In this document: piece after piece, positions 1 to 38,917 of the stretch
How positions within the stretch are numbered: the stretch's first letter is position 1
Layout: the number at the start of each line of letters is the position of its first letter
IMG/VR virus record: IMGVR_UViG_3300009551_000032
Coordinates: 1-38,917 of that record
Length of the DNA stretch: 38,917 nt
Source: a virus
Strand: one strand, 5' to 3'
Notes under the pieces: model-generated
Database searches by the model: none
Seen by the model: only the letters and a program-made list of their open reading frames with translations
What the model was told of the DNA's origin: nothing
Program-made: the position numbers and the translations under genes

Positions 1-123
1 ACAAATACAATCCTATGCATGGGATCCAAAAGCGGCAGATAGAGGGGAAGATAAACCCATCAAGATGAATGACCACGCAGTTGACTCTTGCCGTTATCTT
101 TTAGCTTCGTGTTTCAAAAATGG
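1..123. repeat. Terminal direct repeat, left copy (circular overlap)
   Basis: These 123 bases are identical to 38795-38917. They lie inside the large terminase reading frame, and joining the ends restores one uninterrupted frame. The simplest reading is a circular contig with an assembly overlap, so the unique length is 38,794. A true short terminal repeat inside terL is possible but less likely. Confidence 0.95.
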
Positions 124-238
124 ATTAACATCAAATCCAGATCTAAATCTTACATATGATCAGCTTAAGGCTAAAATCTACGGGTTTAGCGACATACATG
201 AGCAATTTAATCAAGATATTCAGGGACATTTTCTTTGA
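2..238 (+). CDS. terL: Terminase large subunit, C-terminal part (continues from 37749)
   Basis: This is the 3' end of the large terminase, continuing from the far end of the window through the 123-base overlap. The frame runs from codon 2-4 to TGA at 236-238. It carries the end of the nuclease domain, including the HAVDSCRYLL segment whose Asp is a usual third metal ligand in terminase nucleases. Joined across the circle (37749-38794 plus 1-238) the protein is 427 residues, a normal size. A 75-bp gap then leads to the portal gene. Confidence 0.9.
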   Translation, partial: QIQSYAWDPKAADRGEDKPIKMNDHAVDSCRYLLASCFKNGLTSNPDLNLTYDQLKAKIYGFSDIHEQFNQDIQGHFL

Positions 239-313
239 TAACATGTATATATAATTCTTAATATTTTATTGCGTTTACAGTACATTAAAATTTAATTATA
301 TATATGGTGATCT

Positions 314-2356
314 GTGGGTTCGTACCAACAAGGCTCTTACGCTATTAATTCGGGCGGTTACATAGATCCATCTGATACTGGGGCTAAAGACCTTCAAGGC
401 ATGATGGATTATTTCTACGATGCTAACTACATCGGAAACGGTGCATTATGGATGCAAGGTTCAATCGATAAACGATTCAAAGTCGGCGATCAAGCGCTCT
501 ATAGTTCTATGTACGGCCCTAACTACGGCCAAGCTCAGAAGTTCTTCTTCAATTTGATTCGTCGTCATTTAAACATGATTGGTGGTTTTCAAAGACGTAA
601 TCGTAAGAGTACATTGACCATGCCCATTCATCCTAATGATGATCAGTTAGCAGATGATTACAATGGTGTTCTTAGATACTGCGAAGACCGTGATGGCTTT
701 CAAGAGTATCTTTCTCAAGCATTCGAGGGTTCATGCGATACTGGTATGACACTATTACATTTGTATCCAGATTTTGCTCAAGATCCTATCTCAGGGGATT
801 TATATACAGATTGCGTATCATATAATAATTTTTTGATAGATCAGTATTTCAGAAAACAAGACCTTAGTGACTGCAATGGTATATGGCGTCGTAGATGGAC
901 TAGCAAGCAAGGCGCAAAACTTTTATTGCCTGGTAGAGCCGATGAAATAGATAGAATGAAACCAGGTGGCATGAAAGACGGACGCTTCCCAGTTCAAGCA
1001 GAACTTCAGAATATGCCTATGAACGGTTTGTTTACTTACGATGAATTCTATTACAGAACTACTCGTGAAGCAACAATCATATTAGATCCAAAGACAGGCG
1101 AAGCAGCTGAGTGGGAACAGGAAGAAGATGATCCAGAAGATATGCTGGAGCAGACATTGCGTCAGCAACCTTGGCTAAAGGTTAAAAAGACACAAGTTCC
1201 AACAGTAAAACTAGTTCTTAGCTTAGGTGGTAAAGTGTTTTATCACGGTGCGAACCTGCTGGGAATAGACGAATACCCTTTTGTTCCTTCAATCTGTTAT
1301 TATGAGCCTGACGTAACATCCTACGCATGGCGCGTGCAAGGAGTGGTCCGTAACCTACGTGACAGCCAGTTTTTGTACAACATGAGAAAGGTTATTGAGC
1401 TACAGATACTACAGAGCCAGATTAACGCAGGATGGATATTTCCAGTGGATGCAGTTACAGATGTTAAAGCATTCAGACAATCCTCTGGAGGTGATGGATT
1501 TTTAATTCCTCTTAAAGCGGGACACTTGCCTAATGAAATCCAAAGAATCGAACCTTCAGCAATCCCACAGTCATTGCTTGAACTCTCCGCTTCCCTTGCA
1601 GAGGACATCACTAAGATCTCAGGCGTCAACGAAGAACTATTGGGCGCAGCGACAGACGACAAATCTGGCATATTATCTATGCTACGCCAGGGCGCTGGAC
1701 TTACAACGCTCCAAGGTATGTTCGATAAGCTGGACTATACACAGCGGCTATATGGTAAAATTCGGCTTGCGGCAATACGTAAGAACTTCTCTAAAGGTAA
1801 AGTTCGTAATATTCTCGGACGTGATGCCGATCCTAGGTTCTTCTCATCAGCCTCACAAAAATACAGCATTGCAGTTGAAGAAGGAAACTATAGCACCACA
1901 CAAAGACAAACAGAACTTCAGCAGTTGTTACACTTCAGAGAGATTGGTATGCCAATACCTGATGAATCTATTATGCAGGCTGCATTTATTACTAATAAGA
2001 AAGAAATTATTGAACAGATGCAGCAGATTAGCCAGCAGCAATCACAGCAACAGCAAGCTGAAATGCAGCAACAACAGCAGCAAGACAATAGCAAGATGAT
2101 GGTTGATTACGCCAAGGCTAAATCAGAACTTGCGCGTGAGAAAGAGTTAATGGCTTCAGCAGCCGAAAAGATTGCTCGTATTGAAGATTTAAGAGCTGAC
2201 GCAGAGCATAAACGAACAGAAGCAGATCTCAATTTAGTTAAGATGATGATTGAGTTAGAAGATATGGACTTGGCTAATTTCAGGTCGTCACTAGAGCTTG
2301 CAGAAGCAATTAAAATGCAAAATCAATCCACTCAACCAGTGGAATCAGCCTTATAG
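314..2356 (+). CDS. Portal protein, P22-like
   Basis: 680 residues, starting at GTG with GGTGA just upstream. Size, position straight after terL and the N-terminal portal body fit the P22 gp1-type podovirus portal, the dodecameric ring through which DNA is packaged and ejected. The C-terminal 110 or so residues hold a glutamine-rich tract (about 567-595) followed by a long charged helix rich in Lys, Glu and Ala, probably the crown/barrel helix lying along the DNA channel. The next gene follows 9 bp later with a strong SD at the portal stop codon. Confidence 0.85.
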   Translation: MGSYQQGSYAINSGGYIDPSDTGAKDLQGMMDYFYDANYIGNGALWMQGSIDKRFKVGDQALYSSMYGPNYGQAQKFFFNLIRRHLNMIGGFQRRNRKSTLTMPIHPNDDQLADDYNGVLRYCEDRDGFQEYLSQAFEGSCDTGMTLLHLYPDFAQDPISGDLYTDCVSYNNFLIDQYFRKQDLSDCNGIWRRRWTSKQGAKLLLPGRADEIDRMKPGGMKDGRFPVQAELQNMPMNGLFTYDEFYYRTTREATIILDPKTGEAAEWEQEEDDPEDMLEQTLRQQPWLKVKKTQVPTVKLVLSLGGKVFYHGANLLGIDEYPFVPSICYYEPDVTSYAWRVQGVVRNLRDSQFLYNMRKVIELQILQSQINAGWIFPVDAVTDVKAFRQSSGGDGFLIPLKAGHLPNEIQRIEPSAIPQSLLELSASLAEDITKISGVNEELLGAATDDKSGILSMLRQGAGLTTLQGMFDKLDYTQRLYGKIRLAAIRKNFSKGKVRNILGRDADPRFFSSASQKYSIAVEEGNYSTTQRQTELQQLLHFREIGMPIPDESIMQAAFITNKKEIIEQMQQISQQQSQQQQAEMQQQQQQDNSKMMVDYAKAKSELAREKELMASAAEKIARIEDLRADAEHKRTEADLNLVKMMIELEDMDLANFRSSLELAEAIKMQNQSTQPVESAL

Positions 2357-2365
2357 GAGGGCATT

Positions 2366-2554
2366 ATGGACAAGAAAGACAAAGCAAAGGGCGGAGGAAT
2401 GCCTTACTTTGAAAGGGATCACTGGGAGAAACCCCAAGGTGATACTAAGGTTGCTAATGGTAAATATGCTTCAGAAATGGGCAATGCCGAAGATTTGAAA
2501 GAATCTGTTAACAAGCTAGCCGATTACACACGTAAAAACAAAATGAAATATTAG
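2366..2554 (+). CDS. Small hydrophilic protein, 62 aa, unknown
   Basis: It starts at ATG with GGAGGG upstream, overlapping the end of the portal gene region. The product is very rich in Lys, Gly, Asp and Glu, with no hydrophobic segment or Cys. Its character (KKDKAKGGGMPYFERDHW) resembles the small protein at 2705, and both sit in the head operon. I do not recognise the family; a small virion or assembly protein is possible. Confidence 0.7.
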   Translation: MDKKDKAKGGGMPYFERDHWEKPQGDTKVANGKYASEMGNAEDLKESVNKLADYTRKNKMKY

Positions 2555-2704
2555 TTTGAAGGAGCGAGAAAGGAGCCGCGCTTAATAAGCTGCCCGATGA
2601 AGAGGCATTATAATATCTTTGCAGGCGTTCTCCTCCTCTTTTATGAATTAAATTTTGTGGGGTTGGGTTATTAGCGTGGCCCTCCTCACCTTTTAAGAGG
2701 TTGT
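2555..2704. other. 150-bp intergenic gap
   Basis: No ORF with a start and SD is visible. There is an AAGAGG/CCTCTT pair (about 2600 and 2633) with a long loop and a lone TATAAT at 2609-2614 without a good -35. It may hold a weak processing or regulatory site, but nothing can be named. Confidence 0.4.
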
Positions 2705-2905
2705 ATGAAAAAGAAATCTAAAGCTGCGGAAGATATGGGTATTGCTCAAGGCATGGGCATTAAATCCGATAAGCATTGGCTTAAAGATGTTAGCGAATCT
2801 GTTATTCCTAGGGGTTACGGTGATGATCCAGCAGGTGCATTTCTGCCTAGACCTGGAAAAGATAGAGCGCAACCACATAAAAAGATTAACGAGTGTGATC
2901 ATTGA
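2705..2905 (+). CDS. Small protein, 66 aa, unknown
   Basis: ATG preceded by AGAGG. The product is basic at the N-terminus (MKKKSKAAEDMG), rich in Gly, Pro and Asp, and probably loosely folded. It resembles the 62-aa protein two positions upstream in composition and size, though I cannot show homology. Its stop overlaps the next start (TGATG), so the two are probably translationally coupled within the head operon. Confidence 0.7.
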   Translation: MKKKSKAAEDMGIAQGMGIKSDKHWLKDVSESVIPRGYGDDPAGAFLPRPGKDRAQPHKKINECDH

Positions 2906-3129
2906 TGAGTAATTTAGCATATCCACTTGAAATAGAAATGTTACAAGAATTGCAATTTGCTATCTCGAATTGCAATTATGCTCAAGGTTTAGTACTTCAA
3001 AACATAAAAATAGAAGATTATGATAAAGTTTTAATCCTTAAAATCTTACAAAAAGAAATGCAACAACAAAGCATTAATTTTTTAAATCAAATAATGACAC
3101 TAAAGAGATTGATTAAAGAAAAACAATGA
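2905..3129 (+). CDS. Small helical protein, 74 aa, unknown
   Basis: I chose ATG 2905, which overlaps the preceding TGA, rather than the in-frame TTG 3 bases earlier. The product is rich in Leu, Ile, Gln and Asn and likely helical throughout. Codon use is markedly more AT-rich than in the flanking portal and capsid genes, as expected of a late-acquired accessory gene. The stop overlaps the next ATG (ATGA). Function unknown. Confidence 0.7.
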   Translation: MSNLAYPLEIEMLQELQFAISNCNYAQGLVLQNIKIEDYDKVLILKILQKEMQQQSINFLNQIMTLKRLIKEKQ

Positions 3130-3764
3130 CTAAACGTAAGACGGGTGGTGAGCTTTCCAAAAAAGCTCTGAGCGACACAACGAAATACGATGCGCTCGAA
3201 GTTGGTCATGCAATGGCCGATGATATTGGTGTTCATTTGCGCCAAGCGATTGAAAACTACAGGAACATCATCGATGAACCTGAATTCTGTGTGGTCATGG
3301 TCATAGCAAAAGACCCCTTGATCCCAAATCTACTAAGAAGAAAGTTCTATTGTTGGCCCTATCTTCCAAAGCCTAGACCTAATCAGTCTGTGTTCCTTTA
3401 CAACAAGGGATTAGACAAGATTACTAAGCGTCTTTGGGTTTTGCCATCAGATATGGTTATGGCTGAGTTGGCTGGCACTAATGTTATCGTACACAAAAGA
3501 TATGAGACAATGCAGGCGTGGTCAGTTGCTTTCTTCAAAGGGACTTTCTGGGAATTCATACGTCATCAGCATGACATTGATATGCTTTCAGAACACGAAT
3601 ACTTCAAACTACACAGAGAGGAATTGTTGAAGGCGGGATGTAAGATTCCTGGCCCCAATGACGCCGATCCCTTTGATTTTAGTAAGGTCGCGATTGAGAA
3701 GATCGTAGACACGAAGACAACCCTCGCGGAAGAGGATAGTTTGAGTCCTCTTATTCAAACCTAA
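3126..3764 (+). CDS. Head-operon protein, 212 aa, unknown
   Basis: ATG overlaps the preceding stop. This is a mixed alpha/beta protein with a well-defined hydrophobic core (EFCVVMVIA, LWVLPSDMVMAEL, WSVAFFKGTFWEF) and an acidic C-terminal tail. It lies between portal and scaffold, where podoviruses carry head-assembly genes, but I do not recognise the family. Its last 156 bases overlap an antisense gene (3609-3893) in the same codon register, and the overlap is richer in G and C at codon ends than the flanks. Confidence 0.8.
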   Translation: MTKRKTGGELSKKALSDTTKYDALEVGHAMADDIGVHLRQAIENYRNIIDEPEFCVVMVIAKDPLIPNLLRRKFYCWPYLPKPRPNQSVFLYNKGLDKITKRLWVLPSDMVMAELAGTNVIVHKRYETMQAWSVAFFKGTFWEFIRHQHDIDMLSEHEYFKLHREELLKAGCKIPGPNDADPFDFSKVAIEKIVDTKTTLAEEDSLSPLIQT

Positions 3765-3893
3765 AACACTAATAGGAGCGTCAGCAGCCATATAAGACAT
3801 GAGATCTCTATAGGTTGATAAGCTTTCAACAAGCTTTAACCTGATTGCTTTTGTCTCTAATTGTTTGATGTCGTCACTTTCAATAATTTCCAT
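3609..3893 (-). CDS. RNA polymerase alpha-CTD-like HhH protein, antisense in head operon
   Basis: 94 residues on the minus strand, starting at ATG 3893 with AAGG five bases upstream. Residues 40-92 match the fold pattern of the bacterial RNA polymerase alpha C-terminal domain: a short helix (SVLGLNKRTQTILFREG), a linker (CLRVYDLL) and a helix-hairpin-helix (HhH) with a GIG hairpin and Ala (L70, I73, G75, G77, A81, L84). The first 39 residues form a charged helix. In hosts this domain binds UP-element DNA and activators, so a free-standing copy could act on transcription. It fills the 142-bp gap before the scaffold gene, and codon use there is like the rest of the genome. An in-frame start further upstream (4151) gives a Ser-rich shadow peptide and was rejected. 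Confidence 0.65.
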   Translation of the reverse strand: MEIIESDDIKQLETKAIRLKLVESLSTYRDLMSYMAADAPISVLGLNKRTQTILFREGCLRVYDLLNRDLTKIKGIGVIGARNLTSRLQQFLSV

Positions 3894-3906
3894 AGGAGCC
3901 TTGTTA

Positions 3907-4656
3907 ATGAGCGAAGAAACTAAAATAGAACAACCAGTAGCCCCAGTGCAAGAAAAAACAGAAGAAATTAAGGTTGATGTAGCCGATGCAAAACCATTAG
4001 AAACCGCGTCGGAAACTCCGGAACAGATTAATTGGAGAAAGTTTCGTGAGGAAAGAGAAAAAGAACGTAGACAATTAGAAGCTGAACGCAAGCATAGAGA
4101 AGACAAAGAGAAGGAAGCGGCAGCATTAAAAGCAGCGTTAGAAGCAATCACTAATAAACCACAACAAAATCAACAACAATTCTCTACAAGTGATTTCCAA
4201 TACGAAGATGAGTCAGAAGAACAACGAATTGAAAAGAAAGTTGCAGCAGCCATTGAAAAGCGAGAAAGAGAAGCTGAAGCCAAGCGCAGAGAGCAAGAAA
4301 CAAGAGATCTACCTAATAACCTTCAAAAGACCTTTGGGGATTTCAACCAGACATGCACCACCGAAAACCTTGATTACCTAGAGTTTCATTACCCAGAAAT
4401 AGCTAATGCCTATCGTTATATGCCTGATGGATTTGATAAGTGGGCTTCGATATATAAATCTGTAAAGAAATTCGTGCCTAATGCCGATTCTAAGAAAGAT
4501 GCGGCAAGAGCAGATAAGAATTTAGCCAAACCTCAATCTGGTTCTGTGACTGGAGTTAGTCAAACAGGGACAACTAAAGCAGCAATGGTTATGGATGATT
4601 CACGTAAAGCCGCCAACTGGGAAAGAATGCAAAGAGTAATGAAAGGATTAGAGTGA
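3907..4656 (+). CDS. Capsid scaffolding protein
   Basis: 249 residues from ATG 3907, chosen because GGAG sits 7 to 8 bases upstream; an earlier in-frame TTG adds an unlikely hydrophobic leader. The protein is highly charged and mostly coiled coil (about 40-130, Lys/Glu/Arg-rich), with an acidic N-terminus and a basic C-terminal end (RKAANWERMQRVMKGLE) of the kind that contacts coat protein. Composition and position just before the major capsid gene are typical of scaffolds. The family itself is not recognised by sequence. Confidence 0.75.
   Translation: MSEETKIEQPVAPVQEKTEEIKVDVADAKPLETASETPEQINWRKFREEREKERRQLEAERKHREDKEKEAAALKAALEAITNKPQQNQQQFSTSDFQYEDESEEQRIEKKVAAAIEKREREAEAKRREQETRDLPNNLQKTFGDFNQTCTTENLDYLEFHYPEIANAYRYMPDGFDKWASIYKSVKKFVPNADSKKDAARADKNLAKPQSGSVTGVSQTGTTKAAMVMDDSRKAANWERMQRVMKGLE
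3922..3951 (-). promoter_or_regulatory. Candidate promoter for the antisense alpha-CTD-like gene
   Basis: Reading leftward: TTGCAC (3951-3946), an 18-bp spacer, then TATTTT (3927-3922). Transcription would start near 3915 and leave a leader of about 22 bases containing the AAGG ribosome site of the minus-strand gene. It lies inside the start of the scaffold gene. The match is moderate. Confidence 0.35.
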
Positions 4657-4895
4657 TGATGTTTTATGGTATTAAAGACCTTATTCGTCAATTTTGTACT
4701 GATGAAGAAGTAGAAATATTTGCTGAATGGGCTTTTGGAGATGATTTTAAATTGATTGTTGGATCAATCAGATTTCTTAACGCATGGAATGAATTACATG
4801 GATCAAAGTTATTTCTTCATGATGATGGTTCTCCGCAAGAGGACATGGAAAAAATGATTGCCTTATGGAGAGAATCAATAGACACAAAAGAGTAA
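4656..4895 (+). CDS. Small acidic protein, 79 aa, unknown
   Basis: ATG 4656 overlaps the scaffold stop (TGATG), with AAAGGA upstream. The product is acidic and aromatic-rich, probably a compact helical domain (FCTDEEVEIFAEWAFGDDF). Codons are strongly AT-ended compared with the capsid gene. It sits between scaffold and coat genes, so a head role is possible, but no family is recognised. Confidence 0.7.
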   Translation: MMFYGIKDLIRQFCTDEEVEIFAEWAFGDDFKLIVGSIRFLNAWNELHGSKLFLHDDGSPQEDMEKMIALWRESIDTKE

Positions 4896-4935
4896 ATACT
4901 TTAATTTTAAATTTACTTTCTTAGGTAGTATCGCG

Positions 4936-5005
4936 TCTCACCTACGCAGGCTGATGAATCCAGGTTCGCCACCAGGAACAATTCATTAACTTGCAATAGG
5001 TGAGA
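4936..5005 (+). promoter_or_regulatory. Structured leader that buries the capsid SD
   Basis: A three-tier nested hairpin fills the gap before the major capsid gene. The outer stem pairs TCTCACCT (4936-4943) with AGGTGAGA (4998-5005), the latter being the SD of the ATG at 5007. Inside are GCA/TGC, then TGATGAAT (4952-4959) with ATTCATTA (4981-4988, one G-U), then GTTC/GAAC (4964-4979). Folding would hide the ribosome site, so the leader probably tunes coat translation. What opens it is not visible. Confidence 0.6.
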
Positions 5006-5006
5006 G

Positions 5007-5975
5007 ATGTCTTTTCCTACTGGTATCACTAACATAAATAACATGGCCCCAGAACTTCCCGTGCAAGCGTCGGAAGATCTTCTGTCTACGCCTATGTTCA
5101 ATTTGATTCACTCTTTCGGAGTGGATTTACACTATGCCGAAGCTTATATCGGTAAAACTACACGTATGTCACGTTTCGAGCGTCTTTCAACAGACGGAGG
5201 CCAATTAGATGGTTCAGGTATTGATCCAGCTTCTGAAGTGCCAATCCGTACAGATGTTGATGCGACAATGGAAATCTACGCAAAGTCTATCATCACGAAC
5301 GAGCAGGTTGTCCTCTATGAGAACAGCAAGACCTTAACTAAGTTCACAGCCCTTTTAGGACAGTGGATGAGGGAAAAGGAAGATTTGCTAATGCGCGATC
5401 TTTTTGCTTCTTCTGTTTCTTATATCAATTGCACCGGTGGTATTAACGGCGACCAGCCTTCTAATATCTCTTTGAATGATATTAACAACATCGAAACTAT
5501 TCTTTTGGGTAATGATGCCCGTACAATGCTTGTGAGCATTGATGCCATGAATAAGTTTTCGACCGGGCCCACCAGAGACGCGTTTATAGCTTTAGCAAAT
5601 ACTAATTTGACTGCTGATCTTCAAAAAGTTCAAACAGTTCTTCTGAAAAACGCATACCCATCACAAGATGGCCTACGTCCAGAAGAGTATTGCGCTATTA
5701 GCCGATTCCGTTTCTTTGTTTCTTCTAAAGCTAACAAGATCCCTGGAGCTTCTTTACTAGGTAGAACAGTCTATACCGTTCCTATGTACGGTGTTGAAGC
5801 TGCCGCCAAGATTGAGCAAAACAGCTACACAGCTAAGATCGGTTACCGTCCGAACTGGGTTGTTTCTTCAGTAGCTCAAAACAGCCAGTTGTATGCGAAA
5901 TTTGCGATTGCTCGTGCGATCACAAATCAAAACTGGATTTCTGGCTTGAACTGCACAACAACTCAAGCGTCATAA
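5007..5975 (+). CDS. Major capsid protein, N4-gp56-like
   Basis: 322 residues, ATG with AGGTGAG. Gene order (terL, portal, scaffold, this gene) and sequence character mark the coat protein. The segment around residues 90-140, with VDATMEIYAKSIITNEQVV followed by a Leu/Met/Trp-rich helix ending in a DLLMRDL-type motif, resembles the N4-gp56 family of HK97-fold major capsid proteins. Codon use is the least AT-biased in the window, as expected for the most abundant product. Expression is probably modulated by the hairpin leader, and a strong terminator lies after the next gene. Confidence 0.8.
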   Translation: MSFPTGITNINNMAPELPVQASEDLLSTPMFNLIHSFGVDLHYAEAYIGKTTRMSRFERLSTDGGQLDGSGIDPASEVPIRTDVDATMEIYAKSIITNEQVVLYENSKTLTKFTALLGQWMREKEDLLMRDLFASSVSYINCTGGINGDQPSNISLNDINNIETILLGNDARTMLVSIDAMNKFSTGPTRDAFIALANTNLTADLQKVQTVLLKNAYPSQDGLRPEEYCAISRFRFFVSSKANKIPGASLLGRTVYTVPMYGVEAAAKIEQNSYTAKIGYRPNWVVSSVAQNSQLYAKFAIARAITNQNWISGLNCTTTQAS

Positions 5976-5987
5976 GGAGGATGAGAG

Positions 5988-6983
5988 ATGCCATTTACAA
6001 TCATGACTCAAGACTCGTTCGTTTCGACTGGTGTCGGGATCAAGATCCCCGTTCCTAGCTCAGCGGACTATTTTGTCGTTAATAACATCACTCAAGCTGG
6101 TACGCAACAAGCGACTGGTCGTGGTGTAAAATTCGAGTGGTTCAGAGGAATAACACCTGCTGATGGAGCGCTCGAAACTAAAAAGACTAACTCAACAGAT
6201 GCTTTGAACGTAGTAAGCGTAACAACTGGTGGTTTCACCTATGTTACTGCTGCGCCAATTGTAGAGAATCAAGCAGCAAACGCGATTACTGCGATTACTG
6301 CGGCTTCTCCAGCTGTTGTTACTCAAACACAAACTTACAGTGAAGGCGATATTGTTCGCATTTACGGTACAACTGGTATGTTGCAGATCGCTGGAATGGA
6401 TTTCCAAATCAGTTCTGTTTCAGGTTCTGGTTATACACTTATTGGTCTAAGAGGCGCTGGCTTTGCAACACCTGCAACTGCTGGTTTTACTCGTAGAATC
6501 TCTAAGTTTAGCGCCGTTCTTCCAGAAAGACTGTATATCACTGAAGTTACTCAAGCAACTCAAGCGGTTGTTCGTACTTCTATCGATCCGACTCTTGTTT
6601 ATTCTGTTGGTATGAAAGTTCACTTTAGCGTGCCATTTTCTTTTGGTATGACTCAATTGAATCAACTTACAGGAACAATTGTAGCACTTTCATCTGCTAA
6701 CTACACGATGACTGTTGATATCGATACGACTGGTTTTACGGCTTTTGCGTTTCCAACATCACTATCGTCTCCAACAGCTCAACTGTTTGCGACTGTAGCG
6801 CCACAAGGAGCGTCAACAACTTACAACCCAGTTACTGGAGTTCAAACAGGTTACGACTTCGTGAAGCAACCGTTTAGAACAGCTGAATTTACACCATATA
6901 TGTACCTAGCGGCAGGCGCTCAGTCTCCAGCTGGTTCATCTGGTGATACGATAATTTGGCAAGCTTGGAAGAAAGAAAACTAA
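5988..6983 (+). CDS. Head structural protein with two small beta-barrel domains
   Basis: 331 residues; ATG with AGGAGG. It is rich in Thr, Ala, Ser and Val and almost all beta. Residues about 118-157 and 184-275 each look like the small barrel often annotated E1_FCCH-like in phage virion proteins (a GD/GM start, then a PFSFGMTQLNQLTG-type turn, then MTVDIDTTGFTAF). The second copy is clearly related to the next protein (7029). Likely a decoration or head-completion protein made in quantity, since it shares a transcript with coat protein ahead of the terminator. Confidence 0.7.
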   Translation: MPFTIMTQDSFVSTGVGIKIPVPSSADYFVVNNITQAGTQQATGRGVKFEWFRGITPADGALETKKTNSTDALNVVSVTTGGFTYVTAAPIVENQAANAITAITAASPAVVTQTQTYSEGDIVRIYGTTGMLQIAGMDFQISSVSGSGYTLIGLRGAGFATPATAGFTRRISKFSAVLPERLYITEVTQATQAVVRTSIDPTLVYSVGMKVHFSVPFSFGMTQLNQLTGTIVALSSANYTMTVDIDTTGFTAFAFPTSLSSPTAQLFATVAPQGASTTYNPVTGVQTGYDFVKQPFRTAEFTPYMYLAAGAQSPAGSSGDTIIWQAWKKEN

Positions 6984-6989
6984 GCAAAT

Positions 6990-7020
6990 GGGTGGGGGTT
7001 AATTGCCCCCATCCTTTTTT
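6990..7020 (+). terminator. Rho-independent terminator after the capsid block
   Basis: A 9-bp GC-rich stem (6990-6998 with 7006-7014, one G-U pair), a 7-base loop and six Ts. It is the strongest terminator in the window. It probably lets coat and decoration genes be transcribed at a higher level than the connector and tail genes beyond it. Confidence 0.9.
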
Positions 7021-7028
7021 AGGTGAAG

Positions 7029-7427
7029 ATGACATATCCCAATAATTCGAATACATTTTTACCAGGTGTAATACAAACGCCAAGTGCGTTACAGATCACC
7101 AATATTTTTACAACTAATCCGATGATTGTAGTAACCCAGGCAAACCCAATTAATCAAGTGAACACGTATATTCCAGGACAACTTGTGAAGTTAACCATTC
7201 CATTCAAATTTGGAATGCAGCAAGCAAATGGACTTGTAGGAAAGATTTTAACCGTATTAGGCAATAGCATGACATTGGATATAAATGCGCAGTATTTTGA
7301 CCCGTTTATTATAGGAGGAGATCCTAATCAAATAGCTAGTTTAGCCCCTTCTGGGTCTAGAAACCTTCAATACGATAATACTACGCGTTATGTACCCTTT
7401 CAATCATTCAACAATAATGGAAACTAG
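7029..7427 (+). CDS. Virion protein sharing the head barrel domain, 132 aa
   Basis: ATG 7029 was chosen, with AGGTG just upstream; an in-frame GTG at 7023 is the alternative. Residues about 22-110 align with residues 184-275 of the preceding 331-aa protein: IPFKFGMQQANGLVG against VPFSFGMTQLNQLTG, then MTLDI against MTVDI, then SLAPSGSRN against TVAPQGAST. It is thus a single-domain paralogue, perhaps a head decoration or completion protein. Pfam-level identity is an inference. Confidence 0.7.
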   Translation: MTYPNNSNTFLPGVIQTPSALQITNIFTTNPMIVVTQANPINQVNTYIPGQLVKLTIPFKFGMQQANGLVGKILTVLGNSMTLDINAQYFDPFIIGGDPNQIASLAPSGSRNLQYDNTTRYVPFQSFNNNGN

Positions 7428-7435
7428 GAGCGTCT

Positions 7436-7855
7436 ATGTTAATCAAAATGGTAACAGCTGGTGGAGAAGAACACGGTCTGATAAACACTATTACAAATCA
7501 TGTGCCTGATGACAATGGTGCAAAGATTAATCCAAAAGTCAAATCTGCTTATGAAAAGAAACGCAAAGATGATGCCAAAATCGTTAAAGCAAGACTTGTG
7601 GCTAAGAATTCTAACGAAAGGTTGGACAAGCCTTATTGCCGATATGCTGGAGATCCTATCAATGTTTATCATTTGATACCTGGTTACTCCTATGAATTAC
7701 CGATGGGATTTATTGAAGAAGTTAATGGGATTCAATCTATTCAAAGGAGTGGTCTTGTTTCTTTAGATGGTGAGAACGTAACAAAAGATGGTGATCCATT
7801 GGCAAAAGATAAAGCAGCAGAAAGACAATTTGAACTTGTACCAGTAAGCTTTTAG
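7436..7855 (+). CDS. Virion-operon protein, 139 aa, unknown
   Basis: ATG with AGGAG at good spacing. The N-terminal half is very basic (EKKRKDDAKIVKARLVAKN); the C-terminal half looks like a small beta domain. It lies between head and connector genes and may be a head-tail joining or minor head protein. No family recognised. Confidence 0.7.
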   Translation: MLIKMVTAGGEEHGLINTITNHVPDDNGAKINPKVKSAYEKKRKDDAKIVKARLVAKNSNERLDKPYCRYAGDPINVYHLIPGYSYELPMGFIEEVNGIQSIQRSGLVSLDGENVTKDGDPLAKDKAAERQFELVPVSF

Positions 7856-7862
7856 AGGATAT

Positions 7863-8927
7863 ATGACAGCGGTAGCACCAGGAAATAGCACAGTTGCATA
7901 TATTAGAGCTAAAGTTAGGAAGTTAACGACCTCATCTAGCGAATCTCAATTACCTACTGCTGTCATAGACGAATATATTAACAACTTTTATTTAAATGAC
8001 TTCCCATATGGAATTAAAATAGATCAAATGAGAAGTGTTTATGAATTTTATACGCAACCCTATATTGATCGGTACCCTTTGGATGTCAACTACAATCAAG
8101 GGGTACGCTCGCCCGTTTATGTAGACGGCATTCAGGGGTCTTTACTCAAAGATAGGCAACAGTTTTTTAGCGTGTGGCCTAAATTCCCTACCAAATTGCA
8201 ACCGGCTGCAGGGGATGGAATTACTACTATTTTCAATTTTATAGTACAAGGACCATTTCTTTCAAATGAAGTCACACTGGGAACAGTTTCTACAACAGGC
8301 GCGCCGATCAGTATTTCGGATGATGGATTTGGCAATTTATATTATAGAGTGCCAAATGCCAGAACATCTACACCTGCTGCTAATCAAAATCCTGGTATTC
8401 CTGGGATGTTAAACCAAAATAACAACAATCCAGGCCTTATAGGATCTATTCTAATTGGAAGTGTTAACTATGTAACAGGCCAGTTTTTCTTTGATACTTC
8501 TCTCTGCGGTTTGATTCCTGCTGCAGGAGAGTATTTTAGACTAAGAGTTGCTCAATATCAGACTGGTTTACCTTACTCAATGTTGTTTTGGAATAATGAG
8601 TTTACAATCCGCCCAGTTCCTAAACACATCCATAAGATTACAGTTGAAACATACTTAACTCCCGTCCAGTTCATGGAATCTACAGATAATCCTATATTGA
8701 ACCAATGGGCTAAATACATTGCTTATGGAGCTTCTGTAGACATTTTGTTTGATCGACAAGACACAGACGGAGTTGCAAGTCTCACTCCTATGCTGGATAA
8801 GCAAGAAGCTCTCGTTCTTGAAAGACAAGGTGTTGAAGAGATATTCCAACCTAATCAGACGATATTCAATAGTACGACAGGTTACGGATGGAATAACGGA
8901 AATGGATTTGCAGGGGGACCCTGGTAA
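7863..8927 (+). CDS. Head-tail connector (adaptor)-like protein
   Basis: 354 residues. An N-terminal helical part contains a motif (VYEFYTQPYIDRYPLD) seen in podovirus connector proteins, followed by a beta-rich insert and a C-terminal helical region with LTPVQF and LNQWAKYIAYGAS. It lies immediately before the nozzle gene, where podoviruses encode the ring joining portal and tail (P22 gp4 or T7 gp11 position). Its TAA overlaps the next ATG. The role rests mainly on context. Confidence 0.6.
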   Translation: MTAVAPGNSTVAYIRAKVRKLTTSSSESQLPTAVIDEYINNFYLNDFPYGIKIDQMRSVYEFYTQPYIDRYPLDVNYNQGVRSPVYVDGIQGSLLKDRQQFFSVWPKFPTKLQPAAGDGITTIFNFIVQGPFLSNEVTLGTVSTTGAPISISDDGFGNLYYRVPNARTSTPAANQNPGIPGMLNQNNNNPGLIGSILIGSVNYVTGQFFFDTSLCGLIPAAGEYFRLRVAQYQTGLPYSMLFWNNEFTIRPVPKHIHKITVETYLTPVQFMESTDNPILNQWAKYIAYGASVDILFDRQDTDGVASLTPMLDKQEALVLERQGVEEIFQPNQTIFNSTTGYGWNNGNGFAGGPW

Positions 8928-11464
8928 TGCCTGGATACAAGCCTACTTACATTAGCAAATATGAGACAGGTTTGGTGCAAAATCGAGTTAACTTCATTCT
9001 TCCAGAAGATGCATTTCCCGTATTAGAAAACGCCTATGTATTTCGCGAAACTATTCGAAGGAAGCAAGGCTTTCAAATACTTGGCAGATTACGGAGAACG
9101 TTTGATGACGAAAGCTTAGGAAACAGTGGTGCCTCACCTTGGAATTTTAACATTTATTCTACTTTGGCAAGCCCAATTACACCTGAACCACAAGCGCAAA
9201 TAGAGCCTGGAAGCATTCAAATCACAATTAATCCAGCTCCCATAACAGGTTCAATTGTTGCGGGATCTCCGGACACTCCCCCTCGAGGCTACACAAATGC
9301 TTCTGATTGCCAAGTATGGACAACTTCAACCGCAGGTTTAACAACTGGAGATAGTATTAGCATTTCAGGAGTTGTTGTTGTTCCTGGAAGCGGAGATGAT
9401 ACTATTAATGGTGGCCCTTGGAAAATCGAAGTTTTGGGCGATGGGGTTAGTTTTAAGCTTGGGGTTGATTCTCATGATTGGGGTATTTGGCAATCGGGTG
9501 GTACTTGGACTTTTCAAGCAGGTGGTACTCAATTACAAGATCAAGGAAATGGAATTTTAACAAGTGCTTCTCCAGGGGTTAGTGGAACAATAAACTACTT
9601 TACGGGGCAAGTCAATATTATCGGAGCACCTGCAGGCGGTCCTGCAATCATAGACTTTAACTATTTTCCTACTTTACCAGTAATGGGACTTAGAAAACGT
9701 GAACTAAATAATATTAACAATGAAGATACAATAGCATTTGATACTAAATATGCGTATGAATACATCAGTGGTTCAGGATGGCAAGAGTTTATCCCAGGTA
9801 CGACATGGTCGGGAGACGATGCAGATTTCTTTTGGTCAACCAACTATTGGGTCAACTCATCAAACGCAAAGCTTTTCTGGGTTACTAACTTCTCAGGAAC
9901 GGCGGGTGATCCAATACGTTATACAGATGGGACTACATGGACTGATTTTACTCCACAAATTACTGATCCTACAGGCACAAATGAGCAGCTTTATCAGAGT
10001 CTCTGTATTCTTCCGTTTAGAAGCCGTCTGGTCGTGTTTAACACTTTAGAAGGAACTTCACTTGCTAACTCTGTAGCTTATCGCCAAAGAATCAGATGGG
10101 CTGCTATTGGTAATCCTTTATTAACTGATGCATGGAGAGATGATATCAGAGGTAAAGGCGGATTTTTAGACATTCCTACTTCGGAGAACATAGTCAGTGT
10201 TGGATACGTACGAGATAATCTTGTCATTTATTGTGAAAGTTCTACTTGGCAGCTTAGGTATACTGGGCGTTCGATTGCTCCTTTTCAGATCGAAAAAGTA
10301 AACACTGAATTAGGCGCAGAAAGCACCTTCTCTCTTGTTCAATTTGATACATCGATAGTTGGCATAGGTGACAAAGGAATCGTTGAGTGTGATAGCTTTA
10401 AAAGCAATCGTATTGACATCAAGATCACAGACTTAGTATTTCAGTTTAATAATTTAGAAGAAGGCCCGCAAAGAGTTCATGGAATCAGAGATTTTTACAA
10501 TCGTTTGGCTTATTGGATATATCCATTAGGAGTAAATAATAGTAAATTTCCTGATAGGCGTTTGGTCTACAACTATGAAAATGATTCATGGGCAATATTT
10601 ACAGACTCTCTTACTTGTCTCGGAGAGTATCAACCTCAAAGTGGTTTAACATGGGAAGAGACCGATGACACTTGGGAAGAAGCCAATTACCCTTGGATTG
10701 AAAGCCCAGCTCTATTTCCTGATGTAGTAGGTGGTAACCAGCAAGGTTATGTTCTCATACTCAATAAGCAGGTAAATAACGACGCTTCTTTGACTATTCA
10801 AGGAATCATTGGTCAGTCACCACAGCCAACTCAAATTCGAAGCGTTAACCACAACATGCAGACAGGACAGGTCATCAAGATAGTCGATATTATTCCTGGC
10901 ACCCCTTTTGAATCGTTAAATGATCAAATCTTTGGTGTTGTCTACGTAGATAACGATACTTTCAATTTGTATGTTTATGATCCCGCTACTGATTCTTTTG
11001 ATATTACACCTAGGATAGATTCCCCAGCAGTTTACGTGGGTGGTGGAGAAATACAACTTCGAGATAATTTCATTATTCAAAGTAAAAAGTTTAACTATCT
11101 AGACCAAGGTCAAACTATTCAATTTGGATTTGTAGATGTTCATTTGGATACCACAGAAGAAGGTGAAATCTCTTTGAATGTTTATTCAGATTATGCAGAT
11201 GAACAGCCGGTTAACAAGATTGCTCAAAATACTCAGAATGATCCTTTTTTTAACACAGTCATCCCAACAACAAATAGGGAAGGACTTAAAAGTTCGAAAA
11301 CGTGGCAACGTGTATATGCGCAGGCTAGAGGAGCATTCGTTACGCTTGAATACAGTTTAAGTAATTACCAGATGACGACTAATGCGCAATCGTCTGATGT
11401 CCAACTAGACTCACAAATATTATGGATGCGCCCAGCCGGAACACAAATCCCTCAAGGGTATTAG
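8927..11464 (+). CDS. Tail nozzle/hub protein (P22 gp10-like stabilisation protein)
   Basis: 845 residues, overlapping the connector stop by one base. The N-terminal signature GLVQNRVNFILPEDAFPVL, then a region with RRKQGF and LGRL, is typical of the tail hub family. The central block IRWAAIGNP, WRDD, GGFLDI, ESSTWQLRY, FQIEKVN, then GIGDKGIVE is the beta-propeller-like core of podovirus nozzles. Two barrel modules like those of the head proteins are inserted, near residues 120-200 and 620-690. The protein would form the tube below the connector that plugs and guides DNA. Confidence 0.8.
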   Translation: MPGYKPTYISKYETGLVQNRVNFILPEDAFPVLENAYVFRETIRRKQGFQILGRLRRTFDDESLGNSGASPWNFNIYSTLASPITPEPQAQIEPGSIQITINPAPITGSIVAGSPDTPPRGYTNASDCQVWTTSTAGLTTGDSISISGVVVVPGSGDDTINGGPWKIEVLGDGVSFKLGVDSHDWGIWQSGGTWTFQAGGTQLQDQGNGILTSASPGVSGTINYFTGQVNIIGAPAGGPAIIDFNYFPTLPVMGLRKRELNNINNEDTIAFDTKYAYEYISGSGWQEFIPGTTWSGDDADFFWSTNYWVNSSNAKLFWVTNFSGTAGDPIRYTDGTTWTDFTPQITDPTGTNEQLYQSLCILPFRSRLVVFNTLEGTSLANSVAYRQRIRWAAIGNPLLTDAWRDDIRGKGGFLDIPTSENIVSVGYVRDNLVIYCESSTWQLRYTGRSIAPFQIEKVNTELGAESTFSLVQFDTSIVGIGDKGIVECDSFKSNRIDIKITDLVFQFNNLEEGPQRVHGIRDFYNRLAYWIYPLGVNNSKFPDRRLVYNYENDSWAIFTDSLTCLGEYQPQSGLTWEETDDTWEEANYPWIESPALFPDVVGGNQQGYVLILNKQVNNDASLTIQGIIGQSPQPTQIRSVNHNMQTGQVIKIVDIIPGTPFESLNDQIFGVVYVDNDTFNLYVYDPATDSFDITPRIDSPAVYVGGGEIQLRDNFIIQSKKFNYLDQGQTIQFGFVDVHLDTTEEGEISLNVYSDYADEQPVNKIAQNTQNDPFFNTVIPTTNREGLKSSKTWQRVYAQARGAFVTLEYSLSNYQMTTNAQSSDVQLDSQILWMRPAGTQIPQGY

Positions 11465-11473
11465 GAGATAATT

Positions 11474-12070
11474 ATGCCTTTTTTAAATAATATCCCTCAG
11501 CCTGGGGACAAGCTAAAGAACTCACAAGGCCAATTGCTTGGAAATAATCAGCAATTAGACGCTAGTTTTTTGGTGGATCACTATACTTTTTCCAACTTAA
11601 CCGCAGATAATGGCAAGCATAGGCAAGTAACGACACCCGATCAAGGCACACCACCTTCTACTATTGCTAATAATCCTAAATTATTTGGTTATAAGAAAGC
11701 GGGAACAAGCATCGATACACTTCAATTTTCGGAGTACTACGATACGGGTTTGGCTTTAACATCTGTTCCTTCTCCTGTCACGTTTTTGCAGTCTCCTTCT
11801 ACACCCGTGCAGGTTAGCAATGCTTTGAATCCAACAGTACTTGATTTCACTGGAATTACTTATGCCATTGCGTCTTTATGGGCAATAGATACAGTCGATC
11901 AATTATTAAGCCATGTTGACATTCTTTGGAACGGTTCAGCTTTCACCTTTCAAAACAATGGAAACTCCATTAGAGCGACAAACATGGGAAATATTTTAAA
12001 ATTAGCAACTTTGAATGCTGTGGTCAGAAATAATGTTTACTGGACGTTAGAATTTAAGAGGCTCGTATGA
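11474..12070 (+). CDS. Tail protein, 198 aa (fibre or needle related)
   Basis: ATG with AGGAGA. The N-terminal segment IPQPGDKLKNSQGQLLGNN, followed by FLVDHYTFSNL and then GKHRQVT, is a common opening of phage tail fibre-like proteins that binds the tail body. The rest is beta-rich. Its end overlaps the next gene (ATGA). It may anchor receptor-binding parts to the nozzle. The precise role is unknown. Confidence 0.65.
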   Translation: MPFLNNIPQPGDKLKNSQGQLLGNNQQLDASFLVDHYTFSNLTADNGKHRQVTTPDQGTPPSTIANNPKLFGYKKAGTSIDTLQFSEYYDTGLALTSVPSPVTFLQSPSTPVQVSNALNPTVLDFTGITYAIASLWAIDTVDQLLSHVDILWNGSAFTFQNNGNSIRATNMGNILKLATLNAVVRNNVYWTLEFKRLV

Positions 12071-12528
12071 GTTTTCCTACAGATCAAATCTTTGAAGCTT
12101 ACTTGCCAGTTTATGATTCTGTGCCTGAAAAGTGGGAAGATGCACGTGTTTTCTTCACTGAACAGCTAAAAAGGATATCCAATACAGTCAATTTGCGTGA
12201 AATTGGATGGCTTTTAGATGAAGAATTACTAAGTGGAAAGGCATTTATACCTGGAACCACGAATAATCAGGAATATAGATCAGTATTTCGTAAAGTAGTA
12301 GACATGGGAACAATCGTTGTAGGGGCAAATACCGTACCACACGGTATTAACTTTGATGCCAATTTTACTTTAATTGATTTATGGGTCTCGGGTACAGATT
12401 CAGTTGCTTTTAGTGCGGGGACATACGTAGCCCCAGATGTTGAAATGGATGCAACAAATATTGTTTTTACATCACCAACGGCTTATGATAGAGCTTTTGC
12501 GGTATGTGAATATATTCAAGAATTGTGA
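12067..12528 (+). CDS. Tail protein, 153 aa
   Basis: ATG overlaps the preceding stop. The N-terminal half is helical (PVYDSVPEKWEDARVFFTEQ) and reads like a segment binding the tail body; the C-terminal half is a beta domain with VPHGINFDANFTLIDLWVSG. Proteins of this layout occur next to fibre-like proteins in many phages. Probably a fibre partner or connector; no exact family is claimed. Confidence 0.65.
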   Translation: MSFPTDQIFEAYLPVYDSVPEKWEDARVFFTEQLKRISNTVNLREIGWLLDEELLSGKAFIPGTTNNQEYRSVFRKVVDMGTIVVGANTVPHGINFDANFTLIDLWVSGTDSVAFSAGTYVAPDVEMDATNIVFTSPTAYDRAFAVCEYIQEL

Positions 12529-12534
12529 GGTAGT

Positions 12535-13122
12535 ATGGGTTTTTTTTCAGGATCGAAGGCCGGATATAAGCAAAGGTCTTTATTAGGCCCAGAACAACAG
12601 GGAAACTATCAGAATTTACAAGATTCTGCTCAAGGGGCTTTTGGAAAGGTCGGTAACTATTACGGGAATCTTCTTAGTGACGATTCTGCAGATTATAATG
12701 CTTTTGCTGCTCCTCAAATGCGTCAGTTTAATGAGCAAATTATTCCCGACTTGGCAGAGCAATTTGCAGGTATGGGATCTGGAGCTTTATCATCCAGTGG
12801 GTTTAGAAATGCTGCAATTAATGCCGGTACAGATTTAAGCGAAAGACTAGGAGCTATCAGGGCTCAATTAAGACAACAAGGTGCACAAGGATTAATGGGT
12901 CTTGGCAATCAAGCATTGGGTCAGTTCAATGAAAACATATATGAACAACCTCAAGGTGGCTTCTTACAAAATGCCTTAGGTGGAATTACTTCAGGAGCAA
13001 TAGGTGCTTTTGGTGGCCCATTAGCAGGAATGGCGAGTAATTGGATTAGTGGAAAAGGAAATTCGGATCCTTATGGTGCAAATAGCTATGATCGTGAGTT
13101 TAGACAGAAAGGAGTGTTTTAA
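12535..13122 (+). CDS. Putative DNA-ejection (internal virion) protein 1, 195 aa
   Basis: ATG with GAGGTAG. The product is rich in Gly, Ala and Gln, with amphipathic helices and a glycine-rich stretch near residues 140-175 (LGGITSGAIGAFGGPLAGM) suited to membrane insertion. Position after the nozzle and composition match the P22 gp7/gp16/gp20 type of ejection protein, which leaves the virion to form a conduit through the cell envelope. No enzymatic motif seen. The TAA overlaps the next ATG. Confidence 0.55.
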   Translation: MGFFSGSKAGYKQRSLLGPEQQGNYQNLQDSAQGAFGKVGNYYGNLLSDDSADYNAFAAPQMRQFNEQIIPDLAEQFAGMGSGALSSSGFRNAAINAGTDLSERLGAIRAQLRQQGAQGLMGLGNQALGQFNENIYEQPQGGFLQNALGGITSGAIGAFGGPLAGMASNWISGKGNSDPYGANSYDREFRQKGVF

Positions 13123-14495
13123 TGGTTCAAGTTATCAATAAAGATGACAGATCATCAATGCTTGGACGCGCAGTCGGTGGCGCATTATCTGATACAATAC
13201 CTAAAGAAGTTGAAAGATATAGACTTTCTAAAGGTTTAAATGATTTGGCTAACAATCAAGATAGTCTGTCTCCTTTCCAACAATATGCTAAATTAGCAGC
13301 AATTCCTGGAGTAACACCTTCTATTATAGAGGGGGCTTCTCAGCTTTTAAAGAATCAAGCAACAAGAAACGCTTATCAAAACGCTGCAGGGGGCGCTGGA
13401 GTTGCAGGATCTGCTGGTGCAGGGCCTTCGCAAGAGGTACAAAACCAATCTAAAGCAGCAAATCTCGGAACACAGGTAGCTAATAATATTGGTGAAAATG
13501 TAAGAAATCCTGGCTCTATACAAGATAATATTTCTGCTTCTGGAGATGGACAAGTTGTTACAAATAACCCAACTCGTCCTACTGCAGAACCAAGACGTCG
13601 ATGGAATCAAGCGCAATACGAGGCAGAAAGATTAGGAGTTGCAAATCAATTTCCTTATGCGACCCCTCAAGAAATCGAACGTATGACAGCAGAAAAAGAA
13701 GAACGTTATCTTGCTGGCCCTGACGCTGAACAGAAGATAGATGCGTATCAGAAACAAGTACGCGAAGATATTCAAAAAGAGCTCGATCGTCAATTACAAA
13801 AGAAATTGCAAAAGACGCCTGAAGGAACTTTTTCAGATGCCAGTGGAGAGCTGCAGGAAGAAGTAAAAAGGCTCGTAGAAAGGGATGTAAAAAAAGACCC
13901 GAATTTGACAATCAATGATGCGGTAAATCAGAGAACAAATCAGATTCTTGATTTTGCTAAGAGCAAGAGCAATTTGAATAAGCTGGCAAATCGTTCCATT
14001 CTAAGCAAATTGACTCCAGGAAAAGGAGCAGAAGTCTACGACGACTTAAAGCAGATTCAAAATTCCTATGATAAACTAAACCGAAACGAAGAAATGTTTC
14101 TAGAGATTCAAAGACCTGAGGGCCTCAATCTTTCGCGGCGAGGAGCTGCTTCGGTGGCTTATCCTATTAAAAAAGTGGAAGGCCTTAGCGATTACGTCAA
14201 AAAAAGCAAGAACTCTAATATGGGTAACAGGGAGGTGGAAGCCATCAAGCATGCGATTAATATTGAGCCTTTTCTTTCCAATGCAAAAGCCAACCCGTTA
14301 GCAATAGCCAAAGCCTTTAAAGATAAAGATCCCAACTTTGACGATAGAGCCTTCATTCGACAGATTAGAGAAGATTTAGACGCAAAGCAATTATTGCTCC
14401 ACCCCGAGCAAGAACGGCAGCTGGAGGATACAGCATTAGATGTATTTCCTAATTGGGGAGACATATTTACGCTTCCACTAATCAGAGGTTTATAA
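13122..14495 (+). CDS. Putative DNA-ejection (internal virion) protein 2, 457 aa
   Basis: ATG overlaps the previous stop. The N-terminus has an Ala/Gly-rich segment (AGGAGVAGSAGAGPSQ, about 85-105); the remainder is long, highly charged helix with Lys, Glu, Gln and Asp (about 150-320). Order, size and composition fit an internal ejection protein. I looked for lysozyme or transglycosylase motifs, which some ejection proteins carry, and found none. The next gene begins directly after its stop. Confidence 0.55.
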   Translation: MVQVINKDDRSSMLGRAVGGALSDTIPKEVERYRLSKGLNDLANNQDSLSPFQQYAKLAAIPGVTPSIIEGASQLLKNQATRNAYQNAAGGAGVAGSAGAGPSQEVQNQSKAANLGTQVANNIGENVRNPGSIQDNISASGDGQVVTNNPTRPTAEPRRRWNQAQYEAERLGVANQFPYATPQEIERMTAEKEERYLAGPDAEQKIDAYQKQVREDIQKELDRQLQKKLQKTPEGTFSDASGELQEEVKRLVERDVKKDPNLTINDAVNQRTNQILDFAKSKSNLNKLANRSILSKLTPGKGAEVYDDLKQIQNSYDKLNRNEEMFLEIQRPEGLNLSRRGAASVAYPIKKVEGLSDYVKKSKNSNMGNREVEAIKHAINIEPFLSNAKANPLAIAKAFKDKDPNFDDRAFIRQIREDLDAKQLLLHPEQERQLEDTALDVFPNWGDIFTLPLIRGL

Positions 14496-15191
14496 ATGGA
14501 TACAAGACGTTTAGATGAAATTTATGCTGATGAAAAAGCTGAATCCGCAAGAAGATCTGATTCAAGGGTAAAAAGTGGAGTAGGAACGGCAGCAGCTTTA
14601 GGGGGAGCCGCTTTCGGAACAGGAATAGCTTCTAGAGTGTTGCCTTTTTTAAGTTCTTATATTCCTGCTGATCTTGCCATGAAAGGGATTAATAAAGTTG
14701 CTCCTCAACTTGGAAAGTATTTAAAAAAAGGGATGGAACAAGGTTTAAATCTTCAAGATGGATTAGACTTTATTAAAAGCAATTTAGGTGAAAGCGAGGC
14801 AACAACCGAACCGCAAAATGACGTGCAAGAATCCATTCGTGAGAAGGTTTGGAATGCCTTTCAGTCAGGAAAAACACAACATAGTGATCCAACAATATCA
14901 GGTTTTTTAAAAATTGCTAACAAACTAAAAAACTATAGAGGTTTGAACAACAAAGATCAATTTATCAACCTTTGGAATGAGTTTGAGTTGTTAAGACATG
15001 AAGGTAAGTCTTTGCCAGAAATGATGCGATCTTTAGTTGAAGCACACAGTGCTAGCTTGAGAGAAACAAAACAACAACCTAAAAGACAACAACAGGGTGA
15101 ACCTGAATCTTCTCCTCAAATGAACAACTTAATGCAGGCTTTACAGGCAGCAGCTCAATCTAGACAAAAACGTCAACAACCCCCAATGTAA
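14496..15191 (+). CDS. Putative DNA-ejection (internal virion) protein 3, 231 aa
   Basis: ATG follows the preceding stop directly. Residues about 30-60 form a small-residue hydrophobic helix (GVGTAAALGGAAFGTGIAS) likely to insert into membrane; the C-terminal third is Gln-rich and basic. Third member of a likely ejection set. The stop codon lies within a 19-bp palindrome (15186-15204) that also covers the next start codon. Confidence 0.55.
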   Translation: MDTRRLDEIYADEKAESARRSDSRVKSGVGTAAALGGAAFGTGIASRVLPFLSSYIPADLAMKGINKVAPQLGKYLKKGMEQGLNLQDGLDFIKSNLGESEATTEPQNDVQESIREKVWNAFQSGKTQHSDPTISGFLKIANKLKNYRGLNNKDQFINLWNEFELLRHEGKSLPEMMRSLVEAHSASLRETKQQPKRQQQGEPESSPQMNNLMQALQAAAQSRQKRQQPPM

Positions 15192-15204
15192 AGCGGCTGT
15201 ACAT
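15186..15204. repeat. 19-bp palindrome, copy A
   Basis: ATGTAAAGCGGCTGTACAT is a palindrome with one mismatched pair around a central G. It is identical to 23970-23988 and differs only at one central base from 26335-26353 read on the other strand. It spans the stop of the upstream gene and the start of the KTSC gene. The arms are too AT-rich for a terminator, so a protein-binding or recombination site is more likely. Confidence 0.85.
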
Positions 15205-15880
15205 GAACCCCGAAATTGAAGAGTTAGAGGATATTTTAGATGCCATCCTTGCAGGAGTGCAGGAAATTTTGGCTTCGGGTGAAACTTTATCTGCTGAATT
15301 TCAGCAACAAATTGCCGATGAGATTAATTACCTCACTCAACAAATTGATACGCTTTATGCTAATGAGGCGGCAGAACCTGCACAAGAGACTTCAGGGCAA
15401 GTCCCCTCAATTAACGCGCCGGTTCCGCCTGGGGCTCAATTATTATGGGTATTATCGGGCTCTAATCCTGAAGCTTTTATTAGTTATATGGCTCAGATCC
15501 CTGATCCTGATCTAAATAGTTTATTACGTCAACCTGATAGATTAACTGATATAATTAATCAATTACAAGCTCAGATTCCAAAAGATCCAAGACAAATGGA
15601 AGGTGGAATTAGACATGCAGATTTAAATAGTTCTAATATCTGGGGTGCTAGACAATTAAGCAACGGAAAAACTCAAGTAAGATTTCAAGGCGGTTCGGTC
15701 TACGAGTATGATGGAATTCCACCTCAAATCTTTAAAGCATTCATGATGGGTGCAGTTCCGGCCAAAACGAAAGGACAAAACCAATATGGTGCATGGTGGA
15801 AAGGTAAACAACCCTCATTAGGAGCCTCTTTCTATGAGCTGATCAAACAGGGCGGTTTCAACTATAGACGCTTGCGTTAA
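15203..15880 (+). CDS. KTSC-domain virion protein, 225 aa
   Basis: ATG lies inside palindrome copy A and there is no good SD, so initiation may depend on coupling to the gene upstream. The N-terminal half is acidic helix rich in Leu and Gln. From about residue 135 the sequence fits the KTSC domain (SSNIWGARQLSNGKTQVRF, then GGSVYEYDGIP, then a C-terminal FYELIKQGGFNYRRL). KTSC domains occur in lysyl-tRNA synthetase relatives and in many phage proteins, and their role is not well defined. It closes the ejection-protein block. Confidence 0.6.
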   Translation: MNPEIEELEDILDAILAGVQEILASGETLSAEFQQQIADEINYLTQQIDTLYANEAAEPAQETSGQVPSINAPVPPGAQLLWVLSGSNPEAFISYMAQIPDPDLNSLLRQPDRLTDIINQLQAQIPKDPRQMEGGIRHADLNSSNIWGARQLSNGKTQVRFQGGSVYEYDGIPPQIFKAFMMGAVPAKTKGQNQYGAWWKGKQPSLGASFYELIKQGGFNYRRLR

Positions 15881-15961
15881 ATACACTAAAAGATTAAATT
15901 AAATCCAGCGGAAACAGGGGATCGCAACCCTATCCAGGCCGTAATGTAAATCGACTCGCCA

Positions 15962-15992
15962 TCGTAAGACACAAACAAAATATGTTTTACGA
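15962..15992 (+). promoter_or_regulatory. Hairpin abutting the SD of the first fibre gene
   Basis: A nine-pair stem (15962-15970 with 15984-15992, one G-U) and a 13-base loop end at the GAGG ribosome site (15991-15994) of the gene starting at 16003. The remaining gap (15881-15961) shows no ORF. The stem could slow ribosome entry or protect the 5' end. Confidence 0.4.
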
Positions 15993-16002
15993 GGACGTTT
16001 TT

Positions 16003-16689
16003 ATGCCTTATCCTTACGGCTCCTTCCCAGCAGACGCAGCAGGCGTCGACCCAATAGCCCACCCACCAGTTCAGCCAGCTTTTAGAGCTCCTACTACACA
16101 AGATATTTATCCTCAAGGCACTAACTGGTTTGATAATTCTCAAAGCCCTCCAGTTCAATATACAACCGTTGGTGGGGGTGTGTGGAACACAAGGGGAACT
16201 TTAACCTCTTTAATAGTTAATGGCCCAACTACTTTTACTGGTACTTCAAATATTAATACAACTGGTGCGAGTATTACCAATATTGGTACAGGTGGTACTG
16301 GAGCTGTTAATATTGGGAATGCGACCGGAAATACTGCTATAACGGGTAATGAGACAGTAACAGGAGACATTACCACATCCGGCGGTAACGTTATTATCAA
16401 CGGTGCAGCTAAACAACTACGTGTTCATGGTGGTGCAGTAACAGACTTTATAGGTACAGCAACATTAACAGCTGGCACCGTAACTATTGCAAACACAAAC
16501 ATTGCAGCTACAGACCGTATATTTGTTCAAAGAACAGCAGCTAACGCTTCTACGACCCTAGGTGAAATACTTTATACGATATCTGCTGGAGCTAGCTTTA
16601 CAGTTACTTCAGTTATATTAGGAACTCCAGGATCGACTCAAACAGGTGATCTTAGCTCGTTTACTTATCACATAATTAGACAAGTTTAA
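16003..16689 (+). CDS. Tail fibre protein, 228 aa
   Basis: ATG 16003 was chosen because GAGG sits upstream; ATG 15982 lies in a hairpin loop. The Pro-rich N-terminus (GVDPIAHPPVQPAFRAPTTQ, with IYPQGTNWFDNS after it) probably attaches to the tail. Residues about 70-150 are a Thr/Gly/Asn-rich repeat region (TGTSNINTTGASITNIGTGG) of the stacked-beta type found in fibre shafts, and the end is a small beta domain. First of a run of receptor-recognition genes. Confidence 0.65.
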   Translation: MPYPYGSFPADAAGVDPIAHPPVQPAFRAPTTQDIYPQGTNWFDNSQSPPVQYTTVGGGVWNTRGTLTSLIVNGPTTFTGTSNINTTGASITNIGTGGTGAVNIGNATGNTAITGNETVTGDITTSGGNVIINGAAKQLRVHGGAVTDFIGTATLTAGTVTIANTNIAATDRIFVQRTAANASTTLGEILYTISAGASFTVTSVILGTPGSTQTGDLSSFTYHIIRQV

Positions 16690-16699
16690 GGGGGAATAC

Positions 16700-17023
16700 A
16701 TGGCTGACTACGCAAGCTTCGAAATCATTCGAACAGTAGCTTTTGGCGGTATTTCTGGAACGTATGCACCAGTTGGTGCAGCGTTCGCAAATCCTATCAA
16801 GCTTATCTGTTTCACCAACAATACTGATGGAGACATGTTCTTCTCAGATGATGGCGTGAACAATAAAATGTTTATTCCTAAGGGTTCTTTCAAATTATTT
16901 GACGTAACGACTAATCGATCACCTTTTGATGATAACTTTGTTCTAAGACAAAACCTTCAATTCTATGTTAAACAAAGTACAGCTCCTACAACTGGTGCGG
17001 TTTACATTGAATGTATTTATTAA
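16700..17023 (+). CDS. Small virion (tail-associated) protein, 107 aa
   Basis: ATG with GGGGGA. An all-beta, compact protein with no signal or TM. Its pattern (NPIKLICFTNNTDGDMFFSD, later IPKGSFKLFDV) resembles small beta-sandwich proteins found beside fibre genes; the genes at 18173 and 21607 have a similar layout but no clear identity. Probably a capping or linking subunit of the fibre apparatus. Confidence 0.6.
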   Translation: MADYASFEIIRTVAFGGISGTYAPVGAAFANPIKLICFTNNTDGDMFFSDDGVNNKMFIPKGSFKLFDVTTNRSPFDDNFVLRQNLQFYVKQSTAPTTGAVYIECIY

Positions 17024-17032
17024 AGGGTCAAC

Positions 17033-17941
17033 ATGAGCATTGGAAAGAAGTTTAATAAAGAAGAAAAACAACTTACAGATCAAGAAAGGATTGAGGTTTT
17101 AGAAGCCAAGATACCCGCCTTGATTGAAAGAATCCAAGCTTATGATGAAGTTTTAGAAAAATTTAAAGAACGAGAGCAAGATTTTGAGAAGATTCAAAAC
17201 TTTGCGGATCTAATTTTGGCTAAATTAGAGGAAATACACGAAAGAAATATCGTTATTGATGGAAAATTGAATGACTTTTCACAGGAAAACGCAGATTTAA
17301 AGAGAGATTTGGCTGCTAATCTGGATAAAACCACAAAAGGATTATCCAATTTGGATTCTCAAGTCAAAGATCTGCAAGTTTCTAATGAAAAACGTTTTAA
17401 ATCTCATTCTGAAAATACCCAGAAAAATCTAAATAACTGTGTCAAAAGACAAGATTTGGAAGCAAGTCTGCAAAACATGGGTCTGTTTCAACGATCTGCC
17501 CTTGAAAAGATGGGGCTATTAGAGCAGAAAGACAAGCAACACGACGAAACGGTATCTTCTCTTCTCAATGAACATGATAATATTTTGAAGAAATGGGAAA
17601 AGCAAAACCAAAATTTACAGGCTGTAACAATATCACTTGAAGAATCAAAGAAAGGATTCAAAAGCGAAATTGATGGAGTTTATGAAGATATTGAAAGGAA
17701 GAAATCCGAATTAACAGAGGCTATCAACACTAAAGGGCAAGAGGTTAAAGATTATGTGGATACTACTCCTTCTTCTATTGAGTATGTTCGCAAAGAATTT
17801 AATAACAAAATGCAACTAATTCAGTTTGATAGTGAAAATGCAGTTCAGAAATCTAACAATAATGAAAAAGCCCTCAAGATAATAGAAAAGAAAGTTGAAA
17901 GTCTAATGCTGAAGCAAAAACAACTAGAACTTGAGCAATAG
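17033..17941 (+). CDS. Long coiled-coil fibre protein, 302 aa
   Basis: Almost entirely heptad-like helix rich in Glu, Lys, Gln and Leu, with hinges around residues 140-170. There is no globular domain at the C-terminus. In a fibre cluster this would be a thin trimeric rod or a hinge between tail body and receptor-binding tip, as in long helical fibres of other phages. Low-complexity helix gives weak homology, so the role comes from context. Confidence 0.6.
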   Translation: MSIGKKFNKEEKQLTDQERIEVLEAKIPALIERIQAYDEVLEKFKEREQDFEKIQNFADLILAKLEEIHERNIVIDGKLNDFSQENADLKRDLAANLDKTTKGLSNLDSQVKDLQVSNEKRFKSHSENTQKNLNNCVKRQDLEASLQNMGLFQRSALEKMGLLEQKDKQHDETVSSLLNEHDNILKKWEKQNQNLQAVTISLEESKKGFKSEIDGVYEDIERKKSELTEAINTKGQEVKDYVDTTPSSIEYVRKEFNNKMQLIQFDSENAVQKSNNNEKALKIIEKKVESLMLKQKQLELEQ

Positions 17942-17948
17942 GTGAATT

Positions 17949-18173
17949 TTGAGTCAATCAGGCCCATTAAACAACGATTCAGGAACTATCCCTTCTAATG
18001 TGCCGATAGATTTTATCACAGATAGCGGAACGGCAGAGGCTATTAATAACGAAATCTTGGTGAAAGGTGCGTTGGGTCTGTCTACTTCAGGAACAGGAAA
18101 TGTTATTACAATTAGCGGAGCAGTCACAGCAACAACAAGTATTGCTCGAACGTTTTTATTAATGGGTGGATAG
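17949..18173 (+). CDS. Short fibre-like protein, 74 aa, TTG start
   Basis: It begins at TTG with GGTG five bases upstream. The resulting MSQSGPLNNDSGT matches the MSQ openings of the fibre genes at 19008 and 21985, which supports this rare start. The body (LSTSGTGNVITISGAVTATT) is a single copy of the Gly/Thr/Ser fibre repeat seen in those larger proteins. It may be a small fibre subunit or a remnant. The stop overlaps the next GTG. Confidence 0.6.
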   Translation: MSQSGPLNNDSGTIPSNVPIDFITDSGTAEAINNEILVKGALGLSTSGTGNVITISGAVTATTSIARTFLLMGG

Positions 18174-18505
18174 TGGCAGATACAATTAAGGTTTTAGGGC
18201 AAGCATACCCATCACCTGCAACGATTACCACTCTTTACACCACACCGGCCTTAACAAGCGCAGTCGTTTCAACTCTTGTCATATGCAATTTATCTTCCAC
18301 TGTTTCAGATACTGTAAGTGTTTTAATTAGGGTAGGAGGAGCCGCAGCTTCTAACCCTCAATACATACTTAGTTTAATGCCGGTAGGGCCAAACGATACA
18401 TACACAGCAACCATAGGAATATCTTTAGCAGCTACCGATATTGTGAGCTGTTTTGCAACTAATGGGACGTGTTCTTTTAATTTATTTGGGGTTCAGATAA
18501 CCTAG
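18173..18505 (+). CDS. Small virion protein, 110 aa
   Basis: GTG start within TAGTG, coupled to the preceding stop. An all-beta protein with a core pattern (TLVICNLSSTVSDTVSVLIR, later YILSLMPVGPNDTY) common in small phage tail beta-sandwich proteins. The layout is like the 107-aa and 122-aa proteins of the same cassette. Likely a fibre-associated or capping subunit. Confidence 0.6.
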   Translation: MADTIKVLGQAYPSPATITTLYTTPALTSAVVSTLVICNLSSTVSDTVSVLIRVGGAAASNPQYILSLMPVGPNDTYTATIGISLAATDIVSCFATNGTCSFNLFGVQIT

Positions 18506-18529
18506 TCGCCTAAATGAACAAAAGGTGAC
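18505..18529 (+). promoter_or_regulatory. Hairpin that buries the SD of the HNH gene
   Basis: GTCGCCT (18505-18511) pairs with AGGTGAC (18523-18529) with one G-U and an 11-base loop. The 3' arm is the SD of the ATG at 18532. A ribosome site held in a stem is a known trait of phage homing-endonuclease genes, where it limits expression of a toxic nuclease. Confidence 0.55.
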
Positions 18530-18531
18530 AA

Positions 18532-19011
18532 ATGAATACAAATACATGGCGTGAAAAAAACAAAGAAGAAGCAAAAAAATGGCAAGCTGATTACAGAGAA
18601 AAAAATCGTGAAAAATATAATGAATATGCCAGGAATTGGAGAGAGAAAAATAAAGATAAAATCAATGAAAGGATTAGAAAAAATTATCCTAAAAATAAAG
18701 AAAAACACAACGCAACAAGAAGAATAGAAAAAGTTACATTTAAGGAAAGAGTATATATTTTTTATTCAAAAGGAGAAATTAAATGTCGTTGTTGTGGAGA
18801 AAAAGAGATGGAATTTTTGGTTTTAGACCATATAAATGATGATGGTGCAAAGCATCGAAAAGAGACTGGATTAAATGGAGGTCTTGGATTGTATAGATGG
18901 ATTATTAAAAATAATTTTCCAGATATATTCCAAGTTTTATGCCATAATTGTAATTGGTCTAAAAGGCACACTAGTGGGATATGTATTCATAAAAGGGAAA
19001 AAATTACATGA
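18532..19011 (+). CDS. HNH homing endonuclease
   Basis: 159 residues. Residues 1-65 are a very basic helix with WREKNK-type repeats, common in phage HNH proteins for DNA binding. The C-terminal HNH domain has zinc ligands C85 and C88, the motif LDH (D99, H100), C137 and C140 with N141, and H146. It is a free-standing nuclease gene placed between fibre genes, with stronger AT bias than they have. It overlaps the next start (ATGA), so its insertion did not break the tailspike. Likely a selfish mobile gene that cuts related phages lacking it. Confidence 0.85.
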   Translation: MNTNTWREKNKEEAKKWQADYREKNREKYNEYARNWREKNKDKINERIRKNYPKNKEKHNATRRIEKVTFKERVYIFYSKGEIKCRCCGEKEMEFLVLDHINDDGAKHRKETGLNGGLGLYRWIIKNNFPDIFQVLCHNCNWSKRHTSGICIHKREKIT

Positions 19012-21593
19012 GTCAAGATAATAGCTCTCCTGGAATTGTTGGGTACGTTCCTAATCATTACATTGCAGTAGGAAGTAATTTATCTCCTTTTGTTATTAAT
19101 GGGATTGCTCCGAACACAGCAGGTTATGTTTTAACAGATAATGGAACAGGGGCTGATCCGTCTTTTCAACCACCAGCTTTTACAGGGACTGTTACAAGTG
19201 TTTCCGGAACCACCAATAGAATTACGGTTACTCCTTCTTCTCCTAACCCTACTGTTGATATATCTGCTAATTACGTAGGGCAGCCCTCTATTACAACTTT
19301 AGGGACAATTACTACAGGAACTTGGAATGCAGGTGTTATTAGTCCCACATTCGGGGGAACTGGGGTAAATAATGGAGTCAAAACCATCACTTTAGGCGGA
19401 AATTTAACCACTAGCGGTGCATTCAATTCTACTTTTACCATGACAGGTACGACAAACGTCACATTTCCAACTTCAGGAACTTTGTCTACATCCACTGGAA
19501 CAGTTACTAGTGTTACGGGTACAGCTAATCAGGTCGCAGTTGCCAACGGAACAACAACACCTGTTATTTCTTTAATAGGGCCTTATACACCAACGACTTT
19601 TACCACAAGTGGTATTTTACTAGGTCAAGGGACATCAAGCATCACAGCTTTATCCCCAACTGCAACGACTGGCCAAATTCTACAGAATAATAATGCAGCA
19701 AATCCTTCATGGTCAACTGCAACTTATCCATCCACTACAACAGCCAACCAAATTCTATTTAGCTCATCAGCTAATACCGTTGGAGGAAGTACAAATCTTA
19801 CGTTTAATTCAGGCACTAATACCCTGACCGCGCCAAATATTGTTGGAAGTACGTCAATTACAGGGGGAACATTATCCGTTACAACATCTAGCCATTCTGG
19901 AAATGCTTTATTTAGAGGTCCAAGCCCTTATGCAGATATTGTAGCTTATGGTGCTGATCCTACTGGTGTAGCTTCGTCTGTATCCGCCATTAATGCAGCT
20001 ATTGCAGCTTTAGGAACTGGTGGTATTGTTTGGGTTCCTATTGGCACATATAAGATCGATAGCCCAATCGTGGTTAATACAGCACATATTAGATTTTGTG
20101 GAGCTTCTCGCACAGATTCAATATTCAATAATACAACAACAACATCTGATACAATACAACTAAATACATTCTATGGTGGTGTCGAAAACATAAGTTTTAC
20201 TTGTGCTACCAATACAATGACGGCAGGATATGCAATCAACATAGGAACGGGTGCGACTTATAGCTATGTTTGGCGATGTGATATCTATAATCACTATAAG
20301 GGAATATTGCTTAATGCCAATTTGTCATATGTAGACGATATAGGATGTAGAACGTTTTCGAACGCTGCAACTGGAGGGTCTTGCGTAGAAGTAAGCGCTA
20401 ATCAAAACGTGTGGATTAGAAAGCTTACGACAAATAATGGTGCGACAATTACAGGATTTGCAGGAGTAAGATTTATTCTAGTAAGTGCTGCTTTAGTTAC
20501 TGATTGTCAACTGATTGGTGCAACAACATGTATGTCTATTGAACCAACCGTAGGCTTAACAACTCCATCTATTGAAGTGATCAACACCTTTTTTGATACT
20601 GCAACCATTGGGCTTAGTGTTTCAGGTGCAGGAACTCCAGCGAGATGTAAGTTCACAAATTGCTGGTTTGGAAGTCAAACGACTGCGGGCATACAGTTTA
20701 ATAACACCAATATGTCAGGTTTTACTTTTGTTAACTGCGATATTTATGGCAATGGCATAGGAATCAACGCGCTAGCCGCAACTGATTGGAGCATATGTAA
20801 TTCAAGAATTGCTGGAAATACAACAGCTGGCATTCAAACAACAGCAGCAGCAAATCACTCTTTCCAAATTTTAGGAAATACTATTGGGCCAACCGCTGTA
20901 TTTGGTGCCAACGGAAATGGGATCAATATTCAGGCTGGAACTTATGCTCCATACAGAATTAAAGATAATATTGGATTAAACTCTAATACAACACCTGGAA
21001 TAACAGATAATGGCGTGGTAACCGGATTAAATCAAAAAGAAATATCTGATAATTTAGGAGCGTTAATAAAAGGTGGAATAGCTTCATCAACTTCCGCATC
21101 AGCAGCAATTAATACAGCAGAGACAATTATTGCGGGTGGAAATGCAGTATTAGGAACTAGCGCTGTCATACCAGCTAACAGTTTAAGTATTGGTACTATT
21201 ATTAGAATCACAGCATTGGGAACATGTACTTCGACTGTTGCTAACGTAAGTACATTTACATTACGAATGGGAACAGCGGGAACAGTTGCGGACGCTTCAG
21301 TTGCAACAGCTACGGTAACAGCCGCTGCATCAGGAACAACAATCGGCTTTAAGGTCGAGCTTTTATTTACAGTAAGAACTTTAGGCGCAACGGGAACGAT
21401 CGCAGGAAGCTTACAAGTAGCAAATACAGGGGTTACAGGCATAAGCATCAACAACAGCAACGTTATCCCTTTAACTGCCACTGCAACATTGAATACGACA
21501 ACAGCTAATTACATCGAGTTGACGTATAAATCAGCGGCAGCGACAACAACTTGCACATTCCAAAATGGGATGGTCGAGATAGTCAAACCATAA
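19008..21593 (+). CDS. Tailspike with pectate-lyase-fold domain, 861 aa
   Basis: ATG overlaps the HNH stop. Residues about 1-290 are Gly/Thr/Ser-rich shaft repeats (GTVTSVSGTTNRITV, TTGTWNAGVISPTFGGTGV). From about residue 305 a right-handed beta-helix begins with the classic pectate-lyase-superfamily opening (ADIVAYGADPTGVASS, then GGIVWVPIGTYKID). A final beta domain (about 690-861) probably forms the trimer tip. Such proteins bind and often cleave surface polysaccharide. Catalytic residues cannot be assigned by eye, and the shaft may attach to the 16003 or 17033 protein. Confidence 0.8.
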   Translation: MSQDNSSPGIVGYVPNHYIAVGSNLSPFVINGIAPNTAGYVLTDNGTGADPSFQPPAFTGTVTSVSGTTNRITVTPSSPNPTVDISANYVGQPSITTLGTITTGTWNAGVISPTFGGTGVNNGVKTITLGGNLTTSGAFNSTFTMTGTTNVTFPTSGTLSTSTGTVTSVTGTANQVAVANGTTTPVISLIGPYTPTTFTTSGILLGQGTSSITALSPTATTGQILQNNNAANPSWSTATYPSTTTANQILFSSSANTVGGSTNLTFNSGTNTLTAPNIVGSTSITGGTLSVTTSSHSGNALFRGPSPYADIVAYGADPTGVASSVSAINAAIAALGTGGIVWVPIGTYKIDSPIVVNTAHIRFCGASRTDSIFNNTTTTSDTIQLNTFYGGVENISFTCATNTMTAGYAINIGTGATYSYVWRCDIYNHYKGILLNANLSYVDDIGCRTFSNAATGGSCVEVSANQNVWIRKLTTNNGATITGFAGVRFILVSAALVTDCQLIGATTCMSIEPTVGLTTPSIEVINTFFDTATIGLSVSGAGTPARCKFTNCWFGSQTTAGIQFNNTNMSGFTFVNCDIYGNGIGINALAATDWSICNSRIAGNTTAGIQTTAAANHSFQILGNTIGPTAVFGANGNGINIQAGTYAPYRIKDNIGLNSNTTPGITDNGVVTGLNQKEISDNLGALIKGGIASSTSASAAINTAETIIAGGNAVLGTSAVIPANSLSIGTIIRITALGTCTSTVANVSTFTLRMGTAGTVADASVATATVTAAASGTTIGFKVELLFTVRTLGATGTIAGSLQVANTGVTGISINNSNVIPLTATATLNTTTANYIELTYKSAAATTTCTFQNGMVEIVKP

Positions 21594-21606
21594 AAAAGAG
21601 GGATAT

Positions 21607-21975
21607 ATGGGTCAGTTTCAAACAGGTTTCGTTATATACGGAGCAGATGTTGATGGTAAAGTAGCTGCAGATACACCAGTATTTACAGCGCCACAAGGGT
21701 TTTGCCCTTCACAAATTCAAATTCTTTTAAAGAATGCGACAGGCGTTGTTTTAGGATCAACTATTAGTATCGGCACTAACGCACCTTTGTATAACAATAT
21801 TTCTACGTTAACACTGTTAACCCCGTTAAACTTATTAACTAATATATTAAACCTAAACACTATTAATCCAGGCGTTCAAATCCAAACAAACGAAACTGTT
21901 TATGCAAAAGTTGTGACACCGGCTATTGCGGGAACTTATAACTTTCAAACAATAATCATGGGTTATCCAATCTAA
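21607..21975 (+). CDS. Small virion protein, 122 aa
   Basis: ATG with GAGGG. A beta-rich protein without Cys. The opening FQTGFVIYGADVDGKVAADT and hydrophobic strands at the end are like other small beta-sandwich proteins in fibre cassettes. It lies between tailspike and YadA-like fibre. Perhaps a linker or cap; no family recognised. Confidence 0.6.
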   Translation: MGQFQTGFVIYGADVDGKVAADTPVFTAPQGFCPSQIQILLKNATGVVLGSTISIGTNAPLYNNISTLTLLTPLNLLTNILNLNTINPGVQIQTNETVYAKVVTPAIAGTYNFQTIIMGYPI

Positions 21976-21984
21976 GAGGCAAAG

Positions 21985-23109
21985 ATGAGTCAAGCAGGCG
22001 CGTTAGTAACTACAGGTGGCGGCGGGGGATCAGGCGTCAACACCATTACGGGTAACTCAGGGGTCGCAACACCAGTAGCTAATAATATTAATTTGGTTAC
22101 AGCAAATTCGACCGTAAAATTTGTTGGATCAGGTAATACGATTACGCAAGATTTTGGCTTATCTAACCTAGTGCTGGGAGCGTCCAGCGCTGGTATAACA
22201 ACCGCTATTCAAAATGCGGCAGTGGGGAGAAATGCGTTAGCTTCAATTACTTCTGCCACTGCATGTTTTGGAGGGGGATTTAATGCTTTAGCCAGTTTAA
22301 CGACAGGTTCGGCTAACGTGGCATGTGGAGCATCAGCTTTAGCCTCAACAGTTACAGGCATTAACAATGTCGCAGTAGGTTCTAGCGCTCTATCAAATTA
22401 CACAGGTGTTATAAACGCTGGGGGAAATATTGCATTGGGTTCCGGTAGTCTTTCAGCTCTTTTGACCGGACAAGGTAATATTTGTATAGGTACATCATCA
22501 GGAAGCCAATATGTTTCAACAGAAGCTGATAATATTCTTATCAATAATGTCGGGGTTGTTGGTGAGTCTCATATAATCAGAATAGGAATACAAGGTAGTG
22601 CTGCAGGACAACAAAATTTAACTTATTTAGTTGGTCCAGTTCTAAATGGTGTAAATGGGACAAACAGTAACCCTGCATGGAGTTTTGTTAATGCAACTAA
22701 CTGCGGTATGCTTACCGACACTACAAATACTTATATTACTGGAGGTGGTTTTGCAACTTTATCTGTTGGATTTAATATTTCTCTTTCAGGCGGTACGAAT
22801 ACAATCACTCAAGGAGTTGTAAAATCGTCAATTAATTCTAAAAATACAGGATTTACAACCGCTTACAATGAATATTTCTATCCGATTGATACTTCAGCAG
22901 GACCATTTACAGGTCAGTTAGTTAGCAATCCTATTGCAGGACAAGAGTATGTATTCAAAGACAATACAAACACTTGGAGTACGAATAATTTCACTTTGTC
23001 TGGTACTGTTTCAGGAAAAAATATTGATGGAGCCACGACATTTGTAGGAAATACAAGCGGAGGATCTATTACTGCATTCTATAACGGCACTCAGTGGAAT
23101 ATAATTTAA
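21985..23109 (+). CDS. YadA-like repeat fibre, 374 aa
   Basis: ATG with AGAGG. After a Gly-rich MSQAGALVTTGGGGG start, residues about 65-180 contain repeated segments of the type NVAVGSSALSNYTG and NIALGSGSLSALLTG, which fit the left-handed beta-roll of YadA and other trimeric adhesin heads. The C-terminal part is a separate beta domain. Likely a trimeric receptor-binding fibre. The MSQ start links it to the 17949 and 19008 proteins, perhaps via a shared attachment site. Confidence 0.7.
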   Translation: MSQAGALVTTGGGGGSGVNTITGNSGVATPVANNINLVTANSTVKFVGSGNTITQDFGLSNLVLGASSAGITTAIQNAAVGRNALASITSATACFGGGFNALASLTTGSANVACGASALASTVTGINNVAVGSSALSNYTGVINAGGNIALGSGSLSALLTGQGNICIGTSSGSQYVSTEADNILINNVGVVGESHIIRIGIQGSAAGQQNLTYLVGPVLNGVNGTNSNPAWSFVNATNCGMLTDTTNTYITGGGFATLSVGFNISLSGGTNTITQGVVKSSINSKNTGFTTAYNEYFYPIDTSAGPFTGQLVSNPIAGQEYVFKDNTNTWSTNNFTLSGTVSGKNIDGATTFVGNTSGGSITAFYNGTQWNII

Positions 23110-23118
23110 GGAGAAATC

Positions 23119-23970
23119 ATGTCTTACAAAATACCTGGCGTAAAAGTCACTACATTTACTTCAAATGGTTCTTGGACAATATCTACTGGAGCTAAAATAG
23201 TCGATTTCTATGGATGGGGGGGTGGTGCTGGAGGAGGAAGTGGAAGATCTGGAGTTTCAGGTTCGGCTGGAGGAGGTGGCGGCGGTGGTGCTGGTTTTTA
23301 CAATTATCAACGGAGACTAGCTACAGCATTAACAGCGAGCCCCTATACAGTCACAATTGGCACAGGAGGAAATGGAGGAGCTTCAGTAAGTACAGCCACC
23401 ACCAATGGAAATCCTGGCGTTGCAGGAACTGCGTCTTCTGTTGGAACTGTTTTTGTAGCTGGTGGAGGAGCTGCCGGAGCAGCAGGAGTAACTGGAGCTA
23501 CTACAGGAGGAGCATCTTTTTCTTATAATTTTACAGCTCTAACACAATCTGTTGCAGCTGGCGCAGGCCAACCATCAGGACCTGGAGGATCAGCAAACTC
23601 TCAAATGTATGGATGGTCCACCCCTGGAGGGGGCGGAGCTGGATACAATTCAGCAGTAGCGCAACCAGGAGGGGCTGGAGGAAATATCACCGACTTTAAC
23701 GGAACTACTATTGCAACAGGTGGTGCTGGTGGATTAAATACGGGAGCGGCAGGAAGTCCTGGAAATTCACCAACAACTAGAGATCTATTATTTGGTGGTA
23801 CAGGCGGTGGCGGCGGAGGAATGAATGGAACTCTTACGGCTGGTGCTGGTGGTGCTGGAGCGGCCCCGGGAGGCGGTGGCGGCGGTGGAGCAGGAAACCT
23901 TTCTGGGAATGCATCTGGTGCTGGTGGTGCTGGAGCGGCAGGACAAATTATTATCGTTGAATACTTCTAA
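23119..23970 (+). CDS. Glycine-rich receptor-binding adhesin, 283 aa
   Basis: ATG with AAGGAG. A short N-terminal beta domain (VKVTTFTSNGSWTISTGAK) is followed by many polyglycine runs (GGGAGGGSG, GGGGGGGAG, GGTGGGGGG) separated by variable loops. This resembles polyglycine type II sandwich adhesins such as T-even gp38-type tips, in which loops between glycine motifs bind the receptor. The DNA contains imperfect direct repeats (near 23840 and 23921) that could drive variation. Last gene of the rightward virion operon; its stop abuts palindrome copy B. Confidence 0.7.
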   Translation: MSYKIPGVKVTTFTSNGSWTISTGAKIVDFYGWGGGAGGGSGRSGVSGSAGGGGGGGAGFYNYQRRLATALTASPYTVTIGTGGNGGASVSTATTNGNPGVAGTASSVGTVFVAGGGAAGAAGVTGATTGGASFSYNFTALTQSVAAGAGQPSGPGGSANSQMYGWSTPGGGGAGYNSAVAQPGGAGGNITDFNGTTIATGGAGGLNTGAAGSPGNSPTTRDLLFGGTGGGGGGMNGTLTAGAGGAGAAPGGGGGGGAGNLSGNASGAGGAGAAGQIIIVEYF

Positions 23971-23988
23971 TGTAAAGCGGCTGTACAT
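23970..23988. repeat. 19-bp palindrome, copy B
   Basis: Identical to copy A over 20 bases, including one flanking A, and in the same orientation. It fills the gap between two convergent genes, from the last base of the adhesin stop to the first base of the metallophosphoesterase stop. No run of Ts follows on either strand. Confidence 0.85.
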
Positions 23989-24629
23989 TAAAGAATCACA
24001 CGAATGGGCCTGTTTACAGGCTCGTAATCTTCATTAACATGCGATGCATTAACTAAATGGATCCCATTTGCATGTGTAACTTCACCATATGCTTCATGAA
24101 TATGACCAAATACATGCAGTTTTGGACGAAATTGCAATAATTTCAGCCAAAGGGATAAGCTTCCAACTGATTCTCCTCTTTTAGTAATATCTAAATTTCC
24201 AAAAGAAGGCCCATGACTAATTAAAATATCAGTGTCATCCGGAATCAAAGCGTATTTCTTTGCTAGATCATTTTCACTTCCAGTAAATGCTTTACAGTGA
24301 GGGTTAATTCCATGAAACCAGTTAGACCATGGAGTACCCCAAATTTTTAACCCTTCAAATTCACATCCAGAATCACATAAATATTCCATGCCATCAACAA
24401 GTGTTTGAGTATAATGAAAATATGAACTTTTTAATTTTTGAATAAATCCATCGTGATTTCCAGCGATTACAATTTTTTTCTTGTAATTTTGATTTTTAAG
24501 CCATTCTATAAAATTTAAATGTTCAGCTGGAGTGTCACGCGCAGTCAAATCTCCTGCCACGATTAAAAGATCACCACCTTCCAATTCAGGTTCATAACCA
24601 TGCAAATCTGAAATACAATCAATAATCAT
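23988..24629 (-). CDS. Metallophosphoesterase
   Basis: 213 residues from ATG 24629, chosen because the protein then begins at the first strand of the fold and overlaps the upstream stop (ATGA). The calcineurin-like motifs are present in order: SDLH (D8, H10), AGDL (D27), AGNHDG (N58, H59), a SHGPS motif and GHIHE. These residues bind two metals. The fold serves phosphodiesterases, nucleases and phosphatases. As the last gene of the recombination operon it may act on nucleic acid or nucleotides; substrate unknown. Confidence 0.9.
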   Translation of the reverse strand: MIIDCISDLHGYEPELEGGDLLIVAGDLTARDTPAEHLNFIEWLKNQNYKKKIVIAGNHDGFIQKLKSSYFHYTQTLVDGMEYLCDSGCEFEGLKIWGTPWSNWFHGINPHCKAFTGSENDLAKKYALIPDDTDILISHGPSFGNLDITKRGESVGSLSLWLKLLQFRPKLHVFGHIHEAYGEVTHANGIHLVNASHVNEDYEPVNRPIRVIL

Positions 24630-24790
24630 AATCCAAGCCTTAAATATGCCATGATTCCTAGTAAACAAAGAACAATCAAGCATCCAAGCATAAAGAAAGA
24701 ATGCAAATAATTTCCTGAAATTAAAAAACAATAACTAATTAATAAACATAAAAAAATAGATTTTTCAAATTTAGAAAAGGTAAATTTCAT
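24626..24790 (-). CDS. Small two-TM membrane protein, 54 aa
   Basis: ATG 24790 with AAAGGA upstream; TGA overlaps the phosphoesterase start. It has two hydrophobic segments, about residues 12-26 (IFLCLLISYCFLISG) and 32-48 (FFMLGCLIVLCLLGIMA), with a basic N-terminus. Size and topology fit a holin or small membrane effector. Its place in an early operon argues against a simple late holin. Confidence 0.6.
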   Translation of the reverse strand: MKFTFSKFEKSIFLCLLISYCFLISGNYLHSFFMLGCLIVLCLLGIMAYLRLGL

Positions 24791-24807
24791 TCACACATCC
24801 TTTAAGA

Positions 24808-25032
24808 TTAGTTTTTTTTGTTTTCATCTTTACCTTTACATAAGACTTGGATCATATGTTCAAACATGTTTTCAATTCTCTCAAGTCTTTTATTTATATC
24901 GCCAATATTTGCATACGCGCCTTTGCGGACTTTGTGTAAGCTTTCCTGGATTTTATCAATCTTTTGAGCATTAATTTCATCTTGTGTAAGCTCAAAAAAA
25001 GTGAGCTGTTCTATTTTTGAGGCTTTTCCCAT
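24808..25032 (-). CDS. Small helical protein, 74 aa, unknown
   Basis: ATG overlaps the exonuclease stop (TAATG), so the two are coupled. The product is charged helix with heptad character (IDKIQESLHKVR, INKRLERIENMFEHM). No Cys pairs, no TM. It could be an exonuclease partner or inhibitor of host nuclease, but nothing in the sequence proves this. Confidence 0.65.
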   Translation of the reverse strand: MGKASKIEQLTFFELTQDEINAQKIDKIQESLHKVRKGAYANIGDINKRLERIENMFEHMIQVLCKGKDENKKN

Positions 25033-25898
25033 TATTGTAATGTGATCCTATATGAAGTTTTTGATTCTTTTCGATATGCGGTTAAATCATCATCTTTGAC
25101 ATCAAGGTCTTTGAGCAATTCATCATAATTTACACGACCTTTTTGTTCATATTTTGTCATTTTCCAATCTAAACCACGAACGTTTCTATCTTTTGATTCG
25201 GAGATGATACGTTTTTTGGCTGATTCAGACAACTCCGTATAATGTTTGATCAATGCATTGTATTCGCGATATTCATTAACCGCTTGTTGCAAAGCTGAGT
25301 TTTTCGAGACATCTTCATAATCAGCTTCCATTAAAGGAGGCTCTTCCAAATCCTCTATGTATTTAAGAAACTGTAAGCCCGCTTCAACTTGTTTTTGAAT
25401 ATATCCTTCATCACGAGATAAAGGAACTATGACAGCATCATCGGCATTTCGATAGCTTAAATAATTGGATTTTTCAATTTCATCACCAGAAACGTACATT
25501 TGCCATTGCATTTGACATTGATGAAATTCAACAATCAAACCCTTCTTAGCCATATCGTGATATGACATATTGTTATTCTTTATCTCTACCATTGTCAATT
25601 CATCAGCACTTAAACCGTCTAAAGAAGCCATGAATTTAGGGTGTCCTTTTCTAAAAATAACAGCAGGAGATACTTCAACACCAGTTTGTTGCTTAAAATA
25701 CTCACGAGCATCATCTTCTATATCTAAACCCCTTTGCATATGAGAAGACGCTTTTTGAGCTTCTCTAAACCCGAGTTCTTCTTCCCAAAGCATTTTTGGC
25801 GTTTGATAAGGACTAAGTCCCATGATTACTGCTATTTTACTAGCGGTAATCTTTCCCTTTCTTAATTTCAACCAATCATCTGTGCCTTGCTCAATCAT
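25032..25898 (-). CDS. YqaJ-family viral recombinase/exonuclease
   Basis: 288 residues. The YqaJ (lambda-exonuclease-like, PD-(D/E)XK) domain is clear: QGTDDWLKLRKGKITAS near the N-terminus (W9, R13, T18, S20), RGLDIEDDAR with E61, ASLDG with D94, VEIKN with E105 and K107, and the downstream HQCQMQWQM motif. It would digest one DNA strand 5' to 3' to expose single strands for RecT, encoded two genes upstream. Start overlaps the preceding stop (ATGA). Confidence 0.9.
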   Translation of the reverse strand: MIEQGTDDWLKLRKGKITASKIAVIMGLSPYQTPKMLWEEELGFREAQKASSHMQRGLDIEDDAREYFKQQTGVEVSPAVIFRKGHPKFMASLDGLSADELTMVEIKNNNMSYHDMAKKGLIVEFHQCQMQWQMYVSGDEIEKSNYLSYRNADDAVIVPLSRDEGYIQKQVEAGLQFLKYIEDLEEPPLMEADYEDVSKNSALQQAVNEYREYNALIKHYTELSESAKKRIISESKDRNVRGLDWKMTKYEQKGRVNYDELLKDLDVKDDDLTAYRKESKTSYRITLQ

Positions 25899-26110
25899 TT
25901 TCTTTCTCGATCTCTATCTTTTTCAATTTCACAAAGTTTGTGATGAAAATCTTTTACTTCATCATGTATTGCTCTTACAAGTTCTCTTGTAGATTCTAAT
26001 TTGGCTTCAGTATGTCGAGCATCAGCCCTTGCTTCAGATCGCACCCATAAGAAAAGCGGCATAATAACTGCCGCATTTCCTAATATTAAAGTTAGTATTG
26101 TTTCATTCAT
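25895..26110 (-). CDS. TM plus coiled-coil small protein, 71 aa
   Basis: Start at ATG 26110, overlapping the recT end by 8 bases, with GGTGG upstream. Residues 4-21 (TILTLILGNAAVIMPLFL) form one membrane helix; the remainder is a charged coiled coil. Similar small proteins occur beside recombination or lysis genes in many phages. It could be a membrane anchor or a spanin-like piece, but no family is assigned. It separates recT from the exonuclease without a gap. Confidence 0.6.
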   Translation of the reverse strand: MNETILTLILGNAAVIMPLFLWVRSEARADARHTEAKLESTRELVRAIHDEVKDFHHKLCEIEKDRDRERK

Positions 26111-26954
26111 TATCCACCTCAATAAGTTCATCCATGCTAGTAGGTTGATTTTTACGAGCAATATATTCAGCCCGTCTTTCTAAAACAATTTTCTTTGTAT
26201 TTTCATAACATTCAGCTGGAAACTTAGATAGATCACCCTCACATTTCTTTTCCATAAAACCCCAGATTTTTTCTTGTTTTTCCGGATCACATTCAGCGAT
26301 CAACATAGCCAATTCGGCAGCTTGTTGTTTTGTAATGTACAGCGGCTTTACATCTTGAATAATTGATTTTGAAGCATTTACCTCAATGGTATCTGCTTGA
26401 TCCATCTCTTCTTTTGTATAAATGCCTGATAATTGAGATGGAAAAGCTTTACGCAAAGCCAATGCTTCCGCACATTTAGACAACATGGTTCTGACCATTT
26501 TATTCCACATGCCCATTGGACGACCGTCATAAGTAGTCTGTACATATTCCTCGTAAAAAGCTTCAGCTTCTACATCATGCCAAGTTCCATCCTTAGTTAA
26601 TTTGCGCACAAAAGCAATAGCCGAAACAACTTTACCTTGTTTATCATAAGTAAATTCGGGTCTTTTGCCTGGAGCATATCTTTCTGTTCTATCAGCAATA
26701 GCTCTATATCCATCAATCCCTGTTTGAATAGTCATGATTTCACGGCCAAGTTTCTTATCTTGTCTTTTGACAGCATAAATTTGCTTAGCAAAAGGATCTA
26801 ATCCAGTACGTTCACATGAGAATAAGAAAATCTTAAATTCATCATTTGAAAGACCTTTGCAATAAACATCTTTGATTGTTTCTATTTGATCATTAGTAAA
26901 CCTTGAATTGGCTGCTAATGCGGTATTGTTTTCATGTTTTACTAAATCTGTCAT
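26103..26954 (-). CDS. recT: RecT/Bet-family single-strand annealing protein
   Basis: 283 residues, ATG with AGGA. The RecT/Bet core spans about residues 10-190: FKIFLFSCERTGLDPFAKQI, VKRQ, MTIQTGIDGYRAIADRT, then WNKMVRTMLSKCAEALALR with FPSQLSGIYTKEEM. It binds ssDNA and pairs complementary strands, working with the YqaJ exonuclease. The C-terminal third is helical and variable, as usual. Palindrome copy C lies within its coding sequence and is read there as DVKPLYIT. The operon probably starts at the divergent promoter near 27200. Confidence 0.92.
   Translation of the reverse strand: MTDLVKHENNTALAANSRFTNDQIETIKDVYCKGLSNDEFKIFLFSCERTGLDPFAKQIYAVKRQDKKLGREIMTIQTGIDGYRAIADRTERYAPGKRPEFTYDKQGKVVSAIAFVRKLTKDGTWHDVEAEAFYEEYVQTTYDGRPMGMWNKMVRTMLSKCAEALALRKAFPSQLSGIYTKEEMDQADTIEVNASKSIIQDVKPLYITKQQAAELAMLIAECDPEKQEKIWGFMEKKCEGDLSKFPAECYENTKKIVLERRAEYIARKNQPTSMDELIEVDNE
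26335..26353. repeat. 19-bp palindrome, copy C (inside recT)
   Basis: On the minus strand it reads ATGTAAAGCCGCTGTACAT, which differs from copies A and B only at one central base. It shares TA with copy B beyond the right arm. It is inverted relative to A and B and lies within translated recT sequence, so it is kept despite protein-coding constraint. Confidence 0.8.
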
Positions 26955-26976
26955 TTTAATTCCTGTGTGTTAATTT

Positions 26977-27153
26977 TTACCAATCTACGCCTAAACAATA
27001 ATTACATCCGCGGTCAGAACATTTAAAGCAATCAAGCTCTTCTATTTCTGTTTCATCTTTATCGTGACAAAAATCTGTGTCAACCTCATCTAATTCATAG
27101 ACAGGAAATAGATCTTCATCATCTGTAAATTGTTGATAATAAGCGTAACTCAT
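26977..27153 (-). CDS. Acidic Cys-rich peptide, 58 aa, first gene of left operon
   Basis: ATG 27153 with GAGG six to seven bases upstream, immediately downstream of the divergent control region. The N-terminal two thirds are very acidic (TDDEDLFPVYELDEVDTD); the C-terminal end has four Cys in CFKCSDRGCNYC, a likely zinc site. Acidic early peptides are often DNA mimics or inhibitors of host enzymes, which is inference only. Followed after 22 bp by recT. Confidence 0.65.
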   Translation of the reverse strand: MSYAYYQQFTDDEDLFPVYELDEVDTDFCHDKDETEIEELDCFKCSDRGCNYCLGVDW

Positions 27154-27179
27154 GTGTCCTCTTTATTGAATGATTAAAA

Positions 27180-27207
27180 TTTATCACATGTTGAAAATTT
27201 ATGGCAA
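27180..27207 (-). promoter_or_regulatory. Candidate leftward early promoter
   Basis: Reading leftward: TTGCCA (27207-27202), a 16-bp spacer, then GATAAA (27185-27180). The -35 lies in the left arm of the inverted repeat. It would give a leader of about 20 bases before the 58-aa peptide gene, and drive recT, the exonuclease and the rest of that operon. Moderate match. Confidence 0.4.
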
Positions 27208-27235
27208 CAGAAAAAAGAAGGTTGCGATAAATTTT
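27194..27235. promoter_or_regulatory. Inverted repeat in the divergent early control region
   Basis: AAAATTTATGGCAAC (27194-27208) and GTTGCGATAAATTTT (27221-27235) are reverse complements with one mismatch, separated by 12 bases. Each arm holds a TTGC -35-like element facing outward, so the site probably acts as an operator or shared activator site for both early operons. The Cro-like protein encoded 36 bp to the right is the natural candidate ligand. Confidence 0.55.
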
Positions 27236-27270
27236 GATAAGTTATAGACTTTTTGCTAAAGGAGGAGAAA

Positions 27271-27465
27271 ATGGACTTAAGAAGATACCTTTTTGAAAAT
27301 CGCTTAACGCGTAAAGAATTTGCAGAAAGAATTGATTACACTAGTAATTATGTAGTCATGATATGCAAGGGTAAAAAACCAGGCCCTAAAGCAGCCAAAG
27401 CAATTGAGAAAGCTACTAATGGAATAGTTAAATATAACAAAAACGAAGAGGTTCTAGAAGCATGA
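27271..27465 (+). CDS. Cro/C1-type HTH regulator, 64 aa
   Basis: ATG 27271 chosen because AAGGAGG lies just upstream; an in-frame TTG 18 bases earlier has no SD. Residues about 1-50 form a lambda-Cro/Xre helix-turn-helix (LRRYLFENRLTRKEFAERID, then YTSNYVVMICKGKKPGPKAA). It is the first gene of the rightward operon and probably controls the divergent region next to it. No CI-sized partner repressor and no integrase are seen, so this looks like early/late timing control, not lysogeny. Overlaps the next start (ATGA). Confidence 0.8.
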   Translation: MDLRRYLFENRLTRKEFAERIDYTSNYVVMICKGKKPGPKAAKAIEKATNGIVKYNKNEEVLEA

Positions 27466-27926
27466 AGAAAGAACTTTTTTATAAAAATGTAATTGAAAAC
27501 CTGCAAAACAAATTTGGGCAAGTTAGTGTTGCTTTGATTCAAAGAAGATGCCATGTATCTTTTGAAGAGGCAGTGCAGTTATATGATAAATTCGTTCTGC
27601 CTCCAAGAATAATGATTTCTAACTTCCCTTTGATCCCTAAAAAAGGAGAATTACTGCAAAAATATCATGGCAATAGTGTTTCAATCCCATTTTTACAGAA
27701 AAGATTAGAGCTAAACTCGGAACAAACAAAAAAGCTTTTAGAAGAGTGGATGAAAGCAGATGAGTTAGAACAAACAAGAAAAAAATTTGATGAAATCCGG
27801 CTTTATGTTAAACCTCCTAAAACTCAAAAACATGACAAACCTTTATGTGAAATCATGCGTGAAAAAACGATAGAAAGACATATCAAATACCTTGAATCTC
27901 AAGGTTATAAGGTGGAAAAAAAATGA
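27462..27926 (+). CDS. Tandem FtsK-gamma-like winged-helix protein, 154 aa
   Basis: ATG overlaps the Cro-like stop. Two copies of a pattern typical of the DNA-binding gamma domain of FtsK are visible: SVALIQRRCHVSFEEAVQLY (residues about 22-41) and SIPFLQKRLELNSEQTKKLL (about 71-90), to be compared with the FtsK consensus in which S..LLQRR...Y..A..L is conserved. In FtsK this winged helix reads KOPS sequences and contacts XerD. A free-standing tandem copy without the motor is unusual. The basic tail may add DNA affinity. It is the second of three adjacent putative DNA-binding genes. Confidence 0.6.
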   Translation: MKKELFYKNVIENLQNKFGQVSVALIQRRCHVSFEEAVQLYDKFVLPPRIMISNFPLIPKKGELLQKYHGNSVSIPFLQKRLELNSEQTKKLLEEWMKADELEQTRKKFDEIRLYVKPPKTQKHDKPLCEIMREKTIERHIKYLESQGYKVEKK

Positions 27927-28303
27927 ATAGAATTAAAACAAATGAAATTTATGATAACCCTTATCTTACCATGAAAATTTCTACCCTTTTGTGTCAAAAA
28001 GATTTTATTGATGAATGGTCTGAAGTGACGGCTGAAGAAGTTAGACAATTCAGAGGTGCAGGGCCAAAAACATTAAGAGAACTGAGAAAATTTTTGGCAA
28101 TGTATGGCATTTGCTTAAAAGGTGACATCATTTTTGACAAAGACTCCGATAGAAATCTGTTAATTGATGTTCCAAATCACATTAAAGAGATGGAGAATTT
28201 GTTGAGAGATGTGGATAGAAGGCTTAGATGGCTAACGGGTAAGCTTGAAGAATTGCATTGCAATATGATTCCAAACAATAAATATCACTATATTGACAAG
28301 TAA
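27923..28303 (+). CDS. Alpha-CTD-like HhH protein with coiled-coil tail, 126 aa
   Basis: ATG overlaps the preceding stop. Residues about 15-66 follow the RNA polymerase alpha-CTD pattern: LTMKISTLLCQKDFIDEWSEV, then a helix-hairpin-helix (TAEEVRQFRGAGPKTLRELR) and KFLAMYGICLKGD. The C-terminal 35 residues are a coiled coil (HIKEMENLLRDVDRRLRWL). The same architecture occurs in the gene at 32349. Likely binds DNA or host RNA polymerase partners to steer early transcription; that role is inferred. Confidence 0.65.
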   Translation: MNRIKTNEIYDNPYLTMKISTLLCQKDFIDEWSEVTAEEVRQFRGAGPKTLRELRKFLAMYGICLKGDIIFDKDSDRNLLIDVPNHIKEMENLLRDVDRRLRWLTGKLEELHCNMIPNNKYHYIDK

Positions 28304-28305
28304 TA

Positions 28306-28554
28306 ATGAATAAACAACAACAGAAAATAAAAAAATGCTCTAATTGTGATACACAAAGTTGGCAAGATGAAGCTATTGAGATACATGGAATTTGCAAAGA
28401 ATGTTTTTATAATAATTTACCGAAAATAGATGCTAAAGGTGAAGTTGTTTATCCTAGATTAACTAAAGAATCTATAGTCAAATGGAAGGATTTTTGCCAA
28501 AAAATTTTTTGTCCTAAAATGACAAGTAAATCAGGTCAAAATGAAATTCATTGA
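28306..28554 (+). CDS. Small zinc-ribbon-like protein, 82 aa
   Basis: ATG three bases after the previous stop. Two Cys pairs, CSNC (residues 11-14) and CKEC (30-33), could hold a zinc ion. The C-terminal half is basic with two further Cys. No family recognised. The end overlaps a 29-aa membrane peptide gene. Confidence 0.65.
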   Translation: MNKQQQKIKKCSNCDTQSWQDEAIEIHGICKECFYNNLPKIDAKGEVVYPRLTKESIVKWKDFCQKIFCPKMTSKSGQNEIH

Positions 28555-28630
28555 ATTCTTAGACGCACACTGGTTTGGCATTGGGTTTTTTATTGTTCTT
28601 AGCATTTTTATACTGAAAACGCCCAAATGA
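28541..28630 (+). CDS. Single-TM membrane peptide, 29 aa
   Basis: ATG 28541 with AGG at proper spacing, overlapping the previous gene. Almost the whole peptide is one membrane helix (residues about 9-25, HWFGIGFFIVLSIFILK). Peptides of this kind occur in phage early regions; toxicity or envelope effects are possible but unproven. Shortness makes the call uncertain. Confidence 0.45.
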   Translation: MKFIEFLDAHWFGIGFFIVLSIFILKTPK

Positions 28631-28761
28631 CAAGTATTTTAACAAATAATTTGGATAAATAGTGGTAAATTCAAATTTCACTCTTGTGATGCATATTGGG
28701 ATTAGTGAAATAAAGAATTAAAACAACTTAACGGCAATTATCAGACGTTGAGTAGATAAAT

Positions 28762-28977
28762 ATGAATAAACCTTTATGGCAAGAACACGTATGTTTTGGG
28801 GCTAATAATGCTGATACATGGCTAACACCTTGTGGAACAGAATTTTGGTTGTTTTTTAGAGGTGGAAATGAACCAGATAGGTGCACTTGGATTGAATTTT
28901 GCCCATATTGTGGTTTGAGACCTCCCGATTTAAAAGATGATTGGAATTGTAGAAAGAAAAAAGAAGACGAGAAGTAA
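28762..28977 (+). CDS. Small Cys/Trp-rich protein, 71 aa
   Basis: ATG after a 131-bp gap that shows no ORF or clear promoter. The protein has several Cys, including CPYCG near residue 49, and many Trp, giving a probable zinc-binding mini-domain. The C-terminal end is a charged KKKEDEK run. Unknown function; neighbour of another Cys-rich small protein. Confidence 0.65.
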   Translation: MNKPLWQEHVCFGANNADTWLTPCGTEFWLFFRGGNEPDRCTWIEFCPYCGLRPPDLKDDWNCRKKKEDEK

Positions 28978-28979
28978 GC

Positions 28980-29228
28980 ATGGAAAAAATAGCTTGTGAA
29001 TGCGGAGAAATACATTCTAATACCTGTGGATATCACGGAGTTTTATACAAATACGATGAAGTAATTGAAAATGATCCCATATACCCTTTATGCGTGTTTG
29101 AATGCGGAAATTGCGGAAATATAATGATCGATAATCCAAAAAACCCTAGAGAAATGAAATCATATAAGCCAACTAGCAAGGAATGTAATTATTTGCTGAT
29201 AGAAAAAGAAGAAGAGAACGAAACATGA
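28980..29228 (+). CDS. Small Cys-rich protein, 82 aa
   Basis: ATG three bases after the preceding stop. Cys pattern CECGEIHSNTCGYHG at the start and CGNCGN later suggests a zinc-ribbon fold with His help. Acidic overall. Unknown role. The stop overlaps the next ATG (ATGA). Confidence 0.65.
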   Translation: MEKIACECGEIHSNTCGYHGVLYKYDEVIENDPIYPLCVFECGNCGNIMIDNPKNPREMKSYKPTSKECNYLLIEKEEENET

Positions 29229-29383
29229 AAGAAGACAAAATGAAATTTGAAGAATTGGCACGCATTAGAAATAAAGAAGAATTGGACAAAGGTATTGTAT
29301 CTGAAGAAGAATATTTAGAAATGGAAAGAATTTTGGATGTTCTTAAACAATCAAACCCTGGAACCTATGCGCCATTAAATTGA
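29225..29383 (+). CDS. Small charged helical protein, 52 aa
   Basis: ATG overlaps the stop of the Cys-rich gene. The product is nearly all charged helix with an SHOCT-like feel in the middle (ELARIRNKEELDKGIVSEEE, then YLEMERIL), in which a short helical hairpin follows LxxxGIISEEEY. SHOCT domains are short oligomerisation modules. The assignment is tentative. Confidence 0.55.
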   Translation: MKEDKMKFEELARIRNKEELDKGIVSEEEYLEMERILDVLKQSNPGTYAPLN

Positions 29384-29427
29384 TGCACTAGAATAGATAA
29401 GTTTAAACAAGAAGACAGGAAGAAATC

Positions 29428-29661
29428 ATGGAATGGATTTCTGTAAAAGATAGATTACCTACAGAGCAAGATTTATATTTATGTTGTGGAAGAACAATTG
29501 ATTGGAATATGGGAAAAATACCCGACATAGCCTTTACAGCGTTTTTTTATTTACCATGTAATATATATAAATATTCAAGATGGTGTGAAAGAACTAGAAG
29601 TTATGAAGATGTAACAATTGAATATTGGATGCCTATACCAGAGCTACCAAAAGAGGATTAA
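29428..29661 (+). CDS. DUF551-family protein, 77 aa
   Basis: ATG with AGGAAG. It opens with WISVKDRLPTEQ and ends with IEYWMPIPELP, the two signature ends of the DUF551 domain common in tailed phages and prophages; the middle carries the expected aromatic strand residues. The molecular function of this family is not known. The stop overlaps the next ATG. Confidence 0.75.
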   Translation: MEWISVKDRLPTEQDLYLCCGRTIDWNMGKIPDIAFTAFFYLPCNIYKYSRWCERTRSYEDVTIEYWMPIPELPKED

Positions 29662-29864
29662 TGGAAGAAAAAAATTACAACAGATTGCCGCCTATAAAGG
29701 ATGCTGTCTCAAAAATACTTCGAAATCACAACCTAGAAAATGGTTCAATTACACTTTATTATCAAAGTAGTCCAGGCTTGCCCAAATTTAAGATCACTAT
29801 TGAAATGGACGAGCCTGAATTTTATATAGACTCTAGAGGTGTTAAATGGGTGAGGGCTAAATAA
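29661..29864 (+). CDS. Small protein, 67 aa, unknown
   Basis: ATG 29661 overlaps the DUF551 stop (TAATG). A mixed alpha/beta small domain (ITLYYQSSPGLPKFKITIEM). No motif recognised. It overlaps the next start by one base, so it is probably translated by coupling. Confidence 0.6.
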   Translation: MEEKNYNRLPPIKDAVSKILRNHNLENGSITLYYQSSPGLPKFKITIEMDEPEFYIDSRGVKWVRAK

Positions 29865-30223
29865 TGAGATCAAAAATGAAAAAGGAATATGAAGATTTTC
29901 TAATTGAAAGAGGATTTGGAGAAACCATCTTGAAAAAAAATGCTAGGATTTTATGGCAATGCGAAAATGGTCAAATGATTAATCTAATTGTTGGTGAATT
30001 TACAACGCCGGGAGAACACCATCATCTTTATGATATATATTCTTTTGATATAGGAAATTGTCTATCAGACTGGGAAGATTGGACTCTTTCAGACGTTTTA
30101 ATAAAAATATTTGTTTCATATATAGTTCCTGTTGATCTTAGAATCAAAATACTTTTTCAATTAACAAAAATTAAAGAATTTAGAGACGATTTAGCATTTT
30201 GGATCTGGAGAAATGCACATTAA
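29864..30223 (+). CDS. Protein of 119 aa, unknown
   Basis: ATG within TAATG, with GAGG nine bases upstream. Alpha/beta composition with two hydrophobic stretches (LIKIFVSYIVPVDLRIKILF) that look like buried strands or helices and not TM. His pair in the middle (GEHHHLYDIY). No family known to me. Confidence 0.65.
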   Translation: MRSKMKKEYEDFLIERGFGETILKKNARILWQCENGQMINLIVGEFTTPGEHHHLYDIYSFDIGNCLSDWEDWTLSDVLIKIFVSYIVPVDLRIKILFQLTKIKEFRDDLAFWIWRNAH

Positions 30224-30234
30224 AGAGGTGAACT

Positions 30235-30585
30235 ATGGATGCTAAAGGGCCTTGCGCATTTCTATTTGCTAATGGAAATGGTGCATATTTTAACGATGAA
30301 AACCACCAGATGACAAATCTACAAGCATTAGGATGGCAGGGATTACATGAGTTTAGAGAAAAGTATCCTAATGCACCCGTAAGCATACAATATTCTGAGC
30401 CTATACCGCCCGAAGTCATGCCTAATGTATTAAAGCAAATCGTGGATCCTAGGCCTTATGGTTGGGTACATGAAAGTATTGATGAGCTAACTGAAACACC
30501 CACTTATCCCGATCCAGTATGTAAAACCGTTTTAAGAGAAAAAAAAGGGCTAAAAAAGTCCTCTAAAACTGAGAATAAAAAATGA
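30235..30585 (+). CDS. Protein of 116 aa, unknown
   Basis: ATG with AGAGG. The N-terminal part is a compact domain (CAFLFANGNGAYFNDEN); the middle is Pro-rich (EPIPPEVMPNVLKQIVDPRP); the end is a basic tail (KKGLKKSSKTENKK) that might bind nucleic acid. Overlaps the next start by ATGA. Confidence 0.65.
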   Translation: MDAKGPCAFLFANGNGAYFNDENHQMTNLQALGWQGLHEFREKYPNAPVSIQYSEPIPPEVMPNVLKQIVDPRPYGWVHESIDELTETPTYPDPVCKTVLREKKGLKKSSKTENKK

Positions 30586-30728
30586 CAGACGGCAATTTAT
30601 TTGGGTTATTAATTGCTTTATTGTGTTTATACACTTATTTAATAATATACAAAGAAACAACAACAAAAAACAATATATACGTCATTGTGGTAGCTATTAT
30701 CGCAGCGATATATTATCTAACACGCTAA
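30582..30728 (+). CDS. Small two-TM protein, 48 aa, holin candidate
   Basis: ATG overlaps the preceding stop. Two hydrophobic helices (about 5-19, NLFGLLIALLCLYTYLI; 30-45, IYVIVVAIIAAIYYL) with a short Lys/Thr-rich loop. This is holin-like in size and topology. No endolysin is encoded next to it, but the following gene is exported. Confidence 0.55.
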   Translation: MTDGNLFGLLIALLCLYTYLIIYKETTTKNNIYVIVVAIIAAIYYLTR

Positions 30729-30735
30729 GGAAAAA

Positions 30736-31503
30736 ATGAAACGAATAATGTCTTTAATGCTTTTATCGGGAACGATGTTTTTAAGTGGGTATTCATCTGA
30801 ATTTGAAACCTATCCAGAAGATGGTGAATATTATGTTGGCTCTGACTGGGAGGCTAAAAAAGAATTAATATTTAAGGCAGAAAAACATCGAAAAAAGGCT
30901 GTCGAAAAAGCAAAACACATGGAGAATTATTTTTCTTATTTTCCTGATTTGCGTGACAATCAACACATGAAAGAGCTTATTACCGGAATCATTACTTGTA
31001 AGCTTATCGAATCCCCCCGTAACAGAATTTTAGCTGTAGGAGTAGCTCTTATAGCAAGCCTTGCAAATGACTCATATGACAAATATGTCTATGCGCGAAG
31101 AACTTTTTGTGAGATCACACACCACTTTGAAATGCATGAATTTTATTCAGCTATAGCCCTAACAATATCAGACGATGATTTAAAACCACTTGACTATTAC
31201 GAGGGGTATTTTTATGACGCTGTAGACTATCTTACCTTAGCGGATATATTGTGCATATGTATAGATGATGATAGTGCATATTATGATTGTACAGACTGGA
31301 TTTGTAATCACCGAACATATGTTATTAATGCATTTGAAGATAAGAAATTAAAACATAGAGTAAGCAATAGCACAAACACGCTTATCAATAAAGTATACGA
31401 CAAGATAGGCCGATATTACAATTCTGACCATAAATCTATTCTATATAATCTAGATTGTTCGTTCAATGCCTTATATAAAGCCGAAAAAGGATGGGAGATT
31501 TAA
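30736..31503 (+). CDS. Exported protein, 255 aa, unknown
   Basis: ATG with AAGGA. Residues 1-20 form a signal peptide (KRIMSLMLLSGTMFLSG). The cleavage area reads LSGY where a lipoprotein would read LSGC, so a lost lipobox Cys is possible. The mature protein is acidic, Tyr- and Asp-rich and mostly helical, with several Cys that could form disulfides outside the cytoplasm. No enzyme motif is recognised. Coming after a two-TM gene, it could act in the envelope (lysis or exclusion). Overlaps the next gene. Confidence 0.6.
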   Translation: MKRIMSLMLLSGTMFLSGYSSEFETYPEDGEYYVGSDWEAKKELIFKAEKHRKKAVEKAKHMENYFSYFPDLRDNQHMKELITGIITCKLIESPRNRILAVGVALIASLANDSYDKYVYARRTFCEITHHFEMHEFYSAIALTISDDDLKPLDYYEGYFYDAVDYLTLADILCICIDDDSAYYDCTDWICNHRTYVINAFEDKKLKHRVSNSTNTLINKVYDKIGRYYNSDHKSILYNLDCSFNALYKAEKGWEI

Positions 31504-31895
31504 TGTCTGAAGTCATATTTGATTGCACAAACCCAAAACATTTATATAAGGGTGTTTTATTTGCTGAAGTAGATAATGGAGAGGTAAAAAAAGAAATGAA
31601 TAGTCCTTTTCCAACTCCGAAAGATTATGTTGCGGGAGTTATGGCAATTATCCATGTAGACGAAAACGGTATTTGGCATTTAACAGCCAGAATAAAATTC
31701 CCATCAGGAAATAAACAAGTAATTAGATTACAAGAAAATCCTCCATGCAATGAAACGAAATTACTTCAAAAGTTTTATAAAATACCTTTAGTTAATAAAA
31801 TATGGACGCCTAACCCATCAGGAGATTCGGACGGAATATTAAATATTATAAAAGATCTAGACATGATTGAATCAATTCAAATAGAGGAAACATGA
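31503..31895 (+). CDS. Protein of 130 aa, unknown
   Basis: ATG 31503 was chosen: it overlaps the preceding TAA and has GGGAG five bases upstream. A small beta-rich domain (VAGVMAIIHVDENGIWHLTA, RIKFPSGNKQVIRLQENPP). No recognised motif. The stop overlaps the next ATG (ATGA). Confidence 0.65.
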   Translation: MSEVIFDCTNPKHLYKGVLFAEVDNGEVKKEMNSPFPTPKDYVAGVMAIIHVDENGIWHLTARIKFPSGNKQVIRLQENPPCNETKLLQKFYKIPLVNKIWTPNPSGDSDGILNIIKDLDMIESIQIEET

Positions 31896-32017
31896 CTATC
31901 ATTGGAATTTTTTTAGCATTAGCAATGGTTGCTGGCCCAAGCGCACCAGATAAAAGCTATCCACCTGAAGGCCCAAAAGGCGCAAATGGATGCGAGGAGC
32001 CACCAAAACAAAAATGA
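31892..32017 (+). CDS. Short exported or membrane peptide, 41 aa
   Basis: ATG overlaps the previous stop, with AGAGG upstream. Residues 2-16 are a hydrophobic signal-like segment ending in MVAGPSAPD; the rest is Pro/Gly/Lys-rich and probably unfolded. Unknown. Overlaps the next start. Confidence 0.5.
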   Translation: MTIIGIFLALAMVAGPSAPDKSYPPEGPKGANGCEEPPKQK

Positions 32018-32352
32018 ATGAAGAAGACAAATTAGTACACGACAGAATTAATAAAATACTTCCTCGACCGAAAGATAAGATTCTTTTGATAGAAACTCTT
32101 TTGGGGTGTGGTTATGCATTGACGGATTTTATCAGAAAAAACCACGATTTTATCACTCCTGATGCACAAACGGCATATCATATAGGAATTGTTATTGCAA
32201 ATCTTTTTGCTTTTGTAAATCCAATCCATTTGGATGGGAAAGCTATATTTGAAATTAAAGACTTTTCGAAAGAAGAAGACTTGGATAAAAAGTTAGCTTT
32301 TACCGTGAAACATCTTTATGACTACTGTAAAGAAAGGAAGCTACTAGAGTGA
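32014..32352 (+). CDS. Protein of 112 aa, unknown
   Basis: ATG 32014 overlaps the preceding stop (ATGA); an in-frame ATG at 31990 is the alternative and would add 8 residues. Mostly helical with one hydrophobic stretch (AYHIGIVIANLFAFVNPIHL). No motif recognised. Its stop overlaps the GTG start of the alpha-CTD-like gene. Confidence 0.6.
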   Translation: MNEEDKLVHDRINKILPRPKDKILLIETLLGCGYALTDFIRKNHDFITPDAQTAYHIGIVIANLFAFVNPIHLDGKAIFEIKDFSKEEDLDKKLAFTVKHLYDYCKERKLLE

Positions 32353-32657
32353 AAGAACGCCTTAAAATAGAACAAGCAGCTCTTCCTTTAAGGGCAATTC
32401 GAGTTTTACAGAACAACTTTTGCATAGAATATCTTGATCAGTGTGAACGTTTCACAGAAGGCGAACTGCTTAACGCGCACTCTTTTGGGCTACATTGTCT
32501 TAATGCCCTCAAGAGTGAGTTGCATAAGCATGGTTTTCACCTCAAGTCAACAGTTGAAGATGCTGCCAAAGAAATCGATCGTGAAATTACCTTTATTAAA
32601 GGCCGATTAACCGCGTTGCAATTAAAATTAAACAGATTAAAATATGCCAAAGCGTAA
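32349..32657 (+). CDS. Alpha-CTD-like HhH protein with coiled-coil tail, 102 aa
   Basis: GTG start, AGGAAG eight bases upstream, coupled to the preceding stop. Residues about 12-65 follow the alpha-CTD pattern: LPLRAIRVLQNNFCIEYLDQ, FTEGELLNAHSFGLHCLNAL, then KSELHKHGFHL. The tail (VEDAAKEIDREITFIKGRL) is a coiled coil as in the 27923 protein, so the two look like paralogues. The HhH Gly is less ideal here (HSFG). Sits two genes before the putative replication control region. Confidence 0.6.
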   Translation: MKERLKIEQAALPLRAIRVLQNNFCIEYLDQCERFTEGELLNAHSFGLHCLNALKSELHKHGFHLKSTVEDAAKEIDREITFIKGRLTALQLKLNRLKYAKA

Positions 32658-32961
32658 TGTTAATGAAGATCTAGAACGTTGTATTACACAATGGATTGGA
32701 AAGCAACTACCTGGAATTATGAATTACATGATCGAAATGTGTAAATTATGGAACATAGATGATGATAATGATTTCTTAAAACAAGAATTAGGCTGTGAAG
32801 ATGTCAAAAATCACCGTTTAATTTTAACAGCTTATATGCTGTCTCGATTTGCAGAATCATATGCTGGAGCCTTAGTTTCTTTCAAAGTCGAGTACAAAGA
32901 TCTTTGGAAAAGGCTAGAAAAAGCCTCTTTGTTACCTGACGATTCAAATGAAATTGTCTGA
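32644..32961 (+). CDS. Protein of 105 aa, unknown
   Basis: ATG overlaps the previous gene by 14 bases. Helical, with a hydrophobic core (RLILTAYMLSRFAESYAGAL) and acidic end. No family recognised. It is the last gene before the 292-bp non-coding region. Confidence 0.65.
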   Translation: MPKRNVNEDLERCITQWIGKQLPGIMNYMIEMCKLWNIDDDNDFLKQELGCEDVKNHRLILTAYMLSRFAESYAGALVSFKVEYKDLWKRLEKASLLPDDSNEIV

Positions 32962-32981
32962 AATTTTAATTTGAACTCGTG

Positions 32982-33019
32982 AAAAAAAAAGAAAGACGCT
33001 CAGTTAAGAACGTCTTTCT
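32982..33019 (-). terminator. Leftward rho-independent terminator
   Basis: On the minus strand, a 9-bp stem (33019-33011 with 32998-32990) is followed by nine Ts (32990-32982, the first overlapping the stem foot). On the plus strand the same stem lacks a T-run. No minus-strand gene of normal size precedes it, which is why a small RNA is proposed. Confidence 0.75.
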
Positions 33020-33118
33020 CTTGCAAGCATTCCTCAATTAAGGATATGCTTAAAAATTCTGATATGGAAAAAGTTTAAGTTTCGCGGCCCTCTTTTTCCT
33101 TATCTAACTATTAACGCG

Positions 33119-33157
33119 CTCGAAAGAGACTGAATGAATCTCGAAAGAGACTTAATG
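33119..33157. repeat. Two 18-bp direct repeats, 21-bp period (iteron-like)
   Basis: CTCGAAAGAGACTGAATG (33119-33136) and CTCGAAAGAGACTTAATG (33140-33157) match at 17 of 18 bases and repeat every 21 bp, two helical turns. They lie about 100 bp upstream of the HTH initiator gene in AT-rich DNA, where initiator iterons are expected. Only two copies are seen. Confidence 0.6.
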
Positions 33158-33195
33158 TTAACAGATACAAAAAACCGTTGTGGGTTTCAATTGTA

Positions 33196-33224
33196 ATCAT
33201 AACATCAGTTTCCTTCAAGCGCAA
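33196..33224 (-). promoter_or_regulatory. Minus-strand promoter for the predicted RNA
   Basis: Reading leftward: TTGCGC (33224-33219), a 17-bp spacer, then TATGAT (33201-33196), one base from the ideal -10. The spacing is optimal. The start would be near 33189. Confidence 0.5.
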
Positions 33225-33253
33225 TAACAAAATTGCTGCGAAAAGGGAACATC

Positions 33254-33883
33254 ATGATCATTTCTGAAGCTATTTCAAATATCAGAATCTACTGGCACTT
33301 AATCACAAAGAAATTTCAAAGCATTTTTCTTTACCTTCAATGGTTTGATAAAACCTATATCCACGCATTCCCTGCATTAGATACGATTGCGGAAGCTTGC
33401 AAATGTTCAAGACGAACAGTAACGCGCGCCATTGCATTTTTTACGCAAAATAATTGGATTACAAAGATCAAGAGACCATATCAAAGCAATATTTATCAGG
33501 TTCATCCAGACCTTTTAAACTTTGATTGTTTTGATAGCAATAATTTTAAAAAAGAGATTGTCCCGCAAGTTGGCACTCCGAATGTCCAACAGATTGACCC
33601 TGTATTAGAGAGTTCTAATCAATCTATTGAAAGTACTTGTACGGAAGACGTGCCAGATATAGGATCTAAAAATTTAGCAAAGCCTAAAATTCATCCCTGC
33701 TTAGCTAGATTAAAGCTTACTGATCAGGAAAAAGCTTCCTTAACTGCAAAATTTGCTGAATATCATCTAGCCAATGCAATTGATGATGCTAAATGGTATG
33801 AAAAACAGGGCAAAAAAATCTTAAATGTTTTAGGTTTCATATATAGCCAAGCAAATAAATCCTTGAAAAGATTGCGAGCGTAA
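33254..33883 (+). CDS. HTH (HTH_36-like) replication initiator, putative
   Basis: 209 residues from ATG 33254, chosen for GGGA six bases upstream over an in-frame TTG at 33233. Residues about 35-85 form a winged helix of the HTH_36 type (FPALDTIAEACKCSRRTVTR, AIAFFTQNNWITKIKR, then a wing ending in NIYQVH) common in plasmid and phage initiators. The C-terminal part (from about 150) is a separate helical domain (LARLKLTDQEKASLTAKFAE) perhaps for helicase or primosome contact. Iteron-like repeats and a predicted antisense RNA lie directly upstream. Replication role is inferred; transcriptional regulation is the alternative. Confidence 0.65.
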   Translation: MIISEAISNIRIYWHLITKKFQSIFLYLQWFDKTYIHAFPALDTIAEACKCSRRTVTRAIAFFTQNNWITKIKRPYQSNIYQVHPDLLNFDCFDSNNFKKEIVPQVGTPNVQQIDPVLESSNQSIESTCTEDVPDIGSKNLAKPKIHPCLARLKLTDQEKASLTAKFAEYHLANAIDDAKWYEKQGKKILNVLGFIYSQANKSLKRLRA

Positions 33884-34177
33884 ATGAAATCAGTTAATTT
33901 CAAAATAAACGTAAATGAAATGGCTGCTAAAAGATTCATGCTTTTTGCGGGGAGCGCATATTATCCTAGCGGTGGATGGGAAGACTTTCGCGGTTACTTC
34001 AACAGCATTGCAATGGCTAAAGAATGGGTGGTGAATTATGATTTTGATATGCATGCTTGGGCGCAAATCGTTTTAGACGACACCATCATTTTATACGGCA
34101 ATGGTGAATATCATTACGTTGAACATGAAGGAGAAATAATATATGAGTTCAGATGGGAATGGCGATCAGAAGATTGA
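33884..34177 (+). CDS. Small conserved-type phage protein, 97 aa
   Basis: ATG follows the preceding stop directly. Residues about 20-55 (FAGSAYYPSGGWEDFRGYFN, then AMAKEWV and a Trp-Ala-Gln-Ile-Val strand) resemble a small domain met in many phage early proteins whose role is not known. Its last 35 bases overlap the next gene in another frame. Confidence 0.65.
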   Translation: MKSVNFKINVNEMAAKRFMLFAGSAYYPSGGWEDFRGYFNSIAMAKEWVVNYDFDMHAWAQIVLDDTIILYGNGEYHYVEHEGEIIYEFRWEWRSED

Positions 34178-34334
34178 AACTTATGGTAAATTTGTAGCGG
34201 TTAGCCCTGAATGGGAAAAACAATTCAATGCTATGAATCAATGGGAGCAAGATATGGTTGTTAGCATTTTGGCTTCTAACTTTGCCGAAACTGAGCGAAA
34301 ACTAATGTCAGAAATGATGGATAATAATACCTAA
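34143..34334 (+). CDS. Small protein, 63 aa, unknown
   Basis: ATG with GGAG upstream; overlaps the 97-aa gene by 35 bases out of frame. Helical and acidic (WEQDMVVSILASNFAETERK). No family recognised. The overlap and good SD suggest real but compressed coding. Confidence 0.55.
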   Translation: MSSDGNGDQKIETYGKFVAVSPEWEKQFNAMNQWEQDMVVSILASNFAETERKLMSEMMDNNT

Positions 34335-34335
34335 A

Positions 34336-34530
34336 ATGTCAGTCAGTCTTGCTGATTGGGGTGATGGTAAGACAATAAGTTGTTATGTTTCCACTAGTTA
34401 TGAAGACGTTAAATTATACAAGATTGATATTGAAGAAGCTAAAAAGCTATATCCTAAATTAAGCAAGCTTCAAGCAATCAAACAAGTAGCAAGACATAGG
34501 TTTAAAACAGAAAATGAGCGAGGAATTTAA
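34336..34530 (+). CDS. Small protein, 64 aa, unknown
   Basis: ATG one base after the preceding stop. Alpha/beta with a basic C-terminal helix (LQAIKQVARHRFKTENERG) that might bind nucleic acid. No motif otherwise. Overlaps the next gene by 17 bases. Confidence 0.55.
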   Translation: MSVSLADWGDGKTISCYVSTSYEDVKLYKIDIEEAKKLYPKLSKLQAIKQVARHRFKTENERGI

Positions 34531-34729
34531 CCAGGCTGAATTTATAAATTGTGTTTACAAACCTTCGGGCGAATTTAAACCAAAAGCAATTCCAGGTAAA
34601 ATGGGTGTAAAGTTCTCTAAAAATGTATTTTTGCTAAAGTCTTTTTTAGATAAAAACAATATTTCCTATGAGGCAGAAGATTTGGAAGAAACACCGTTTG
34701 GACCAGGAATAATTATAAAAAGAGATTGA
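34514..34729 (+). CDS. Small protein, 71 aa, unknown
   Basis: ATG inside the preceding gene. A mixed small domain (GKMGVKFSKNVFLLKSFLDK, then YEAEDLEETPFGPGIIIK). No Cys pairs, no TM. Unknown. Confidence 0.55.
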   Translation: MSEEFNQAEFINCVYKPSGEFKPKAIPGKMGVKFSKNVFLLKSFLDKNNISYEAEDLEETPFGPGIIIKRD

Positions 34730-34735
34730 GGAAAA

Positions 34736-34996
34736 ATGACTAAACTATGGTTTAAAACAAAAAATGATCAAGTAATTGATTTAAACAATATGGATTCCTT
34801 TTGGATTGAAGAAATACCACCAAAAAACGAATATCATGTCTTTGCTAAAGAAGACAAAGAAGAAGACCCAATTGACTGGAGACTAGCAGAATTTGACAAT
34901 CAAGAAGAGGCACAAGTTTATTTAAGGAAAATTTATTTAATACTCAATGAAACACCAGCCAATAATGAAAAACTATTGTGTAATCAAGACCTATAA
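34736..34996 (+). CDS. Small protein, 86 aa, unknown
   Basis: ATG with GAGGAA. An acidic alpha/beta domain (LNNMDSFWIEEIPPKNEYHV, EEAQVYLRKIYLILNE) like small phage host-interaction proteins, without a known family. The end overlaps the next gene. Confidence 0.6.
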   Translation: MTKLWFKTKNDQVIDLNNMDSFWIEEIPPKNEYHVFAKEDKEEDPIDWRLAEFDNQEEAQVYLRKIYLILNETPANNEKLLCNQDL

Positions 34997-35234
34997 AGAT
35001 AAACCTTCTGCTATTTGGGAGGGAATGGATGAAGAGACAGCTTGTAATGTGGCTAATAGTCTCACAAAAGAGCCCATACCTGGCGTTATCAAAATTGGGC
35101 AAATGATAAGATGTCAAAGATGCAATGATCTAACAGATTGGAAAGTATGCAAAAAATACTGCCTTTTATGTTCAAGGTTAATGACCAATGTCAGACAACG
35201 CGCCCTAAAAGAACAGTCAATATTAAAAATTTAA
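34947..35234 (+). CDS. Small Cys-rich protein, up to 95 aa
   Basis: The start is uncertain: ATG 34947 or ATG 34965 (89 aa); neither has a strong SD. The C-terminal half has CQRC, CKKYCLLC spacing that fits a zinc site. It overlaps the preceding gene by up to 50 bases. Followed by a 67-bp gap with no clear signal. Confidence 0.6.
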   Translation: MKHQPIMKNYCVIKTYKDKPSAIWEGMDEETACNVANSLTKEPIPGVIKIGQMIRCQRCNDLTDWKVCKKYCLLCSRLMTNVRQRALKEQSILKI

Positions 35235-35301
35235 AATTATGTTGGTTTGAAATATCAATATGGATTAAAACATCACTTATGCCTTTCAAAACGGATTTTT
35301 A

Positions 35302-35712
35302 ATGATTGACTGGGTTCTAAATCTGAATATGTTATCTCCAAATAAATCACTTTCAAGAGACAGAAATATTCATGCAGCTATGATTTCACAAATTAACAAA
35401 CAAAATCGATACAAAATTAAGCTGCGATGGTTATATGAAGCTGTTAAAATAAACCCTCCTTGTGTTGTCTCATTGCATAGATTATATAACCCTTCTAAGT
35501 CAGAAAAACGTTGGGATGAAGACAATTGGATTATAGCCTGTAAATCTCTTAAGGATGACATTGCTAATTTAATCAATCCAGGTCTTCCCCGCGGTCATGC
35601 GGATCACGAAAAATACGGCATTAAATTTAAATATGATCAGATTACGGCGCCAACGAAGGGCGTTAGGATTACTATTCGCACACACGAAGAGGAAACCTAT
35701 GTCGCAGGCTGA
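35302..35712 (+). CDS. RusA-family Holliday junction resolvase
   Basis: 136 residues. The RusA core is visible: an N-terminal strand with SPNKSLSRDR, then the motif DEDN (D72, D74, N75) followed by KSLKDDIA (K81 to D86) and a later HADHEKYGIKF segment with D101. These fit the Asp and Lys positions used by RusA to cut four-way junctions. It would resolve structures made by RecT and replication before packaging. No clear SD at ATG 35302, so expression may be low. Its 3' end overlaps a membrane peptide gene. Confidence 0.8.
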   Translation: MIDWVLNLNMLSPNKSLSRDRNIHAAMISQINKQNRYKIKLRWLYEAVKINPPCVVSLHRLYNPSKSEKRWDEDNWIIACKSLKDDIANLINPGLPRGHADHEKYGIKFKYDQITAPTKGVRITIRTHEEETYVAG

Positions 35713-35794
35713 ATGTGTCCTTGTGGGAATTACTTCTTTTTGCGCTGGATTCATATTTTTCTATCTACTCTGTATAAACATATTCAAATATTGA
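35699..35794 (+). CDS. Single-TM membrane peptide, 31 aa
   Basis: ATG with GAGG six bases upstream, overlapping the RusA end. One membrane helix (residues about 7-26, VLVGITSFCAGFIFFYLLC). Too short for a family; may be an envelope-acting early peptide. Confidence 0.5.
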   Translation: MSQAECVLVGITSFCAGFIFFYLLCINIFKY

Positions 35795-35800
35795 GGAAAA

Positions 35801-35962
35801 ATGAAAGACGACAAATCTAAAAAAGATAAGAAAATTAAAAAGGTCATGAAGGAATTTGGTGAAAGCAAACTTCATTCAGGATCAAAAAAAGGTCCCGTTG
35901 TAAAAAACCCTAAACAAGCTATAGCAATTGGCTATTCGGAAGCAAAAAAGGCAAAAAAATAA
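35801..35962 (+). CDS. DUF6496-like small basic protein, 53 aa
   Basis: ATG with GAGGAA. A Lys-rich start is followed by KKVMKEFGESKLHSGSKKGP and later NPKQAIAIGYSEA, which matches the layout of the DUF6496 family of tiny basic phage proteins. Probably nucleic-acid binding; function not established. The stop overlaps the lipoprotein start. Confidence 0.65.
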   Translation: MKDDKSKKDKKIKKVMKEFGESKLHSGSKKGPVVKNPKQAIAIGYSEAKKAKK

Positions 35963-36153
35963 TGCGACAATTCAGCTTATTTGCTCTTTATACGGTAAAT
36001 ATACTTACCTTAACTGCATGCACTATCAATTACAATATGTCCATGGCTCACACTCAAGGTACAGCAACAGATACAATTGATGATACTGATACCACCACAC
36101 CAACAGTAACGCCCACTGTAACAATTCCAATAATACCAGGGGTACCAGCATGA
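35962..36153 (+). CDS. Small lipoprotein, 63 aa
   Basis: ATG overlaps the previous stop. The signal peptide ends in the lipobox LTAC with C20. The mature part is Thr/Pro/Asp-rich and without charge patches (TIDDTDTTTPTVTPTVTIP). It should be exported and lipid-anchored. Small phage lipoproteins serve as superinfection-exclusion factors or outer spanins; the low helix content argues against a spanin. Overlaps the next gene (ATGA). Confidence 0.65.
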   Translation: MRQFSLFALYTVNILTLTACTINYNMSMAHTQGTATDTIDDTDTTTPTVTPTVTIPIIPGVPA

Positions 36154-36341
36154 AAATTGTCGATACTAACGATGAAGTCTTAAAAGTCTTTAGAGATGAC
36201 GAAGATTATATTTGGTTAGAGTTTGAAGATAAGGCTTTCCCTTTTACCCCTTTGGAAGCGCGTGAATTAGGCTTGCTTCTCAGAGAAATAGCTAATCAAA
36301 CTGACTATTTTCAGGGATTAAACGCTGGTGATAGAGCTTAG
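36150..36341 (+). CDS. Small acidic protein, 63 aa, unknown
   Basis: ATG overlaps the lipoprotein stop. A short beta hairpin then helix (EDYIWLEFEDKAFPFTPLEA, RELGLLLREIANQ). Acidic. It resembles small phage early proteins but no family is known to me. Its end overlaps the next GTG. Confidence 0.6.
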   Translation: MKIVDTNDEVLKVFRDDEDYIWLEFEDKAFPFTPLEARELGLLLREIANQTDYFQGLNAGDRA

Positions 36342-36534
36342 GAATCCCATTCCGTTGTTTACTCCAAAAGGGCATGGGTATGCGTATTTCGTGACTGATC
36401 CAGGTTTTGATCACGATCTTATCTGGACAGTCTTTTTAGATACTGGTGAAATATGGTCATTCAGAAATAGGGAGGTAAGAGCAGTTGAAAACTATACCCA
36501 TGGAAGACAAAACTTGCGAAATTTGCCATCATAA
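36328..36534 (+). CDS. Small protein, 68 aa, GTG start, unknown
   Basis: GTG start inside the preceding gene, no strong SD. Beta-rich with aromatic residues (GYAYFVTDPGFDHDLIWTVF, then LDTGEIWSFRNREVRAVENY), a pattern met in small phage proteins of unknown role. Start uncertain. Confidence 0.5.
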   Translation: MIELRNPIPLFTPKGHGYAYFVTDPGFDHDLIWTVFLDTGEIWSFRNREVRAVENYTHGRQNLRNLPS

Positions 36535-36573
36535 AAACGATGGCTATTATACACCTAAATCATTGAGGTAAAA

Positions 36574-36753
36574 ATGGGATGGGAAGCTGTTCAAGAATAC
36601 CATTTAAGGAAGTTAGATGCGCCTTGTTGTCAAAATCAAGTTTTAACTACTGTAAAAAAAGAAGATGTTAAAATAATTGATGATAAGGTAAAAGAGATAT
36701 CAAAAGACACTTTGTATCCGAGGAGGATAGGTGACTATATATCAGACCATTAA
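36574..36753 (+). CDS. Small protein, 59 aa, unknown
   Basis: ATG with GAGG. The start MGWEAVQEYHLRKLDAPCC is distinctive; the rest is Lys/Asp-rich. Its last 23 bases overlap the next gene, whose strong SD lies inside this frame. No family recognised. Confidence 0.55.
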   Translation: MGWEAVQEYHLRKLDAPCCQNQVLTTVKKEDVKIIDDKVKEISKDTLYPRRIGDYISDH

Positions 36754-37006
36754 GGCTCTTTTTCATCCAGAAGATCCTTTTGGAAAAGCTTTAAACGATT
36801 TAATGATTAAAAAGGACAATCTTATGTTAGATAAATTAGCTTCACTATTTCCAAATGAACCAATCCAAAACGTCATGCATTTACTCAATACCGTTTATCA
36901 GGTAGCTCAATTCGTCGAACAAAAAGTAGAAGGCGATGCCCCTAAGTTTAATGAGGTACTTGAGCAACTAAAAAACATTATTGAGCAGCACAAAAAAGCC
37001 TCCTAA
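36731..37006 (+). CDS. Helical protein, 91 aa, GTG start
   Basis: GTG preceded by AGGAGG, the best SD in the region, which fixes the start within the preceding gene. All-helical with amphipathic segments (MLDKLASLFPNEPIQNVMHL, LLNTVYQVAQFVEQKV). Likely oligomeric; role unknown. Last gene before the operon terminator. Confidence 0.65.
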   Translation: MTIYQTIKALFHPEDPFGKALNDLMIKKDNLMLDKLASLFPNEPIQNVMHLLNTVYQVAQFVEQKVEGDAPKFNEVLEQLKNIIEQHKKAS

Positions 37007-37037
37007 AATCTTTTTCACAAAAATCTCCAAGATTTGG

Positions 37038-37065
37038 CAGGGGTAGAGCATTTCCCCTGTTTTTT
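37038..37065 (+). terminator. Rho-independent terminator ending the right early operon
   Basis: CAGGGG (37038-37043) pairs with CCCCTG (37054-37059) over a 10-base loop, followed by six Ts. It separates early genes from the packaging genes. Confidence 0.8.
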
Positions 37066-37081
37066 AACTCCTAAGGACTCA

Positions 37082-37276
37082 ATGAGCGAAGCAGTCAAGG
37101 TAACTATTAAATGTAAAAATGATGATGGTAAGAAGTTACAGAAAGAACGCATGATCTATAACGAATTTACCATGTCCGCACATGATCCCATATTGGGTTC
37201 ATTCACAGCTGAAGTATTAAAAGACTTTGGCGAAGAGCCTTCAGATGTAGAAATCATAGCCAAGTTGACATTGTAA
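37082..37276 (+). CDS. Small protein, 64 aa, before terminase
   Basis: ATG 37082 chosen for AAGG upstream; an in-frame TTG at 37034 would place the terminator inside the gene. A beta-rich small domain (VKVTIKCKNDDGKKLQKERM, then FTAEVLKDFGEEPSDVEIIA). Unknown. TAA overlaps the small-terminase ATG. Confidence 0.65.
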   Translation: MSEAVKVTIKCKNDDGKKLQKERMIYNEFTMSAHDPILGSFTAEVLKDFGEEPSDVEIIAKLTL

Positions 37277-37752
37277 TGCCTAGAGGAAGACCGCGAACAG
37301 TTTCATTTTCTAACGAAGAAATGATTAATTTGGGTAAAGAAATGGTAGCTTGGGTCAAAGCTAATGATCCCCTTCATCTTTCTGCGTGGTATTGCATAGA
37401 AAAAGGTTATACTGATAAAGAATGGGACACCATGCACGTTATCCCAGAATTTTTCCCCTATTATGAGCAAGCCCTTAAGATTGTGGGACAAAAGTATCTT
37501 GATAAAGACTCAAATGTACGCGAAGGAATCTCACAAAGATGGCAAAGAGTTTACTTCAAAGACATAAGAAAACAAGAGGATCAAGATCATGCGGATAAGC
37601 TAGAACGTGAACTCCAACGTAAACTCAAAGAAATCGAATTTGAAGCCAAGCAAAAGCAAATCAATGAGACTCCCATACTAGCCGATACGATCGACCTTCA
37701 GAATAAAATCATGGAATTAGAGGCTGAATTAGCTAAATTCAAGGGCTCATGA
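37276..37752 (+). CDS. terS: Terminase small subunit, putative
   Basis: 158 residues, ATG overlapping the preceding stop. N-terminal PRGRPR basic hook, then a helical DNA-binding region (HLSAWYCIEKGYTDKEWDTM) and a C-terminal coiled coil (about 100-155) for ring assembly and terL contact. Position directly upstream of terL with an ATGA overlap and this layout fit TerS, which recognises the packaging start and regulates the motor. Confidence 0.75.
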   Translation: MPRGRPRTVSFSNEEMINLGKEMVAWVKANDPLHLSAWYCIEKGYTDKEWDTMHVIPEFFPYYEQALKIVGQKYLDKDSNVREGISQRWQRVYFKDIRKQEDQDHADKLERELQRKLKEIEFEAKQKQINETPILADTIDLQNKIMELEAELAKFKGS

Positions 37753-38917
37753 TCACAAGTCCTAAACAGAATCAATCCTATGCAGAGTCAACTCATCGAT
37801 TTAACATATGGGTTGGAGCTGTCAGATCTGGTAAAACATACTCAAGCATACGCAAATTCTTAAATAGACTTCGTCATGGAGTCCCTGGCGATGCAATGAT
37901 CATTGGGGTCAATCGTGCAACTATTCACCGCAATATACTCACTAGCATGTACCGTATGCTTGGCTTTCCTTGCCCCTCACCCATGTGTAATAAAGTGTCG
38001 ATATATGGTCGTGATCTTTATTTTGTGGGCGCACCTGATGTATCTGCTGTCACTACCATACAGGGATCGACACTAGCTTACGCATTAGTTGATGAAGCAA
38101 CATGCATTCCCGAGCCTTTCTTCCAAATGTTAGAGACTCGTCTATCTGTTCGTGGCGCACAAATGTTTGTTACGTGCAACCCTGAAGGCCCATCACATTG
38201 GCTTAAGAAGAAATACCTCGATCGTTCAGATGTACATGATTTGGTTTCTTGGCAATTCAATCTAGATGATAACCCTACATTAGACGAAGAGTACAAAAAG
38301 GCTATCAAATCCTCTTTTACTGGCGCATTTTACAAACGATATGTCCTAGGCGAATGGGCATTGGCAACCGGAGCTGTATTTGATGCATGGGACGACATAA
38401 ACGTTTATGAAAAAGAATATCCTTCTCCTAACTTTTATTGCGCTGCTTTGGATTATGGAACAATTAACCCAACTGCTTGTCATATTGCAGCAGTCTCTCC
38501 AAGACAATGGCCCCAGATCAGGATAGAAAGAGAGTATTACTTTGACAGTTCTAAGGAAGGAAGGCAAAAGACAGATGCGGAACTTGCTCGCGATATTAAA
38601 CTCTTTATTGGTCATACTCCTATCAATGCATTATATGTTGACCCTGCAGCAGCCTCTCTCAAGCTTGAACTACGCAATCTTGATTTGCCTGTGGTTGACG
38701 CTAACAATGACGTACTTTTTGGAATCAAATTGATGAGTCAATTCATCGCGGGAAAGAACATGTTAGTGCATGGTTCATGTCGCAATCTCATCGAACAAAT
38801 ACAATCCTATGCATGGGATCCAAAAGCGGCAGATAGAGGGGAAGATAAACCCATCAAGATGAATGACCACGCAGTTGACTCTTGCCGTTATCTTTTAGCT
38901 TCGTGTTTCAAAAATGG
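37749..38917 (+). CDS. terL: Terminase large subunit, N-terminal part (continues at 2)
   Basis: ATG overlaps the terS stop. The ATPase half shows Walker A GAVRSGKT (residues 23-30), Walker B YALVDEA (111-117, with D115 and E116) and the coupling motif TCNP (142-145). The nuclease half has ALDYGT (D235) and YVDPAA (D298). The frame runs off the window end inside the 123-base repeat and is completed at 2-238, total 427 residues. It pumps DNA through the portal and cuts the concatemer. Confidence 0.95.
   Translation, partial: MITSPKQNQSYAESTHRFNIWVGAVRSGKTYSSIRKFLNRLRHGVPGDAMIIGVNRATIHRNILTSMYRMLGFPCPSPMCNKVSIYGRDLYFVGAPDVSAVTTIQGSTLAYALVDEATCIPEPFFQMLETRLSVRGAQMFVTCNPEGPSHWLKKKYLDRSDVHDLVSWQFNLDDNPTLDEEYKKAIKSSFTGAFYKRYVLGEWALATGAVFDAWDDINVYEKEYPSPNFYCAALDYGTINPTACHIAAVSPRQWPQIRIEREYYFDSSKEGRQKTDAELARDIKLFIGHTPINALYVDPAAASLKLELRNLDLPVVDANNDVLFGIKLMSQFIAGKNMLVHGSCRNLIEQIQSYAWDPKAADRGEDKPIKMNDHAVDSCRYLLASCFKN
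38795..38917. repeat. Terminal direct repeat, right copy (circular overlap)
   Basis: Identical to bases 1-123. See the left copy. Confidence 0.95.

Follow-up and report, generated by a model that had tools for sequence, protein, structure and literature searches.

Three small free-standing proteins with RNA polymerase alpha-CTD-type domains in an uncultured phage

The window analysed here, that is, the whole stretch of 38,917 nucleotides (positions 1-38,917 of IMG/VR record IMGVR_UViG_3300009551_000032), comes from an uncultured phage and holds three genes for small proteins resembling the C-terminal domain of the RNA polymerase alpha subunit (alpha-CTD). The open reading frames named in a first-pass annotation were located correctly. 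The whole proteins have only 94, 126 and 102 aa, and none is joined to the alpha N-terminal assembly domain. The relevant features are as follows.

3126..3764, plus strand: conserved 212-aa protein of unassigned function, between the portal and scaffold-like genes
3609..3893, minus strand: P0001, 94 aa, alpha-CTD-like, with an IKGIG helix-hairpin-helix (HhH) hairpin
3907..4656, plus strand: scaffold-like gene (assignment from position and composition alone)
27271..27465, plus strand: Cro/CI-like HTH gene (PF01381 HTH_3, E=1.2e-5), heading a rightward operon with P0002 and P0003
27923..28303, plus strand: P0002, 126 aa, alpha-CTD-like domain at about residues 15-67, hairpin FRGAGPKTL
28181..28255, plus strand: putative C-terminal coiled coil of P0002, residues 87-111 (heptad scan)
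32349..32657, plus strand: P0003, 102 aa, GTG start, alpha-CTD-like domain at residues 5-67
32568..32642, plus strand: putative C-terminal coiled coil of P0003, residues 74-98 (heptad scan)
33233..33883, plus strand: O-like/DnaD-like replication initiation gene (PHROG 391, E=5e-8; HTH_36, E=1.2e-7), downstream of P0003

P0001 lies antisense inside the portal-scaffold-capsid cluster, where the 3' ends of P0001 and of the 212-aa protein gene overlap by 156 nt and the P0001 start codon lies about 13 nt from that of the divergent scaffold-like gene. Homologues of the 212-aa protein have been detected in every sister contig aligned, and family searches with it returned no match. P0002 and P0003 are placed between the Cro-like HTH gene and the O-like replication gene, with one gene separating P0003 from the latter. 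This operon position suggests early expression of P0002 and P0003, and the antisense place of P0001 among head genes suggests that it is carried on a separate transcript. The phage has a P22-type portal (PF16510, E=2.8e-75) with at most about 25% identity to the portals of cultured phages, and no cultured phage was matched by its capsid protein. The capsid protein does match two MAG contigs, one from a Bacteroidetes bin and one from a Nitrospiraceae bin, an insufficient basis for naming a host. None of the phage proteins scanned was recognised as an RNA polymerase, and the phage therefore presumably relies on the host enzyme.

A profile HMM of the alpha-CTD was built from six host sequences, one row being the Caulobacter alpha-CTD of PDB 9zum, and was run on 7,866 ORFs from the window and related contigs, an earlier run having covered 3,966. 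P0003 was the top hit (E=2.4e-6) and P0002 took fourth place (E=0.0085), while the remaining matches up to E=0.1 all belonged to the P0001 family, P0001 itself scoring E=0.057. Shuffled sequences equalled the real score in 0/5000 cases for P0003, 0/5000 for P0002 and 2/5000 for P0001. Taken with the results described below, the proposal that each of the three proteins carries an alpha-CTD-type domain is confirmed, by profiles, a predicted model and structural alignment for P0001, by profiles for P0003 and, in the weakest of the three cases, by sequence alone for P0002.

P0001 is predicted to consist of an N-terminal helix (residues 3-36) followed by an alpha-CTD-like domain at about residues 37-90. 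Its relatives have been found in 56 and 73 viral loci, giving 125 distinct genes. When the family profile was searched against PDB sequences the first 15 rows were alpha-CTDs only (best E=5.3e-5), hhalign against an alpha-CTD profile gave 91.6% (E=8e-7), and the best family member matched the Pfam alpha-CTD with E=1.4e-5, one locus lying just over the cut-off. The AlphaFold model is confident (pLDDT 86.8), and with it the top Foldseek rows were alpha-CTDs (TMt 0.80-0.82), the best of which fit at 1.1-1.5 Å over 54-59 residues. Structural alignment to the alpha-CTD gave a Z of 9.7, with which RAD51 N-terminal HhH domains tie. Failure to superpose on the alpha-CTD had been named as what would speak against the assignment; this comparison was run in full for P0001 only, and its model superposes. 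In most of the 125 homologues the hairpin reads I-K-G-[IL]-G with a basic residue directly after it; G75 is kept in 124/125, G77 in 112/125 and an arginine at position 80 in 105/125, so that the two-glycine HhH motif is present.

P0001 occurs in all 64 of the 64 checkable loci that bear the capsid gene of this uncultured P22-portal phage clade, and is thus probably a core, still unstudied regulator of the clade. Its overlap with the plus-strand neighbour gene is kept in 122 of the 125 distinct genes (median 129 nt), and this retained dual coding, together with the presence in every checkable locus, implies that the function of P0001 must matter to the phage. It could be argued that P0001 is no gene at all but a chance reading frame facing a conserved gene on the plus strand, given that antisense frames of conserved genes can show apparent homology, as does the minus-strand frame 1321-1671 opposite the portal gene. 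This is very improbable, since the dN/dS of the non-overlapping part, computed on close pairs because distant pairs are saturated, is 0.15 (purifying) vs 0.30-2.15 in the other five frames, since Y28 and P40, both outside the overlap, are kept in 122/125, and since the structural model is confident. A heptad scan of the window ORFs detected no coiled coil in P0001, and a scan near the gene recognised no sigma-70-type promoter. A genome scan for the P0001 family, made with one exact 8-mer, gave no match.

For P0003, searches with the single protein matched NCBIfam RpoA models (E=3.9e-5), the PDB alpha-CTD (E=9.4e-4, aligned to the Caulobacter sequence of 9zum) and, below the cut-off, Pfam RNA_pol_A_CTD (E=0.024). 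The NCBIfam search also returned weak matches to BREX PglW and GreB. Against a 4.7 Mb Nitrospiraceae MAG, the single match to P0003 was a 339-aa frame of RpoA length (E=0.004). Its hairpin, SFG, has the second glycine only and lacks the two-glycine HhH motif, which is present in the RGAG hairpin of P0002. P0002 alone matched a small alpha-CTD profile (E=0.0043-0.0085) and gave no alpha-CTD match in single-protein searches of Pfam or PDB. When its row was added to P0003, the E-value of the PDB alpha-CTD match fell from 9.4e-4 to 1.9e-5, and the first 34 rows retrieved by this two-row profile were all alpha-CTD. A match of P0002 to V-antigen (E=0.19) was taken as chance. The AlphaFold model of P0002, made from a two-row alignment, has a pLDDT of 47.2, and the middle blocks of a helix at residues 83-115 reach 72-83 within this otherwise poor model.

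The two proteins also share a predicted C-terminal coiled coil, as had been noticed at first pass, with the two top heptad scores among the 109 window ORFs and a BLASTP alignment that is collinear over both domain and coil. In P0002 the best 25-residue window has hydrophobic residues at 7/7 a/d positions (IMLVLLL; equalled in 0/1000 shuffles), and the P0003 coil (IIILLLL; 6/1000 shuffles) aligns with it. P0002 and P0003 thus look like diverged paralogues, and dimers formed through the coiled coil are plausible. No relatives of either were found in viral contigs, sister contigs or named phages, with 8-mer scans that reach close relatives only, and of the ten matches to a degenerate nucleotide motif for the P0002 hairpin none was related. 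The suggestion of one paralogous family is therefore supported for P0002 and P0003 and not supported for P0001, which belongs to a separate, old clade-wide lineage with no coiled coil and no alignment to the other two beyond domain type; when the P0001 family was compared with P0002 or with P0003 by hhalign, nothing aligned meaningfully.

Conservation was assessed at the host-type DNA-contact residues R265 (the UP-element arginine of E. coli), N268, G296, K298 and S299, a set that is kept as a whole by neither the P0001 family nor P0002 nor P0003. In the P0001 family the R265 position is mostly V, A, K, T or S, G296 is kept in 112/125, the S299 position is an arginine in 105/125, and E261 is replaced by cysteine in 116/125. 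The variability at R265 and the change at E261 make host-type UP-element and sigma contacts unlikely for this family, judging from residue conservation. P0003 keeps R265 (R15) and G296 only, without K298 and S299. P0002 keeps G296 (G47) and K298 (K49), has a threonine (T50) for S299, and presents K18 or I19 at R265 depending on the alignment.

The closest known counterpart is the RNA polymerase alpha-CTD (PF03118; PDB 1doq, 9dvt, 9zum, 3k4g), which has the domain type and HhH hairpin in common with the phage proteins and is the first match of both the P0001-family and the P0002+P0003 sequence profiles. Unlike it, the phage proteins are free-standing, lack the alpha N-terminal domain and keep its determinants only in part, P0001 adding an N-terminal helix and P0002 and P0003 a C-terminal coiled coil. 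The bacterial NF005841/PRK07758 (95 aa, "hypothetical protein"), which we take to be alpha-CTD in nature, is likewise short and free-standing, and shows a weak similarity to P0003 in its C-terminal half (E=0.05, far below its cut-off). Outside RpoA, proteins that are annotated with an alpha-CTD or matched by one are also encoded by Bacillus phage Goe8 (210 aa), Microbacterium phage Morrill (gp24), Ruegeria phage V16 (p23), Mycobacterium phage Mithril, Rhodococcus phage Finch and Erythrobacter phage L02 (ORF40; PMC9127768). One such gene was seen in each of these six phages, a second, identical Goe8 annotation near the other record end probably being a terminal-repeat copy; their architectures differ from those of P0001-P0003, and tblastn of the three proteins against the named phages found no sequence relation. 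Two BFVD entries from uncultured phages, A0A6J5LGT9 and A0A6J5LGC0, match P0001 structurally (TM 0.92 and 0.66) with 39-43% identity and very likely belong to its family; they were deposited without function, and the entries name neither the alpha-CTD relation nor the antisense position nor the clade-wide presence. Since single phage proteins of this kind have already been annotated, the kind is known, and what is new is the clade-wide antisense core version and the presence of three in one genome.

Our preferred reading, held with a little less than even confidence, is that the alpha-CTD-type HhH fold is used three times as small free proteins, most likely acting on transcription. Their targets would be promoter-proximal DNA, the host polymerase or both. 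P0001 would be a core protein of the whole clade, produced from an antisense transcript of its own among the head genes; its HhH hairpin and basic residue suggest contacts with the DNA backbone and not the reading of UP elements. P0002 and P0003 would be lineage-specific, probably early-expressed paralogues whose coils may pair two alpha-CTD-like domains per dimer, imitating the paired alpha-CTDs of polymerase. A fuller version, which we consider rather unlikely, is that the clade steers its own and/or host transcription by an antisense alpha-CTD-like core protein, to which some members add early coiled-coil-paired mimics as a takeover system.

The fold is common to other HhH domains, as the RAD51 tie indicates, and alone is no proof of a role in transcription. 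It is quite conceivable, if doubtful, that the three are general HhH DNA-binding proteins for replication, recombination, packaging or head assembly, their alpha-CTD likeness reflecting shared fold ancestry. The tied Z of P0001, its position among portal, scaffold-like and capsid genes, the unconserved UP-element arginine of its family and the replication gene one gene after P0003 would all fit, whereas the sequence profiles favour alpha-CTD above the rest of the HhH families, in the 15 leading PDB rows for P0001 and the 34 leading rows for P0002+P0003, and P0001 runs against the direction of the head operon, which would be unusual for a structural partner. The proteins might instead act as decoys that occupy UP elements, host activators or the alpha-CTD partners of polymerase, shutting host promoters in the manner of a dominant-negative alpha-CTD. 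Attack on the alpha-CTD or RNAP is common among phages, as in ADP-ribosylation by T4. Cleavage of alpha by Rac is described in one report (PMC7552054). P0003, nearest to the host alpha-CTD and retaining R265, would suit such a role, and a coil could raise avidity; nonetheless, decoys seem improbable given that P0001 has lost most contact residues, that P0003 is without K298 and S299, and that host shutoff does not account for an antisense gene kept among the head genes throughout the clade.

Free alpha-CTD-like phage proteins have so far appeared as scattered annotations, with no study of them found among open-licence papers. P0001 is the larger finding of the three and a good target for establishing what such proteins do, be it to recruit polymerase, act as decoys, replace polymerase contacts or bind DNA in another way, and the presence of three in one genome makes direct comparison possible. 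If the fuller, rather unlikely version of the transcriptional reading is true, this phage clade would possess a transcription takeover built from several free polymerase-tail domains.

All three open reading frames reported by the first-pass annotation, each encoding a small protein resembling the C-terminal domain of the bacterial RNA polymerase alpha subunit (alpha-CTD; subunit, RpoA), are present in the window where it had placed them:

3609-3893, minus strand: P0001, 94 aa
27923-28303, plus strand: P0002, 126 aa
32349-32657, plus strand: P0003, 102 aa, GTG start

The phage encodes a P22-type portal, RecE/RecT, a Cro-like HTH protein and an O-like replication protein, with no close relative among the cultured phages compared. 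Because the record has a 123-nt direct repeat at its ends (1-123 and 38795-38917), it probably represents a closed circle or a permuted genome. In the tail region, a protein encoded at 15982-16689 carries a K1-lyase C-terminal domain (PF24146, E=4e-11) and may be a capsule-directed receptor protein.

An alpha-CTD-type domain is recognizable by sequence in each of the three proteins, as had been proposed, with differing strength. A profile HMM built from six host alpha-CTDs, one from Caulobacter, was searched first against 3,966 ORFs and later against 7,866, drawn from the window and related contigs; P0003 ranked first (E=1.2e-6 and 2.4e-6), P0002 was also matched (E=0.0043 and 0.0085) and the remaining matches to E=0.1 were P0001-family members. 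The real score was matched by none of 5,000 shuffles for P0003 and P0002, and by two for P0001. As a single query, P0003 matched alpha-CTDs in the PDB (E=9.4e-4) and was also matched by NCBIfam RpoA models (E=3.9e-5); its sole match in a whole Nitrospiraceae bin was an unannotated 339-aa frame (E=0.004) of a length compatible with RpoA. P0002 as a single query gave no alpha-CTD match; its addition to the P0003 query lowered the PDB E-value to 1.9e-5, with rows 1-34 all alpha-CTD.

Homologues of P0001 were found in 56 viral loci with a six-homologue profile and in 73 with a broader one, giving a pooled family of 125 distinct genes, to which two unannotated BFVD proteins (A0A6J5LGT9 and A0A6J5LGC0) very likely belong. 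Rows 1-15 of a PDB search with a 47-row family profile were exclusively alpha-CTDs (best 5.3e-5), hhalign aligned the family with alpha-CTD at 91.6% (E=8e-7), and three members matched the Pfam alpha-CTD (best E=1.4e-5). The AlphaFold model of P0001 (pLDDT 86.8), a long N-terminal helix followed by an alpha-CTD fold, agrees with this assignment, alpha-CTDs ranking first in Foldseek and VIA-align (Z 9.7; the best rows superpose at 1.1-1.5 Å rmsd over 54-59 residues). RAD51 N-terminal helix-hairpin-helix domains reached an equal Z, so that the fold alone does not separate the two types, and it is sequence that decides for alpha-CTD.

P0001 is both a genuine gene and a core one. Across 20 pairs of close homologues, dN/dS in its non-overlapping part is 0.15 in its own frame versus 0.30-2.15 in the five others. 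The gene overlaps the 3' end of a plus-strand gene in 122 of 125 family members (111-252 nt, median 129), no such ORF being detected in the other three, and both frames are constrained within the overlap (P0001 0.36, plus gene 0.31). A minus-strand homologue precedes the capsid gene by 0.8-2.9 kb in all 64 loci with the clade capsid gene and at least 2.5 kb of sequence upstream of it; this count describes the nearer part of the clade, since the loci surveyed were the best 80 of 231 viral capsid matches, plus two MAG contigs. In the window, P0001 starts about 13 nt from the start of the divergent scaffold-like gene, and no sigma-70-type promoter was recognized for it. The overlapping gene (3126-3764), situated between the portal and scaffold-like genes, encodes a conserved 212-aa protein for which Pfam, PHROGs and named phages gave no match, and is dual-coding with P0001 at its 3' end.

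P0002 and P0003 share the C-terminal coiled coil claimed for them: their heptad scores are the two highest among 109 window ORFs, their a/d positions are all hydrophobic, and BLASTP aligns the pair collinearly across hairpin and coil (E=0.004, 19% identity). The predicted structure of P0002 is poor apart from the coil helix. Each gene overlaps the stop codon of its upstream neighbour, and both lie between the Cro-like and O-like genes, an arrangement which suggests early expression. Just past the P0003 operon, a hairpin at 32987-33022 (15-nt arms, 87% complementary) is terminator-like on the minus strand, and two 18-nt direct repeats, CTCGAAAGAGACT[GT]AATG, spaced by 21 nt upstream of the O-like gene (33119-33157), are a possible operator or iteron.

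The idea of a single paralogous family of three was not upheld, as hhalign and shuffles gave no sign that P0001 is nearer to P0002 or P0003 than to any alpha-CTD. Searches of viral contigs, sister contigs and named phages turned up no relatives of P0002 or P0003, and the three-gene set is thus seen, within the clade, in this phage only. Single alpha-CTD-like proteins have already been annotated in other phages, whereas this one has three; no study of any such protein was found in open-licence papers. In Ruegeria phage V16 (L110:1432-2298), an alpha-CTD-like domain begins a 288-aa protein annotated once as an HTH protein and once as a pyrophosphatase, its C-terminal part appearing MazG-like by eye. 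A 75-aa ORF of alpha-CTD-like appearance (ERSCSGRLLN..IKTIEEARKIT..FLSWRQCG) among the tail genes of a sister phage (contig G059, L291:12440-12667, minus strand) is only a lead, since it lacks clear relatives and 21 of 5,000 shuffles scored as high.

The P0001-family hairpin reads I-K-G-[IL]-G, with arginine in most members in place of S299, a DNA-contact residue of the E. coli domain, and that of P0002 reads R-G-A-G-P-K-T; both appear to be of the kind that binds the DNA backbone. The UP-element arginine of the host (R265) is retained in P0003 and variable across the P0001 family. The main rival to an action on transcription is a DNA-binding role outside it. Contact with polymerase is possible. 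Given its hairpin type and the variable arginine, P0001 would contact DNA without reading UP elements as the host does, and P0002 and P0003 may form a dimer presenting two alpha-CTD-like domains.
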